A stretch of 58,754 nt of DNA from assembly GCA_017880805.1 (NCBI GenBank), contig JADGRP010000015.1:1-58754 (forward strand), given 5' to 3'. This stretch comes from Burkholderiales bacterium (GTDB taxonomy: Bacteria; Pseudomonadota; Gammaproteobacteria; Burkholderiales; Casimicrobiaceae). The notes under the pieces are model-generated. The model had not been told where the DNA came from. It saw nothing but the letters and a program-made list of their open reading frames with translations, and did not search any database. Positions 1 to 58,754 of the stretch are shown piece after piece. Position 1 is the stretch's first letter; each line of letters starts with the position of its first letter. The translations under genes and the position numbers were made by a program.

Positions 1-894
1 CGTCGCGGCGTCGACACGCCTTGGCTTAATGCCGCGCTCTTGGTACAGCGCAAGTTCCCGGCGGAGAAAGAGGTTCTCCGCATCGACGGATCGTCGAGCG
101 CAAGCGAGGATGTCGCCAAGCTGCGGTGGCTGGATCAGTTCCTGGGCGTTAAAACGCTCGACAGCATCAGCCGCACTCTCGTCGACAAGATCACCGATGC
201 AAAACTCGCGCAGGGTTTGAGTAATGCCACGGTAAACCGAACGCTGGAGTTGTTGCGCGCCATCCTGCGCAAAAGCGTCAACGATTGGGAATGGCTGGAG
301 CGTGCGCCGCAGATACGCATGCTCAAGGAGCCGACGCGTCGCATTCGCTTTTTGACGCGCGACGAGGCGCAGCGGTTGCTCGCCGCGCTGCCTGAGCATT
401 TGGCGGACATGGCGGCGTTTTCTCTGGCGACAGGGTTGCGGGCTTCCAACGTCACCGGTTTGCAGTGGTCGCAAGTGGATTTGGTACGACGGTTGGCGTG
501 GGTTCACGCGGACCAGGCCAAAGCGCGCAAAGCCATACCCGTCCCGCTCAACGCGGAAGCGGTGTTGCTGGTACGCAAACAGGTTGGGAGGCACGCCACG
601 CATGTGTTCAGTCGTCGAGGATCGCTCATCACGCAAGTCAGTGGCAAGGCGTGGTATGCAGCCCTCGAGCGCGCCGGCATCACGGATTTCCGCTGGCACG
701 ACTTGCGCCACACCTGGGCAAGCTGGCATGTGCAGCAAGGCACGCCGCTGTTTGCACTGCAGGAATTGGGCGGTTGGGAGAGTGCGGAGATGGTGCGGCG
801 CTACGCGCATCTGGCCGCAGATCACTTGGCGCCCTTTGCGGACCGTCTGTGTGCTTTGCGCGCCGTGGATTCTAAAATTCAGGGCACAAATTAG
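1..894 (+). CDS. Tyrosine-type site-specific recombinase/integrase, 5'-truncated by window edge
   Basis: Frame 1 is open to base 1 (RRGVDTPWLNAALLVQRKF...), so the listed TTG start at 40 is probably not the true start. SAM-like N domain and catalytic motifs FSLATGLRASNVTGLQW, WHDLRHTWASW, LGGWESAEMVRRYAHL. Confidence 0.93.
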   Translation, partial: RRGVDTPWLNAALLVQRKFPAEKEVLRIDGSSSASEDVAKLRWLDQFLGVKTLDSISRTLVDKITDAKLAQGLSNATVNRTLELLRAILRKSVNDWEWLERAPQIRMLKEPTRRIRFLTRDEAQRLLAALPEHLADMAAFSLATGLRASNVTGLQWSQVDLVRRLAWVHADQAKARKAIPVPLNAEAVLLVRKQVGRHATHVFSRRGSLITQVSGKAWYAALERAGITDFRWHDLRHTWASWHVQQGTPLFALQELGGWESAEMVRRYAHLAADHLAPFADRLCALRAVDSKIQGTN

Positions 895-905
895 GCACAG
901 GCCCG

Positions 906-938
906 AAAAACGAAGGGCTCGCATCGCTGCAAGCCCTT
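906..938 (-). terminator. Rho-independent terminator downstream of tRNA-fMet
   Basis: Inverted repeat AAGGGCT...AGCCCTT (913-919/932-938) followed on the minus strand by CGTTTTT. Confidence 0.65.
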
Positions 939-945
939 GATTATT

Positions 946-1022
946 TGGTTGCGGGGACAGGATTTGAACCTGTGACCTTCGGGTTATGAGCCCGACGAGC
1001 TGCCAGACTGCTCCACCCCGCG
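946..1022 (-). tRNA. tRNA-fMet(CAT), initiator
   Basis: Minus strand CGCGGGGTGGAGCAGTCTGGCAGCTCGTCGGGCTCATAACCCGAAGGTCACAGGTTCAAATCCTGTCCCCGCAACCA; cloverleaf, CAT anticodon, GGG/CCC anticodon stem and encoded CCA are typical of the initiator. Confidence 0.96.
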
Positions 1023-1105
1023 ATTGAAGTTGAATTGTACCGCACCAACGTCTTCCGGTCAATTTGCCCTGGAGATCCGCTCACATCCTGGCCTGCGGAT
1101 TGGCC

Positions 1106-1999
1106 CTACAACGCCTCAGTCTCCGCCGTCCCCGGCCGCCACACTAGCAGCTTGCTTTCAATCTTGGTTACCGCGAAATCAAGGATCAGGGCAAAGATTG
1201 TCAGCACCAGGATGCCTGCGAAAACAGTGTCGATATCGAACACGCCTTCGGCTTGGTGAATCAGATATCCGACTCCCCTCGCGGAGCCGAGATACTCGCC
1301 GACGACCGCGCCGACGAACGCCAGCCCAACGGATGTGTGCAGGCTGGAAAATACCCAGCTCGTCGCGGAGGGAAGGTAGACGTGACGCAACAATTGCTTG
1401 CCCGACGCGCCGAGCATGCGCGCGTTAGCAAGCACCACGGGGCTCACTTCTTTCACGCCTTGATACACGTTGAAGAATACGATGAAGAACACCAGCGTGA
1501 CGCCGAATACGACTTTCGACGTGATTCCCAACCCAAACCACACCGCGAAAATCGGCGCGAGTATGACGCGCGGCATGGCATTCATCGCCTTGATGTAAGG
1601 ATCGGCCAGTGTCGACGCCGTCGGTGCCAACGCCAGCCACAATCCCAGCACTAGCCCGAGCAGTGTGCCGATGACAAACGCGAGCAATGTTTCGATCAGC
1701 GTCACGCCGAGATGCAAGTAAATGCTGCCGCCGGTAAACCAGGTCCAGATGCGCTTGAAGACTTCGATCGGCTGCCCGAAAAAGAATTTGGCCCGTGTCG
1801 GATCGTCGAAATAGAACGGCGGAATGAGGCCCGGCTCGGTCATCAGGTACCAGAAGACGAACAAGCCGCCGAGCAGCAGTGCGTGATACAGCGCCAGCCT
1901 CGCGGGCAACGAGCGCAGGCTCGGACGCCTTGCGGCCGCCGCGGCTTGCGGTCGCGAGTTTTCCACCCTGCGCGCGCTAGTTTTTCTTGCTTTGCGCAT
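1106..1999 (-). CDS. ABC transporter permease, SsuC/TauC-like (nitrate/sulfonate/taurine family)
   Basis: Multi-TM protein with EAA-like loop (ANARMLGASGKQLLRHVYLPSA); adjacent to matching ATPase and NMT1-like binding protein. Confidence 0.88.
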   Translation of the reverse strand: MRKARKTSARRVENSRPQAAAAARRPSLRSLPARLALYHALLLGGLFVFWYLMTEPGLIPPFYFDDPTRAKFFFGQPIEVFKRIWTWFTGGSIYLHLGVTLIETLLAFVIGTLLGLVLGLWLALAPTASTLADPYIKAMNAMPRVILAPIFAVWFGLGITSKVVFGVTLVFFIVFFNVYQGVKEVSPVVLANARMLGASGKQLLRHVYLPSATSWVFSSLHTSVGLAFVGAVVGEYLGSARGVGYLIHQAEGVFDIDTVFAGILVLTIFALILDFAVTKIESKLLVWRPGTAETEAL

Positions 2000-2807
2000 A
2001 ACCCTTCAGCACTTCGTCCTTCATCACACGCCAGATATCGGTGTGCAGCTCGACGAAGCGCGGCGTCATTCTGATTTCATTGACATCGCGTGGACGCGGC
2101 AGATCGATGATGAATTCGCCGATCGGCCTCGTCGCGGGGCCGGCGGAAAGTACGATCACGCGATCCGACAGGGCGATCGCTTCCTCCAGATCGTGGGTGA
2201 TGAACATCACCGATTTCCGGTCCGCCGACCAGAGCTCGAGCAGCTCGTTTTCCATCAGTTGCCGCGTCTGCACGTCAAGCGCCGAAAAAGGCTCGTCCAT
2301 GAGCATGATCTCGGGATCGAGAATCAGCATTTGCGCGAGCGCGACGCGTTTGCGCATGCCGCCCGAGAGCTCGTGCGGATAACGCTTCTCGAAGCCGCGC
2401 AGACCCACGCGATTGAGCCACTCGTCGGCGCGCCGGGTCGCCTCGCCGTCGGGCACACCCGCGAATTCGAGTCCTGCGAGAACGTTGTCGCGCGCGTTGC
2501 GCCACGGCATCAGCGATTCGGCCTGGAACATGTAGCCGGCGCGGCGATTGATGCCGGAAAGCCGCGCGCCCTGCACCCGCACGTCACCCGACGAGGGCTG
2601 CAGCAGCCCGGCGGCGACGTTTAGCAAGGTCGATTTACCGCACCCGGTCGGCCCGACGACCGAGACGAATTCTCCCGGGGCTACGGATAGCGTCGTGTCC
2701 TTGACCGCGGTATAACGCTCGCCCCTGCGCTCGCGCGACGCGAACGCGCATGTCACATGGTCGAGCGACAGCGCCGGCGTTTGCCCCGTTGCAGCATGGC
2801 TTATCAC
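1977..2807 (-). CDS. ABC transporter ATP-binding protein, SsuB/TauB-like
   Basis: Walker A GPTGCGKST, signature LSGGMRKRVALAQ, Walker B ILMDEPFSALD. Confidence 0.93.
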   Translation of the reverse strand: MISHAATGQTPALSLDHVTCAFASRERRGERYTAVKDTTLSVAPGEFVSVVGPTGCGKSTLLNVAAGLLQPSSGDVRVQGARLSGINRRAGYMFQAESLMPWRNARDNVLAGLEFAGVPDGEATRRADEWLNRVGLRGFEKRYPHELSGGMRKRVALAQMLILDPEIMLMDEPFSALDVQTRQLMENELLELWSADRKSVMFITHDLEEAIALSDRVIVLSAGPATRPIGEFIIDLPRPRDVNEIRMTPRFVELHTDIWRVMKDEVLKGYAQSKKN

Positions 2808-2817
2808 GGAGAGATGA

Positions 2818-3855
2818 CTAGCGCTTGTACTTGGCCAACGCCTTTTGCGCGTAGCTGTTGTCGAACGTCTGGCCCAGCTTGATCTCGGCCGGCTTCACCG
2901 CGGGATTGAACGCCGCCAGGTACTTGAGCGTGTTTTGTGCGCCCGCCTCGTTGAACTGTCCGTCCGGCGAGAAGGCGTCCTTCACCTTGTTGTAACTCGC
3001 GAGATAAGCCTCCCGGTTGTTGAGCAGATATTCCGGCGGCACCGTGGCCAGCACCTGGTCGGGCGTTGCGCGCTGCAACCACAACAGCGCGCGCACCATG
3101 GCGTTGGTCAGCGCCTGAACGGTGTTGGGATTTTTCTGAATGAAGCTGATCGGCGCATACAGCGCCGCAGCCGGCATGTCGGCGCTGCCGAACACGGCCT
3201 CGGTGCCCTTGGCGGTGCGCGTGTCGGCAATTATGGTCACGGCGTTACTCATTTCGAGCATGGTCATCACCGGATCGACATTCGACACCGCATCGATCTG
3301 ACCGGTCGTGATGGCGGCGATGGCGCCCGCCGACGTGCCGACGCCGATGAACGAGACATCGTCGCCCTTGAGGCCATCCTTCGCGAGCAAGTGCAGCACC
3401 ATGCGGTTGGTGCTCGACCCTGGCGCGCTGACGCCGATCTTCATGCCCTTCAGATCCTTGGGCGACTTGTAGCTGGCCGCCTTGGATTTAGCGATCCCGA
3501 CCGAAATCGCCGGATAGCGGCCCTGCAACACGAAGCCCTGCATGTTGAGACCCTTGGGCTGCTGGTCGATGGTGTTTTCCCACGCGCCCGACACGACGTC
3601 CGCGCTGCCGCCGACGACCGCTTGCAGCGCCTTCGAGCCGCCGTCGAAGTCGCTGATCTCGACGTCGAGCCCCTCCTCCTTGAAGTAATTGAGCCGCTCG
3701 GCGATGGTCAGCGGCAAATAATAGAAACCGGACTTACCACCGACGGCGATGCTGACCTTGGGCTTTTCGAGCTTGCCTTGCGCTTGCGCCGCGAATGGCA
3801 GCATGAAGGCGAGCGCGGCGCACGCAGCGCATGCGAGTTTGCGAAACGGTGTCAT
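2818..3855 (-). CDS. ABC transporter substrate-binding protein, NMT1/THI5/SsuA-like
   Basis: Signal peptide, then KVSIAVGGKSGFYYLPLTIAERLNYFKEEGLDVEISDFDGGSKALQAVVGGSADV. Confidence 0.9.
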   Translation of the reverse strand: MTPFRKLACAACAALAFMLPFAAQAQGKLEKPKVSIAVGGKSGFYYLPLTIAERLNYFKEEGLDVEISDFDGGSKALQAVVGGSADVVSGAWENTIDQQPKGLNMQGFVLQGRYPAISVGIAKSKAASYKSPKDLKGMKIGVSAPGSSTNRMVLHLLAKDGLKGDDVSFIGVGTSAGAIAAITTGQIDAVSNVDPVMTMLEMSNAVTIIADTRTAKGTEAVFGSADMPAAALYAPISFIQKNPNTVQALTNAMVRALLWLQRATPDQVLATVPPEYLLNNREAYLASYNKVKDAFSPDGQFNEAGAQNTLKYLAAFNPAVKPAEIKLGQTFDNSYAQKALAKYKR

Positions 3856-3902
3856 GTGTTCCTCCTATTTGCAGAGCGGATGATGCAAGCGCATGCCCCT
3901 AT

Positions 3903-4015
3903 TACTGAGCATTGCGAAAATGCGTGGAAGCCAAATCCCCTAAGCGTCATTCCCGCCTTCGCGGGGATGACGCTAGTTTTGTGGAAGCGGTCACCCGTTT
4001 CGGTAATGCTCAGTA
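3903..4015. repeat. MITE-like element: REP-type hairpin flanked by 11-bp terminal inverted repeats
   Basis: TACTGAGCATT (3903-3913) and AATGCTCAGTA (4005-4015) are exact inverted copies; internal palindrome GCGTCATTCCCGCCTTCGCGGGGATGACGC at about 3944-3972. Confidence 0.7.
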
Positions 4016-4077
4016 GCAGATGCTCGACGCACGCGCGGCGCTCTCGCGAGCGGCGATGCTCACATAGCGATGCTTAC

Positions 4078-4137
4078 CTGTCAACGAACGTGTCAACGAA
4101 CCTGTTACCGAAACTCCCACCGAACCTGTCACCGCAC
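4078..4137. repeat. Degenerate 12-bp tandem repeat, 5 units
   Basis: CTGTCAACGAAC/GTGTCAACGAAC/CTGTTACCGAAA/CTCCCACCGAAC/CTGTCACCGCAC. Confidence 0.8.
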
Positions 4138-4216
4138 CAGCGCAATGTTCGCTTCGCTCGGCGCAGGATAGAGGTCGGTGGATGCAGATGCGCTCCATGG
4201 CGCTACGTCGTCGCGT

Positions 4217-5440
4217 TCATATCGCGCCTGCCGCGCGCAGACGCGCGATGTCGTCGCCGTCGTAGCCTGCGGCGCGCAATACAGCATCCGTATGCTCGCC
4301 CAGCGCCGGCCCGACCCAATCCATGCCACCCGGTGTCTCCGACAGCTTGGGCACGATCCCCGGCATCTTGAGCCGCGTCCCGTCGGCAAGCGTCACCTGC
4401 CGGATCATCTCGCGGGCCAGATATTGCGGATCGCTGACTATGTCGGCGGCCGTGTAGATCTTGCCATGTGGGACGTCCGCCGCCTTGAGTACGCGAAGAA
4501 TATCGTCGAGGTCGTGCGCTGCCGCCCACTCGCCGATCGCGCCGTCGATTGCGGCAGTGCGCTTGACCCGCCCGACATTGCTGGCCAGCTCGGGATCCTG
4601 GCCAAGATCGTCGCGCCCGATCGCGTGCATCAGCCGCTTGTAGATGCTGTCACCATTGCCGGCGATGACCACGCTGTGCCCATCGCGCGTCGTGTAGGTA
4701 TTGGACGGGACGATGTTGGTAAGCCCGGTGCCGATGCGGCCGCGTATGTCGCCATGCAGATCGTAATCGGGAATGAGACTTTCCATCATGTTGAACACCG
4801 CCTCGTACAGCGCGACGTCGACCACCTGCCCTTTGCCTCCGTGCGCATCGCGATGATGCAGCGCCATCAGCACGCCGATCACGCCATGCAACGCGGCGAG
4901 CGCGTCGCCGATGCTGATGTTCATGCGCACCGGAGGGCGCTCCGGAAATCCCGTGACATGCCGCATGCCGCCCATCGATTCGCCGACCGCGCCGAAACCC
5001 GGCTGATCGCGGTACGGCCCCGTCTGCCCGAATCCCGACAGGCGAAGCAGGATGAGTCCCGGGTTGGCGGCGGAAAGCACGTCGTAGCCGAGTCTCCATT
5101 TTTCCAGCGTGCCGGGACGAAAATTCTCGATGACCACGTCCGCGTCGCGCGCCAGCCGGCGCGCGATCTCCTGCCCTTCCGTCATGCGCAGATTGGCGGT
5201 GACCGATTTCTTGTTGCGCGCCTGGACGTACCACCACAGCGACGTGCCCTCGTGCAGCAGCCGCCATTGACGCAGAGGATCGCCGCCGGGATCGTTGCCA
5301 GACGCCGGGGGCTCGATCTTGATGACTTCGGCGCCAAACTCGGCAAGAACCTTGCCGGCGAACGGACCGGCAATCAATTGGCCGAGCTCGAGGACTTTCA
5401 GTCCCGCGAGCGGTCGGACATTCGTCTTGGCGGTTTCCAT
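4217..5440 (-). CDS. CaiB/BaiF (family III) CoA-transferase
   Basis: GLKVLELGQLIAGPFAGKVLAEFGAEVIKIEPPASGNDPGG, NLRMTEGQEIARRLARDADVVIENFRPGTLEKWRLGYD. Confidence 0.94.
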   Translation of the reverse strand: METAKTNVRPLAGLKVLELGQLIAGPFAGKVLAEFGAEVIKIEPPASGNDPGGDPLRQWRLLHEGTSLWWYVQARNKKSVTANLRMTEGQEIARRLARDADVVIENFRPGTLEKWRLGYDVLSAANPGLILLRLSGFGQTGPYRDQPGFGAVGESMGGMRHVTGFPERPPVRMNISIGDALAALHGVIGVLMALHHRDAHGGKGQVVDVALYEAVFNMMESLIPDYDLHGDIRGRIGTGLTNIVPSNTYTTRDGHSVVIAGNGDSIYKRLMHAIGRDDLGQDPELASNVGRVKRTAAIDGAIGEWAAAHDLDDILRVLKAADVPHGKIYTAADIVSDPQYLAREMIRQVTLADGTRLKMPGIVPKLSETPGGMDWVGPALGEHTDAVLRAAGYDGDDIARLRAAGAI

Positions 5441-5607
5441 CGTACAGGTTGCGCGAGGGCGCGGACGGGTCTTCGCCGGGCAGGTCTATTTCCAACAGAC
5501 CGCGCTCGGCACGAAGAGTCATTCTACCAACATGCGGCGCGGGAGCGTCACAGAGCTGTGCTTCCTGCTGACGATTACCTAAAGGGCGACAACTTCCACA
5601 AGACTAA

Positions 5608-5684
5608 CGTCATCTCCGCGAAAGCGGGGATCCATGTTGCGACCGTCAAAAAGCCAATGGATTCCCGATTTCGCGGGAATGACG
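5608..5684. repeat. 77-bp paired-palindrome REP/BIME-like element, copy A
   Basis: Reverse complement CGTCATTCCCGCGAAATCGGGAATCCATTGGCTTTTTGACGGTCGCAACATGGATCCCCGCTTTCGCGGAGATGACG; near-identical in sequence and equal in length to 8624-8700. Confidence 0.88.
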
Positions 5685-5724
5685 ATATAAAGGATTCGAG
5701 CGTCACGCATTCTTGTAATGCTCA

Positions 5725-7113
5725 TCAGATCGTCCCGCCCGCGCGGCGCGCGCGCAGCGCTGCCTCGAGTTTTGGAAGCTTGACGGCCATTTCGTCTCCA
5801 ATGAAGATTTGCGGGTCCGAGGGCGGGCTCACTTTCTGCTCCTCCTCGTGCGCGACGATGCGCTCGCGCGCCAGAGCGAATGCCTTGACGAACGAATCCT
5901 CGAAGCGAAGGGCGTGCTGGAACAGCGCATCGGAAAAATAGGTCGCGTTGCTGTCCGTGCCGCACCCGAAAGACGTACGATCCGTGGCTGACGCAGTGAG
6001 GATCAGGGTGAAGTCGTCCTTCAGGGGATTGATGTAGCCGCCGGAATAGCACGCCGACACGACGATGATGCGCCACTTGATGGCGGCCTCGTCGAGCGAT
6101 GCGCGCAGCGTCTCGGGCGTGAGCTGGTCGAGCTCCAGCGGCGGAAAATTGGCCGCAAGATGCTGATCGCGCCCACCGTGGCTCTCGAGATACACCATCA
6201 CGACGTCGTCGTCGCGATCGATGGTGGCGCCGATCTCCTTCAATGTCGCCCGCAGATTGGTGACCGTGGCCATCGGTTGCTCCAGTACCGTTCTCGGGTT
6301 GTTGATCAGCACGATCGATCGACCCTCGGTGTCGTAGCGCTCGTCGAAGAGATCGCGCGCGCGCTCCATGTCCTTGCGAAACACGTCCTCTCCCGCATAC
6401 GGTGCAAATCCGACGAAGTAGAGATCGGTGATTCCGCGCCGCTCGTCCTGGAGGTCGTCGAGTGCCTTGTCGAATAGCTTCTGCTGCGCGCTCAACGCCG
6501 TCTCCGAGGCCGGGCTCGGGAAACGCGCATCGCGCGCTTGCTCCTGCGGTGCCTCCCACCACCCCATCTCCGGCAAGAGCGCCGGGGCGAACCACAAGGG
6601 AGTCGCCAGCAGAATGGCCGCGCCCATCGAACGCAGCAGGTAATGCGGGTATTTGGGCGCCAGGCTGACCGCTGCGGAGCGCCATAGCCAGAAGAGGGTC
6701 CAGAGCAAGATCAACTGCTCCGCGCGCAGCGCGGGACCAAGCGACTCCGCGCCGCCATCGAACGCCGCCGCGCTGAACATTCGCGCAAGCTGCAGCGGCC
6801 ACTCGCTCGAAAGCAGAATGACCGGCAGCGCGAGCGCGAACGAAGGCTGGCGAAGGACCATCGCCAGCAACGCCGCAAAAAGCATCAGTAGCGCGCCGTA
6901 GAATCCTTCGCCGACGAGGCCCGACAACACAAACGTCGCGCCGGGCTCGCGCCGTACGGTGTCGACCGCCAGGTCAAGCCACGCCGAAAGGACGAACAGG
7001 ATCAGCAACTGCGGCACTCCGATGCGAAAGCGGAGCTTGCCGACCGGTTGTCCGAGGACGAGCAGTGCGCCGCTCCACAGATTCCGGCCGAGATCGCGCA
7101 ACCACAGGCTCAT
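5725..7113 (-). CDS. Membrane-anchored peptidase C13 (legumain/caspase-like, clan CD) family protein
   Basis: N-terminal TM segments, then DLYFVGFAPYAGEDVFRKDM...RSIVLINNPRTVLE...VMVYLESHGG (His) and IIVVSACYSGGYINPL (Cys). Start taken at internal Met MSLWLRDLG because the 7149 start overlaps thrC. Confidence 0.82.
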   Translation of the reverse strand: MSLWLRDLGRNLWSGALLVLGQPVGKLRFRIGVPQLLILFVLSAWLDLAVDTVRREPGATFVLSGLVGEGFYGALLMLFAALLAMVLRQPSFALALPVILLSSEWPLQLARMFSAAAFDGGAESLGPALRAEQLILLWTLFWLWRSAAVSLAPKYPHYLLRSMGAAILLATPLWFAPALLPEMGWWEAPQEQARDARFPSPASETALSAQQKLFDKALDDLQDERRGITDLYFVGFAPYAGEDVFRKDMERARDLFDERYDTEGRSIVLINNPRTVLEQPMATVTNLRATLKEIGATIDRDDDVVMVYLESHGGRDQHLAANFPPLELDQLTPETLRASLDEAAIKWRIIVVSACYSGGYINPLKDDFTLILTASATDRTSFGCGTDSNATYFSDALFQHALRFEDSFVKAFALARERIVAHEEEQKVSPPSDPQIFIGDEMAVKLPKLEAALRARRAGGTI

Positions 7114-7126
7114 GGGAGGCGCCGCC

Positions 7127-8551
7127 TTACGCACGCGCGTGCTCGGCAACGAAGGCCTTCACTGCCGCAGGGTCCGCAGGCAGGGTTACAAATCGCTGCG
7201 GCAATGCTTCGAGACCCTCGTACGCGGGAGGCCGCTTCGGCTTGTATCCCAAAGCCTCTTGGATCGTTTCCGCAAACTTGGCCGGCAGCGCGGTTTCGAT
7301 ACAGATGAGCGGCACGCCTTTTTCGCGATGCTCCAGCCCGACCTTGACGCCATCCGCCGTATGCGGATCGACCACCACGTCATGGCGTTCCGCAAGCATG
7401 CGGATGGTGTTGATGCGATCGGCATGCGTGCTGCGACCGGAGGCGAATCCGGCATCGCGCAATCGAAGTCCGAGCGGCGTGCCCCCAACGTCGAATCCGC
7501 CGCGGCGCTCGACCTCTTGCCATAGATTGGCGACCGTGGCCGGGTCGCGCTCCGCGAGATCGAATATGAAGCGCTCGAAGTTCGATGCCTTGGAAATGTC
7601 CATCGACGGGCTCGACGTCTGAAACGTTTCGGCGGCGCGGCGGACACGGTAGCGGCCGCTCTTGAAAAACTCGTCGAGCACGTCGTTTTCGTTGGTCGCA
7701 ACGATCAGGCGACGAATCGGAAGCCCCATCTGGCGGGCGACGTGGCCGGCGAGCACGTTGCCGAAATTGCCCGATGGCACCGCGAAAGAAACTTTCTCAT
7801 CGTCGCCACTCGTTGCCGCAAAGTAGCCCTTGAAGTAGTACACGACCTGCGCCGCGATGCGCGCCCAGTTGATGGAATTGACGGCACCAATATGAAACTG
7901 CCGCTTGAACGCCGCGTCGCCGGCGATCGACTTGACGATGTCCTGGCAGTCGTCGAATACGCCATCGATGGCGATGTTGAAGATGTTGTCGTCGGTAAGC
8001 GAGTACATCTGCGCGGTCTGGAACGGGCTCATCTTGCCTTTGGGCGAAAGCATGAACACCGAAAGGCCGCGCTTGCCCCGCATGGCGAGCTCGGCCGACG
8101 ATCCGGTATCGCCCGAGGTCGCACCGAGGACGTTCAGCATCGTGTGCTCTTTCGCAAGCACGTACTCGAACAGATTGGCCAGGAGTTGCAGCGCGATGTC
8201 CTTGAACGCCAGGGTAGGACCGTTGGACACACGAAGAAGAAACAGATCCGGCTCCAGCGCGAGCAGCGGCGCGATCTCGTCGCTGCCGAACGTCGCGGCG
8301 GTGTACGTGCGGTCGATGATCGCCTGCAGGTCCGCCGCTGGAATATCGTCGGCGTAACGGGACAGGACCGCGAACGCGAGCTGACGATAGTCGAACGGAC
8401 GCAACGCCGCCAGCTCGGCGGGAGCAAAACGCGGATAGCTCTCGGACACGGCCAGCCCGCCATCGGGCGCGAGGCCCTCGAGCAAAATCGCCGAGAAGGG
8501 CTGCGGCGGCAGCGGCCCGAAACCCGCGCTGCGGGTGCTGACGTAGCGCAT
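7127..8551 (-). CDS. thrC: Threonine synthase
   Basis: MRYVSTRSAGFGPLPPQPFSAILLEGLAPDGGL, PLB-site region SNGPTLAFKDIALQLL, NVLGATSGDTGSSAE. The longer listed start (8671) reads through repeat DNA. Confidence 0.95.
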   Translation of the reverse strand: MRYVSTRSAGFGPLPPQPFSAILLEGLAPDGGLAVSESYPRFAPAELAALRPFDYRQLAFAVLSRYADDIPAADLQAIIDRTYTAATFGSDEIAPLLALEPDLFLLRVSNGPTLAFKDIALQLLANLFEYVLAKEHTMLNVLGATSGDTGSSAELAMRGKRGLSVFMLSPKGKMSPFQTAQMYSLTDDNIFNIAIDGVFDDCQDIVKSIAGDAAFKRQFHIGAVNSINWARIAAQVVYYFKGYFAATSGDDEKVSFAVPSGNFGNVLAGHVARQMGLPIRRLIVATNENDVLDEFFKSGRYRVRRAAETFQTSSPSMDISKASNFERFIFDLAERDPATVANLWQEVERRGGFDVGGTPLGLRLRDAGFASGRSTHADRINTIRMLAERHDVVVDPHTADGVKVGLEHREKGVPLICIETALPAKFAETIQEALGYKPKRPPAYEGLEALPQRFVTLPADPAAVKAFVAEHARA

Positions 8552-8598
8552 TACTGCACTCGCGAACTTAGTTGTGCGCGATGCGCCGATCCGGACAT

Positions 8599-8700
8599 CG
8601 TCATTCCCGCGAAAGCCACATATCGTCATTCCCGCGAAAGCGGGAATCCATTGGCTCTTTGACGGCCGCAAAATGGATCCCCGCTTTCGCGGGGATGACG
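8599..8700. repeat. 77-bp paired-palindrome REP/BIME-like element, copy B (8624-8700), preceded by a partial extra copy
   Basis: CGTCATTCCCGCGAAAGCGGGAATCCATTGGCTCTTTGACGGCCGCAAAATGGATCCCCGCTTTCGCGGGGATGACG, with truncated CGTCATTCCCGCGAAAGCC at 8599-8617. Confidence 0.88.
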
Positions 8701-8786
8701 TGAATGTCCGCTTGGAGGGCGTGAATGTCCGCGGGGATGACGTGAGTTGTTCGCAGGGATGACGTCCCCTGTTGAGTGTTTCGCAT

Positions 8787-10139
8787 TCAATTCAGTTCCT
8801 CCATGCGAATGCGCACTACCTTCCCGTTGACCGTCGGCAGCGATTCGATCTTCGCGATTGCGTCGACCACCTGGCGCTCGATCGACAAGTGGGTCAGCAG
8901 AATGATATCGGTCCGGTCCTCGCCTTCGGGCGGCTCTTTCTGGATCATGGCATCGATCGAGATTTCGCGGTCCGCGAGGATGCGGGTGATGTCAGCCAGC
9001 ACCCCCGGCCGGTCAAGCACCCGCATGCGCAGGTAGTAGCTCGTTCGCACCTCGCCCATCGGCAGAAAAGGAATGTTGGAAAGTTGATCGGGTTGAAACG
9101 CGAGATGCGGCACGCGATGTTCCGGGTCTGCGGTGTGCATGCGCGTGACGTCGACCAGATCCGCGATGACCGCGCTCGCGGTCGGCTCCGCGCCGGCGCC
9201 CGGCCCGTAATACAGGGTCGCGCCGACGGCGTCTCCCTTGACCAGCACCGCGTTCATCGCGCCTTCGACGTTGGCGATCAGTCGCTTCTTCGGCACCAGC
9301 GTCGGATGGACCCTTAGCTCGATGCCAGCGCTCTCCGCACTTCCCCCGACCGACGCCCGCCGCGTGATGCCGAGCAATTTGATGCGGTACCCCAGTTCCT
9401 CGGCATAGCGGATGTCCTCGCGCGTGAGCCGCGTGATTCCTTCGGTGTAAACCTTGTCCAACTGCATCGGCACGCCAAAGGCGATCGCCGACATGATGGT
9501 GAGCTTGTGCGCGGCGTCGATGCCTTCGACGTCGAAGGTGGGATCGACTTCGGCGTATCCGCGAGATTGCGCTTCGGCCAGCGCCGCCTTGAACGTCGCG
9601 CCGGTGGCGCGCATTTCGGACAGGATGAAGTTGCTGGTGCCATTGATGATGCCGGCAATCCATTCGATGCGGTTGGCGGTCAGCCCCTCGCGCAGCGCCT
9701 TGATGATGGGTATGCCGCCGGCGACCGCGGCTTCGAACGCGACCATCACGCCGGCTTTCTGCGCCGCCGCGAAAATCTCGTTGCCGTGCCCGGCAAGAAG
9801 CGCCTTGTTGGCCGTCACGACGTGCTTGCCCTTGGCTATCGCGCGCAGAACATACGATTTCGCGGGCTCGATACCGCCGATCAGCTCGACGACGATGTCC
9901 ACGTCGGGATGATCGATGACCACTTCCGGATCGGTGGTGAGATGGATGTCTTTCGCACCGCGCGTGGCTTCCTTCGCGCGATCGAGGGTGCGGGTCGCGA
10001 TCCAGGTGATCCGTATCGGCCTGCCGGCGCGGCGGGTGATCTCCTCCTCGTTGCGCCGCAGAACCGTCCAGGTGCCGCGGCCGACGGTGCCCATGCCCAG
10101 CAATCCGACCTGCAGTGGCTTCATGGATGCTTGCGCCAT
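8787..10139 (-). CDS. hom: Homoserine dehydrogenase
   Basis: LQVGLLGMGTVGRGTWTVLRRN, ELIGGIEPAKSYVLRAIAKGKHVVTANKALLA, C-terminal ACT-like region. Confidence 0.96.
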   Translation of the reverse strand: MAQASMKPLQVGLLGMGTVGRGTWTVLRRNEEEITRRAGRPIRITWIATRTLDRAKEATRGAKDIHLTTDPEVVIDHPDVDIVVELIGGIEPAKSYVLRAIAKGKHVVTANKALLAGHGNEIFAAAQKAGVMVAFEAAVAGGIPIIKALREGLTANRIEWIAGIINGTSNFILSEMRATGATFKAALAEAQSRGYAEVDPTFDVEGIDAAHKLTIMSAIAFGVPMQLDKVYTEGITRLTREDIRYAEELGYRIKLLGITRRASVGGSAESAGIELRVHPTLVPKKRLIANVEGAMNAVLVKGDAVGATLYYGPGAGAEPTASAVIADLVDVTRMHTADPEHRVPHLAFQPDQLSNIPFLPMGEVRTSYYLRMRVLDRPGVLADITRILADREISIDAMIQKEPPEGEDRTDIILLTHLSIERQVVDAIAKIESLPTVNGKVVRIRMEELN

Positions 10140-10150
10140 CGGTCGTCCGA

Positions 10151-11356
10151 TCAGAGCAATCCGTCGTCGCGGAACATCTGCTTGATGCCGCGTATGGCTT
10201 GCCGGGTCCTGCTCTCGTTCTCGATCAACGCAAAACGAACGTGTTGATCGCCGAATTCACCGAAACCGATTCCCGGCGAGACCGACACTTTTGCCTGCGT
10301 TATGAGCTTCTTGGTGAACTCCAGCGATCCGAGCTCCTTGTACGCGTCGGGAATCTTCGCCCAAACATACATCGACGCCTTGGGAATATCCACCATCCAG
10401 CCCGCCTCGTGTAATCCCTTGACCAGAACGTCGCGGCGCTTCTGGTAGGTCATCGCAACCTCGGCAACGCAGTCCTGCGGTCCCTCGAGCGCGGCGATCG
10501 CCGCCACCTGTATCGGCGTGAACGTCCCGTAGTCGTGATAACCCTTGATGCGCGCCAGCGCGTTCACCAGGTCCTTGTTGCCGACCATGAAGCCAATGCG
10601 CCATCCGGCCATGTTGTAGCTCTTGGACATGGTGAAGAACTCGACGGCGACGTCACGCGCGCCGGGCACCTGCATGATCGACGGCGCTTTCCAGCCATCG
10701 AAGCAAATGTCGGCATAGGCGAGATCGTGCACCACGTAGATGCCATGTTCCTTGGCGAGCGCGATGATCTTCTCGAAGAAGGGAAGCTCGACGCATTGCG
10801 CGGTCGGGTTGGCCGGAAAGTTGATGATGAGCATTTTCGGCTTGGGAAAGCTCATCTTGATGGTGTGCTCGAGCTCGGCGAAGAAGTCCACGTTCGGCGT
10901 CAGCGGCACCTGACGGATGTCGGCGCCGGCGATCACCGGCCCGTAGATATGGATCGGATAGCTGGGATTTGGCACCAGAACAGTGTCGCCACGGCCAAGC
11001 GTTGCCAGCGTCAGATGCGCAATGCCCTCTTTCGAGCCGATGGTGACGATCGCTTCGGTGTCCGGATCGAACTCGACGTCGTATCGGCGCTTGTACCACT
11101 GGCAAATTGCGCGCCGCAGGCGCGGAATGCCGCGCGACACCGAATAGCCATGCGTATCCGGCCGCTGCACGGTCTCGACCAGCTTGGCGACGATGTGCGC
11201 GGGCGTGGGCCCGTCGGGGTTGCCCATGCCGAAGTCGATGATGTCTTCACCGCGGCGGCGCGCCGCCATCTTGAGCTCGGCGGTGATGTTGAAAACGTAG
11301 GGCGGGAGGCGCTCGATGCGCGGGAACTGCACTGAATCGGGGGAGGACGGGGACAT
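10151..11356 (-). CDS. alaC: Pyridoxal-phosphate aminotransferase, AlaC-like alanine transaminase
   Basis: [42 protein letters not shown] lysine region [15 protein letters not shown]; alaC-hom-thrC order. Confidence 0.88.
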
Positions 11357-11494
11357 GCGGCGGGTCTTCCTGCGTAAGCGCCCGGAACCGTCCGAGCGAC
11401 GTAGAAGCGGCTGAAGTTATAATCCTAGCGGACTTATGCACTTACCGCAACGCACAAAACACGGCCACGGCCACTTATTGCGCATGAACCCCGA

Positions 11495-11875
11495 ATGAAA
11501 TTCCATCTCAACGCCGGCGCAGGCAACGTTTTCACGGGTTACGGCGACGATTACGTGCGCCTCGGTGTCGTTGAGTACCGCGAAAATGTGGTGGTGACTC
11601 CGGAACGGATACTTACCGGGTGGTGCCCCGCCGGATTCGACGCGCTCACCGACGAAGACTTTGCCGCGGTCGCGGCACTGCAGCCGGAAATCGTCTTGCT
11701 CGGCACCGGGGCGAGGCAACGCTTTCCGTCGCCGCGCCTAACGCGCGCGCTCGCCGAGAAGCGCATAGGTCTGGATGTGATGGACACGCCGGCGGCATGC
11801 CGGACGTTCAACATCCTTGCCGCCGAGGAAAGAAAGGTCGCGGTGGCGATACTTCTGGACCCGACCAGCGAGTAA
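11495..11875 (+). CDS. Mth938/DUF498-like domain protein
   Basis: LQPEIVLLGTGARQRFPSPRL...GLDVMDTPAACRTFNILAAEERKVAVAILL. Confidence 0.85.
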   Translation: MKFHLNAGAGNVFTGYGDDYVRLGVVEYRENVVVTPERILTGWCPAGFDALTDEDFAAVAALQPEIVLLGTGARQRFPSPRLTRALAEKRIGLDVMDTPAACRTFNILAAEERKVAVAILLDPTSE

Positions 11876-11971
11876 GCACGCCTATAATGGAATCCGGGCC
11901 ACACGGGTGCCAATGCGCAGCGCCCCGCGGAGGCTCCCCGCTGATAGCGCCTAAGCCACAAGGAGGGTGCG

Positions 11972-13306
11972 ATGATTCCTTACCGCATACTTCGCAACAG
12001 CATTTTGGTTGCCGCGTGGATAACTCTGGCCTGCGCCGTTTGGACCAATGCGGCACGAGCTGACGAGACGTGCAACTCACCGTACACGGCCAAGCTGATC
12101 AAGGGTCAGGAAGACTATGTGTACGTCTGGACCCTGGGCGTCGAAGGACTCGGAGACGGTTCCGACAAGCTGGTGACCGTCGACGTGCATCCCGACTCCA
12201 AGAGTTACGGCAAGGTCGTCGCCTCCGTGTCCGTCGGTTCGCGCGGGGAAGCGCACCACATGGGCTTCACCGACGATCGGCGCTTCATCTGGGCAGGAGG
12301 GCTATCGGACAGCAAGATCTATGTGTTCGACATCGCCGCAGAACCCGGAAAGCCGAAGCTCGTGAAAACCATAGCCGACCTTTCCGACAAGACCGGCTTC
12401 ATCGGTCCGCACACCTACTATGCGCTGCCCGGGCGCATGGTCGTGCAGGCGCTGTCCAACGCAAAGGACAAGGGCGGCGTGACCGGGATGGCGCTCTACA
12501 ACAACAAGGGCGAATTCATCACGTCCTACGCGATGCCCGTTGACGGCGGTGGCGATGGCTATGGCTACGACCTTGCGGTCAATCCGAAAAAAAATGTGCT
12601 GCTCACGTCGAGCTTCACCGGCTACGCGAACTACATGCGGCCGTTCGGAGACCTGGTGAAGGACGCGGACGCGATGAAGCGCTTCGGAAACACCATGGTG
12701 ATGTGGGATTTGAAGGCGATGAAGCCGAAAAAAGTCTTCAGCGTCCCGGGTGCGCCGCTGGAGATCCGGTGGTCGCTCAACCCGGGCGATAACTGGGCCG
12801 TGACCGCGGCCGCGCTGACGTCCAAGATCTGGCTGGTCAAACAGGACGGCAAGGGCGAATGGCAGGCGAAGGAAGTGGCCACCATCGGCGATCCGTCAAA
12901 AATTCCGCTTCCGGTCGACATCAGCATCCGGCAAGACGGCAAGGGGCTCTGGGTCAATACCTTCATGGACGGCAAGACGCGCTACTTCGATCTGAGTAAT
13001 CCCGAAAAGCCGAAGCAAACGTACGAAAAGGTCACCGGCAAGCAGGTCAACATGGTCTCCCAAAGCTGGGATGGCAAGCGCGTGTACGTTACCTCGTCTC
13101 TGCTCGCGAATTGGGACAAGGGCGGTGCGGACAACGAACAGTTCCTGCGTGGCTTCATCTGGGATGGCAAAGAACTCAAGCCAAGCTTCGAGGTCGACTT
13201 CACAAAAGAGAAACTGGGGCGCGCCCATCACATGAAGCTCGGCTCGAAGTCGCTGCGGACCGCGGCCGTCGAACCCGCGGCAGGCGAGCGCATTGCACTT
13301 CACTAA
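11972..13306 (+). CDS. mtoX: SBP56-family protein, probable periplasmic methanethiol oxidase
   Basis: Signal peptide then DETCNSPYTAKLIKGQEDYVYVWTLGVEGLGDGSDKLVTVDVHPDSKSYGKV...GRAHHMKLG; selenium-binding-protein-like layout; next to a SCO gene. Confidence 0.82.
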   Translation: MIPYRILRNSILVAAWITLACAVWTNAARADETCNSPYTAKLIKGQEDYVYVWTLGVEGLGDGSDKLVTVDVHPDSKSYGKVVASVSVGSRGEAHHMGFTDDRRFIWAGGLSDSKIYVFDIAAEPGKPKLVKTIADLSDKTGFIGPHTYYALPGRMVVQALSNAKDKGGVTGMALYNNKGEFITSYAMPVDGGGDGYGYDLAVNPKKNVLLTSSFTGYANYMRPFGDLVKDADAMKRFGNTMVMWDLKAMKPKKVFSVPGAPLEIRWSLNPGDNWAVTAAALTSKIWLVKQDGKGEWQAKEVATIGDPSKIPLPVDISIRQDGKGLWVNTFMDGKTRYFDLSNPEKPKQTYEKVTGKQVNMVSQSWDGKRVYVTSSLLANWDKGGADNEQFLRGFIWDGKELKPSFEVDFTKEKLGRAHHMKLGSKSLRTAAVEPAAGERIALH

Positions 13307-13327
13307 AGGCACGCGAGTGACGAACGG

Positions 13328-14071
13328 ATGCTGCGCAGTGCAACGTTGTCCCTAGTCAGGACGCTGCGCCGGAATACGCGGCCTTTGGCGCTGCTTGCGT
13401 GGCTTTCCTGCGCGCCGTTTGCTTTCGGCCACGAAGCCGAGCCGCTACCCGCGCTGGACTTCGAGCCGCCTCCTCCGGGCAGCTATAAGCTGCACCGCAT
13501 CATGGCGGCGCCGGACGGAGAGGTGTTGGGAATCGACGACCGTACGCAGCGACTGTCCCAATTCACGCACGATCGCATCACCTTGCTCGGGTTTATCTAT
13601 ACCACCTGTATCGACCCGGAAGGATGCCCGCTCGCGTACCGCGTGTTCGATGCGCTCAAGCAGGCGATTGTGGCCGCCCCGGCGATGCACGGCAGGGTGC
13701 GCTTCGTGACGCTGTCGTTTGACCCGGTGCGCGACTCGCCGGTGGTCATGCGTCAATATGGCGGAAGCCGCGTAAGGGATGAGGGCGGCGGATTGCGCTG
13801 GTACTTTCTTACCACCCGCTCGGCGCATGAGTTGACGCCGCTGCTCGAGGGCTTCGGCCAGGATATCCGCTACACGATTGACCGTTCGACCGGAAAGCCG
13901 CGGCCGGAACTCTCGCACGTGCTCAAGGTCTTCCTGATCGACCGCGCTGGTTTCATCCGAGAGATCTACACCTCAACCTTCCTCCACCCGCAGACAGTGC
14001 TGAACGACATCGAGACGCTCCTCATCGAAGAAGTTGCCGAGTCCGGGACGAAAGCTGCGGTCCGGCACTAG
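13328..14071 (+). CDS. SCO1/SenC-family copper chaperone-like protein
   Basis: LLGFIYTTCIDPEGCPLAYRVFDAL, VRFVTLSFDPVRDSPVVM, SHVLKVFLIDRAGFIREIY. Confidence 0.85.
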   Translation: MLRSATLSLVRTLRRNTRPLALLAWLSCAPFAFGHEAEPLPALDFEPPPPGSYKLHRIMAAPDGEVLGIDDRTQRLSQFTHDRITLLGFIYTTCIDPEGCPLAYRVFDALKQAIVAAPAMHGRVRFVTLSFDPVRDSPVVMRQYGGSRVRDEGGGLRWYFLTTRSAHELTPLLEGFGQDIRYTIDRSTGKPRPELSHVLKVFLIDRAGFIREIYTSTFLHPQTVLNDIETLLIEEVAESGTKAAVRH

Positions 14072-14093
14072 CAGTGCCGCAACGCCGCCGTGC

Positions 14094-14909
14094 CTACTCA
14101 CCCATCTGCATCAACATGCCGTGCCGGCGCGCGTATCCGATTGCCAGCAAATACAGATTGACGCCGGCGAACATGTACAGCACGTTGATCGCCAGCGCGC
14201 TCCAGAAAAGCTCGGCGCGAAATTGGTGCTCGAGCAATACCGCGCGCATGCCTTCGAAGACGTAGCTGGTCGGCACTGCATGCGCGATCGTCTGCAGCCA
14301 ACCCGGCAGCACGGCGATCGGATAATAAACGCCGGATACCGGCGCCAGCAGAAAGATCGCCGCCCACGCGAGCTCTTCCGCGCCGAGGCCCCAGCGCAGA
14401 ACCATGCCCGAGACGGCGAGTCCGATCGCCCAGCCGCAAATGATGAGGTTCAGGAAAAAAGCGATCAGCGGAAAGCCCAGCGAGAATATGGAAAAACTGA
14501 AAAGCAGCCACGCGAAGAAGCAGGCGGCGCCGACGCCGATCAAGGTGCGAATGACGCTCATCACCAATTGTCCGACGATCATTTCCCAGGCGCGCAAGGG
14601 ACTCACGAAAAGATTGCCCAAGTTGCGCGAGTACATTTCCTCAAAAAACGTCAAGGACACGCCGAGCTGACCGCGAAAGAGAATGTCCCACAGCAGCACC
14701 GCGCCGATGAACAGCCCCGGCGCGTCGGCCAGAAAATTGCTGGTCGGGCGCAGGTAGACGGTGACAAACGCCCACATGATCATGGTAACTGTCGGGTAGT
14801 ACGCCATCGACACCATGCGCGGCCACGACTTGAGCAACAGGTACGCATGGCGCTCGATCAGCGCCCGGATGCGATTGGCGGAGGCGGCGGCGGCTATTGG
14901 CGCGTTCAC
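14094..14909 (-). CDS. ABC-2 type transporter permease
   Basis: Six-TM protein; FYS-like LFVSPLRAWEMIVGQLVMS...; overlaps ATPase gene. Confidence 0.87.
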   Translation of the reverse strand: MNAPIAAAASANRIRALIERHAYLLLKSWPRMVSMAYYPTVTMIMWAFVTVYLRPTSNFLADAPGLFIGAVLLWDILFRGQLGVSLTFFEEMYSRNLGNLFVSPLRAWEMIVGQLVMSVIRTLIGVGAACFFAWLLFSFSIFSLGFPLIAFFLNLIICGWAIGLAVSGMVLRWGLGAEELAWAAIFLLAPVSGVYYPIAVLPGWLQTIAHAVPTSYVFEGMRAVLLEHQFRAELFWSALAINVLYMFAGVNLYLLAIGYARRHGMLMQMGE

Positions 14910-15706
14910 GAAGCGATTCCCTCGCCGTGGCCGTCAGCGCTCGCGCCGTGATCGGGGTTTACCCGCTCACGCGCAATGTCGAGGAAGACGTCGTCCATAT
15001 TCCCGCGCCCGTAACGTTCGAGGAGCGATTGAGGCGAGCCCTGATCGACGACGAGACCCGCACGCAACATGATTACCTCGTTGCACATGCGCTCGACCTC
15101 GCCCATGTTGTGCGTTGCGAGCAGCATCGTGCAACCGGAGCGTTTCTGGTATTGCTCGAGCAGCGTGCGCATGCGGTCGCCGACGTCCGGGTCGAGCGAC
15201 GCCGTGGGCTCGTCGAGCAGCAGCACTTCGGGGCGATTGAGCAAGGCCTTGGCGAGGCTGACTCGGGTCCGCTGGCCCGCGGACAGGTCGCCGTAGGGCC
15301 GAGCGGTCAGGTCGCTTAGATCGAGCTCCACGGCCAGCTCGTCGACGCGCACCTGCGGTCGCGCGACGCCGTATAGCCGCGCATAAACGCGAAGATTTTC
15401 GGCAACGGTGAGGCGTTTGGGCAAGTCGACATAGGGCGATGTAAAATTGATGCGCGGTAGCACACGGTATGGGTGGCGCAGCATGTTCTCGCCGAGAATG
15501 CGAATCGAGCCAGCGGTGGGCGTGAGGACACCGAGCAGCATTGAAAGCGTCGTCGTTTTGCCCGCGCCGTTACCTCCCAGCAACGCGGTGGTCGTGCCGC
15601 GATGGACATCGAAGCTGATGCCACGCACGGCTTCGACGTGCTTGAAGCCTTTGCGCAGGTCGCGAACTTCGATGACGGCGGACGTGGGAGTGGGGAACGA
15701 TGACAT
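14906..15706 (-). CDS. ABC-2 exporter ATP-binding protein
   Basis: LLGGNGAGKTTTLSMLLG, LSAGQRTRVSLAKALLNRPEVLLLDEPTASLDPD. Start chosen at internal MSSFPTPTSAVIEVRDLRKGF. Confidence 0.92.
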   Translation of the reverse strand: MSSFPTPTSAVIEVRDLRKGFKHVEAVRGISFDVHRGTTTALLGGNGAGKTTTLSMLLGVLTPTAGSIRILGENMLRHPYRVLPRINFTSPYVDLPKRLTVAENLRVYARLYGVARPQVRVDELAVELDLSDLTARPYGDLSAGQRTRVSLAKALLNRPEVLLLDEPTASLDPDVGDRMRTLLEQYQKRSGCTMLLATHNMGEVERMCNEVIMLRAGLVVDQGSPQSLLERYGRGNMDDVFLDIARERVNPDHGASADGHGEGIAS

Positions 15707-15821
15707 GCGTGGCTGGCGCTTCGCGCGGTTTGATGACGGCCGAAAGCGCCCGCCGATTGTAGTGCAGTTTGGTCCATGCGCGGGAGCGGTCCTGAGCGCA
15801 CGCGTCACCAAGGAGAGCGCA

Positions 15822-16424
15822 ATGTACAGGGTGTACGGGACGTCGGCGTCGGGCAACTGCCACAAGGTGCGCATGGTACTCGAGGCGCTCAAGCTTCCGT
15901 ATGAGTGGACCGAGATCGACCCCGGGCGCGGCCAGACGCGCACGTCCGATTTCCTGGCGATGAATCCCAACGGCAAAGTGCCGGTGCTGGAAATCGAGCC
16001 CGGCGTCCATCTGCCGGAATCGAACGCCATTCTTTGCTATCTGGCCGACGACACGCCGCTGCTCCCGGAGAACCGGCTGCAGCGTGCGCGCGTGATGCAA
16101 TGGATGTTCTTCGAGCAATACAGCCACGAGCCCTACATTGCGGTTGCCCGTTATCTGCACCGGTTTCATCCGGATCCCGCGTCGCAGCGCGCATTGGCGG
16201 CAACCAAATTGGATGGCGGGTATCGCGCGCTGGCAGTGATGGAAGGCCATCTCGCGGGCGAAGCATTCTTTGCCGGCGGGCGATTTACCATTGCCGACAT
16301 CGCGCTTTACGCCTACACCCACGTCGCCGGAGAAGGCGGGTTTGAGCTCGCGCGCTTTCCCGCGGTCGCTGCCTGGCTGGCGCGGGTCGAAGCGCAGCCT
16401 GGCTACGTCCGCATGCCGGAATGA
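15822..16424 (+). CDS. Glutathione S-transferase family protein
   Basis: MYRVYGTSASGNCHKVRMVLEALKLPYEW...NPNGKVPVLEIEPGVHLPESNAILCYLA; start inside the longer listed ORF. Confidence 0.93.
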   Translation: MYRVYGTSASGNCHKVRMVLEALKLPYEWTEIDPGRGQTRTSDFLAMNPNGKVPVLEIEPGVHLPESNAILCYLADDTPLLPENRLQRARVMQWMFFEQYSHEPYIAVARYLHRFHPDPASQRALAATKLDGGYRALAVMEGHLAGEAFFAGGRFTIADIALYAYTHVAGEGGFELARFPAVAAWLARVEAQPGYVRMPE

Positions 16425-16454
16425 CACTGGGCAAGCTGCGTCAGCACCGAACCG

Positions 16455-17162
16455 TCAGCATTGCACCGTTTGCCGGCAGTACTGAGTCATTTCGCGCACC
16501 ACCGTCGTGGCGCCTACCGCCGCGTGCGCGCGCCCCTGGCCATATTCGAGCGCCAGCTTGAAGTCGTACTTGCTGAAGAATGCATCGAACTGCTCCGCAC
16601 CTACCGTTCCCAGTGCAGCGAGCTCGTCGCGTTCCGCGTCATAGTCAAGAAGAATCGCCGCCAGCGGCTGCGGCGCTGGGCCGCTCAATACGCGCGCGCC
16701 CGCGGAAGGATCGTAAATGCTATGGTCGGCGCAACAATGAATCACGTTGCCGTCCGAAGTCGGCGACCGTTCGGGCTGGTAACGAATAAAGCTCACCTCG
16801 CGCGTCGGATAGGCGAGCTTGTGGGCACAGATCGCCGAATAGGCAACGATCGAATGCTGGCGGCCGACGCCGCCGCTCCATGCGTAGGGCGCGCCGTCGG
16901 CGCGCAGTAACTTGTCTGCCCCGGCCAGCGGCTGGCCGAGATTGAGGAGGAAACACGGCGTACCTGCAAACGGATACTGGAAGACGTAATTGGTCCTGGT
17001 GGCCAAAGCGCCAACCTTGATCGGCTCGCCGAAATGATCGATCAGACGCGAGCGCGAATAGAGTCGCGGCATCGCGGACGTCCACTCTCCCTTCATCGCC
17101 CCGACGCCGGAAGCACCCGCGATGGCCGCGCATGCGCTCATGAACTGTCTGCGTTGCATCAT
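16455..17162 (-). CDS. Tat-exported Rieske [2Fe-2S] domain protein
   Basis: N-terminal RRQFM; Rieske ligand motifs CAH (ICAHKLAYP) and CxxH (CCADHSIYDPSAGARVLSGPAPQPL). Confidence 0.8.
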   Translation of the reverse strand: MMQRRQFMSACAAIAGASGVGAMKGEWTSAMPRLYSRSRLIDHFGEPIKVGALATRTNYVFQYPFAGTPCFLLNLGQPLAGADKLLRADGAPYAWSGGVGRQHSIVAYSAICAHKLAYPTREVSFIRYQPERSPTSDGNVIHCCADHSIYDPSAGARVLSGPAPQPLAAILLDYDAERDELAALGTVGAEQFDAFFSKYDFKLALEYGQGRAHAAVGATTVVREMTQYCRQTVQC

Positions 17163-17174
17163 GAATCCACGAAC

Positions 17175-18128
17175 CTACGCTACCGCCAGCTCGCGCACGT
17201 GCGCGATCGCGCTTCGCCCCAGCGCCGGGAGCGCATAGCCGCCTTCGAGCGACGAGACGATGCGCCCTTGCGCGTGACGCGCCGCGACGGCAACGATTTC
17301 CGACGTCACCCAGGCGAAGTCCGCGTCGGAGAGTTTCAGGTTGGCTAACGGATCCTCGCGATGCGCATCGAACCCGGCCGAGACGAAAAGGATTTCCGGA
17401 CGGTGCGCTTCGAGCGCCGGCAAACAGCGCTCGGTGATCGCGGTGCGGAAAGCATCGCTCCCGCTGCCCGGCGACAAGGGAACGTTGTGCATGTTCGCGC
17501 CAAGAGGCTCGACACCCGTATACGGATACAGCGGATACTGAAACGTGCCGACCATGATCACGGCGGGGCTGCCCGCGAAAATGTCTTCGGTGCCGTTGCC
17601 GTGATGAACGTCGAAGTCGATCACCGCCGCCCGCTTCAGCCCGTGTCTGGCGAGCGCGTGCGCGACACCGACCGCGATGTTGTTGAACAGACAAAAGCCC
17701 ATCGCCCGTTCGCGCGTCGCGTGATGACCCGGGGGTCGAACCGCACAGAACGCGGCGCTGCATTCGCCGCTCATCACGAGGTCGGTGCCCAGCACCACCG
17801 CGCCGGCCGCATGGCGCGCGGCCTCGAGCGAATCGGGATTGAGTGCGGTGTCGGGATCGAGATAGTGAATGCCCGATTGCGGGCTTGCCGCCTCGACCTC
17901 GTCGATGTAATGACCGGCATGAACGCGCTCGAGCTGTTCCCGCGTCGCCGCAGGGGCGCTGTAATGCGCGACCAGTCCGTCGAGCCCATCGCTGATCAGG
18001 CGGTCGTGGATAGCATCCAGGCGTTGCGGACACTCAGGATGGTACGGGCCCATTTCGTGCAGGTGGCACGAGGGATGCGTGATGTACGCGATGGGCACGG
18101 TGATTTTGAATGACGATGCGAGTGTCAA
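17175..18128 (-). CDS. Histone deacetylase/AcuC-family Zn amidohydrolase
   Basis: HPECPQRLDAIHDRL, RPPGHHATRERAMGFCLFNNIAVG, AVIDFDVHHGNGTEDIF, FVSAGFDAHREDPLANL. Confidence 0.95.
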   Translation of the reverse strand: MTLASSFKITVPIAYITHPSCHLHEMGPYHPECPQRLDAIHDRLISDGLDGLVAHYSAPAATREQLERVHAGHYIDEVEAASPQSGIHYLDPDTALNPDSLEAARHAAGAVVLGTDLVMSGECSAAFCAVRPPGHHATRERAMGFCLFNNIAVGVAHALARHGLKRAAVIDFDVHHGNGTEDIFAGSPAVIMVGTFQYPLYPYTGVEPLGANMHNVPLSPGSGSDAFRTAITERCLPALEAHRPEILFVSAGFDAHREDPLANLKLSDADFAWVTSEIVAVAARHAQGRIVSSLEGGYALPALGRSAIAHVRELAVA

Positions 18129-18252
18129 CCGCGCTCGAATCGAGCATTGCTATGCCGGGTCGGCGACAGAACAAGTGTATCCCGGCAGCCATAATGGTGA
18201 CTAGGAGGCCAAGCTTGACTATAGTGGCATCTTTCTTGCTCCGTCCAGTACC

Positions 18253-19221
18253 ATGACCGTTCGCCCCGCCGAGACCCTCGCGATTCCGCTGACCGACCGC
18301 CTTGCAACCGTGCTGGCCGAGCTCGGCCGCATCGTCGTCGGCAAGTCGACGCCGCTCAGGCTTGCGCTTGCCTGCATGCTTGCGCGCGGCCATCTCCTGA
18401 TCGAGGACATTCCGGGCGTCGGCAAGTCGACCCTGGCGCAGGCGCTCGCCGGCACCTTGGGGCTGCACTATGCGCGCGTTCAATTCACCAGCGATCTCTT
18501 GCCGGCCGATGTGCTCGGCGTGTCGATCTTCGACCCGGAAACCCACGAGTTCCGATTTCATTCCGGTCCCATCTTTCATTCCATCGTGCTGGCCGACGAA
18601 ATCAATCGCGCACCCCCCAAGACGCAGAGCGCGCTTCTTGAAGCCATGGAGGAGCGCCAGGTTTCGATCGATGGCGTGACCCGGCCGCTGCCAGAGCCCT
18701 TTTTCGTTATCGCGACCCAGAATCCAACCGAGCAGATCGGCGCGTATCCGCTGCCCGAGTCGCAGCTGGATCGATTCCTGATGTCGATCGAGCTCGGTTA
18801 TCCCGACCCTGCGGCAGAGCGCGAGCTGTTGATTTCAGGTGACCGCCGCGCCCGCATCCCCGACCTCGAACCGTGTGCCGACGCTGCCACGCTCATGGCG
18901 TGGCAGCGGGAAGCAGCCGCGGTGCACGTGGCGCCGGCGCTCCTCGACTATGTCCAGGCCTTGCTGGCGGCATCACGCACTTCGAATGCGGCGTCGGGTG
19001 GCGTAGCGGCGCCCGGCGCGCATCGCGGACTATCGCCGCGAGCGGGACTATTGCTGGTTGCCGCATCTCGGGCCTGGGCGCTGCTGGATGGACGGCCGAT
19101 GGTGTTGCCGGAAGATGTGCAGGCGGTATTCCCTGCCGTTGCGGGCCATCGCCTGGCCGGCGGCACCCGCGCCGGCGGACCGCAGGCGCAGGCCTTGTTG
19201 CGCGCCGTCGCGCTGCCCTGA
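18253..19221 (+). CDS. MoxR-family AAA ATPase
   Basis: HLLIEDIPGVGKSTLAQAL, IVLADEINRAPPKTQSALLEAMEERQVS. Confidence 0.96.
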   Translation: MTVRPAETLAIPLTDRLATVLAELGRIVVGKSTPLRLALACMLARGHLLIEDIPGVGKSTLAQALAGTLGLHYARVQFTSDLLPADVLGVSIFDPETHEFRFHSGPIFHSIVLADEINRAPPKTQSALLEAMEERQVSIDGVTRPLPEPFFVIATQNPTEQIGAYPLPESQLDRFLMSIELGYPDPAAERELLISGDRRARIPDLEPCADAATLMAWQREAAAVHVAPALLDYVQALLAASRTSNAASGGVAAPGAHRGLSPRAGLLLVAASRAWALLDGRPMVLPEDVQAVFPAVAGHRLAGGTRAGGPQAQALLRAVALP

Positions 19222-19258
19222 AACCCGGATCGACTTCTGACCTGAGTGGGAGGATGCG

Positions 19259-20257
19259 TTGACCACGCCTGGTATCGCGGGCTTGCAAACGCAGGCAAGG
19301 TCTTGGACGCAGCGCGTGCGTCAGCGTGTCTGGCGCCTCGCGCCGGGCGACGTGGAACGGGTGGTTCTTCGTCACAGCCGCATCTATATACTGCCGACGC
19401 CGCGCGGCGTGGCGTTGATGGCCACATTGGTGATCATGCTGCTGACGGCGATGAACTATGCGCTGTCGCTCGGTTATGCGCTGACCTTCCTGGCAGGGGG
19501 CATGGTCGCGGCCGCGCTGCTCGCGACGTTTCGTAACCTCGCCGGGCTCGCGGCATCGCCGCTCGGCGCGGGCGAAGCTTTTGCCGGCGGCGAGCTGGAA
19601 TTCACGCTGTCTCTCGCCAGCGGCTCGCGCCAGCGTATCGGCATCACGGTCGCAGGACGGCAGGGATTGCCCAGCAGCGTCGATCTTCCGCCGGGCGCGA
19701 CACGACCCATCGCGATATCGATTCCGGCGCCGAAACGCGGCCGTCTGGGACTGGGACGCGTAAGCGTGTCCTCCAATTTCCCGCTCGGCATTTGGCGCGC
19801 CTGGGCCTACGTTCATTTTCCGTTGAGCGGGACCGTCTTCCCGGCGCCGGAAGCAGGCGCGCCGCCACTACCTCCCGGTCGTCACGGATCCTACGTCGGT
19901 CGGTCGTCCCGGCTGGCTGACACCGAGCTTGCCGGTCTTCGCGAATACGAGCGCGGTGATGCGCAAAACCGCATCGCGTGGAAGGCAGTGGCGCGGGGCG
20001 CGGGTTGGTACTCCAAACAGTTCGAAGGCACCGGCGGCGGTGGAACGCTGGAATTGCACTGGGCCGAAATGCCCGTAAGCCTCGACACCGAAAGGCGGCT
20101 GTCGAGGTTTACCGCCTGGGTTCTGGCGGCGGAGCGCACGGCGCGCCCGTTTTCTCTGCACATGCCAGGCACGGCATTGCCGGTGGCCCAAGGCGCGGCA
20201 CATCGGCGCGCGGCGCTGACCGCACTGGCGCTGTTTCCATCGGCGAGCGTTCGATGA
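19259..20257 (+). CDS. DUF58 domain membrane protein
   Basis: Two TMs near N-terminus; ELAGLREYERGDAQNRIAWKAVARGAGWYSKQFEG; between moxR and tgpA. Confidence 0.9.
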   Translation: MTTPGIAGLQTQARSWTQRVRQRVWRLAPGDVERVVLRHSRIYILPTPRGVALMATLVIMLLTAMNYALSLGYALTFLAGGMVAAALLATFRNLAGLAASPLGAGEAFAGGELEFTLSLASGSRQRIGITVAGRQGLPSSVDLPPGATRPIAISIPAPKRGRLGLGRVSVSSNFPLGIWRAWAYVHFPLSGTVFPAPEAGAPPLPPGRHGSYVGRSSRLADTELAGLREYERGDAQNRIAWKAVARGAGWYSKQFEGTGGGGTLELHWAEMPVSLDTERRLSRFTAWVLAAERTARPFSLHMPGTALPVAQGAAHRRAALTALALFPSASVR

Positions 20258-22317
20258 CAATCAAGCAGGCATCGACTCCTCTTACGCCTGTCCAGGTTGC
20301 CTGGCTCGGCGCATTGCTGGTGTCCGCGCAATGGCCGCTTTGGGGTCACGTCCTTACCTGGAACGCTATTGCGGGCGCCGCACTGGTCGTTGCGCGTGTC
20401 GCGCTGCCGCCGCAATGGCGCGCCTTGACGCGTCATCGACGCTGGTTGCTGCCGCTTCTGGCGATCGCGGGCGCGCTGGGCATACGCACCGAGCTCGGTT
20501 ACTTTCTGGCCCGCGATCCCTGCGTCGAATTTCTCTATTTGCTCGTCGGCATCAAGTTCATCGAGTCGCGCGATACGCGCGACGGAACGCTGCTGATCTG
20601 TCTCGCGCTCTTCCTCTCGCTGACGCAATTTTTCTATCTTCAGACGATTGCCGCCGCGCTGTCGATGGCGCCGGTCCTGCTCGCCCTCGGCGGCGCGCTG
20701 GCGTCGCTCAGAGCTGGAGCAAGCATAGCCGCTTCCGAATGGCGAGCGCAGCTCAGGGCAACGACACGCCTGATCCTGCAAGGCATCCCCATTGCCGCAC
20801 TGCTGTTTGTCATTTTTCCGCGGATCGCGGGACCGCTCTGGGGCACGCCGACCGAAGCCGGCGGGCGCTCGGGATTGTCGGATACCATGAGTCCGGGCTC
20901 GATCAGCGACTTGTCGCTTTCCGATGCCGTCGCCTTTCGCGTCGATTTCAACGGCCCACCGCCGCCGCCGGCACTACGCTACTGGCGCGGGCCAGTGTTC
21001 TCCCGTTTCGACGGGCGCGAATGGCGCGCGGTATACAAGCTGCTCCCGGGCAGGTTCGTGCCTCGGCAAGGGCCCACGATCGAATACACGGTGACGCTGG
21101 AGCCTCACGGTAAAGTCTGGCTGTTCGCCCTCGAGCATCCCTTGTCACTGCCGCGCTCGCCAAGCAACGATGCGCGCGCGCCAACGACCAGTGACATTGC
21201 CTACCTCAGCTACGACCAGCAACTCACCGCGAAGGTGCCGGTCGCGCAGGCTATTCGTTATACCGAGCGCTCGTCGCTGCGCGATTCGTACTCCGGCACC
21301 GATGAAAATCCGCGCGAGAGCCTGCAACTGCCGCTCAACAATCCGCGCACGCTCGCTTTCGCCAAGGAAATGCGTCAGGGAGTCGATTCCGACCGCGCGT
21401 ACGTCAACGCAGTGCTCAACTGGTTTCACAAAGAGCCATTCGTGTATACCTTGACGCCGCCGCTTCTCGATCGCGATCCGATCGACGGGTTCCTGTTCGA
21501 CACCCGGCGCGGATTTTGCGAGCACTATGCCGGTGCATTCACCGTGCTCCTTCGCGCCGCCGGGATACCGGCGCGCGTTGTCACCGGCTATCAGGGCGGA
21601 GAAATGAATCCCGACGGCGACTATATGATCGTGCGCCAGTCCGACGCGCACGCGTGGGCCGAGGCGCTGCTCGACGGCCAATGGCAGCGCTTCGATCCCA
21701 CCGCGGCGGTGGCACCGTCGCGAATTGAACACGGCCTGGGCTCCGCAATGGCTGCAGGCGAGCCCGTGCCGTATTTCGCCCGGATCGAAATGACCTGGCT
21801 CAAGGACCTTCGTCTGCAATGGGATGCCGTCAACTACCAGTGGCAGCGCGGCGTCGTCGGCTTCAATATCGAGCGCCAGCGCGATCTGCTGCGCGAATTC
21901 GGGTTCGAGGACGCACGGCCATGGCAGCTGGTGGCGGTGGTTGCCGGCGCCGTGTTCTTCTGGGGCATGCTCGTGCTCGGCGCGACGCGGTTGCGCCGGT
22001 CGCGCGTCGATGCCGAAGTCGCCTTGTGGAATGCCCTTTGTCGCAGGCTCGGCCGCGCGGGTCTCGAGCGCGCGCCGGAAGAGGGACCGCTCGCTTACAC
22101 GCGCCGCGCCGGTCAACGCTGGCCGCAATGGGCCGCCGTGCTCGCGCGCATCGGCGAGCGCTATGCGCAACTACACTATGGACCACGCGAACCGAAACGC
22201 GAGCTGATACTGGCGGAGTTGAAAACCGGCGTCGACACTATTCCGGGACCGCGTGCCCTGAACGAAGGCTCGCGTTCCTCAAGCGTGACGACGGTGCAGC
22301 CCGAAACAATCGAATGA
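20254..22317 (+). CDS. TgpA-like transglutaminase (DUF3488/transglutaminase-like)
   Basis: ATGA overlap with DUF58 gene; multi-TM N domain; RRGFCEHYAGAFTVLLRAAGIPARVVTGYQGGEMNPDGDYMIVRQSDAHAWAEALLDGQW. Confidence 0.95.
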   Translation: MTIKQASTPLTPVQVAWLGALLVSAQWPLWGHVLTWNAIAGAALVVARVALPPQWRALTRHRRWLLPLLAIAGALGIRTELGYFLARDPCVEFLYLLVGIKFIESRDTRDGTLLICLALFLSLTQFFYLQTIAAALSMAPVLLALGGALASLRAGASIAASEWRAQLRATTRLILQGIPIAALLFVIFPRIAGPLWGTPTEAGGRSGLSDTMSPGSISDLSLSDAVAFRVDFNGPPPPPALRYWRGPVFSRFDGREWRAVYKLLPGRFVPRQGPTIEYTVTLEPHGKVWLFALEHPLSLPRSPSNDARAPTTSDIAYLSYDQQLTAKVPVAQAIRYTERSSLRDSYSGTDENPRESLQLPLNNPRTLAFAKEMRQGVDSDRAYVNAVLNWFHKEPFVYTLTPPLLDRDPIDGFLFDTRRGFCEHYAGAFTVLLRAAGIPARVVTGYQGGEMNPDGDYMIVRQSDAHAWAEALLDGQWQRFDPTAAVAPSRIEHGLGSAMAAGEPVPYFARIEMTWLKDLRLQWDAVNYQWQRGVVGFNIERQRDLLREFGFEDARPWQLVAVVAGAVFFWGMLVLGATRLRRSRVDAEVALWNALCRRLGRAGLERAPEEGPLAYTRRAGQRWPQWAAVLARIGERYAQLHYGPREPKRELILAELKTGVDTIPGPRALNEGSRSSSVTTVQPETIE

Positions 22318-22338
22318 TTTCCCCGATCGAACCCGTCG

Positions 22339-23292
22339 TTACAGCAGCGCGTCTCGGGACAGGCCCCGCCGGCGAAGGCGCGCGCGTAATTTGTCCAGCG
22401 CTTCCGACTGAATCTGGCGCACGCGCTCCCGCGTGACGCCGAGCTCACGCGAGAGTTTTTCCAGCGTCGCCACGTCCCTGCCGTTGAGTCCATAGCGCCG
22501 CTCGATGACGCATCGCTGGCGGTCGGACAGCTCGTCGAGCCACTGCCGAACCCAGCCCTCGATCTCCGAGTTGTGCAGGATCAGCTCCGGGCTCGGCGCG
22601 TCCTCATCGGTCAGCTGATCGCCGAGCGAACCTCCGGCTTCCGAGTCGAAGGGCGCATCCAGAGATGCAATGTGCTCGTTGTAACCCAGCACCTTGCGCA
22701 CCTGCTCGACCGGCTTGTCGAGCAGGTGCGCAACATCGTCGACAGTCGGCTCACGCCCTTCGCCGAGAACGCCGTGCGTCTCCAGATGACGCAGCGCACG
22801 CAGGACGATATTGAGCTCCTTGACCACGTGCGCTGGCAGCCGAATCGTCCGCGATTGATTCATGATGGCGCGTTCGATCGATTGCCTTATCCACCACGTC
22901 GCATAGGTGGTGAAGCGAAACCCGCGCTCCGGGTCGAATTTTTCCAAGGCGTGGATCAGTCCGAGATTGCCTTCCTCGATCAGATCGGCGAGCGTCAAGC
23001 CACGATTGAGGTAGTGCTTGGCGATACTGACGACGAGCCGAAGATTGTGCTCGATCATCTTCTGCCGCGCCTCGAAATCGCCATCGCGATTCGCGCGCGC
23101 GTAGTCGAGCTCCTGCGCGGGAGTAAGCAGCGGGCTCTGCCCGATTTCGTTGAGGTAGATCTGGGTGATGTCGTTGAGGAAATCGGCGCCTACGCCGGTT
23201 TCGGGCACGTCGAGCGGCAACTCCCGCGTCCGCGTGTCCGGCTCGGTCGCAGCCGGCAGGCGCTCGTCATCGGTCCTCGACTGAGCCCTCAT
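22339..23292 (-). CDS. rpoS: RNA polymerase sigma factor RpoS
   Basis: DFLNDITQIYLNEIGQSPLLTPAQE, KMIEHNLRLVVSIAKHYLNRGLTLADLIEEGNLGLIHALEKFDPERGFRFTTYATWWIRQSIERAIMNQ; downstream of nlpD. Confidence 0.97.
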   Translation of the reverse strand: MRAQSRTDDERLPAATEPDTRTRELPLDVPETGVGADFLNDITQIYLNEIGQSPLLTPAQELDYARANRDGDFEARQKMIEHNLRLVVSIAKHYLNRGLTLADLIEEGNLGLIHALEKFDPERGFRFTTYATWWIRQSIERAIMNQSRTIRLPAHVVKELNIVLRALRHLETHGVLGEGREPTVDDVAHLLDKPVEQVRKVLGYNEHIASLDAPFDSEAGGSLGDQLTDEDAPSPELILHNSEIEGWVRQWLDELSDRQRCVIERRYGLNGRDVATLEKLSRELGVTRERVRQIQSEALDKLRARLRRRGLSRDALL

Positions 23293-23323
23293 GCGAAGTC
23301 AGGGATCGTCGCTGCCCGCGAGC

Positions 23324-24361
23324 TCATGCGGGTGGAAGGAATTTCGTGGGGTCGATGGGCTTGCCCAGGCGGCGAATTTCGAAATGAAGCTTGACCTGGT
23401 CGGAGTCGGTGTCGCCCATCTCGCCGATCTTCTGTCCCTTGCTGACCTGCTGTCCTTCCTTGACCAGAATCTCGCGATTGTGCGCGTACGCGGAAAGGTA
23501 GGTGTTGTTGTGCTTGACGATGACCAGCTTGCCGTAGCCGCGCAGCCCCGCTCCGGCGTAAACGACTCGACCGGCAGCGCTGGCCAGCACCGGTTGACCG
23601 GCCTTGCCGCCGATGTCGATGCCCTTGAGATTCGCGCTTTCCGAAAATCCCGCGATAACCTTGCCTGACGTCGGCCATCCCCAGTCCACCTTGGCGTCGT
23701 CAATCTCGGGTACCCGTGCCGATTCCGGACGGGAAGGCGGCGGCGTTGCGTTGGCAATATTGGTTGAACCTGGTGTCGTGGCAGGCGCCACCGGCGCGGC
23801 GGTCGGCGATGAAGGAGTACTCGCCGGCGCTGGCGAAGAGGCGGCGGACACCGGCGCGTGCTCCAACTGTGCGAGCGCCTGATCCGAGTAAGGTAATTTC
23901 ATCGCCCGCGGTTCGCTCTTGAACGTCGGCGTGTTGCCGTGGCCCTGAGTCGTCATCAGCGCGCGGGTATCGTTGCTAGGAGCAATCGACGGCGTCGTGA
24001 CCAAGGGTGCGGTTACCACACCGCTTGGCACGACACCCGCTTGTCCCGGCGGAGAAAGCGCGAGCACCTGGCCGACACGTATCACGTTCGGGTTCTCGAT
24101 ATTGTTCCATGCCGCGAGCTCGCGGTAGTCGACGCCGTGATCGAGCGCAATCTGCGCCAGCGTCTCGCCGCGCTTGACGGTGTACAACTGCGGCGGCACC
24201 TCGGGGGCGCGCGCCGGGGCAGCAGGCAGCGGCACCGGAGGTTCAAGAATTACAGGCGCTCGTTCGACCACGGGGGCGGGGGGTCGAGTCATGCAGCCGG
24301 CAAGGATGAGCACGGCAGCGACGGCGGGAAACAAAGCGCGAATGCGTTTCGACGGCGTCAT
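23324..24361 (-). CDS. nlpD: NlpD-like LysM/M23 lipoprotein
   Basis: Lipobox-like LILAGCMT, LysM YTVKRGETLAQIALDHGVDYRELAAWN, M23-like GKVIAGFSES...GKLVIVKHNNTYLSAYAHN. Confidence 0.94.
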   Translation of the reverse strand: MTPSKRIRALFPAVAAVLILAGCMTRPPAPVVERAPVILEPPVPLPAAPARAPEVPPQLYTVKRGETLAQIALDHGVDYRELAAWNNIENPNVIRVGQVLALSPPGQAGVVPSGVVTAPLVTTPSIAPSNDTRALMTTQGHGNTPTFKSEPRAMKLPYSDQALAQLEHAPVSAASSPAPASTPSSPTAAPVAPATTPGSTNIANATPPPSRPESARVPEIDDAKVDWGWPTSGKVIAGFSESANLKGIDIGGKAGQPVLASAAGRVVYAGAGLRGYGKLVIVKHNNTYLSAYAHNREILVKEGQQVSKGQKIGEMGDTDSDQVKLHFEIRRLGKPIDPTKFLPPA

Positions 24362-24371
24362 TTTGGAAACA

Positions 24372-25019
24372 TCATGCGAGCCCAGGGAGCAGCGGGACGA
24401 ATCTTACCGCGTCGTAGGATTGTTCGCGGATGCCATCGGGCGCCTTGTCGATGACCGTCAGTCGTTGCACGCCGCGCAGGTCTTCATCGCGGCTCGCGAG
24501 GGGCAGCACCATTCGACCGCCGACGCGGAGGTGTCGCAGCAAAGCCGCAGGCACCTTGGTCGCCGCCGCAGTGACGATGATGCCGTCGACTTCCAGATCC
24601 TCGCCGAGTTCGCCTGAACCGTCGCCATGCTTGATGCGCACGTTTTCGACCTTGAGCGCGCGCAGGTTGTTCCGCGCCTTGGCCACCAGCGACGCAATAC
24701 GCTCGACCGTGTACACCTCGCTCGCGACGTGCGCCAGCACCGCAGTCTGATAACCGCATCCGGTGCCGATTTCGAGCACCCGCGGCAAGTCACGTCCCGC
24801 GCGCAGGAGCTCCGTCATGCGCGCGACGACATAGGGCTGCGAAATGGTCTGTCCCGCGCCGATGGGAAGCGGGCTGTCTTCGTAGGCGCGGATGGCCAGC
24901 GCCTCCTCGACGAAGATATGGCGCGGCACCGCTTCCATGGCCGAGATCACGACCTCGTCGCGGATGCCCTGTTCGCGCAGGCGCTCGACCATGCGCGCAC
25001 GGGTTCGCGCGGAGGTCAT
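24372..25019 (-). CDS. pcm: Protein-L-isoaspartate O-methyltransferase
   Basis: VPRHIFVEEALAIRAYEDSPLPIGAGQTISQPYVVARMTELL, VLEIGTGCGYQTAVLAHVASEVYTVERI. Start set at internal MTSARTRARM to avoid surE overlap. Confidence 0.94.
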   Translation of the reverse strand: MTSARTRARMVERLREQGIRDEVVISAMEAVPRHIFVEEALAIRAYEDSPLPIGAGQTISQPYVVARMTELLRAGRDLPRVLEIGTGCGYQTAVLAHVASEVYTVERIASLVAKARNNLRALKVENVRIKHGDGSGELGEDLEVDGIIVTAAATKVPAALLRHLRVGGRMVLPLASRDEDLRGVQRLTVIDKAPDGIREQSYDAVRFVPLLPGLA

Positions 25020-25051
25020 GCCGATGCCGGCGAATTTTTCGACTCCGGCAG

Positions 25052-25816
25052 TCACGCGTTTGCGTCCGTTTTCACTCGCGCCGAAAGCCACCCCGCGATG
25101 CGCGGCATGTCACCGTGGTTGGTCAGATCGATCTGTAACGGCGTCACGGAAACGTACCCGCGCTCCACGGCGTCGAAGTCGGTGCCCTCGCCAGCATCGG
25201 CGGCCGCGCCCGCGGCACCGACCCAGTAGCAGGTCTCGCCGCGCGGTGTCTGTGTCTTGACCACCGGCTCTGCTTTGTGCCTCTTGCCCAGGCGCGTAAC
25301 GCGCTCGCCTTTCAACTCGCCGTGGGGCACGTCGGGAACATTGACGTTTAGCAGCCAGGGACCCGAAGACTGCCGGCGGTGCCGGTTCAGCATATCGACG
25401 ATCACTCTTGCCGCGGTTTCGAAATGCTTGCCAGTCTTGTTGGCCAGCGATACCGCGATCGACGGGATTCCCAGCAGATAGCCTTCCATCGCAGCAGCGA
25501 CGGTGCCCGAGTAGATCGTGTCGTCGCCCATATTCGCGCCGTGATTGATACCGGAAATCACCATGTCGGGAAGTTCGTCGAGCAGGCCCGTGACCGCGAG
25601 GTGGACACAATCGGTCGGCGTTCCATTGACGAACAGAAAGCCGCTGGGCGCGCGCCGCACGGTCAGCGGACGGTCCAGCGTCAGCGAGTTAGACGCGCCG
25701 CTGCGATCGCGTTCCGGCGCGACGACGGTGATCTCTGCATGAGAGGCGAGATCGGCGGCCAGGCGTTCCAATCCCGGAGAAAAATAGCCGTCGTCGTTGC
25801 TGAGAAGGATACGCAT
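25052..25816 (-). CDS. surE: 5'/3'-nucleotidase SurE
   Basis: [65 protein letters not shown]. Confidence 0.97.
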
Positions 25817-26137
25817 CGCTTGGAAGTGGCTGTCCCGTGCGACGAGCAGAAATACGCCGCGCGAGCACCATTATAGACGTCGGCGCTTGCGTGAGCAGGC
25901 CACGCGTGGAACCATGGTCGACCGAGGACAGAGCACGAATCTCGGGGTCCGGCGACGAACGCCGCTGGCGCAATGCATCATCCGCTTAAATGTTTGCGCG
26001 GCCTTAGGTCAAGGTTACTGCCCGGCCGCCGGCTCATTGATCGTCTTACGGAGGTGCAATGTCGCGTGCCGCCGGCTGGCGCTGATTCGCGGGCGCTCGC
26101 ACCCCACTCGCGATGCGAGCGGGACCTGGCTCGCTGC

Positions 26138-26596
26138 TCACAGCACCGTCATCGCTTTCATACGCCGGTCCATTTCGTCGGGCGCCACGTCCTCGGTATG
26201 GGTCGCAATCGTCCATATGTGCCCCGACGGATCGGTGAGCGTTCCACTGCGGTCGCCGTAGAACTGGTCCTTGAGCGGTTGTGTGACCGTGCCGCCAGCG
26301 CCGATCGCGCCGGCGAACTGCGCATCCACGTCCGGGACGTAGAACATCAGCGAAATCGGCGTTCCGCCAAGGGTCTGCGGCGACTTGTGGCCCATCTCGG
26401 GCGATTCGTCCGCGAGCATGACCATGCCCTCGCCGATCTTGATCTCGGCGTGGCCGATCTTGCCGCCCGGCGCGGGAAGCCGCATCACTTCGGTCGCGCC
26501 GAAGGCTTTCTTGTAAAAGTCGATCGCGCGCGCGGCGTCGCGCACGATCAGGTACGGCGTGACCCCTGCGTAAGCGGCGGGAATGGCTTGGACCAT
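26138..26596 (-). CDS. VOC family (glyoxalase/PhnB-like) protein
   Basis: VTPYLIVRDAARAIDFYKKAFGATEVMRLPAPGGKIGHAEIKIGEGMVMLADE; start at MVQAIPAAY. Confidence 0.92.
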   Translation of the reverse strand: MVQAIPAAYAGVTPYLIVRDAARAIDFYKKAFGATEVMRLPAPGGKIGHAEIKIGEGMVMLADESPEMGHKSPQTLGGTPISLMFYVPDVDAQFAGAIGAGGTVTQPLKDQFYGDRSGTLTDPSGHIWTIATHTEDVAPDEMDRRMKAMTVL

Positions 26597-26671
26597 GGAA
26601 CATCTCCTTCTAGGGTGCAAACAAGAGCAGCCGGGCACCTTGCGCTGCGCGATCGACGACGCGCCCGGATT

Positions 26672-27001
26672 TCAGCGCGCCGATGAACCGGAACTTCGTT
26701 TGCGTGCGCGCAGGGCCAGCGCACGTTTGCGTTCCGCGGTAAACGCCCACCAGGGTTTCGGAGGTCCTCCTTCGACGAAACGCACCGCGGCGATGAACGT
26801 ATCGAGCAGACACGGATCGTGCCGCACGCCGGTCCGGCGATTGAGCTTTTCGTAAAGCGCGTACGGATCCTTGTGCTTCAATTGGGCAGGGGCACGAATT
26901 CCGAGCTCGCGCAAGTCGGCGGCGATCGATTTGCCGACATTCGGAAGATCTTCGAGCGCGATAATTTTTGCGCGGTCGGTGCGGCGTATCTTAGTTGCCA
27001 T
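26672..27001 (-). CDS. Helix-hairpin-helix (Cdd1/pathogenicity-locus-like) protein
   Basis: ALEDLPNVGKSIAADLRELGIRAPAQLKHKDPYALYEKLNRRTGVRHDPCLLDTFIAAVRF; start MATKIRR. Confidence 0.82.
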   Translation of the reverse strand: MATKIRRTDRAKIIALEDLPNVGKSIAADLRELGIRAPAQLKHKDPYALYEKLNRRTGVRHDPCLLDTFIAAVRFVEGGPPKPWWAFTAERKRALALRARKRSSGSSAR

Positions 27002-27030
27002 TAGTTTCCCTCGGTTGCCCTCAGTTACCA
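26991..27030. repeat. Degenerate 10-bp tandem repeat, 4 units, at lexA stop/HhH start
   Basis: TTAGTTGCCA/TTAGTTTCCC/TCGGTTGCCC/TCAGTTACCA. Confidence 0.75.
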
Positions 27031-27744
27031 TTGCTCGCTGCTGCGGACCAGCCCGACGGCAATCCCTTCGATCGCGAACGCGGTCGTCCTGGGATCGACG
27101 ATGATCGTCGCGAACTTGGAGTTCTCGGCCAACAACACGATGTCGCGTCCACGACGTTTGAATCGCTTGACCGTCACCTCGTCGTTCAGGCGCGCCACGA
27201 CAATCTGTCCCGAATGCGCATCGCTCGTCTTATGCACCGCGAGCAAGTCGCCGTCGAGAATGCCGACGTCGCACATGCTGGCGCCGCGCACGCGCAGCAG
27301 ATAGTCCGCGCGCGGCGCGAAGAGTTCCGGGTCGACGCGGAAGTGCGCCTCGACATGCTCCGCCGCGAGTATCGGACTGCCTGCCGCGACATGACCGACG
27401 AGGGGCAGCGCGCCCTGCACCGGCTCGCCCGGAATTTCCATGAGCCTCAGTCCGCGCGAGGCGCCGGGCACCAGCTCGATCGCGCCTTTTTTCGCCAGCG
27501 CCTGCAAATGATCTTCCGCGGAGCTCGGCGTCGAAAAACCCAGGCCGGTCGCGATTTCGGCGCGCGTCGGCGGCATGCCGCGCACCTCGAGGAAGCCTCG
27601 AATCCAGTCGAGCACTTGCCGCTGGCGCGGAGTGAGTCGCCTCGGCAACGGGTTCGCATGATCCGCTGCGCGCTGAAGAAAAGCGCCTTTTTTGGCATAA
27701 GCGCCATGAGGGCGATGGGGGCGACGAAGCATTCGAGTACCCAT
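27025..27744 (-). CDS. lexA: SOS repressor LexA
   Basis: [55 protein letters not shown]; Ala-Gly cleavage site [10 protein letters not shown]-terminal about 35 aa before LTPRQ may be over-extended. Confidence 0.95.
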
Positions 27745-27762
27745 TGAATATACGGTATGTGA

Positions 27763-27790
27763 ATTATAGCCGGCAGACCTGGAGAGTCAA
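27763..27790 (-). promoter_or_regulatory. Putative sigma-70 promoter for lexA
   Basis: Minus strand TTGACT-N16-TATAAT ending about 19 bp upstream of the lexA ATG. Confidence 0.6.
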
Positions 27791-28011
27791 GCCGGTTGCA
27801 CGCGCTCAACACGGGACATCGCAAACCCCGAACCAAGGTCGGGCTGGACGGCGCGGCGACCCGGGCGGCGTTTTGAATTCCTCCGGCAACGTCATATAGT
27901 GGCCGGGCAAGGTCGTCGATTTCCGCTACGCTCTCACCTTCGCCGCTCGCCGACAGAGCCCGCGGCGTTGTTTTCTCCACTGCACGTCATTCCAGGGAAG
28001 GGGACCCGCTG

Positions 28012-28278
28012 ATGAACCTGAACACAGTCGCCATTGCATTGGTCGCGATCGCCGCAATGCTTCCACAGTCGGCCGCGATCGCTCAGACGCCTCCGGCGAG
28101 CGCGGCGGCGGAGACCGCAGCCATCATGCAGGCGGAGGCCCCGAAAAAGCCACTGACGCGCAAGGAGGCCCGAGCGCTCAAAGAAAAAGCCGACGCGCGT
28201 CTGTGTCTCGAATTCCCGACCCAACTGATGGTCGTCAAGTGCGCCGAAAAGTACCGGCTGAACAAGCGCGAGACTTGA
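28012..28278 (+). CDS. Small secreted hypothetical protein
   Basis: 88 aa; signal peptide MNLNTVAIALVAIAAMLPQSAAIAQ; two Cys in the mature part; AGGGGA-like RBS upstream. Confidence 0.6.
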   Translation: MNLNTVAIALVAIAAMLPQSAAIAQTPPASAAAETAAIMQAEAPKKPLTRKEARALKEKADARLCLEFPTQLMVVKCAEKYRLNKRET

Positions 28279-28344
28279 TTGCCGGTATCCGCGTCATCTT
28301 CGCTCCGACGGCCACCCTCGCGTCCGGCGTCGCTTGGCGCCGTC

Positions 28345-31101
28345 TCACCCGCTGTTGCGCAACCCCGCGGCGAGCCCGTTGATCGTCAAATGTATTCCGC
28401 GTTTGGTACGTTCGTCTGTCTGGCCTGAGCGATAACGGCGCAGCAGCTCGACCTGCAGGTGATTGAGCGGATCGAGATAGGGAAAGCGGTCGCGGATGCT
28501 GCGCGCGAGCGTCGGGTTGTCGTACAGCAGCGTCTTCTGCCCGGTTATCGCGTGTACCAGCTCGATGGTCCGCCGATGCTCCGCGGCGATCCTCGAAAAG
28601 ACTTTGTCCCGCGTCGCCAGGTCCGGAACGAGATCGGCGTAGCGCGACGCGACCGCAAGGTCGGTCTTGGCCAGCACCATCGCCATGTTCGACATGACGC
28701 TCTTGAAGAACGGCCAGCGCGCGACCATTTCGGAAAGCAGTGACAATCCGTCGCGATGGCTCGCGAGCCAGACGTCGACCGCGGCACCGAAGCCGTACCA
28801 GCCCGGCAGCATCAGACGGCATTGTCCCCAGCTGAACACCCACGGTATGGCGCGCAAGTCCTCGATCTTCGCCGATGCGGTGCGCGACGCCGGCCGGCTG
28901 CCGATATTCAGCTCGGCGATCTCGGCGATCGGCGTCGCGGCGCGAAAATAGGCGATGAATTCCGGCGTGTCGTAGACCAGCGCGCGATAGGCGGTAAGCG
29001 CATGCGCGGCGAGCTCGGTCATGGCGGCGTAGTACGCTTGCGCACGATCGCCGAGTTGCTCGATGTCGAGCAGGCTCGCTTCCAGGGTCGCCGCGACCAG
29101 CGTCTCCAGATTGCGCCGGCCCAACTCAGGATCGGAATACTTGCTGGCGATGATTTCGCCCTGCTCGGTGATGCGCAGGCCGCCGGGAACGCTGCCCGCG
29201 GGCTGCGCCAGGATCGCCTCGTAGCTCGGGCCGCCGCCGCGTCCCACGGTTCCTCCGCGCCCGTGAAATAAGCGCAGCTTGACGCGCGAATCGCCAAACG
29301 CGTCGACCAGCGCAAGCTCGGCGCGATAAAGCGCCCAATTGGCGGCGAGGTAGCCGCCGTCCTTGTTGCTGTCCGAATAGCCGAGCATGATTTCCTGCCA
29401 GTCGCCGCGTCCTGCCAGCCATGCGCGGTAGCACGGCAAGGCGAATGCGGCGCGCATGATTTCGGACGAACGCTCCAAATCGTCGATGGTCTCGAACAAG
29501 GGGCTGATGTTGAGCGCCAGCGCGTCGCCGCGCAGAAGGCCGGCTTCCTTCAGCAGAATGCCGACCTCGAGCAGATCGCTGACCGACGCACATTTGGAGA
29601 TGACGTAGTTCGGCAGCGCCGTCGCGCCGAACCGCGCGTGGATGTCCGCCGCGGCACGCAGGATCGCTAGCTCGGAGGCGGTCTGCGGCGAGTATTCCAG
29701 GTGTGGCGAAAACAAGAGGCGCGGCCCGCCAAGTTCTCTGACCAGCAACGCGACCCGGTCCGCTTCGGCAAGTTTGGCGTAGTCATCGGCGACACAGGCG
29801 CGGGCCAACAGCTCGCCGACCACGCTTTCGTGCACGTCCGAGTTCTGGCGCAGATCGAGCATGGCAAGGTGAAACCCGAACACTTCGACGGCACGAATCA
29901 GCGGATCGAGCCGGCCCGCGGCAATGAGCTGTGCGCCGTGCGTCGCCAGCGAGGTCCTTAGGATCGACAGATCGGCCACCAGTTCGGCCGGCGTCGCATA
30001 GGGTTCGAGCGTCGACTGCGGCGCGCGCGGCGCAACATACTGTCCGAGCACGCGCGCTGTCGCAGCGACGCGAGCGTAGACGCCGATCAACGCCTGCCGA
30101 TAGGGCTCGTCCCTGCGGTGCGGATTGGCGTCGTGTCCCGCCTTCGCCAGCGCCAACAGCTCTGCGGTCGGCGTCACCAATCGCGTGGACGGCGACAGCT
30201 CGCCGCCGAGTCGGTGCACTTCGTCGAGATAGTGAGCAAATGCCACGCAGGCCTGCGCTCGGATCGCATACTGCAGCGTCTCTGCGACCACGGTGGGATT
30301 ACCGTCGCGATCACCGCCGATCCACGAGCCGAGCCTCAGGAACGCTGGCAGATGCAGCTCATCGGTCGCGCCGAGGCGCTCTCGCAGGCTACGCTCCAGC
30401 ACGGCGTAGAGCTTGGGCACCTCGGCCAGAAATGTGTAACGATAATACGCGAGCCCGTTGTCGATTTCGTCGAAGACGCGAAGCTTCGACAATCGCAGCA
30501 TCGACGTCTGCCACAGTCCCAGGACTTCGCGATAGAGGCCGGCCTCCAGCGCTTCCGCTTCGTCGGGCGTCAGAACGACGCGGTCGCGCCACTGCAACAA
30601 CCGCGCGATCTCGCGCTCGCTATCGAGAATGCTCCTGCGCTGCACTTCGGTCGGATGCGCGGTCAGCACGGGGCTCACCAGCGCATCGTCGAACCAGCGC
30701 GCAAGCGTCTCGCCGCCGACCCGCGCCTGCGCAACGCGATCGAGTGCGTGCAGGAGACTTCCGATCTGCGGTGCGGAGCCCGCCAGCGCATGGGCGCGGC
30801 GGCGCCGGTTCTGATGCACGTCCTCGGCGATATTGACCAGGTGCGAGAAATACGAAAACGCCCGGACGACATCGAGTGCCTGGGCGATCGGGAGCTCGTT
30901 GAGCAGAGTGTCCAGCTCGTGTTTGACGGCGGGGGCATCCTCCACGCCCGCACGCCGAAAACCAATAGCGGTCTGCCGGATCGCTTCGATGCACGCAAAG
31001 CCCTGCTCGCCCGTCTGCGCGCGCAATACGTCGCCCAGAACGCGGCCGAGGAGGCGCGTATCTTCCTTGAGCGGAAGGTCTTTATCGGTCGCGGGGTCCA
31101 T
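28345..31101 (-). CDS. ppc: Phosphoenolpyruvate carboxylase
   Basis: VLTAHPTEVQRRSILDSE, LGSWIGGDRDGNPTVVAETL, MLGYSDSNKDGGYLAANW, LFHGRGGTVGRGGGPSYEAILAQP, LNHLQVELLRRYR, LTINGLAAGLRNSG. Confidence 0.98.
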   Translation of the reverse strand: MDPATDKDLPLKEDTRLLGRVLGDVLRAQTGEQGFACIEAIRQTAIGFRRAGVEDAPAVKHELDTLLNELPIAQALDVVRAFSYFSHLVNIAEDVHQNRRRRAHALAGSAPQIGSLLHALDRVAQARVGGETLARWFDDALVSPVLTAHPTEVQRRSILDSEREIARLLQWRDRVVLTPDEAEALEAGLYREVLGLWQTSMLRLSKLRVFDEIDNGLAYYRYTFLAEVPKLYAVLERSLRERLGATDELHLPAFLRLGSWIGGDRDGNPTVVAETLQYAIRAQACVAFAHYLDEVHRLGGELSPSTRLVTPTAELLALAKAGHDANPHRRDEPYRQALIGVYARVAATARVLGQYVAPRAPQSTLEPYATPAELVADLSILRTSLATHGAQLIAAGRLDPLIRAVEVFGFHLAMLDLRQNSDVHESVVGELLARACVADDYAKLAEADRVALLVRELGGPRLLFSPHLEYSPQTASELAILRAAADIHARFGATALPNYVISKCASVSDLLEVGILLKEAGLLRGDALALNISPLFETIDDLERSSEIMRAAFALPCYRAWLAGRGDWQEIMLGYSDSNKDGGYLAANWALYRAELALVDAFGDSRVKLRLFHGRGGTVGRGGGPSYEAILAQPAGSVPGGLRITEQGEIIASKYSDPELGRRNLETLVAATLEASLLDIEQLGDRAQAYYAAMTELAAHALTAYRALVYDTPEFIAYFRAATPIAEIAELNIGSRPASRTASAKIEDLRAIPWVFSWGQCRLMLPGWYGFGAAVDVWLASHRDGLSLLSEMVARWPFFKSVMSNMAMVLAKTDLAVASRYADLVPDLATRDKVFSRIAAEHRRTIELVHAITGQKTLLYDNPTLARSIRDRFPYLDPLNHLQVELLRRYRSGQTDERTKRGIHLTINGLAAGLRNSG

Positions 31102-31105
31102 GGCT

Positions 31106-31153
31106 GAATAGGTTGTTAACTGAGTTGGCGACTAAGTTAGCAATTGCGTGGCC
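31106..31153. repeat. Degenerate 12-bp tandem repeat immediately upstream of ppc start
   Basis: GAATAGGTTGTT/AACTGAGTTGGC/GACTAAGTTAGC/AATTGCGTGGCC. Confidence 0.5.
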
Positions 31154-31262
31154 GGCTACGTCGGCCTGCGCGGTCGCGCGGAAACGCGAAGCGCCGCGTT
31201 CGATTGTAGCGAGTTTCGCCGCGATGTCGCCGCGATCGATCGTGCTGCACCGTCGCGGTGCG

Positions 31263-32363
31263 CTACTCCTCGGCGAAGGCCTGCTTGAGTTCCTGAGCCA
31301 GCTTCCACACCGCGGACGCGTACAGCCGGCTCCGGTTGTACCGGGTCAGCACGTACCAGTTGTTGAACACCATCCAATAGCTGGGCTCGGCCTCTTCTTC
31401 GAGCATTAACACTCCCGTCGGGTCCGCGCCGGGTGCTTCGGGAATGCCGCTGACGCTGACGCCGTCGTGCCGCCACGATTGCAGCGACCGCTGCTCGGAG
31501 ATGCCGCCATCGAGCACGCGTTCGACCTGGTCCAGCTTGTCGACGTCGATCTCCGCAGGCTGCATGACGGGGTCATCCGCCAGCCAGCCATGGCGGGCCA
31601 GATAGTTGGCGACGCTGCCGATGGCGTCGTCGACGTCGCCTGCCAGATCGATTTTTCCATCGTCATCGTAGTCGACCGCGTAATCGCGCAGACTGCCGGG
31701 CATGAATTGCGGCAGTCCCTGCGCGCCGGCGTACGACCCTTTGGGCGCGAGTGGAGAGGTATTCTGTTCACGCATTAGCAACAGGAACTGCTTCAGCTCG
31801 TTGCGAAAAAACTCGGCGCGCCGCGGATAGTCGAACGCGAGCGTCGTCAAAGCGTCGGCAACGCGGTAGGAGCCGGTATTGCGGCCGTAAAACGTTTCGA
31901 CTCCGATGATCGCGACGACAATCTCGGAGGGCACGCCGAATTCGCTTTGCGCGCGCTCGAGCGTTCTCTCGTTCGCGCGCCAGAAGGCAACGCCGGCGTC
32001 GATCCGCGCGGAGCTTAAGAACCGTGGTGCGTATTCGTACCATTTCGGCGGCGCAAGCACCGGCCGCGACATCGCGTTGACGACCGATTGCTGATAGCGA
32101 ACCTTGGAGAAAAAGCGCCGCAGCGCGCGTGCGTCGAAGTCGTAGTCGGCGACCATCTCATCGATGAATGCACTCACCTCCGGGCGATGCGCGTAGCTCG
32201 CCGGAACCGCCGCAGACGGCGCCGCAGTCGCCGCTGACCCGGCGAGCAATGCAGCAAGCGCGATTCCGCGCAATGCGGCAGACGCAATTCCGGGCAATGC
32301 GGCGAGAACGATTCCGCGCATTCCCGCTCGCGCGAGCATCGCCTGTTGCGCAATCGTTGTCAT
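31263..32363 (-). CDS. mltB: Lytic murein transglycosylase B
   Basis: EIVVAIIGVETFYGRNTGSYRVADALTTLAFDYPRRAEFFRNELKQFLLL, GSYAGAQGLPQFMPGSLRDYAVDYDDDGKIDL. Confidence 0.96.
   Translation of the reverse strand: MTTIAQQAMLARAGMRGIVLAALPGIASAALRGIALAALLAGSAATAAPSAAVPASYAHRPEVSAFIDEMVADYDFDARALRRFFSKVRYQQSVVNAMSRPVLAPPKWYEYAPRFLSSARIDAGVAFWRANERTLERAQSEFGVPSEIVVAIIGVETFYGRNTGSYRVADALTTLAFDYPRRAEFFRNELKQFLLLMREQNTSPLAPKGSYAGAQGLPQFMPGSLRDYAVDYDDDGKIDLAGDVDDAIGSVANYLARHGWLADDPVMQPAEIDVDKLDQVERVLDGGISEQRSLQSWRHDGVSVSGIPEAPGADPTGVLMLEEEAEPSYWMVFNNWYVLTRYNRSRLYASAVWKLAQELKQAFAEE
32246..32317. repeat. 24-bp tandem repeat, 3 units, within mltB signal-peptide region
   Basis: GCAATGCAGCAAGCGCGATTCCGC/GCAATGCGGCAGACGCAATTCCGG/GCAATGCGGCGAGAACGATTCCGC. 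Confidence 0.88.
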
Positions 32364-32434
32364 GGGCGGCGAATGTTATCATCCGGCCCGCACGCGCTGA
32401 GCTGTGCCTGCCTACGCGATCTTGCCTTTCATTC

Positions 32435-33472
32435 ATGCTCTACCCATTTTTTCGCCCCCTGCTGTTCAAATTCGAGCCGGAGACGGCGCACGAGCTGGCA
32501 TTTGCGGGCCTCGACATCGCGACGGCTCTCGGCGTCGCGCAAAGGGCCGCGCTGCATGTAGTCCCTTCTCCGGTCGAGGCGATGGGGCTCTCATTCCCGA
32601 ATCGTATCGGGCTCGCCGCTGGCGTGGACAAGAACGCCGTTCACATCGACGGCCTGGCGACATTCGGTTTCGGCTTCATCGAATGCGGCACGGTGACTCC
32701 CCGACCGCAGCCAGGCAATCCCAAACCGCGGATTTTTCGCTTGCCCGAGGCAGAAGCCATGATCAACCGCCTCGGGTTCAATAACCACGGCGTCGATCAG
32801 TTTATCGCCAACGTGATGCGGTCGCGTTTTGGGAGACCGGGACCGAACGCAGGCATTCTGGGCCTTAATATCGGTAAGAATTTCGATACGCCGAACAACC
32901 TCGCCGCCAACGATTACCTGACCTGCCTGCGATCCGTGTATCCCTACGCGAGCTACGTCACGGTGAACATATCGTCGCCGAACACCAAGGGATTGCGCGA
33001 GCTGCAGGAAGGCGCCGCGCTTGAGAAGCTGCTGGGGACGCTCAAAGCGGAGCAGACCAAGCTCGCGCAAAGACATCGAAAATATGTGCCTCTGGTCGTG
33101 AAGATCGCTCCCGATCTCTCCAGGACCGAGATTCAACTGATTGCCGCCATCCTGATGCAATACAAAGTCGACGGTGTCATTGCGACCAATACCACCGTCG
33201 ACCATGGCGCGGTTGCGGGCCAAACACATGCCGAAGAAGAGGGCGGCTTGTCCGGGCGCCCGCTCAAGGACAAGGCGACGGCGGTGATCCGGATCCTTGC
33301 CAAAGCGCTCGACGGGTCGATGCCGATCATCGGCGTCGGCGGCATCATGTCGGGCGCGGACGCGGCGGAAAAAATCGCCGCCGGCGCCACGCTGGTACAG
33401 ATCTATACGGGACTCATTTACAAGGGGCCGAAGCTCGTCGCCGAGATTGCCGAAGCACTGGCGCAAACTTAG
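32435..33472 (+). CDS. pyrD: Quinone-dependent dihydroorotate dehydrogenase
   Basis: MLYPFFRPLLFKFEPETAHELAF, GLAAGVDKNAVHIDGLATFGFGFIECGTVTPRPQPGNPKPRIFRLPEAEAMINRLGFNN. Confidence 0.98.
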   Translation: MLYPFFRPLLFKFEPETAHELAFAGLDIATALGVAQRAALHVVPSPVEAMGLSFPNRIGLAAGVDKNAVHIDGLATFGFGFIECGTVTPRPQPGNPKPRIFRLPEAEAMINRLGFNNHGVDQFIANVMRSRFGRPGPNAGILGLNIGKNFDTPNNLAANDYLTCLRSVYPYASYVTVNISSPNTKGLRELQEGAALEKLLGTLKAEQTKLAQRHRKYVPLVVKIAPDLSRTEIQLIAAILMQYKVDGVIATNTTVDHGAVAGQTHAEEEGGLSGRPLKDKATAVIRILAKALDGSMPIIGVGGIMSGADAAEKIAAGATLVQIYTGLIYKGPKLVAEIAEALAQT

Positions 33473-33495
33473 GCGCCGTGCGGCGCGAGCTCGCG

Positions 33496-35910
33496 TCAGG
33501 CGGCGTGCTGCGGAGCCAGTGCCGCTTCGCTGCCGAACTTCTCTTCCAGCTTCGCGATCATGCTGACGAACGCGCGATCGACCAACGGTGCGGCTTCGAC
33601 CAATCGTGCGCGGTCGGTGCGGAATCGCTCGGCCAGCTCGTCGGCGGTGAGCGACACCGCCTTCTGACCCTGACGGTTGGTAAACAGATATGTCCCGCGC
33701 AGCGGGCTGACCCATGCCAGCTTGGCGAACGCGAGCTGGCCGTCTTCGCCTTCGAATTCGACCCACATGCCACGCTCGAGGCTGGCCGCGACTTCGGCGA
33801 AGCGATCCTGGACTGGCTCCGGCACGGGTTCGGGTTCCGGCGCCGGTGGCGCGGGCGTCATTGCCTCGGCCAGCGCACGCGCCTTGGCTGCTGTCTCGAT
33901 GTCGCCGTTGGCGGTCGCCTGCTCCGCAGCCGCGGTCGCCGCTTCGGCCACCGCCACCGTCGGCAGCGGTACCGACGCGAGGCTCGGCTTGACCGCCGCG
34001 GCGTGCGCTTCCACCAGGTTCGACATGAACCGTTCGCGCTCCCCGGGCTCCCAAGTGACGTTGTGAAGACCGCCATGAAGCTGCTTCAGCAGATTGCGCA
34101 GCATCGCCACCAGTTTCCTGCGATCCTCGGTCACTCGTTTGGGCTGAACGCTCCACACCAGATCGTCGAGGGTCGCGAGCGCCGAAATCCATGCCTCGCT
34201 CTCCTCGCCCTCGCGACGATAAAGCTGGGTAAGCGTGTCGACCCACTTGTCCCGCAGAAACGAAGCCAGGAAGTTCGGTGCCGGAAACTCGCGCAGCCGG
34301 CGCTCGATTTCCGACCGGGCGACCATTTGCGCGATCTCCTGCTGGTCGCGCTGATTGATTTGGTCGGCCGTCGACTGGATAGTGGCCTCGGCGGCTCTCT
34401 CCTCGTCGACGAGAAAGGTTTCCAGGTCCTTTCGCAGCTCGTCGAACAATTCGACGTCGTCGGTAAAGTCGTCGAGGACACGATGAACGATCTGTTCGAT
34501 CTTGCGATATAGCGGATCGTCCTGACCCATCGTTGGCGACCAGCCGATGCCGGCCCCCGCCAGCGCGTTGACCAGCAGCCGCGACGGATGCGATTTCTTG
34601 GAGAAGAAGGCGCCGTCGAGCATCGCCGCCTTCAATACCGGTATCTGCAAGCGGCCGATCAGCGCCTTGATGCTGTCCGGAAGGTCCCGCGTTTCGAAAA
34701 TGAAATCGAACAGCATCGCCACCAGCTCGATGGTCATCGCCTCGAGCTGGTTGGCGCGTTCGCCGAGCGGCGACTCCTGCAAATCGCGCAGGACGTTGTG
34801 CATGTCCTGCTGGAGGCCGGTGACGTGCAGCGGCACGCCACCAAAATCGAACCCGGTCTCGCCATGCTGCAGGCGGCCCAGCGCTTCGCCAAGTTCCGGG
34901 GTGATCAGAATGCGCTGGCCGGTCATCTGGCCCATCTGCGCCGCGGCGCCACTGCCAAAGCTGAAAGGGCCGACCGGATAACCGCCGCTTACCGAAGGCG
35001 GTCCGGCGCCGTCCAATGACGGCACCTGGATACCGCCTGGCGGCAGACCGCCTGGCATTTGCGCCGCCGGCGCCCGCGACATGCTCGCACTGACCAAACG
35101 CTGCAGCATCGCCATCAGATCAATCTCGGGCGCCGGTCCCGCAACTTGCTCCCCCTTGCCGTCGCCATGCACGCCCGGCGATTGCGGACGGGTGATCGCG
35201 GAGCGATGCTTGGGCAGGATATTCAGGCCTTCGAGGTGACGATTGAGATCGGCGTAAATCGCGTTGATGTCGCCAAGCGATGTCTGATTCAGCTCCTTCA
35301 GGATGGTCAGCTTGATGCGATCGTCGCCGCCGATGCCATGAAGCGCTTTCGTGAACGCTTCGACGATGGTGGTCGGGGCGAGCGGATTGGCGGCGGTTTC
35401 GAGGTCGGGCCGGCCGAGGAGGTAGCCCACCCCTCGGTTGAGCTCCCGCAGCTCGCTTTCACACTGGTTCTCCACCACCCGGATGATGTTGCCGGAAAGA
35501 ACCGATTCATCCATGGCGCTGGTGTCGACCAGCGTCAACTTCTTGACCTCGACCTGCGCAAATTGCTCCTTGGGCTCGACTTTGCCGCTCATGCGCTCGT
35601 CGACCAGCTTGCGCAGGTTGCGCTCGAAATCGACCATCAGATTGTTGCGTTCCTTGACCAGGACGCCGCGCGCATCCATGCAAAGCGTCTGCTCTTCACG
35701 GATATCGGAGCGCTCGGCGCGCGCCATGAGCAGATCCGCGACCCGATCGAGCATGGATGTAAACGACAACAACAGCCGATGAATGGCAAGGTCCCGGCAA
35801 TCGCCGAGAATTCTGGCCATGTCTTTAGGCACCTGCCGATGGACCGACCGGTCGCCGGAAGTTGTTGTGGCGGTCACCCCTGCCCTTCGCGGGATGTCGG
35901 GGAGAAACAT
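33496..35910 (-). CDS. DUF1631 family protein
   Basis: About 800 aa; VENQCESELRELNRGVGYLLGRPDLETAANPLAPTTIVEAF; Ala/Pro/Glu-rich linker and C-terminal WVEFEGEDGQLAFAKLAWVSPLRGTYLFTNRQGQKA. Start could be 35820 (MARILGD). Confidence 0.85.
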   Translation of the reverse strand: MFLPDIPRRAGVTATTTSGDRSVHRQVPKDMARILGDCRDLAIHRLLLSFTSMLDRVADLLMARAERSDIREEQTLCMDARGVLVKERNNLMVDFERNLRKLVDERMSGKVEPKEQFAQVEVKKLTLVDTSAMDESVLSGNIIRVVENQCESELRELNRGVGYLLGRPDLETAANPLAPTTIVEAFTKALHGIGGDDRIKLTILKELNQTSLGDINAIYADLNRHLEGLNILPKHRSAITRPQSPGVHGDGKGEQVAGPAPEIDLMAMLQRLVSASMSRAPAAQMPGGLPPGGIQVPSLDGAGPPSVSGGYPVGPFSFGSGAAAQMGQMTGQRILITPELGEALGRLQHGETGFDFGGVPLHVTGLQQDMHNVLRDLQESPLGERANQLEAMTIELVAMLFDFIFETRDLPDSIKALIGRLQIPVLKAAMLDGAFFSKKSHPSRLLVNALAGAGIGWSPTMGQDDPLYRKIEQIVHRVLDDFTDDVELFDELRKDLETFLVDEERAAEATIQSTADQINQRDQQEIAQMVARSEIERRLREFPAPNFLASFLRDKWVDTLTQLYRREGEESEAWISALATLDDLVWSVQPKRVTEDRRKLVAMLRNLLKQLHGGLHNVTWEPGERERFMSNLVEAHAAAVKPSLASVPLPTVAVAEAATAAAEQATANGDIETAAKARALAEAMTPAPPAPEPEPVPEPVQDRFAEVAASLERGMWVEFEGEDGQLAFAKLAWVSPLRGTYLFTNRQGQKAVSLTADELAERFRTDRARLVEAAPLVDRAFVSMIAKLEEKFGSEAALAPQHAA

Positions 35911-36032
35911 GGAGAGGATTGCGCTATCCCTGTCTTCCCCGACGCGTTTGCCGTTGGCCCAGTTCGAGCCTTGTGAACAGCAAGTTACTGTATCACGCGC
36001 GGTTTAGGGGCGCCAATGTGAAAAATCACCAC

Positions 36033-39000
36033 TTATCCGCGCGAAAGGTCCGTCCAGGCCTTTTCCAGACGTTTGTATGACACTGGCTGAGGCGTCCTGA
36101 GTTCTTGCGCGAAAAGGGATACCTTGAGTTCTTCGATTTGCCAGCGAAAGGCTTCCAAGGCGGGCTCGGCCTTGCGTGCTGCAGCGTTCGCGGCACGGCG
36201 CTGCGTATACCGTTGGCAGAGCTCCGCGACCGCTTGCGCATGTTTGGCGTCGCGCGCCGGATTTTCGACATATTTCGCGAGCCGACGCTCGATCGCCCTC
36301 AGATAGCGCGGCAAGTGTGCGAGCTGGGGCCAAGGTGTCTGGGAAACAAACCCCGGATGGATGAGGGCATCTCGTTGCGCTCGAAGGTCCGCGCCGAGGC
36401 GCGCCTGCGCCGCGGGCAACGCGCCGATGCGTTGTGAAAGCTTGTGGTATTCAGCGGCGATCGCGGCAAGCAAGCGAAACGCGCTCTCGGCGACCGCCGG
36501 CAGGCGCACCCGCGCCCGCTTGACCTGCTCCGCATACGCACCTTCCGATCGGGGCAGCGGATCCTCTCCGATGAAAGCGCGATCGCAGATCGCAGCCATA
36601 GCATCGGCCAGCAAAATATCAGTCGGGATCGCCGGCTTGAGCATCAGCGCGGCCTGGGCAAAACCCGGCGGATGCTTCTCCAGCCGCTGCAAGGCGTCCT
36701 TGAATTGCCGCCTCAGCAAACGCAGAAGGGCGACCCGGGTCGACGCATCGGCCGCGCTGCGCGTGTCGAGGAGCTTCAGCGAAACGCTCTCGCCCTGGTC
36801 GACGAGCGCCGGATAGCCGGTGAGCTTTCTGCCCTCGCGCTCGATGGCCAGCGATTCCGGCAGATCGCCGAAATCCCAGGTCTTGATGTCGGCGCGCTCG
36901 AACTCGGGACCGGCGGCGGAAAATGTCAATTGCGCGGCTTCGCCGAGTTGTGCCTTAAGCGCGGGAAGATCGCGCCCACTGCCAAGCTCACGGCCATTGG
37001 CATCGACCACACAGACATTGGCTTGAAGATGCACCGGCACCTCCGAGCCCTCCCACACGTCGATCGGCACGGCTGCGCCGAGGCGTTCGGCGCAAAATTC
37101 ACGCAGCGCTTCGGTCAGATCGAGGGGCGCACGCGCCTCGCCAGGATGCGATTTGCGCGTCGGTGCATCGCATGTATGCGCTTCGAGAAATGCGGTCACG
37201 ACCTCTGCCAGCGGCGCCAGCCGCTGTCGCCACGCTTTGGGCAATGCCTTCAGGTACCAGGTGAGCTTTTCGCGAATCATTCCCGGCACCAGCCATGACA
37301 ATCGTGCCGAATCGACCTGGTTGAGCAGCGCAAGCGGAACGGTCAGGGTCAGACCGTCGAGCGGATGCCCCGGCGCGAAGCGGTACTTGAGCGGAAGCCG
37401 GACGCCCGCCATCTCGAGTTGCTCGGGATATCGCGCCTCGGTCACGCCCGACGCGCCGTGACGCATCAGCTCCTCGCGCGTCATGAACAACAAGCGCGGA
37501 TGGCCCCGCTCCGCATCGCGGCGCCAGCGCTCGAACGAGACCGCCGAGCAGACGCCGGAAGGAACTCGCGCAGCGTAGAACGCGTAGATCGACTCGTCGT
37601 CGACCAGCACGTCCTGGCGGCGTGCCTTGTGCTCGAGCTCGGCGATGTCCTCCACCAGTTGCCGGTTGTAGGTGAAAAACGGCGCCTTGGTGACCAAGTC
37701 GCCAGCGACCAGGGCCTCGCGGAGGAAGACCTCGCGCGCGATGGCAGGGTCGACTGCGCTGAAGGAAACGCGCCGCCGCGCGACCAGCGTGAGCCCGTAC
37801 AGCGCGACCCGTTCGGCGCCGACGACTTCTCCCCGCGCGGCATCCCAATGCGGGTCGAAATAGGTTTTGTCGACCCTGTCTCCGGCAACTTCCTCGATCC
37901 ACTCCGGATCGATGCTTGCCGCGCAGCGCGCGTACAGGCGTGTCGTCTCGGTCAATTCCGCGGCAAGGACCCATTTCGGCGGTTTCTTCGCGATGCCGGA
38001 GCCCGGGTGCAAGAAGAACTTGATCCCTCGCGCACCGAGGTACTGTCCATCGCCCGAAGGCGCCGTGTCGGATTTGGCGCCGATGTTCGACAGCAAGCCC
38101 TCCAGCAGCGCTCGATGGATCATCGCGTAGCGCGCGGCGTCGACGGCGGCAGGGAGATTCTCGCTCCACGTCCATCCGAGTTCCGCGACTTGCTCGGAAA
38201 GCTGCCGGTGCAGATCGCGCCATTCGCGCAGCCGCAGATAGGAAACGAAATGCGCCCGGCAGCGCTCGACCAGTCGGCGATGCGGCAGCTTGTCGGCGAG
38301 TGCGTCGGTAAAGAATTGCCAGAGCGCGATCAGGCTCAAAAAATCGGAGCGCTCGTCGCGAAAGCGCAAGTGCGCCTGATCGGCCGCCTGCCGCTTGTCC
38401 ATGGGCCGATCGCGCGGATCGGGAACCGCCATGGCGCTCGCGATGACGAGCATTTCCGCAAGGCATCCGGCGTCCCTCGCGGCAAGAATGATGCGGCCGA
38501 TCCGCGGATCGACCGGCAGCTTTGCAAGCTCGCGTCCCAGCAGCGTGAGCGCGCGCTGGATGTCGACGGCGCCGAGCTCCTGCAAGAGCTGATAGCCGTC
38601 GGCGATGGCACGCGGACTCGGCGGCTCCGGGAACGGAAACGACGCGACCTCGCCCAGATCGAGCGACGCCATGCGCAATATCACCGCGGCGAGCGACGAA
38701 CGCAGAATCTCGGGCTCGGTGTAACGAGGACGCGCGGTGAAATCCGCGGCGTCGTAGAGACGCACGCACACCCCGGCGGCGACGCGGCCGCAGCGTCCCG
38801 CGCGCTGATTGGCGGCGGCCTGCGAGACCTTTTCGATCTGCAGCAGCGTCACCTTGTTGCGCAGCGAGTAACGCTTCATCCGGGCCACGCCCGAATCGAT
38901 GACGTAGCGGATCCCGGGTACGGTGAGGGAAGTTTCGGCTACGTTGGTCGCAAGAACGACGCGGCGCCCTCGGCTCGGCGCGAACACCTGTTGCTGCTGT

Positions 39001-40031
39001 TCGACCGACAGCCGCGCAAAGAGCGGCAGGACCTCAACCGACGAAGCGTACGGCCGCCGCGCCAGGCTGCGCGACAAGAGTTCGGCGGTCTCCCGGATTT
39101 CGCGCTCGCCGGGCAGGAACACCAGAATGTCGCCCGGACCTTCGCGCCATAGATCCTCGGCCGTGGCGACGATCGCTTCTTCGAGTGCTTCCTCATCGTC
39201 GGCCTCGTTTTCGCCGGCCGGTTCCTCGCCCGTGCCCAAAGGGCGGTAGCGCATTTCGACCGGGAACATGCGTCCCTCGACGTCGATCACCGGCGCGCTC
39301 GTCGTGCCGTCGCCGAAATGGCGCGCGAAGCGGTCGGCATCGAGCGTCGCCGAAGTGATGATCAGTTTGAGATCGGGCCGCCGCGGCAGCAACTGCTTGA
39401 GATAACCCAGCAGAAAATCGATATTGAGGCTCCGCTCGTGCGCTTCGTCGATGATGATCGTGTCGTATGCGGCGAGCATGCGATCGGACTGGGTCTCGGC
39501 CAGCAGAATGCCGTCGGTCATCAACTTGATATACGCGTCCGCCTTCGTCTGGTCGCTGAAGCGAACCTTGTAGCCGACGATCGCTCCCAACGGCGTAGCC
39601 AGCTCCTGCGCGATCCGGTTTGCGACGCTGCGTGCGGCGATCCGTCGCGGCTGCGTATGCCCGATCAGACCGCGGAGGCCGCGTCCGTGCTCGAGGCAGA
39701 TCTTGGGCAATTGCGTGGTCTTGCCGGATCCGGTCTCGCCGCAGACGATGATCGTCTGATGCGCACGCATCGCAGCGGCGATGTCGTCTCGCCGCGCCGA
39801 CACCGGGAGGTCCGGCGGGTAGATGATTTGCGGGATGCGTCCGGCGCGGCGCAACGCGCAATCGCGCGAGGCGGCGACTGCGCGCGCGACGCGCTCGAAC
39901 TCGGCCGGCAGCGCACCGGGCCCTCGCAAACGCTCGATGCTGCGCGTCAGCGAGGCATGGTCGACCTCCATGCCAGCGCGCAGTTCGGCGAGCAGACGGT
40001 CAATTCGGTCAACAGTGGATTGGGATTGCAT
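36033..40031 (-). CDS. hrpA: ATP-dependent RNA helicase HrpA
   Basis: IIVCGETGSGKTTQLPKICLE, IIDEAHERSLNIDFLLGYLKQLLPRRPDLKLIITSATLDADRFA, NQRAGRCGRV; 1332 aa. Confidence 0.97.
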   Translation of the reverse strand: MQSQSTVDRIDRLLAELRAGMEVDHASLTRSIERLRGPGALPAEFERVARAVAASRDCALRRAGRIPQIIYPPDLPVSARRDDIAAAMRAHQTIIVCGETGSGKTTQLPKICLEHGRGLRGLIGHTQPRRIAARSVANRIAQELATPLGAIVGYKVRFSDQTKADAYIKLMTDGILLAETQSDRMLAAYDTIIIDEAHERSLNIDFLLGYLKQLLPRRPDLKLIITSATLDADRFARHFGDGTTSAPVIDVEGRMFPVEMRYRPLGTGEEPAGENEADDEEALEEAIVATAEDLWREGPGDILVFLPGEREIRETAELLSRSLARRPYASSVEVLPLFARLSVEQQQQVFAPSRGRRVVLATNVAETSLTVPGIRYVIDSGVARMKRYSLRNKVTLLQIEKVSQAAANQRAGRCGRVAAGVCVRLYDAADFTARPRYTEPEILRSSLAAVILRMASLDLGEVASFPFPEPPSPRAIADGYQLLQELGAVDIQRALTLLGRELAKLPVDPRIGRIILAARDAGCLAEMLVIASAMAVPDPRDRPMDKRQAADQAHLRFRDERSDFLSLIALWQFFTDALADKLPHRRLVERCRAHFVSYLRLREWRDLHRQLSEQVAELGWTWSENLPAAVDAARYAMIHRALLEGLLSNIGAKSDTAPSGDGQYLGARGIKFFLHPGSGIAKKPPKWVLAAELTETTRLYARCAASIDPEWIEEVAGDRVDKTYFDPHWDAARGEVVGAERVALYGLTLVARRRVSFSAVDPAIAREVFLREALVAGDLVTKAPFFTYNRQLVEDIAELEHKARRQDVLVDDESIYAFYAARVPSGVCSAVSFERWRRDAERGHPRLLFMTREELMRHGASGVTEARYPEQLEMAGVRLPLKYRFAPGHPLDGLTLTVPLALLNQVDSARLSWLVPGMIREKLTWYLKALPKAWRQRLAPLAEVVTAFLEAHTCDAPTRKSHPGEARAPLDLTEALREFCAERLGAAVPIDVWEGSEVPVHLQANVCVVDANGRELGSGRDLPALKAQLGEAAQLTFSAAGPEFERADIKTWDFGDLPESLAIEREGRKLTGYPALVDQGESVSLKLLDTRSAADASTRVALLRLLRRQFKDALQRLEKHPPGFAQAALMLKPAIPTDILLADAMAAICDRAFIGEDPLPRSEGAYAEQVKRARVRLPAVAESAFRLLAAIAAEYHKLSQRIGALPAAQARLGADLRAQRDALIHPGFVSQTPWPQLAHLPRYLRAIERRLAKYVENPARDAKHAQAVAELCQRYTQRRAANAAARKAEPALEAFRWQIEELKVSLFAQELRTPQPVSYKRLEKAWTDLSRG

Positions 40032-40120
40032 GTTCGACGATCGTTCGGGGCGGCATTCTATCGCGACGCGGCGAGCCCGGGTTATGATGACCGTTCTCCC
40101 ACTGGTACGGAGCCGCCGCC

Positions 40121-41698
40121 ATGCTGCGCTTGTTCATGCTGACCCTTGCTTTGACGACGCTTGCTGCGGGAGCGCTCGACGCCAAGACGCTGCGCTGGGC
40201 CGGACGCGGCGACATGCAGACCACCGATCCGCACTCGCAGAACGAGAACCTGACCAACAACATCAACATCCTGATCTACGAGCCGCTGCTCCTGCGCAAC
40301 AAAACGCTCGGGCTGGAACCGGCGCTGGCCACGTCCTGGGAACAGCTCGGCCCGACGACCTGGCGCTTCAAGCTTCGTCCGGGCGTCAAGTTTCACGACG
40401 GCACGCCGTTTACCGCCGACGACGTCGTGTTTTCGTTCGAACGCGCACGTGCGGACACCTCGCAGCTCCGCGTGTACGCCAATGCATCCGGCATTCCCAA
40501 GAAAGTCGACGATCTGACGGTCGATTTCACGACCAATGGCCCGAACCCGATCGAGCTCGAGCACATCAACACCGTCAACATCATGAGCCGCGCGTGGTGC
40601 GAAAAAAATCGCGCGACCAAGCCGCAGAACTATACGCAAAAAGAAGACATGATCACCGCGCACCAGGCCAACGGCACCGGCCCGTATATCCTCAAGTCGC
40701 GCGAGCCGGACATCAAGACGGTGCTGACCAAGAATCCGAACTGGTGGGGCATCAAGGCAGGCTGGTTCGAGGGCAATGCCGACGAGGTGATCTACCTGCC
40801 CATCGTCTCCGATGCGACCCGGGTCGCGGCGCTGATCTCCGGAGAAGTCGACCTCATCAACGATCCGCCGCCGCAGGACGTGCCGCGATTGAAACAGGAT
40901 CCGAGCATCAAGGTGCTCGAGGGGTCCGAGAACCGCATCGTATTCATCGGCATGGATCAGAAACGCGACGAGCTCCTGTATTCGAGCGTCAAGGGCAAGA
41001 ACCCATTCAAGGACAAGCGCGTGCGGCAGGCGCTGTATCAGGCGATCGACATCGACGCCATCAAAACCAATACGATGCGCGGACTTTCGCAGCCGTCGGG
41101 CGCGCTGTTGCCGTCGCCGGCGCAGACGACCCCGGAGCTCGAGAAGCGGCTTGCCTTCGATCGTGTCAAAGCCAAGCAGCTCATGACCGAAGCGGGCTAT
41201 GGAGACGGGTTCGAAGTGACGCTCGACTGCCCCAACAATCGCTACGTCAACGACGAGAAAATCTGTCAGGCGCTGGCCGCGATGTGGGCCCAGATCGGCG
41301 TCAAGGTCAGTGTCAACGCGATGCCGCGCGCGAACTATTTTCCCAAGCTGGAGCAAACCGATACCAGCATGTACATGCTCGGCTGGGGCGGCGGCACGAC
41401 CGACGGCATCTTCATCCTCCAGCCCGTGCTGTCGACCTACAACGGCAAGGGAGACGGCGACTACAACTACGGCCGCTACACGAATCCGAAGCTCGACGAG
41501 CTGGTCGCGAAAATCAAGGTCGACATGAATCCGGACGCCAGGCTTAAGGAGATTCGCGACGCGCTGGCGGCGCACAACGCCGAGATCAACCATCTTCCCC
41601 TGCACCGGCAGGTCATTCCCTGGGCGGCGCGCAGCAATGTCATCGCGGTACACCGCGCCGACAATCAGGTCATGCCGTATTGGATAAAGGTGCAGTAG
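40121..41698 (+). CDS. ABC transporter substrate-binding protein, family 5 (peptide/opine/nickel type)
   Basis: TLRWAGRGDMQTTDPHSQNENLTNNINILIYEPLL, FKLRPGVKFHDGTPFTADDVVFSFERA. Confidence 0.93.
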   Translation: MLRLFMLTLALTTLAAGALDAKTLRWAGRGDMQTTDPHSQNENLTNNINILIYEPLLLRNKTLGLEPALATSWEQLGPTTWRFKLRPGVKFHDGTPFTADDVVFSFERARADTSQLRVYANASGIPKKVDDLTVDFTTNGPNPIELEHINTVNIMSRAWCEKNRATKPQNYTQKEDMITAHQANGTGPYILKSREPDIKTVLTKNPNWWGIKAGWFEGNADEVIYLPIVSDATRVAALISGEVDLINDPPPQDVPRLKQDPSIKVLEGSENRIVFIGMDQKRDELLYSSVKGKNPFKDKRVRQALYQAIDIDAIKTNTMRGLSQPSGALLPSPAQTTPELEKRLAFDRVKAKQLMTEAGYGDGFEVTLDCPNNRYVNDEKICQALAAMWAQIGVKVSVNAMPRANYFPKLEQTDTSMYMLGWGGGTTDGIFILQPVLSTYNGKGDGDYNYGRYTNPKLDELVAKIKVDMNPDARLKEIRDALAAHNAEINHLPLHRQVIPWAARSNVIAVHRADNQVMPYWIKVQ

Positions 41699-41738
41699 GG
41701 GAAAGGTACAGTCGGGGAAAACTGCCGCGGCGCCGGAT

Positions 41739-44700
41739 TCATTCGGCTGCGGCCAGCGCCGCGGTTTTCGCGCCGGGACGCAGCAGATACCGCGTTGCGG
41801 CCCAGCCAAGCGCAAACGCGGTGGCGGTGGCAATAAGCGCCAGCGTCGCCGCCTGCGCGGTGTGTTTTTGCGCCGCATCGCCGACGAAACCGACGACGAG
41901 CTGAACCGCGATCAATGCCGGCGCGATGCGAAGATCGAAGCGAAGGACAGTCGCGTAAATCAGCGTCGCCAGCGCCCCGCCCACGACGCCCGCGGTGATG
42001 ATGTCGGTCCATTGATCGGCGTTGGCCGCGGCCACAGCCGCTTGAGCGAGCACCAGCACGACGACACCGAGCGCGCGCCGCCGGGTCCAGCCCGCGGTCA
42101 GGCGGTCGATCCAGTAAAGCATGATCACCGTGACCGTCATCACCATCAGACCCGAGCTCACGGTTCCGGAGATGCGTCCGAGCCAGGGCACCCACAGCTC
42201 CTCGACCTTGTACGACGGCCAGGTCGGAGCCATGTCGGGCGAAAGACGGCCCAGGAGGCCGTCGACACCCAGCACGAACAAGGCGGCTCCTGCCCCGCGA
42301 ATCCAAAGCGTCTTTTGCGTCAGTCCGGGCTCGACGTGCGCGCGCGCCGCGAATGATGCAACTCCGGCAAGGAGACCGCAGAGCAGCGCGGACAGCACCG
42401 TCGTCAGCAGCGTACCCGCCAGATACACGCTCACCTGCGTCGTCACCGGTTCGGTGGTCGACAGCCGCATGCCAAGCAGCGGCCACTGGTTGGCGGTATT
42501 GACCGCCGCCGCCAATAGCATGAGCGTGGCCGCGATCCAGAACGCGCGCCGGTCGAAACGCCCGCGGCTCCAGGCGACGATGGACGCGATCAACGCGGCA
42601 ATGACGACGACGATGATCGCCATCGCGACCATGTTCTTGGCAACCGCGAGTCGTCCCGAGCGATCCGTTTCAGCACGTTGCCACGTTTCGGGAACGAAGA
42701 CATAGCGGCCCGAGCTCACGACTTCGTCGCCGGCGATATCGACACCGACCCGCGCCTCTCCGCCTTCGCCTGCGTCGACGCGCGGATCGGAAAAGGTGAT
42801 TTTCCAGTCGTTGCGCGCCGGCTGCGGATCATCCTTCACCGAGACTTCGCGCAGTGCCTCCGGATCGAGCCCGAAGCGTTGATTGATTTCTTTCCGGGCG
42901 ATGATCCGTGCCTCATCGCGCGACAACTTCGCTCCCGACTGTCGCTCCGGCAACTGATGTCGCACCTGCCTCACCGCGCCGTCTGCCGAGACCGTGACGC
43001 GCCATTCCTCGGATCGATCGACAACGTCTCCGCCTTCGAAGCGCGCGTAGCGCACCTCCCACAACGGCGGCGCAAGCCAGCTCCCGATCAAATGCGCGTA
43101 CGCGTCGTGCCCGCCTTCGCGCCACACGAACTTGTGCCAGAGCCACGTGCCGTCTTCCGACGCGAGCCGCGTGGCGGCCGCCTGTTTCCATTCGGGTCCA
43201 AGCGTGATCCCGCGATTCTTGAGTGCGGCATCGGCGGCCGCTTCGGCCTTGGCGCGGTCGATTTGCAGCGGCGGCGCGTCGCTGTGGAAGTCACCACCGA
43301 ACGCTATCGCCAACAATCCTGCAACGCCAAGGAGGGGCAGTGCGCGTTGAACCAGAGTGGTCCACCGCCCTGCCTCGGCGCGGACACGTGCCGCGACGGC
43401 GCCGGCCACGGCCGCACCGCTGCGCCATGCTCCGTTGCGCAATAGCGCCGGGAGATCGAGCCACCGGCCAGCGCGCGCTCGGTGCAAAACGACAATCGCC
43501 AGGGGCACCAGTCCCGCGGCGAGAACAAGCGCCTGATTCAATCCACTGCCGGAGCCATCGATGAGGAACACCGGTATAGACATCAGGACAAGATCGAAAA
43601 CGGCATGAAGGATCACTGTGGTCAGCAAACCGAAGCGCAAGAAGATGAGTCCCCAGATGAATGCCGGAATCACCAACTCGACCAGTCGCGAGTACGCCGG
43701 AAAGCCAGGGTAGTTCGCGTGTGCGGCGCCGAAGATGACGGCCTGCAGCACGAGCGCCAGGCCGATCAGCAGGCCGCGATGACCAAAACGCTTGCCAAGC
43801 AGCGCGGCGATCGACAAGGGCACCGCGCGAAAAAGACACTCCTCCATGAATCCCGCCTGCAGCGCCATGCCTATGGGCGAGAGCGCGGGCAACGCGCTGC
43901 CGAGGATGTTGGGATCGGTAAGCGACTCCGAAGGTTGCCACCATCCGAAGTAGCGGTTGGTCACGAAATAGAATGCCGCGATCAGCGCCAGCTCGATCGG
44001 AACAAAGAGGTACCCGCCCAGGGTGCGGCCAAGGATAGCTGGCGTCGGCGCGGCTGCGCGTGACCAGACGCGCCAAAGCTGTGGATGGTCCGGGAATGCC
44101 CGGCGCGACAGCCCTTCCGCGGCCATGAACACCAGCGCCAGTCCAAGCGAGCCCACCAGAAACACCAGCAGCGCACGGCCGCCCTGTGTTCCCCAGAAGA
44201 CCCAGACCGGCTGCGCTGTATCGTACGAGAACCACGCCTGGGGTGCGCTGGCGAGCATCGCCAACGCATTGATGCCGGCGACGATGGCGCCGGCGGCGAG
44301 CGCGCGCTTCCATAGCAACGCGCGCCGGCGCAGCAGCCACAAGGTGCCAAGGATGCAACCACCGATTCCGTACAGCGCGGCAGTGGCTAGCGATGCCACT
44401 TTGGCGATCGTCTCGTTGGCGGAGCGCATTTCCTGGAAACGAAGCGTGAACGCTTCCGGAACGAATACGTAGTGCACGACTTCGCTCAGACGGTCGCCGG
44501 CAACGCCAAGCCGCAGCCGGAACCGGCCGTCGCCGAGCGTTTCGTGCTCGCGTTCGTAGACGAATGCGTGATCGACGCGGCCACCGGACCGGCGCACGTC
44601 TGACTGCTCGATCAGCTTGTAGGGCGCGAAATCGATCGCCCAGTCTTCGCGGGCGCGGGCCTCGGCGATCGCGCGCGCCGCGCTCGCGTCGAGCGCCGCG

Positions 44701-45122
44701 CCGCGCTCCGCTTCGGGCACCTTCAATTGAAATCCATACGAAGAGCCGTCGGGCCGGAAGCGCACGCGCGCCTCGGCGGTCTCGTTCGGCTTGAACAAGC
44801 GCACTTCCCACCAATACGGCGCGTAGACGTCTCCCGCCAGCAGCTCGGCAAACTTGGGCTTGCCGCCCGCATCGAGCTCGACAAAGTTCTGCGTCGCACC
44901 GTCGTGGGTGAACAGCGCCGCGCGCCGTGCATCCGCAGGCGCAAGATCGAGCTTGCCGGCAAGCGCGCCGGCGCGATCGAGCGCGTCATCGCGCGTCATC
45001 TTGACGTCGAGCTTGATCAGAGGCAGCGCCTGCGGAAAATAGCGCCACGCAAATACCGCCGAGCACGCGGAGATCACGGCGAACGCGATCCAGAATGCGG
45101 GCTTGCGTGTGATTGCTGTCAT
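41739..45122 (-). CDS. Very large CPBP/CAAX-type intramembrane protease with apparent internal duplication
   Basis: CPBP motifs GFMEECLFRAVP, IFGAAHANYPGFP, TTVILHAVFDL in the N-terminal half; second half repeats the same layout without them. Confidence 0.85.
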   Translation of the reverse strand: MTAITRKPAFWIAFAVISACSAVFAWRYFPQALPLIKLDVKMTRDDALDRAGALAGKLDLAPADARRAALFTHDGATQNFVELDAGGKPKFAELLAGDVYAPYWWEVRLFKPNETAEARVRFRPDGSSYGFQLKVPEAERGAALDASAARAIAEARAREDWAIDFAPYKLIEQSDVRRSGGRVDHAFVYEREHETLGDGRFRLRLGVAGDRLSEVVHYVFVPEAFTLRFQEMRSANETIAKVASLATAALYGIGGCILGTLWLLRRRALLWKRALAAGAIVAGINALAMLASAPQAWFSYDTAQPVWVFWGTQGGRALLVFLVGSLGLALVFMAAEGLSRRAFPDHPQLWRVWSRAAAPTPAILGRTLGGYLFVPIELALIAAFYFVTNRYFGWWQPSESLTDPNILGSALPALSPIGMALQAGFMEECLFRAVPLSIAALLGKRFGHRGLLIGLALVLQAVIFGAAHANYPGFPAYSRLVELVIPAFIWGLIFLRFGLLTTVILHAVFDLVLMSIPVFLIDGSGSGLNQALVLAAGLVPLAIVVLHRARAGRWLDLPALLRNGAWRSGAAVAGAVAARVRAEAGRWTTLVQRALPLLGVAGLLAIAFGGDFHSDAPPLQIDRAKAEAAADAALKNRGITLGPEWKQAAATRLASEDGTWLWHKFVWREGGHDAYAHLIGSWLAPPLWEVRYARFEGGDVVDRSEEWRVTVSADGAVRQVRHQLPERQSGAKLSRDEARIIARKEINQRFGLDPEALREVSVKDDPQPARNDWKITFSDPRVDAGEGGEARVGVDIAGDEVVSSGRYVFVPETWQRAETDRSGRLAVAKNMVAMAIIVVVIAALIASIVAWSRGRFDRRAFWIAATLMLLAAAVNTANQWPLLGMRLSTTEPVTTQVSVYLAGTLLTTVLSALLCGLLAGVASFAARAHVEPGLTQKTLWIRGAGAALFVLGVDGLLGRLSPDMAPTWPSYKVEELWVPWLGRISGTVSSGLMVMTVTVIMLYWIDRLTAGWTRRRALGVVVLVLAQAAVAAANADQWTDIITAGVVGGALATLIYATVLRFDLRIAPALIAVQLVVGFVGDAAQKHTAQAATLALIATATAFALGWAATRYLLRPGAKTAALAAAE

Positions 45123-45262
45123 CGAGGCCGGATCGCGATTTGAGGTCGATCAGGCGCCGGCGGTTCGGCGTTGCGCGGGATAATCCGGCGGCCGCAGGCA
45201 CCGTACCGTCGGCCGGAAATTGCTCGCCTCGCAGTGGCGCGGCGAATCGCCTGGGAGACGTG

Positions 45263-45331
45263 CCTCAGCTATCTCAGTTGGCTCAGTTGCCTCAGTTAAC
45301 TGAGGTGCCCTCAGTTGCGTCAGGTACCTCA
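45263..45331. repeat. Degenerate CTCAGTTGC tandem repeats overlapping the pntB stop codon
   Basis: TATCTCAGTTGGCTCAGTTGCCTCAGTTAACTGAGGTGCCCTCAGTTGCGTCAGGTACCTCAGTC; includes 16-bp palindrome CCTCAGTTAACTGAGG (45290-45305). Confidence 0.78.
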
Positions 45332-46723
45332 GTCAACCGCCTTGACCAGATCCTCGACGACCTTTTTGGCGTCGCCGAACACCATCATCGTCTTGTCCAT
45401 GTAGAACAGCGGATTGTCGAGACCGGCATACCCGGACGCCATCGAGCGCTTGTTGACGATGACCGATTTCGCCTTGTAGGCCTCGATGATCGGCATGCCG
45501 TAGATCGGACTGCCCTTCTGTTCGGCGAGCGGATTGACGACGTCGTTGGCGCCGAGGATCAGCGCAACATCGGCTTGTGCGAACTCGCTGTTGATGTCTT
45601 CCATTTCGAACACCTGGTCGTAGGGGACCTCGGCCTCGGCCAGGAGCACGTTCATATGTCCAGGCATCCGGCCGGCGACCGGATGGATCGCATACTTGAC
45701 GGTCACCCCTTTGGCAGTCAGCTTCGCCGCGAGTTCCTTCACCGCATGTTGCGCGCGCGCCACCGCGAGGCCGTAGCCGGGCACGATGATTACGGTGTCC
45801 GCGTTGGACAGTAGAAAGGCCGCATCGTCAGCGCTGCCGGTCTTGACCGGCTTCTTCTCCCCGCCGGCGGCGGCCTCGCTAATCTCGCCGCCAAAGCCGC
45901 CCAGAATCACACTGAAGAACGAGCGGTTCATCGCCTTGCACATGATGTACGAAAGAATCGCGCCAGAAGAGCCGACCAGCGACCCGGCAATGATCAGCAT
46001 CGGGTTGTCGAGCGAGAAGCCGATGCCCGCCGCGGCCCACCCCGAGTAGCTGTTCAACATTGAGATGACAACCGGCATGTCGGCGCCGCCGATGGGAATG
46101 ATGAGCAGGAAACCGAGCAGGAACGCGAGCGTGGTCATGATGATGAACGGCATCCACTGCGCGGAAGGCGGCGACACGCAGAACCAGATGCCGAAACCGA
46201 TCATCGCGATGCCGATCGCGAGATTCACGAAATGCTGGCCAGCGAATGTGACCGGCGCGCTGCGGATTCGACCTGAGAGCTTGCCGAACGCGATCACCGA
46301 GCCGGAGAACGTGATCGCGCCGATGAAGGTGCCGATGAATAGCTCAAGCTTGTGTCCGAACGTGATCGGCACGTCCAATCCCATCGCAGCAGGATTGTTG
46401 ACCGCGGCGATCGCGATGAACACCGCGGCGAGGCCCACCAGCGAGTGCATCGCCGCCACCAGTTCGGGCATCTGTGTCATCTGCACCCGGCGCGCAACGA
46501 TCGCGCCTATCGTCCCGCCTACCGCCATGCCGCCAAGAATGGGCAGCACGTTCTTGCTGTGTGAATAGACCAGCGCCAGCGTGACCAGCAGGGCGATCGT
46601 CATGCCGACCATGCCGTAGAGGTTGCCCCGGCGCGCGGTGTGCGGGCCTGACAGGCCCTTGAGCGCGAGGATGAAACTCACCGCGGCGACGAGATACCAG
46701 AGTGCGAGTTGATTGGCGCTCAT
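45329..46723 (-). CDS. pntB: NAD(P) transhydrogenase subunit beta
   Basis: GGADMPVVISMLNSYSGWAAAGIGFSLDN, IVPGYGLAVARAQHAVKELAAKL, HPVAGRMPGHMNVLLAEAEVPYDQVFEMEDIN. Confidence 0.98.
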   Translation of the reverse strand: MSANQLALWYLVAAVSFILALKGLSGPHTARRGNLYGMVGMTIALLVTLALVYSHSKNVLPILGGMAVGGTIGAIVARRVQMTQMPELVAAMHSLVGLAAVFIAIAAVNNPAAMGLDVPITFGHKLELFIGTFIGAITFSGSVIAFGKLSGRIRSAPVTFAGQHFVNLAIGIAMIGFGIWFCVSPPSAQWMPFIIMTTLAFLLGFLLIIPIGGADMPVVISMLNSYSGWAAAGIGFSLDNPMLIIAGSLVGSSGAILSYIMCKAMNRSFFSVILGGFGGEISEAAAGGEKKPVKTGSADDAAFLLSNADTVIIVPGYGLAVARAQHAVKELAAKLTAKGVTVKYAIHPVAGRMPGHMNVLLAEAEVPYDQVFEMEDINSEFAQADVALILGANDVVNPLAEQKGSPIYGMPIIEAYKAKSVIVNKRSMASGYAGLDNPLFYMDKTMMVFGDAKKVVEDLVKAVD

Positions 46724-46732
46724 GGTCTCCCC

Positions 46733-47050
46733 TTACTCCTTGGCCGCGCCGGCCCTGGGTTCCTTCTTTTTGAACATATCGAGCATTCGTTGCGTCACCA
46801 GGAAGCCGCCGAACACGTTGATCGACACCAGGGTCACGGCGACCACGCCGAGCCAGCCGCCCCAGTCGAGATCGGCAGCGCCGGCGGCGAGCATCGCGCC
46901 GACCAGGATGATGCTGGAGATTGCGTTGGTCAGCGACATCAGCGGCGTATGCAATGCCGGCGTTACGCCCCAGACCACGTGATAGCCGACGAAGATCGCT
47001 AGCACGAACACAATGAGGTTGATGACGATCGGATCAACACCTGAAGTCAT
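46733..47050 (-). CDS. pntAb: NAD(P) transhydrogenase alpha subunit, membrane part
   Basis: [35 protein letters not shown]. Confidence 0.95.
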
Positions 47051-47107
47051 GATTCTCTCCCGCTTGCTGCAATCGAGACAAAGCCATCGAAACCCGAACG
47101 ACGGGAA

Positions 47108-48232
47108 TTACGCTTTCGTGGTCACCTGGCCGCCCTCGCATACCAGCGTCGCGATGATGATCTCGTCGTCTTTCGGAACGTTGAAGTCGCCGGTCTTGGC
47201 GTTCAGCGAGAGCGCAAGAAAGTTGAGCACGTTGCGCGCATACAGCGCGCTCGCGTCCGCTGCCACCAGCGCCGCCATGTTGCCGATGCCGATGATCTTG
47301 ACTCCGTTCTTCGAGACGATGCGATCGAGCTCGGAGCCTTCCACGTTGCCACCCTGCTCCACCGCGAGATCGACGATCACCGCGCCGGGCTTCATGGCCG
47401 CAACCGTATTGGCGCGGATCAGCTTGGGTGCAGGACGTCCGGGGATCAGCGCGGTGGTGATCAGAATATCGACGGTTTTGCAGCGTTCGGCGATCACGCT
47501 CGCCTGGCGCGCCATCCATTCCGGCGGCATCGGGCGCGCGTAGCCGCCGACACCCTCGGCAATTTTTTTCTCTTCGTCGTTGACGTACGGCACGTCGAGC
47601 CATTTGGCGCCCAGAGACTCGACCTGGTCCTTGACCGACGGGCGCACGTCGGACGCTTCGATGACCGCGCCAAGCCGCTTCGCCGTCGCGATCGCCTGCA
47701 GGCCGGCGACGCCGACGCCCAGAATCAGCACCCGCGCCGCCTTGACGGTCCCGGCGGCCGTCATCAGCATGGGGATGAATCTGCCGTACTCGTTGGCAGC
47801 GACGATCACCGCCTTGTATCCGGCGATGTTGGCTTGTGAAGACAGCACGTCCATGGATTGAGCGCGGGAAATTCGGGGCAAACGCTCGAGCGCGAATCCG
47901 GTTACCCCCGCGCTGGCATAGGATTGCACTCCCGCCGCGTCGTACGGATTAAGCAGGCCGATGAGCAGCGCACCGCGCTTCAAGCGCGGCAATTCCTCGG
48001 CCGTGGGACCCCGGACCTTCAACACGATATCGGCGCCGAACGCCTCACCGCCATCGACGATGCGCGCGCCAGCGCTTTGAAAGTCCGCGTCGGGAATGCT
48101 CGATAGCGTGCCCGCACCCTTCTCGACGGCAATCTGATGCTTGCCGCTCGCGGCCAGCTTCTTGACGGTCTCCGGCGTGGCCGCGACGCGCGTCTCGCCC
48201 GGGCGGGTTTCGCGTGGAATGCCGATGATCAT
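47108..48232 (-). CDS. pntAa: NAD(P) transhydrogenase alpha subunit, NAD-binding part
   Basis: MIIGIPRETRPGETRVAATPETVKKLAASG, VLILGVGVAGLQAIATAKRLGAVIEASDVR. Confidence 0.96.
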   Translation of the reverse strand: MIIGIPRETRPGETRVAATPETVKKLAASGKHQIAVEKGAGTLSSIPDADFQSAGARIVDGGEAFGADIVLKVRGPTAEELPRLKRGALLIGLLNPYDAAGVQSYASAGVTGFALERLPRISRAQSMDVLSSQANIAGYKAVIVAANEYGRFIPMLMTAAGTVKAARVLILGVGVAGLQAIATAKRLGAVIEASDVRPSVKDQVESLGAKWLDVPYVNDEEKKIAEGVGGYARPMPPEWMARQASVIAERCKTVDILITTALIPGRPAPKLIRANTVAAMKPGAVIVDLAVEQGGNVEGSELDRIVSKNGVKIIGIGNMAALVAADASALYARNVLNFLALSLNAKTGDFNVPKDDEIIIATLVCEGGQVTTKA

Positions 48233-48316
48233 TGCGATGGCTCCCTACGTCAGTCTCGTTCTTTGGCGGCTATCTTGCCACAAAAACTGGTCTTGCTACG
48301 CGCGCCTATGCCGCCG

Positions 48317-49387
48317 TTATCCTATTGCCTCCGCGATCGCCTTGCCCAAGGCCACTGTCGTCGCTTTGCCGCCGAGATCAGGCGTGCGCGGCGCGCTTGC
48401 GTCGGCAAGCACCCTTTCGATCGCACCCACGACCGCAGCGGCGGCCGTGGCGTGTCCGAGGTGTTCAAGCATCAGCGCAGCCGACCAGATCTGACCGATG
48501 GGATTGGCGATACCCTTGCCAGCAATGTCCGGCGCCGATCCATGCACCGGCTCGAACGTCGAAGGATAAATGCGCTCGGGATTGATGTTCGCCGCCGGCG
48601 CGATGCCGATCGTGCCGCATACCGCAGGGCCCAGGTCGGAAAGGATATCGCCGAACAGGTTGGAGCCGACCACCACGTCGAACCAATCCGGGTGCTGTAC
48701 AAATTGCGCGGTCAGGATATCGATGTGGAACTGATCGGTCCGAATTCCCGGGTATTGCGCCGACATCGCGCGAAAGCGCTCGTCCCAATACGGCATGGTG
48801 ATGGAGATGCCGTTCGATTTGGTGGCCGAGGTCACGTGTTTCCTGGGACGCGTAGCCCCAAGTTCGAACGCGTACTTGAGAATCCGGTCGACGCCGGTGC
48901 GGGTAAAAATCGTCTGCTGAAACACGGTTTCCCGATCGGTGCCGTCGAAAACGCGTCCACCGACGGACGAGTATTCGCCCTCCGTATTTTCGCGCACGAC
49001 CACGAAGTCGATATCGCCTGGCTTGCGGTTGACGAGCGGCGACGGAATGCCCGGCATCAGACGGCACGGACGCAGGTTGACATACTGGTCGAACCGCCGC
49101 CTCCACTGAATCAGCGAGCCCCAAAGCGAGACGTGATCGGGCACCAGCGCCGGCCAGCCGACGGCGCCGAAAAAAATGGCTTCGTGGCGATGAATCTGCT
49201 CGAACCAGTCTTCCGGCATCATGCGGCCGTGCTTGGCGTAGTAGTCGCAGCTCCATGGGAGCTGGTCCCACTGGAAAGCGATGCCGAACTTTTTTCCAGC
49301 GGCCTCGAGCGCGCGAATGCCCTCGGGGACGACTTCCTTGCCGATGCCGTCGCCGGGGATGACGGCGATGCGATGCGCTTTTGCCAT
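48317..49387 (-). CDS. Tartrate dehydrogenase/decarboxylase-like (isopropylmalate dehydrogenase family)
   Basis: IAVIPGDGIGKEVVPEGI, YVNLRPCRLMPGIPSPLVNRKPGDIDFVVVRENTEGEYSSVGGRVFDG, STFEPVHGSAPDIAGKGIANPIGQIWS. Confidence 0.9.
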   Translation of the reverse strand: MAKAHRIAVIPGDGIGKEVVPEGIRALEAAGKKFGIAFQWDQLPWSCDYYAKHGRMMPEDWFEQIHRHEAIFFGAVGWPALVPDHVSLWGSLIQWRRRFDQYVNLRPCRLMPGIPSPLVNRKPGDIDFVVVRENTEGEYSSVGGRVFDGTDRETVFQQTIFTRTGVDRILKYAFELGATRPRKHVTSATKSNGISITMPYWDERFRAMSAQYPGIRTDQFHIDILTAQFVQHPDWFDVVVGSNLFGDILSDLGPAVCGTIGIAPAANINPERIYPSTFEPVHGSAPDIAGKGIANPIGQIWSAALMLEHLGHATAAAAVVGAIERVLADASAPRTPDLGGKATTVALGKAIAEAIG

Positions 49388-49482
49388 GGAAAATACCGGA
49401 ATAAGTTACCGAAACGATCGATTGCGGCTGCCGCATAGTGTAACTTAACGGGCCGCAAAGTCCGCACACCTGTCGCTGCACG

Positions 49483-49956
49483 ATGCCCTCTGAAATCGCC
49501 TGGCAATGGAGTCTATTCGCCGATCTCACGCCGCACGCTCTGTACGCCGCGCTTCGCGCGCGCAGCGAAGTGTTCGTCGTCGAACAGAACTGCGTGTTTC
49601 TCGACATGGACGACGCGGACCCGGAGGCGTGGCATTTGCTCGGCTGGGCGGAACGCGGCGGCACCCAGGTGCTGGCCGCCTATTTGCGACTGCTGCCACC
49701 GGGATGCAGGTTTACCGAGGCGTCGATCGGCCGCGTCCTCACCACCGCGGTTTTTCGGCGCACTGGCGCCGGGCGCGCGCTGATGCGCGAAGGCGTGCGC
49801 CAATCCACCGCGGTCCATCCAGAGCACGGCATCCGGATCGGGGCGCAGCGCTATCTCGAGAACTTCTACGCCGACTTCGGCTTTCGACCGGCGTCGGACC
49901 CGTACCTCGAGGACGGTATCGAGCACATAGAAATGCTGCGCGCCGCCGCAAGCTGA
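49483..49956 (+). CDS. GNAT acetyltransferase, ElaA-like
   Basis: [36 protein letters not shown]...[20 protein letters not shown]. Confidence 0.9.
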
Positions 49957-50041
49957 TCTACGATGTGCCCGGATGGAGCATCATGGCGGCAGTTCGCGCC
50001 TTTGCGCTATGATGCCGCCCTTCCACCTGGGACATAGCTCG

Positions 50042-51010
50042 ATGAAACAAACCTTTCTCGATTTCGAGCAGCCCATCGGCGATCTGCAGGCCAAGATCGA
50101 CGAGCTGCGCTATGTCCACGAAGACTCCGCGGTCGACATCTCCGACGAGATCAACCGGCTTACCAAGAAGAGCCAGCAACTGACCAAGGAGATCTACAGC
50201 AAGCTCTCCTCCTGGCAGATCGCGCAAGTGGCGCGTCATCCGCAGCGGCCGTATACGCTAGATTACATCGCCGGGATCTTCACCGATTTCCACGAGTTGC
50301 ACGGCGACCGCAGTTACGGAGACGATCAGGCGATCGTCGGCGGCATGGCCAGATTCAACGGTGCGCCTTGCATGGTGCTCGGCCATCAAAAGGGACGCGA
50401 TACCAAGGAAAAAATCCACCGCAACTTCGGCATGCCGCGGCCGGAAGGCTATCGAAAGTCGCTGCGCCTCATGAAGCTCGCCGAAAAATTCGGTCTTCCC
50501 TTGTTCACGATGGTCGACACGCCGGGCGCGTTTCCCGGCATCGGCGCCGAGGAGCGCGGACAGTCCGAGGCCATCGGACGCAATCTCTACGAAATGGCCG
50601 GATTGAAAACGCCCATCATCGTCTCCGTGATCGGCGAAGGCGGTTCAGGCGGAGCGCTTGCCATCGCGATCGGCGACCTGACGCTGATGCTCCAGTACGC
50701 GACATACTCGGTGATTTCGCCGGAGGGATGTGCGTCGATTCTGTGGAAGTCGGCGTCGCACGCCGAGGAAGCCGCCGAAACGCTGGGCATCACCGCGCCG
50801 CGACTGAAGACCCTCGGGCTGATCGACAAAGTCGTCAACGAGCCCCTCGGGGGAGCGCACCGCGATCACGCCGCGATGATGGTGACGCTGAAAAAGGCGC
50901 TGACCGAGGCGCTGCGCCAGTCGCAGGAGCAGCAGCTCGACGTCCTGCTGGAAGCAAGGGAGGACAAGATTCTCGGCTACGGCAAATTCAAGGAACTCAG
51001 CGCCGGCTGA
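50042..51010 (+). CDS. accA: Acetyl-CoA carboxylase carboxyltransferase subunit alpha
   Basis: [55 protein letters not shown]; start inside listed ORF. Confidence 0.98.
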
Positions 51011-51041
51011 CGACCGGGGCAGTCGCCCTCACCTCCGCCCA

Positions 51042-52469
51042 ATGGCCCAGATGTCCTCACCTCCGCCCCTCTCACGCAGGGAGAGGGGAGATTCCATCGG
51101 CTCCGCCGGCGAATCGGCCGAAGGGAAGGCTCACGAGCCGCTGCCCGATTCTCGCGACGACGCCGTCGTCGAAGTAACCAACGCGGTCGCAGATGCGTTG
51201 GACGCCCACGCTGCTTCGGACGCGCGGGTTGCGGTTGCGATCTCGGGAGGCATCGATTCGATGGTGCTCCTCGACGCGATGGCGCGCGTTGCGGCCGGCC
51301 GTTCACTACAGCTCTCGGCCGTCCACGTTCACCACGGACTGTCCCCGAACGCCGACATGTGGACACGCTTCTGCGCCGAGCAGTGCGCGTCGCGCGCGGT
51401 CCCGCTGACGGTTCATCGGCTGCGGCTGGAGCGCAAGTCCGGTCAAAGCCTCGAAGCGGTGGCGCGGGCCGGACGATACGAGCATTTCATGTCATGCGAC
51501 GTGAACGTGATCGCGCTTGCGCATCACGCCGACGATCAGGCCGAAACCGTGTTGCTGCAGCTTTTGCGTGGCTCCGGCCCGCGAGGATTGTCGGCGATGC
51601 CTTCATTCCGGCGCGGCACGCCCGCCCTGCTGCGGCCCCTGCTGTCGCTCCCGCGCGAAACGCTGGCCGCTTACGCGAAAGCCCGCGGCCTCGACTGGAT
51701 CGAGGATGAAAGCAATAGCGACACGAAGCACCGGCGCAATCTGCTTCGGCGCGAAATCGCGCCACGGCTCGCCGATGGCTTCAAAGGCTTTCCGGCGACG
51801 CTCGTGCGCGCCGCGTCCCATCAAGCCGAAGCGAGTGCTTTGCTCGACGAGCTTGCCGCGCTTGACGCCGAAGGCGCCGTCGACCATGTCGGGCTGGATC
51901 GCGCCCAATTGGCAGGTTTGTCGAACGCGCGCGCCGCGAATCTCCTGCGCTGGTTTCTGCGCCGCGAAGGCTTGCGCCCGCCATCGGACGCACGCCTCGC
52001 GGACGTGCTGCGGCAACTGCGCGGCGCCTCCGCGGACGCGCGCACTCGCATTGCGCACGACGGTGCCGAGATCGGTTGCTATCGCGGGCGGGTGGTCGTG
52101 CACGCTCCCACCACGGCGCCGTTCGCCGTCGTTTGGCACGGCGCGCCCGAAGTTCATCTGCCGGGCGGCATCCTCACCTTCGACCCGGCTTACGGCGAAG
52201 GCATCGCTTCAGCCACGCTGGCACTCGCGCCGGTGACGGTTCGCTCGCGCGAGGGCGGCGAGCGGATCCGGCTCGCAGCGAACCGCCCGCGGCATGCGGT
52301 CAAGAAGCTGTTGCAACGGGCAAGCGTTACGGTGTGGCAGCGCCAAGCCTTGCCGCTGGTCTGGTGCGGCGACGAGCTCGCGGCGATCCCCGGGATCGGC
52401 GTGGACATCGCGTTTCAGGCCGCCGTCGGCGAAAACGCATGGCGCCTGACCTGGCGTCCCGCGACCTGA
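51042..52469 (+). CDS. tilS: tRNA(Ile)-lysidine synthetase TilS (N-terminus uncertain)
   Basis: VAVAISGGIDSMVLLDAMARV PP-loop, VHVHHGLSPNADMW, ALAHHADDQAETVLLQLLRGSGPRGLSAM; follows accA. Confidence 0.93.
   Translation: MAQMSSPPPLSRRERGDSIGSAGESAEGKAHEPLPDSRDDAVVEVTNAVADALDAHAASDARVAVAISGGIDSMVLLDAMARVAAGRSLQLSAVHVHHGLSPNADMWTRFCAEQCASRAVPLTVHRLRLERKSGQSLEAVARAGRYEHFMSCDVNVIALAHHADDQAETVLLQLLRGSGPRGLSAMPSFRRGTPALLRPLLSLPRETLAAYAKARGLDWIEDESNSDTKHRRNLLRREIAPRLADGFKGFPATLVRAASHQAEASALLDELAALDAEGAVDHVGLDRAQLAGLSNARAANLLRWFLRREGLRPPSDARLADVLRQLRGASADARTRIAHDGAEIGCYRGRVVVHAPTTAPFAVVWHGAPEVHLPGGILTFDPAYGEGIASATLALAPVTVRSREGGERIRLAANRPRHAVKKLLQRASVTVWQRQALPLVWCGDELAAIPGIGVDIAFQAAVGENAWRLTWRPAT
51066..51088. 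repeat. Palindromic repeat CCCCTCTC-N7-GAGAGGGG inside the annotated tilS 5' end
   Basis: Perfect 8-bp arms; adjacent direct repeat CCTCACCTCCGCCC; translates as PPLSRRERGDS. Confidence 0.75.
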
Positions 52470-52657
52470 CGACAAATCCGCTACGTCTTTCCCCGCGCTG
52501 CTGCATGCGACGCGCCGACCGTCCGCGAACGGCGGCCCATTCTCGCGCAAACTCACCTACAAAGCGCTGATTGACAAGCGGCCACAACGCGCGGCTAAAT
52601 TGGCCGCATAACTCGAATACGAATTCAATGTATTGTTTGTTCTCATCGGAGGCATCA

Positions 52658-53656
52658 ATGAAGCTCGGATTTTCACTGGCACTCGCCGCCGCGGCGATGC
52701 TCGCTCTCGGCAGCGCATCGGCGCAGCAGCCGATCGTCATCAAATTCAGTCACGTGGTCGCCCTTGATACGCCCAAGGGCAAAGGCGCTGAATATTTCAA
52801 GAAGCTCGCCGAAGAACGCACCAAGGGCCGCGTGAAGGTCGAGGTGTACCCCAACAGCCAGTTGTACAAGGACGGTGAGGAAATGGAAGCGCTGCAACTC
52901 GGGTCGGTGCAGATGCTCGCCCCATCCGTCGCCAAGTTCGGCCCGCTCGGCGTGCGCGAGTTCGAAGTGTTCGATCTGCCTTACATTTTTGCAACATACG
53001 CCGACCTGCACAAGGTCACCGACGGACCCGTCGGAAAATTATTGTTCCAGAAGCTCGAGAGCAAGGGCATTGTTGGATTGGCCTTTTGGGACAACGGTTT
53101 CAAGGATTTCAGCGCGAACAAGGCGCTCAAGCTTCCCGGTGACGCCAAGGGTCTGAAGATGCGGATCCAGTCGTCGAATGTGCTCGAAGCCGAGATCCGC
53201 GCCCTCAATGGATTGCCGCAGAAGATGGCGTTTTCGGAGGTGTATCAGGGACTGCAGACCGGCGTCGTCGACGGGACCGAGAATCCGCCGTCGAACTTCT
53301 ACACCCAGAAGATGCACGAGGTGCAGAAATACCTGACGATGACCGATCATGGAGTCATCGAATACGCTGTGATCGTCAACAAGAAATTCTGGGATGGCCT
53401 CCCCGCCGACATCCGCGCCACGCTCGAAGGCGCGATGAAAGATGCGACCAAGTTCGCCGACGACATCGCCAAGAAAGAGAATGACGACGCGCTCGAGGCG
53501 GTGAAGAAGTCCGGCAAGACGCAGGTCATTGTCCTTTCCGCCGATGAAAAAGCAGCCTGGAAAAAAGCATTGGTCGTCGTTCACCAAGAACAGGAAAGCC
53601 GCATCGGCAAGGACATCATTCAGGCGGTGTACAAGGAAACCGGCTTCAAACCGTAG
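52658..53656 (+). CDS. TRAP transporter solute-binding protein (DctP family)
   Basis: Signal peptide; IKFSHVVALDTPKGKGAEYFKKLAEERTKGRVKVEVYPNSQLYKDGEEMEALQLGSVQM; start at internal MKLGFSL. Confidence 0.96.
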   Translation: MKLGFSLALAAAAMLALGSASAQQPIVIKFSHVVALDTPKGKGAEYFKKLAEERTKGRVKVEVYPNSQLYKDGEEMEALQLGSVQMLAPSVAKFGPLGVREFEVFDLPYIFATYADLHKVTDGPVGKLLFQKLESKGIVGLAFWDNGFKDFSANKALKLPGDAKGLKMRIQSSNVLEAEIRALNGLPQKMAFSEVYQGLQTGVVDGTENPPSNFYTQKMHEVQKYLTMTDHGVIEYAVIVNKKFWDGLPADIRATLEGAMKDATKFADDIAKKENDDALEAVKKSGKTQVIVLSADEKAAWKKALVVVHQEQESRIGKDIIQAVYKETGFKP

Positions 53657-53680
53657 CTTGCACGGGCGGGTATGATCGCA

Positions 53681-53717
53681 ACGCCACTGCCGGCGCCAGG
53701 TCCGGCAGTGGCGTTTT
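53681..53717 (+). terminator. Intercistronic stem-loop between TRAP binding-protein and permease genes
   Basis: ACGCCACTGCCGG-N8-CCGGCAGTGGCGT (13-bp perfect stem) followed by TTTC. Confidence 0.7.
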
Positions 53718-53762
53718 CATGTTCGAAAGCGCTTCGATAGGCGCGCTCTCAGGAGGAGCGGG

Positions 53763-54383
53763 ATGCTCAAGTTTCTTGATCACCTCGAGGAATGGCTGAT
53801 CGCCTCCCTGATAGCGGCGGCGACGATCCTCGTTTTCATCGCCGTGGTGCACCGGTATGCGGCAGGGTTGCCGATCCCGGTGGTGCAGGACTGGCTGCTG
53901 GCGATCAACCTTTCCTGGGCGCAAGAGCTTTGCATCTACATGTTCATCTGGATGGCCAAGTTCGGCGCGGCCTATGGCGTGCGAACGGGGATCCACGTCG
54001 GTGTCGATGTGCTGATCAATCGCCTTCCCGACAGCATGCGCCGCAAGTACGTGCTGTTCGGCCTGCTCTCAGGGGCGCTTTTCACCATTATTGTGGGCAC
54101 GCTGGGCGCAAATTATGTCTGGGTCATCGGCCACACCGATCAGACTTCGCCCGACCTGGAGCTGCCGCTGTGGATTGTCTATCTGTGTATCCCCTTTGGT
54201 TCGTATTTGATGTGTTTTCGGTTCTTGCAGGTGGCCTGGTCATTTTACAAGACCGGTGAGCTGCCGCACCACGATCACGGCTACGTCGAAGGGATCGACG
54301 ACGTCACGCCGATCGACATCATTCCCTACGGACTGAAGGACAACCTGCATCCGGCCGATGCCAAGCCCGGAGGCAAATCATGA
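53763..54383 (+). CDS. TRAP transporter small permease (DctQ)
   Basis: Four-TM protein, EEWLIASLIAAATILVFIAVVHRY...WAQELCIYMFIWMAKFGAAYGVRTGIHVGVDVLI. Confidence 0.95.
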   Translation: MLKFLDHLEEWLIASLIAAATILVFIAVVHRYAAGLPIPVVQDWLLAINLSWAQELCIYMFIWMAKFGAAYGVRTGIHVGVDVLINRLPDSMRRKYVLFGLLSGALFTIIVGTLGANYVWVIGHTDQTSPDLELPLWIVYLCIPFGSYLMCFRFLQVAWSFYKTGELPHHDHGYVEGIDDVTPIDIIPYGLKDNLHPADAKPGGKS

Positions 54384-55753
54384 AAGGCTCCATGCGCCTT
54401 GCCGCGGCCCTTCCCGCGGCGATGGTGGTCCTGCCGATGCTGGGCTTCGCGCTCGGGTTGCACGTACCGACGCCGTTGATCATTTTCCTGCTGCTGTTCG
54501 GGCTGATGCTGACCGGGATGCCGATTTCGATCTCGCTCGGTCTCACCGTGCTCACTTTCCTGTTCACGATGACCACGGTGCCGATTACCTCGGTCGCGCT
54601 GAAGCTGTTCACCGGCATCGAGCGTTTCGAGGTCATGGCGATCCCGTTCTTCATCCTCGCCGGGAATTTCCTGACTCATGGCGGCGTCGCGCGGCGAATG
54701 ATTGCGTTCGCTTCGTCGATGGTCGGCCATTGGCACGGCGGGCTGGCGCTTGCGGGCGTGATGGCGTGCGCCCTGTTTGCCGCCGTGTCGGGTTCCTCGC
54801 CGGCGACGGTGGTCGCCATCGGCTCCATCCTGCTCCCGGCGATGGTCAAGCAAGGCTTCCCGAAGCGGTTCGGCGCCGGAGTGATCACGACCTCGGGTGC
54901 GCTGGGCATTCTCATTCCGCCGTCGATCGTGATGGTGATGTATTCGGTTGCGACCAACACCTCCGTGGGCCAGCTTTTCATGGCCGGTGTCATTCCGGGA
55001 TTGACGCTGGCGACGATGCTCGGCCTCACAACCTGGTGGCGCGCGCGCAAGAACAATTATCCGCGGCTGCCGAAAGCATCGTGGGGCGAGCGCTTCCGCA
55101 CCTTCCGCGAGAGCATCTGGGGACTGCTGCTCATCGTGGTCGTCATCGGCGGCATCTATACCGGCATCTTTACGCCGACCGAGGCCGCCGCGATGAGCGC
55201 CGTATACGCGTTTTTCGTCGCGGTCTTCGTCTACAAGGACCTGACGTTCAAGAAAGTACCGAAGGTGCTGCTCGACTCGGCAAACATGAGCGCGATGCTG
55301 CTCTACATCATCACCAACGCCGTGATGTTCTCGTTCCTGATGACCTCCGAGCAGATTCCGCAGGTCATGGCGCAGTGGATGCTCGACAAAGGTCTTGGCA
55401 CGATTGCCTTCCTGCTGTTCGTCAACGTGCTGCTCCTGCTCGCGGGCAATGTGATGGAGCCATCGTCGATCGTGCTGATCATGGCGCCGCTCCTGTTCCC
55501 GGTGGCAATGAAACTGGGCATCGATCCAGTGCACTTCGGCATCATCATGACCGTCAATATGGAAGTCGGCATGTGCCACCCGCCCGTCGGACTGAATCTG
55601 TACGTCGCGAGCGGCATTACGAAAATGGGTATCACCGAGTTGACCGTCGCTGTCTGGCCGTGGTTGCTGACGATGCTCGTGTTCCTGGTCATCGTGACCT
55701 ACTGGCCCACGCTTTCGATCTGGTTGCCGCGGACGTTGGGCATGATGCGTTAA
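54380..55753 (+). CDS. TRAP transporter large permease (DctM)
   Basis: ATGA overlap with dctQ; AIPFFILAGNFLTHGGVARRMIAFA, AAVSGSSPATVVAIGSILLPAM, GALGILIPPSIVMVMYSVATNTSVGQLFMAGVIPG. Confidence 0.97.
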   Translation: MKGSMRLAAALPAAMVVLPMLGFALGLHVPTPLIIFLLLFGLMLTGMPISISLGLTVLTFLFTMTTVPITSVALKLFTGIERFEVMAIPFFILAGNFLTHGGVARRMIAFASSMVGHWHGGLALAGVMACALFAAVSGSSPATVVAIGSILLPAMVKQGFPKRFGAGVITTSGALGILIPPSIVMVMYSVATNTSVGQLFMAGVIPGLTLATMLGLTTWWRARKNNYPRLPKASWGERFRTFRESIWGLLLIVVVIGGIYTGIFTPTEAAAMSAVYAFFVAVFVYKDLTFKKVPKVLLDSANMSAMLLYIITNAVMFSFLMTSEQIPQVMAQWMLDKGLGTIAFLLFVNVLLLLAGNVMEPSSIVLIMAPLLFPVAMKLGIDPVHFGIIMTVNMEVGMCHPPVGLNLYVASGITKMGITELTVAVWPWLLTMLVFLVIVTYWPTLSIWLPRTLGMMR

Positions 55754-55817
55754 AGAAAATCGCCGGCGGCCCGAAGTGCACGGCGAGACCCAACGGGATC
55801 AAGCGTCTTCTTGTTGA

Positions 55818-55844
55818 GGCGGGCTTCGGCCCGCCTTTGCTTTT
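55818..55844 (+). terminator. Rho-independent terminator after TRAP operon
   Basis: GGCGGGC-TTCG-GCCCGCC then TTTGCTTTT. Confidence 0.85.
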
Positions 55845-55951
55845 GGAGGCCCGCCGCGCGAGGCGTTTTCGACGCTCGCACCCCGCAAATGGCCACTCCG
55901 ATCGTGATATAATCTTGAATTTCCTCGCATTTATTCAGTCGGAGCCCAAGA

Positions 55952-56377
55952 ATGGCGGTAGAACGTACCCTTTCCATCATCAAGCCTGACGCCGTTACCA
56001 AAAACGTCATCGGAGCGATCTATACTCGTTTCGAGAGTGCGGGGCTTAGAATCGTCGCCGCCAGGATGACGCGGCTGTCCCGCGATGACGCGGAAGGCTT
56101 TTATGCGGTTCACCGCGAACGACCCTTTTTCAGCGGCCTGGTCGACTTCATGATCTCGGGCCCGGTGATGATTCAGGTGCTTGAGGGCGAAAATGCCATC
56201 GCCCTGAATCGGGAGCTGATGGGCGCGACGGACCCTAAAAAGGCCGCACCCGGAACGATACGCGCCGATTTCGCAGAATCGATCGACCACAATGCGGTCC
56301 ACGGCTCGGACGCGCTGGCGACCGCGAAGCACGAAATTACTTACTTCTTCCCGGCGCTGAAAACGATCGGCGAGTAA
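55952..56377 (+). CDS. ndk: Nucleoside-diphosphate kinase
   Basis: [48 protein letters not shown]. Confidence 0.98.
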
Positions 56378-56425
56378 CGGAAAAGCTATGTTTCTTGGCT
56401 CGATTGCCCCGCTGCCAGCGTACCC

Positions 56426-57670
56426 ATGATCAACCTGCTCGACTTCGATCAATCGGCGATGTCTGCGTTTTTCGTGGAGCGCGGCGACAAGCCGTTTCGC
56501 GCCAGGCAGACGCTGCGGTGGATTCATCACGCGCTTGCCGACCGCGTCGAATCGATGACCGATCTGGCCAAGGCTACGCGCGACGCGCTGATGATCGATG
56601 CCGAAATCCGGGCGCCTTCGGTAGTGCGCGACTCGATCGCCGGCGATGGCACACGCAAGTGGCTGCTCGACGTTGGCAACGGCAATGCCATCGAGGCGGT
56701 GTATATCCCCGAAGGCGACCGCGACGATTGGCGCGGCGCTTCTGAGGCGGATCCCGCCGGTGAGCGAAATAGCAGCATTTCGCAAGCGGTCGCTGGCATC
56801 CCCTCCGCGGGCCGATCCCGCTTCGCGGGTCCCTCGGCCAACGCTGCGGGGCGCTACCGGGGGACGCTGTGCGTCTCCTCGCAAGCCGGCTGCGCGCTCG
56901 ACTGCTCCTTTTGCTCGACCGGCAAGCAGGGCTTCAACCGCAATCTCTCCGTTGCCGAAATCGTCGGCCAGCTCTGGATGGCGAACCGCGCGCTGCTTGC
57001 CAGCGACATTGCCGCTCCATGGGCAAGTCATGGCCGGCACCCGATCACCAACGTGGTCATGATGGGCATGGGCGAACCGTTGGCCAACTACGACAACGTG
57101 GTCACGGCAATGCGGATCATGCTCGACGACAACGCGTACGGCCTTTCACGGCGCCGCGTGACGCTCTCGACCTCCGGGCTCGTACCGGCGCTCGATCGCC
57201 TGCGCGACGATTGTCCGGTCGCTCTCGCGGTCAGCCTGCACGCGCCGAACGACGCATTGCGCGACCAGCTCGTGCCGATCAATCGCAAGTATCCTATTCG
57301 CCTGCTGCTCGCCGCGTGCCTGCGTTACATCGAGCGTGCGCCGCGCGACTTTGTCACGTTCGAGTACGTGATGCTCGATCAGGTCAACGACGCACCCGAG
57401 CAGGCCCGGGAGCTTGCGTCGCTTGTTCGCGACGTACCGTGCAAATTCAATCTGATCCCATTCAATCCGTTCCCGAACACCGAGTACCGGACCAGCTCCC
57501 GCAACCGAATCGTCGCCTTTCAGCGAATACTTCAGGACGCGGGCCTGGTCGCCACGATCCGTAAAACCCGCGGCGAAGATATCGACGCCGCGTGCGGTCA
57601 GCTCGCCGGCCAGGTCCAGGACCGGACCAAGCGGCGCATGCACCGCATTCAACCTGTTGCGAGGACCTGA
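56426..57670 (+). CDS. rlmN: 23S rRNA (adenine2503-C2)-methyltransferase RlmN, with internal insertion
   Basis: [57 protein letters not shown] radical-SAM motif, [16 protein letters not shown]. Confidence 0.97.
56723..56857 (+). repeat. 135-bp in-frame palindromic insertion in rlmN
   Basis: Encodes [45 protein letters not shown] between conserved VYIPEGDR and [12 protein letters not shown]; three hairpins (GGCGG-ATC-CCGCC, GCGAAAT-N6-ATTTCGC, GGCCGATCCCGC-TTC-GCGGGTCCCTCGGCC). Confidence 0.78.
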
Positions 57671-57673
57671 CCC

Positions 57674-58480
57674 ATGCCCAGGAGCAATCGATGCCACGCT
57701 CGCGCTTTAGTCACCCTCGGTGCCTTGGCGTTGCTCGTCGGCTGCAACAGCACCCCGAAAGCGCCCGAGCCGCAACCGCGCCTTACGCCGCCGCCGCAGC
57801 AGCAGGCAAGCCCAGCGGAGCGGGCACGGATGCACACGGATCTGGCCGGGGGTTATTACGAACGCGGGCAGATGGCGATCGCGATCGAGGAGCTCAATCT
57901 GGCGGTGGCTACCGACGCCGGCTATGCGCCAGCCTATAACGTCTACGGGCTGGTGTACGCCATGCTGGGCGACGACCGCAAGGCGGAGCAGAGCTTTCAG
58001 CGCGCGCTCGAGCTCGCGCCCAACGATTCCGACGTGCACCACAACTGGGGCTGGTATTTGTGCCAGCACAAGCGCGAGCGCGAAGCATTGGTGCAGTTCG
58101 AAATCGCGGTAAGCAATTCTTTGTACAGAACACCGGAAATCGCGCTGGTCAATGCCGGGCGTTGTGCGCAGACGATCGGCGACATCCGGGCCGCCGAATC
58201 GTACTTCCGCCGCGCGCTTGCCGCGCAGCCCGGCAATGCGTTGGCGAGCTATGGCGTCGCGTTGATCGCGTACAAGGAGGCTCGATACGAGGAAGCGCGC
58301 AACTGGATGAGGGCGGTGATGCAGACGACCACGCCGCCGCCCGAGGCCATCTATCTCGGGCTCTGTATCGAACGCAAGCTGGGTGACCGGCAAGCGGAGC
58401 TGTCGTACATATCGCAACTGCGCAATCGCTTTCCGGATTCCGACGAAACCAAAGCCATCACAACCGAGGCTTGCGAGTGA
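57674..58480 (+). CDS. pilW: Type IV pilus biogenesis/stability lipoprotein PilW/PilF (TPR)
   Basis: Lipobox LLVGCNS; TPR units YYERGQMAIAIEELNLAVATDAGYAPAYNVYGLVYAMLGDDRKAEQSFQRALELAPNDSDVHHNWGWYLC; between rlmN and rodZ. Confidence 0.93.
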   Translation: MPRSNRCHARALVTLGALALLVGCNSTPKAPEPQPRLTPPPQQQASPAERARMHTDLAGGYYERGQMAIAIEELNLAVATDAGYAPAYNVYGLVYAMLGDDRKAEQSFQRALELAPNDSDVHHNWGWYLCQHKREREALVQFEIAVSNSLYRTPEIALVNAGRCAQTIGDIRAAESYFRRALAAQPGNALASYGVALIAYKEARYEEARNWMRAVMQTTTPPPEAIYLGLCIERKLGDRQAELSYISQLRNRFPDSDETKAITTEACE

Positions 58481-58754
58481 CGGCAACGCAGGAGCAAACG
58501 CCAAACGACGTCGATGGGCTCGCGCCTGTCGCCGCGTCGGCCGGCCCCGGCGCGCGCCTCAGGGCCGCGCGCGAGGCAGCCGGGCTTTCACTCGACCAGG
58601 TGGCGCAGCAACTGAAACTGGCACCGCGGCAGGTTAAGGCGCTGGAGGACGAGAGCTTCGGCGAGCTGCCGGGTCGTACGTTCAGCCGCGGCTTCGTGCG
58701 CAATTACGCGCGCCTGCTGCATCTCGACGCGGCTGACCTGCTTGCGCATCTGCC
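58477..58754 (+). CDS. rodZ: RodZ-like HTH protein, 3'-truncated by window edge
   Basis: GTG start overlapping pilW stop (GTGA); GARLRAAREAAGLSLDQVAQQLKLAPRQVKALEDESFGELPGRTFSRGFVRNYARLLHLDAADLL. Absent from the ORF track because of GTG start and truncation. Confidence 0.9.
   Translation, partial: MTATQEQTPNDVDGLAPVAASAGPGARLRAAREAAGLSLDQVAQQLKLAPRQVKALEDESFGELPGRTFSRGFVRNYARLLHLDAADLLAHL

Follow-up and report, generated by a model that had tools for sequence, protein, structure and literature searches.

How intramembrane proteases are gated is still debated, and most work on pseudoproteases deals with stand-alone proteins. In the window analyzed here, a stretch of 58,754 nt from a Burkholderiales bacterium of the family Casimicrobiaceae (contig JADGRP010000015.1), a single uninterrupted open reading frame of 1127 amino acids appears to carry an intramembrane protease of the CPBP type and a second, degenerate copy of it. 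The locus raises the question whether the two halves of this protein are homologous, whether the first is a working protease and the second a dead one, and why a dead copy should be kept in the same chain.

Organization of the open reading frame

Each half of the protein is a module of ~550 aa which consists of one transmembrane (TM) helix, a two-part periplasmic domain, four further TM helices and a core of the CPBP/Rce1 type (Table 1). The N-terminal half reaches to about position 43470 and the C-terminal half begins at about 43367, on either side of a linker. With some exceptions, the loop charges fit a topology in which the termini and the linker lie in the cytoplasm and the ectodomains in the periplasm.

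Scans of the whole protein against Pfam and NCBIfam gave no match, and the halves needed to be scanned separately. Under these conditions a single Pfam domain scored above its cut-off, the Rce1-like domain PF02517 in the N half (39.7 bits compared with a curated cut-off of 22.4; 44.6 bits in the genome scan). PF02517 was found neither in the C half of the window protein nor in the list of the 25 families matched most often by 31 C halves. A weak match of the C half to 7TMR-DISM (E=0.011, below the cut-off) was rejected as an effect of the TM composition. On the same strand the open reading frame follows a gene at 45329-46723 which we take, from its sequence alone, to be pntB, and it runs tail to tail with a gene for a peptide-binding protein (40121-41698).

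Table 1. Features of the two-module protein and their positions in the window
Feature	Position	Strand	Basis
Whole open reading frame, two-module CPBP protease-pseudoprotease (predicted), 1127 aa	41739-45122	-	single uninterrupted frame; AlphaFold mean pLDDT 90.3, pTM 0.86
N half, TM1, residues 8-32, N-terminus cytoplasmic	45027-45101	-	AlphaFold helix 8-32; loop charge distribution
N half, periplasmic domain, residues 33-222, two alpha+beta subdomains, WWEVR and YVFVPE motifs	44457-45026	-	AlphaFold secondary structure; Pfam DUF4901 matched here in relatives
N half, TM2-TM5 bundle, residues 223-392	43947-44456	-	AlphaFold, loop charges; duplicated, hhalign E=7e-8 alone
N half, active-looking CPBP/Rce1 core, residues 393-551, TM6-TM10	43470-43946	-	PF02517 at residues 414-512
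Predicted catalytic motif EECLFR (E427, E428, R432)	43827-43844	-	invariant, 73/73 N halves
Predicted catalytic motif FGAAH (FxxxH, H468)	43719-43733	-	H468 invariant, 73/73 N halves
Predicted catalytic motif HAVFD (HxxxD, H506, D510)	43593-43607	-	invariant, 73/73 N halves
Cytoplasmic linker between the halves, residues 552-585, poorly conserved	43368-43469	-	pLDDT about 52 at residues 571-580; dN highest in all pairs
C half, TM11, residues 586-609, counterpart of TM1	43296-43367	-	AlphaFold (full chain; C half alone)
C half, second periplasmic domain, residues 610-811, PLWEVR and RYVFVPE motifs	42690-43295	-	BLASTP vs first ectodomain E=1e-11; AlphaFold
C half, TM12-TM15 bundle, residues 812-958	42249-42689	-	AlphaFold; N878, P892, Q896 invariant in 31 aligned family-1 sequences
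C half, degenerate CPBP core, residues 959-1114, TM16-TM20	41781-42248	-	V994/M995/V999 at EExxxR, N1034 at the first His, I1071/L1075 at HxxxD; alignments, AlphaFold

The two halves are homologous

A BLASTP comparison of the N half with the C half gave 28% identity over 163 aa (E=1e-11), spanning the WEVR and YVFVPE segments. The profile-profile match between the halves became stronger as sequences were added, from E=9e-23 with 20 close relatives to 1.6e-28 with a wider set and to 1.3e-55 with 72 sequences of each half, where it covers 28-541 of the N half and 49-544 of the C half. The weakest part of the duplication is the CPBP core. With the wide set the profiles of the core alone matched with E=4.2e-6 and a score of 40.3, whereas the reversed core scored 22.0 and none of 60 column shuffles more than 20.1; with a smaller set of relatives the core-only match was not significant. 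Rotated alignments proved uninformative as an hhalign control because they retained most of the true alignment.

The AlphaFold model of the full chain, calculated with 31 aligned sequences, contains 10+10 membrane helices, and the C half alone was predicted with a pLDDT of 92.0 and a pTM of 0.88. In both halves the secondary-structure elements follow each other in the same order, core helices included. Given as N half/C half, the first TM helix and the first part of the ectodomain pair as helices 8-32/586-609 and 44-58/623-636, strand 66-73/645-652 and helix 75-96/660-678; the ectodomain continues with strands 103-110/687-694, 117-122/706-711 and 128-134/717-723, helix 146-161/735-750 and four strands within 168-220/758-809. 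The TM bundle is made up of helices 223-265/812-852, 272-291/858-878, 306-342/893-928 and 361-392/936-958, and the core of helices 414-446/979-1008, 449-467/1016-1034, 478-497/1038-1060, 499-514/1064-1086 and 526-551/1089-1114. Two short helices of the N half (398-401 and 404-408) have no counterpart in the C half.

Foldseek searches of the PDB with both AlphaFold models, including the full-length model with its intact N half, found no significant match, and sequence searches of the PDB returned chance matches only or none. Because of the Foldseek result we do not rely on superposition for a CPBP fold in the C half and draw instead on profile similarity and helix order; core homology and helix order agree with the N half, and a CPBP fold is supported as the predicted structure of this region. 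The two halves are homologous over their whole length, and the tandem internal duplication which the initial annotation had described for this open reading frame is confirmed by BLASTP, by the profile-profile match and by the order of the AlphaFold elements.

Catalytic residues are kept in the N half and lost in the C half

CPBP/Rce1 proteases are defined by the motifs EExxxR, FxxxH and HxxxN/D in separate TM helices (PMC11980579, PMC6588880, PMC12067869). In the N half EExxxR, the His and HxxxD each lie on a TM helix of their own, at the sites which had been read as EECLFR, AAHANYP and LHAVFD, namely E427-E428-x3-R432, F464-x3-H468 and H506-x3-D510. By motif, Glu427 and His468 correspond to Glu140 and His173 of MmRce1 (PMC12067869). 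For the C half it had been claimed that the catalytic Glu and His are missing. This is correct, as the aligned residues differ (Table 1), but the segment VTVIML, which had been placed opposite the EExxxR motif, was a few residues out of register.

We surveyed 73 two-module proteins from Betaproteobacteria, Acidobacteriota, Calditrichota, Dependentiae and one Kiritimatiellae MAG. One of these proteins (L039) has a truncated N half, which still covers the catalytic residues. The catalytic set is intact in all 73 N halves and lost in the aligned C halves: none of the 73 C halves has a Glu at either of the two Glu sites, the Arg, second His and Asp are likewise gone from all of them, and four have a His at the first His column. 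When EExxxR was sought without an alignment, beyond residue 350, it turned up in 72 of the 73 N halves and in two C halves (L139 and L140); in these two it sits in a loop before the core, and we rejected it as a chance occurrence.

Judged from its motifs, the N half probably works as a glutamic endopeptidase of the CPBP/Rce1 type. It could also be another membrane enzyme or a transporter-like protein that uses the CPBP scaffold and has the C half as its structural partner, and CPBP-fold proteins without protease function do exist (LnsB, PMC7387801; SpdC, PMC5854430). In LnsB and SpdC, however, the catalytic set is missing. The N half, by contrast, retains EExxxR, HxxxD and the His of FxxxH in 73 of 73 proteins from several phyla, which makes a function other than proteolysis unlikely.

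The C half is under selection

Purifying selection acts on both halves. In the two pairs with unsaturated dS (about 0.5), NG86 estimates of dN/dS were about 0.2 and 0.1 for the N core, 0.22 and 0.16 for the C core, and 0.47-0.49 for the linker. From the values of the C core we conclude that the C half is constrained and not decaying. The C core does evolve faster than the N core, as one would expect if the C half were a decaying relic of the duplication. Yet every intact two-module gene, across several phyla, retains the C half with an open frame and a dN/dS far below 1, and even Dependentiae genomes of ~1 Mb have kept it. A relic is scarcely credible in view of this conservation, which has already essentially refuted it.

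Invariant columns of the C half concentrate in the ectodomain and around N878-P892-Q896. It is conceivable that these three residues and the invariant residues of the ectodomain form a new site, and that the C half has a new chemistry of its own. The C core, however, where a membrane active site would be expected, shows the lowest conservation of all parts, with a mean identity of about 0.50 among close relatives, and of its Glu, Asp, His and Arg columns just two exceed 50%, an Arg and an Asp of one loop, at the N-half positions 496 and 498. A new active site in the C half is in our view highly improbable.

Distribution and origin

The collection of relatives comprised 24 of 101 relatives and 27 of 65 genomes of the window's family, together with 35 loci from public genomes. 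The N-half profile matched in 38 of 102 genomes of Dependentiae, in 39 of 297 genomes of Acidobacteriota (some of the proteins being one-module or remote) and in 6 of 41 genomes of Calditrichota (two of them one-module). A two-module protein is also encoded in the Kiritimatiellae MAG L046. In a sample of 399 genomes of the window's phylum the window's own genome was the sole match. Within the Betaproteobacteria the two-module protein looks largely confined to one family, the Casimicrobiaceae, with one further carrier, a MAG labelled Rhodocyclaceae (L041). In a MAG labelled Bordetella parapertussis (L029) the match coordinates are equal to those in a genome of the window's family (G010), and the species label looks wrong.

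The patchy distribution suggests horizontal transfer. Wherever the gene is intact both modules lie in one open reading frame, and a free-standing C half was not found among the genomes searched with the N-half profile. An apparent split gene at two places of one contig (L170/L171) was rejected as a scaffolding error, as runs of unknown bases lie at both breakpoints. The two-module arrangement is kept in at least five bacterial phyla, and we therefore suggest that the dead copy has a job, for example in controlling or supporting the live one. Its retention in the reduced genomes of Dependentiae likewise suggests an important function. In this phylum (L177-L196) about a third of the sampled genomes, mostly of 0.7-1.7 Mb, carry the two-module gene.

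A conserved operon was looked for across the phyla and not found. The neighbours pntB and hrpA are common to close relatives only, and a RadA/thymidine kinase neighbourhood is common to Dependentiae only. Since the neighbours are not conserved across phyla, the gene context points to no pathway.

A tree of the ectodomain and the TM bundle (53 rows, 321 columns) splits into four groups, which are the N and C halves of family 1 and the N and C halves of family 2. All C halves (C1+C2) fall on one side of a branch with a weak support of 64/76, and two independent duplications were not rejected (AU p=0.31 and 0.20). One old duplication would be the simpler, if not proven, reading. The simplest origin would be a homodimer of one-module proteases which was fused by duplication and lost one of its sites afterwards.

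One-module relatives and the ectodomain

Some proteins of Acidobacteriota have a single module and intact motifs; they are about 550-600 aa long (L159-L165; L166 is a 683-aa open frame), and no second module was found near their genes. Two of the genes, those of L159 and L160, lie directly behind genes for an ABC ATPase and an ABC-2 permease (regions L159:2815-6199 and L160:2314-5696). The NCBIfam family NF041647, named ABC permease/CPBP protease, weakly matches another relative (L147).

Two proteins of Calditrichota, L167 (2756-5200, + strand) and L168 (264-2699, - strand), are 812-815 aa long and consist of one module and a C-terminal SpoIIE PP2C phosphatase (E about 1e-50). Their core still passes PF02517, but its EE site reads F/C-E, and Y and Q/T stand in place of the first and the second His. 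These SpoIIE-type phosphatases share with the window protein the ectodomain and a CPBP-like membrane module with a degenerate site, but they have one module only, and a cytoplasmic phosphatase domain replaces the second. The module can therefore serve without catalysis, and going by these two sequences a pseudoprotease module appears to have been reused as a membrane sensor.

The ectodomain matches DUF4901 (PF16244) above the curated cut-off of 27 in two divergent members from Acidobacteriota, with 44.4 bits in L152 and 28.8 bits in L145. Matches were weaker in C halves, YpeB-PepSY was matched weakly in the ectodomain of divergent members, and the Pfam scan gave no DUF4901 match in the window protein itself. 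By these matches in relatives the ectodomain resembles the repeated domain of YcdB/YcdC (PF16244, DUF4901) and the PepSY domain of YpeB; the difference from YcdB/YcdC is that here it precedes a CPBP membrane core.

The protein might on this basis be mainly a signal transducer, with ectodomains that bind a ligand, a dead half that transmits and proteolysis by the N half as the output. Both the likeness of the ectodomains to DUF4901/YpeB-PepSY models and the degenerate one-module version that feeds a cytoplasmic SpoIIE phosphatase in Calditrichota would fit such a role. The two-module proteins examined, however, contain no output domain and have no conserved regulatory neighbour, and we hold signal transduction as the main role to be distinctly unlikely.

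Comparison with known systems and a possible mechanism

The reading which we consider probable is that of a two-module intramembrane protease, in which the N half is a working CPBP protease and the C half an ancient, dead full-length copy kept as its partner. The fused protease-pseudoprotease pair proposed in the initial annotation finds support in the sequence, in the predicted structure and in the evolution of the protein.

In its motifs and its PF02517 score the N half is like the CPBP/Rce1 glutamic proteases MmRce1, MroQ and the myxosortase MrtX (PF02517). MmRce1 has 8 TM helices and MrtX 7 in 239 aa, whereas the window protein combines two modules of 10 TM helices each with two large periplasmic domains, and one of its cores is dead. 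The C half is comparable to SpdC/LyrA, LnsB and APH-1 of gamma-secretase, proteins with a CPBP fold and absent or poorly conserved catalytic residues which regulate another enzyme or serve it as a chaperone or scaffold (PMC5854430, PMC7387801, PMC6588880). SpdC interacts with itself and binds histidine kinases, with WalK as a partner, through its TM helices (PMC5854430), and LnsB takes part in lipoprotein N-acylation and has been discussed alongside APH-1 (PMC7387801). These are separate polypeptides with other partners, whereas the dead copy in the window is fused to its own active paralogue. The iRhom rhomboid pseudoproteases, too, are dead copies of intramembrane proteases that regulate the active pathway (PMC3149277, PMC6451368); they differ in belonging to the rhomboid and not the CPBP family and in being separate proteins, unfused to the active enzyme. 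CPBP proteases and dead CPBP-fold proteins are already known, and one chain fusing both is apparently new: Pfam and NCBIfam hold no model for it, and no description was found in the open-access literature searched, which mostly excludes subscription papers and leaves room for an earlier mention.

In a possible mechanism each module would consist of one TM helix, a periplasmic sensor or binding domain of two subdomains and a TM bundle carrying the CPBP fold. The first catalytic His (H468) would be situated where the membrane meets the periplasm. The modules may pack together as an intramolecular pseudo-dimer, in which the C half as the partner would keep the second ectodomain in place, and the two ectodomains could cover the one active site or gate the access to it. 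The dead CPBP fold might stabilize the live one, present substrate to it or relay a signal. Rather tentatively, this may be an ancient, horizontally spread family in which the live half cannot do without the dead CPBP half as its built-in scaffold or gate, and the protein a one-polypeptide analogue of APH-1/presenilin or iRhom/rhomboid. A sensing or gating role of the C half and the ectodomains, as first suggested for this protein, is a reasonable inference, backed indirectly by the degenerate module on the SpoIIE phosphatase of Calditrichota, by the likeness of the ectodomain to the YcdB/YcdC and YpeB-PepSY models and by the roles of other dead CPBP-fold proteins.

The single chain fixes active and dead copies at 1:1, and the role of the dead copy can be tested by truncation and point mutation; the active one-module relatives and the degenerate relatives wired to a phosphatase add to this testability. 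At the sequence level, the active module, the duplicated active/dead pair and the dead module with a phosphatase output outline a path from protease to sensor.

The window's genome contains one other PF02517 gene (contig C239, - strand). It encodes an exosortase E/protease fusion of the VPEID-CTERM system (TIGR04162, 249.7 bits) and therefore implies a protein-sorting system in this organism.
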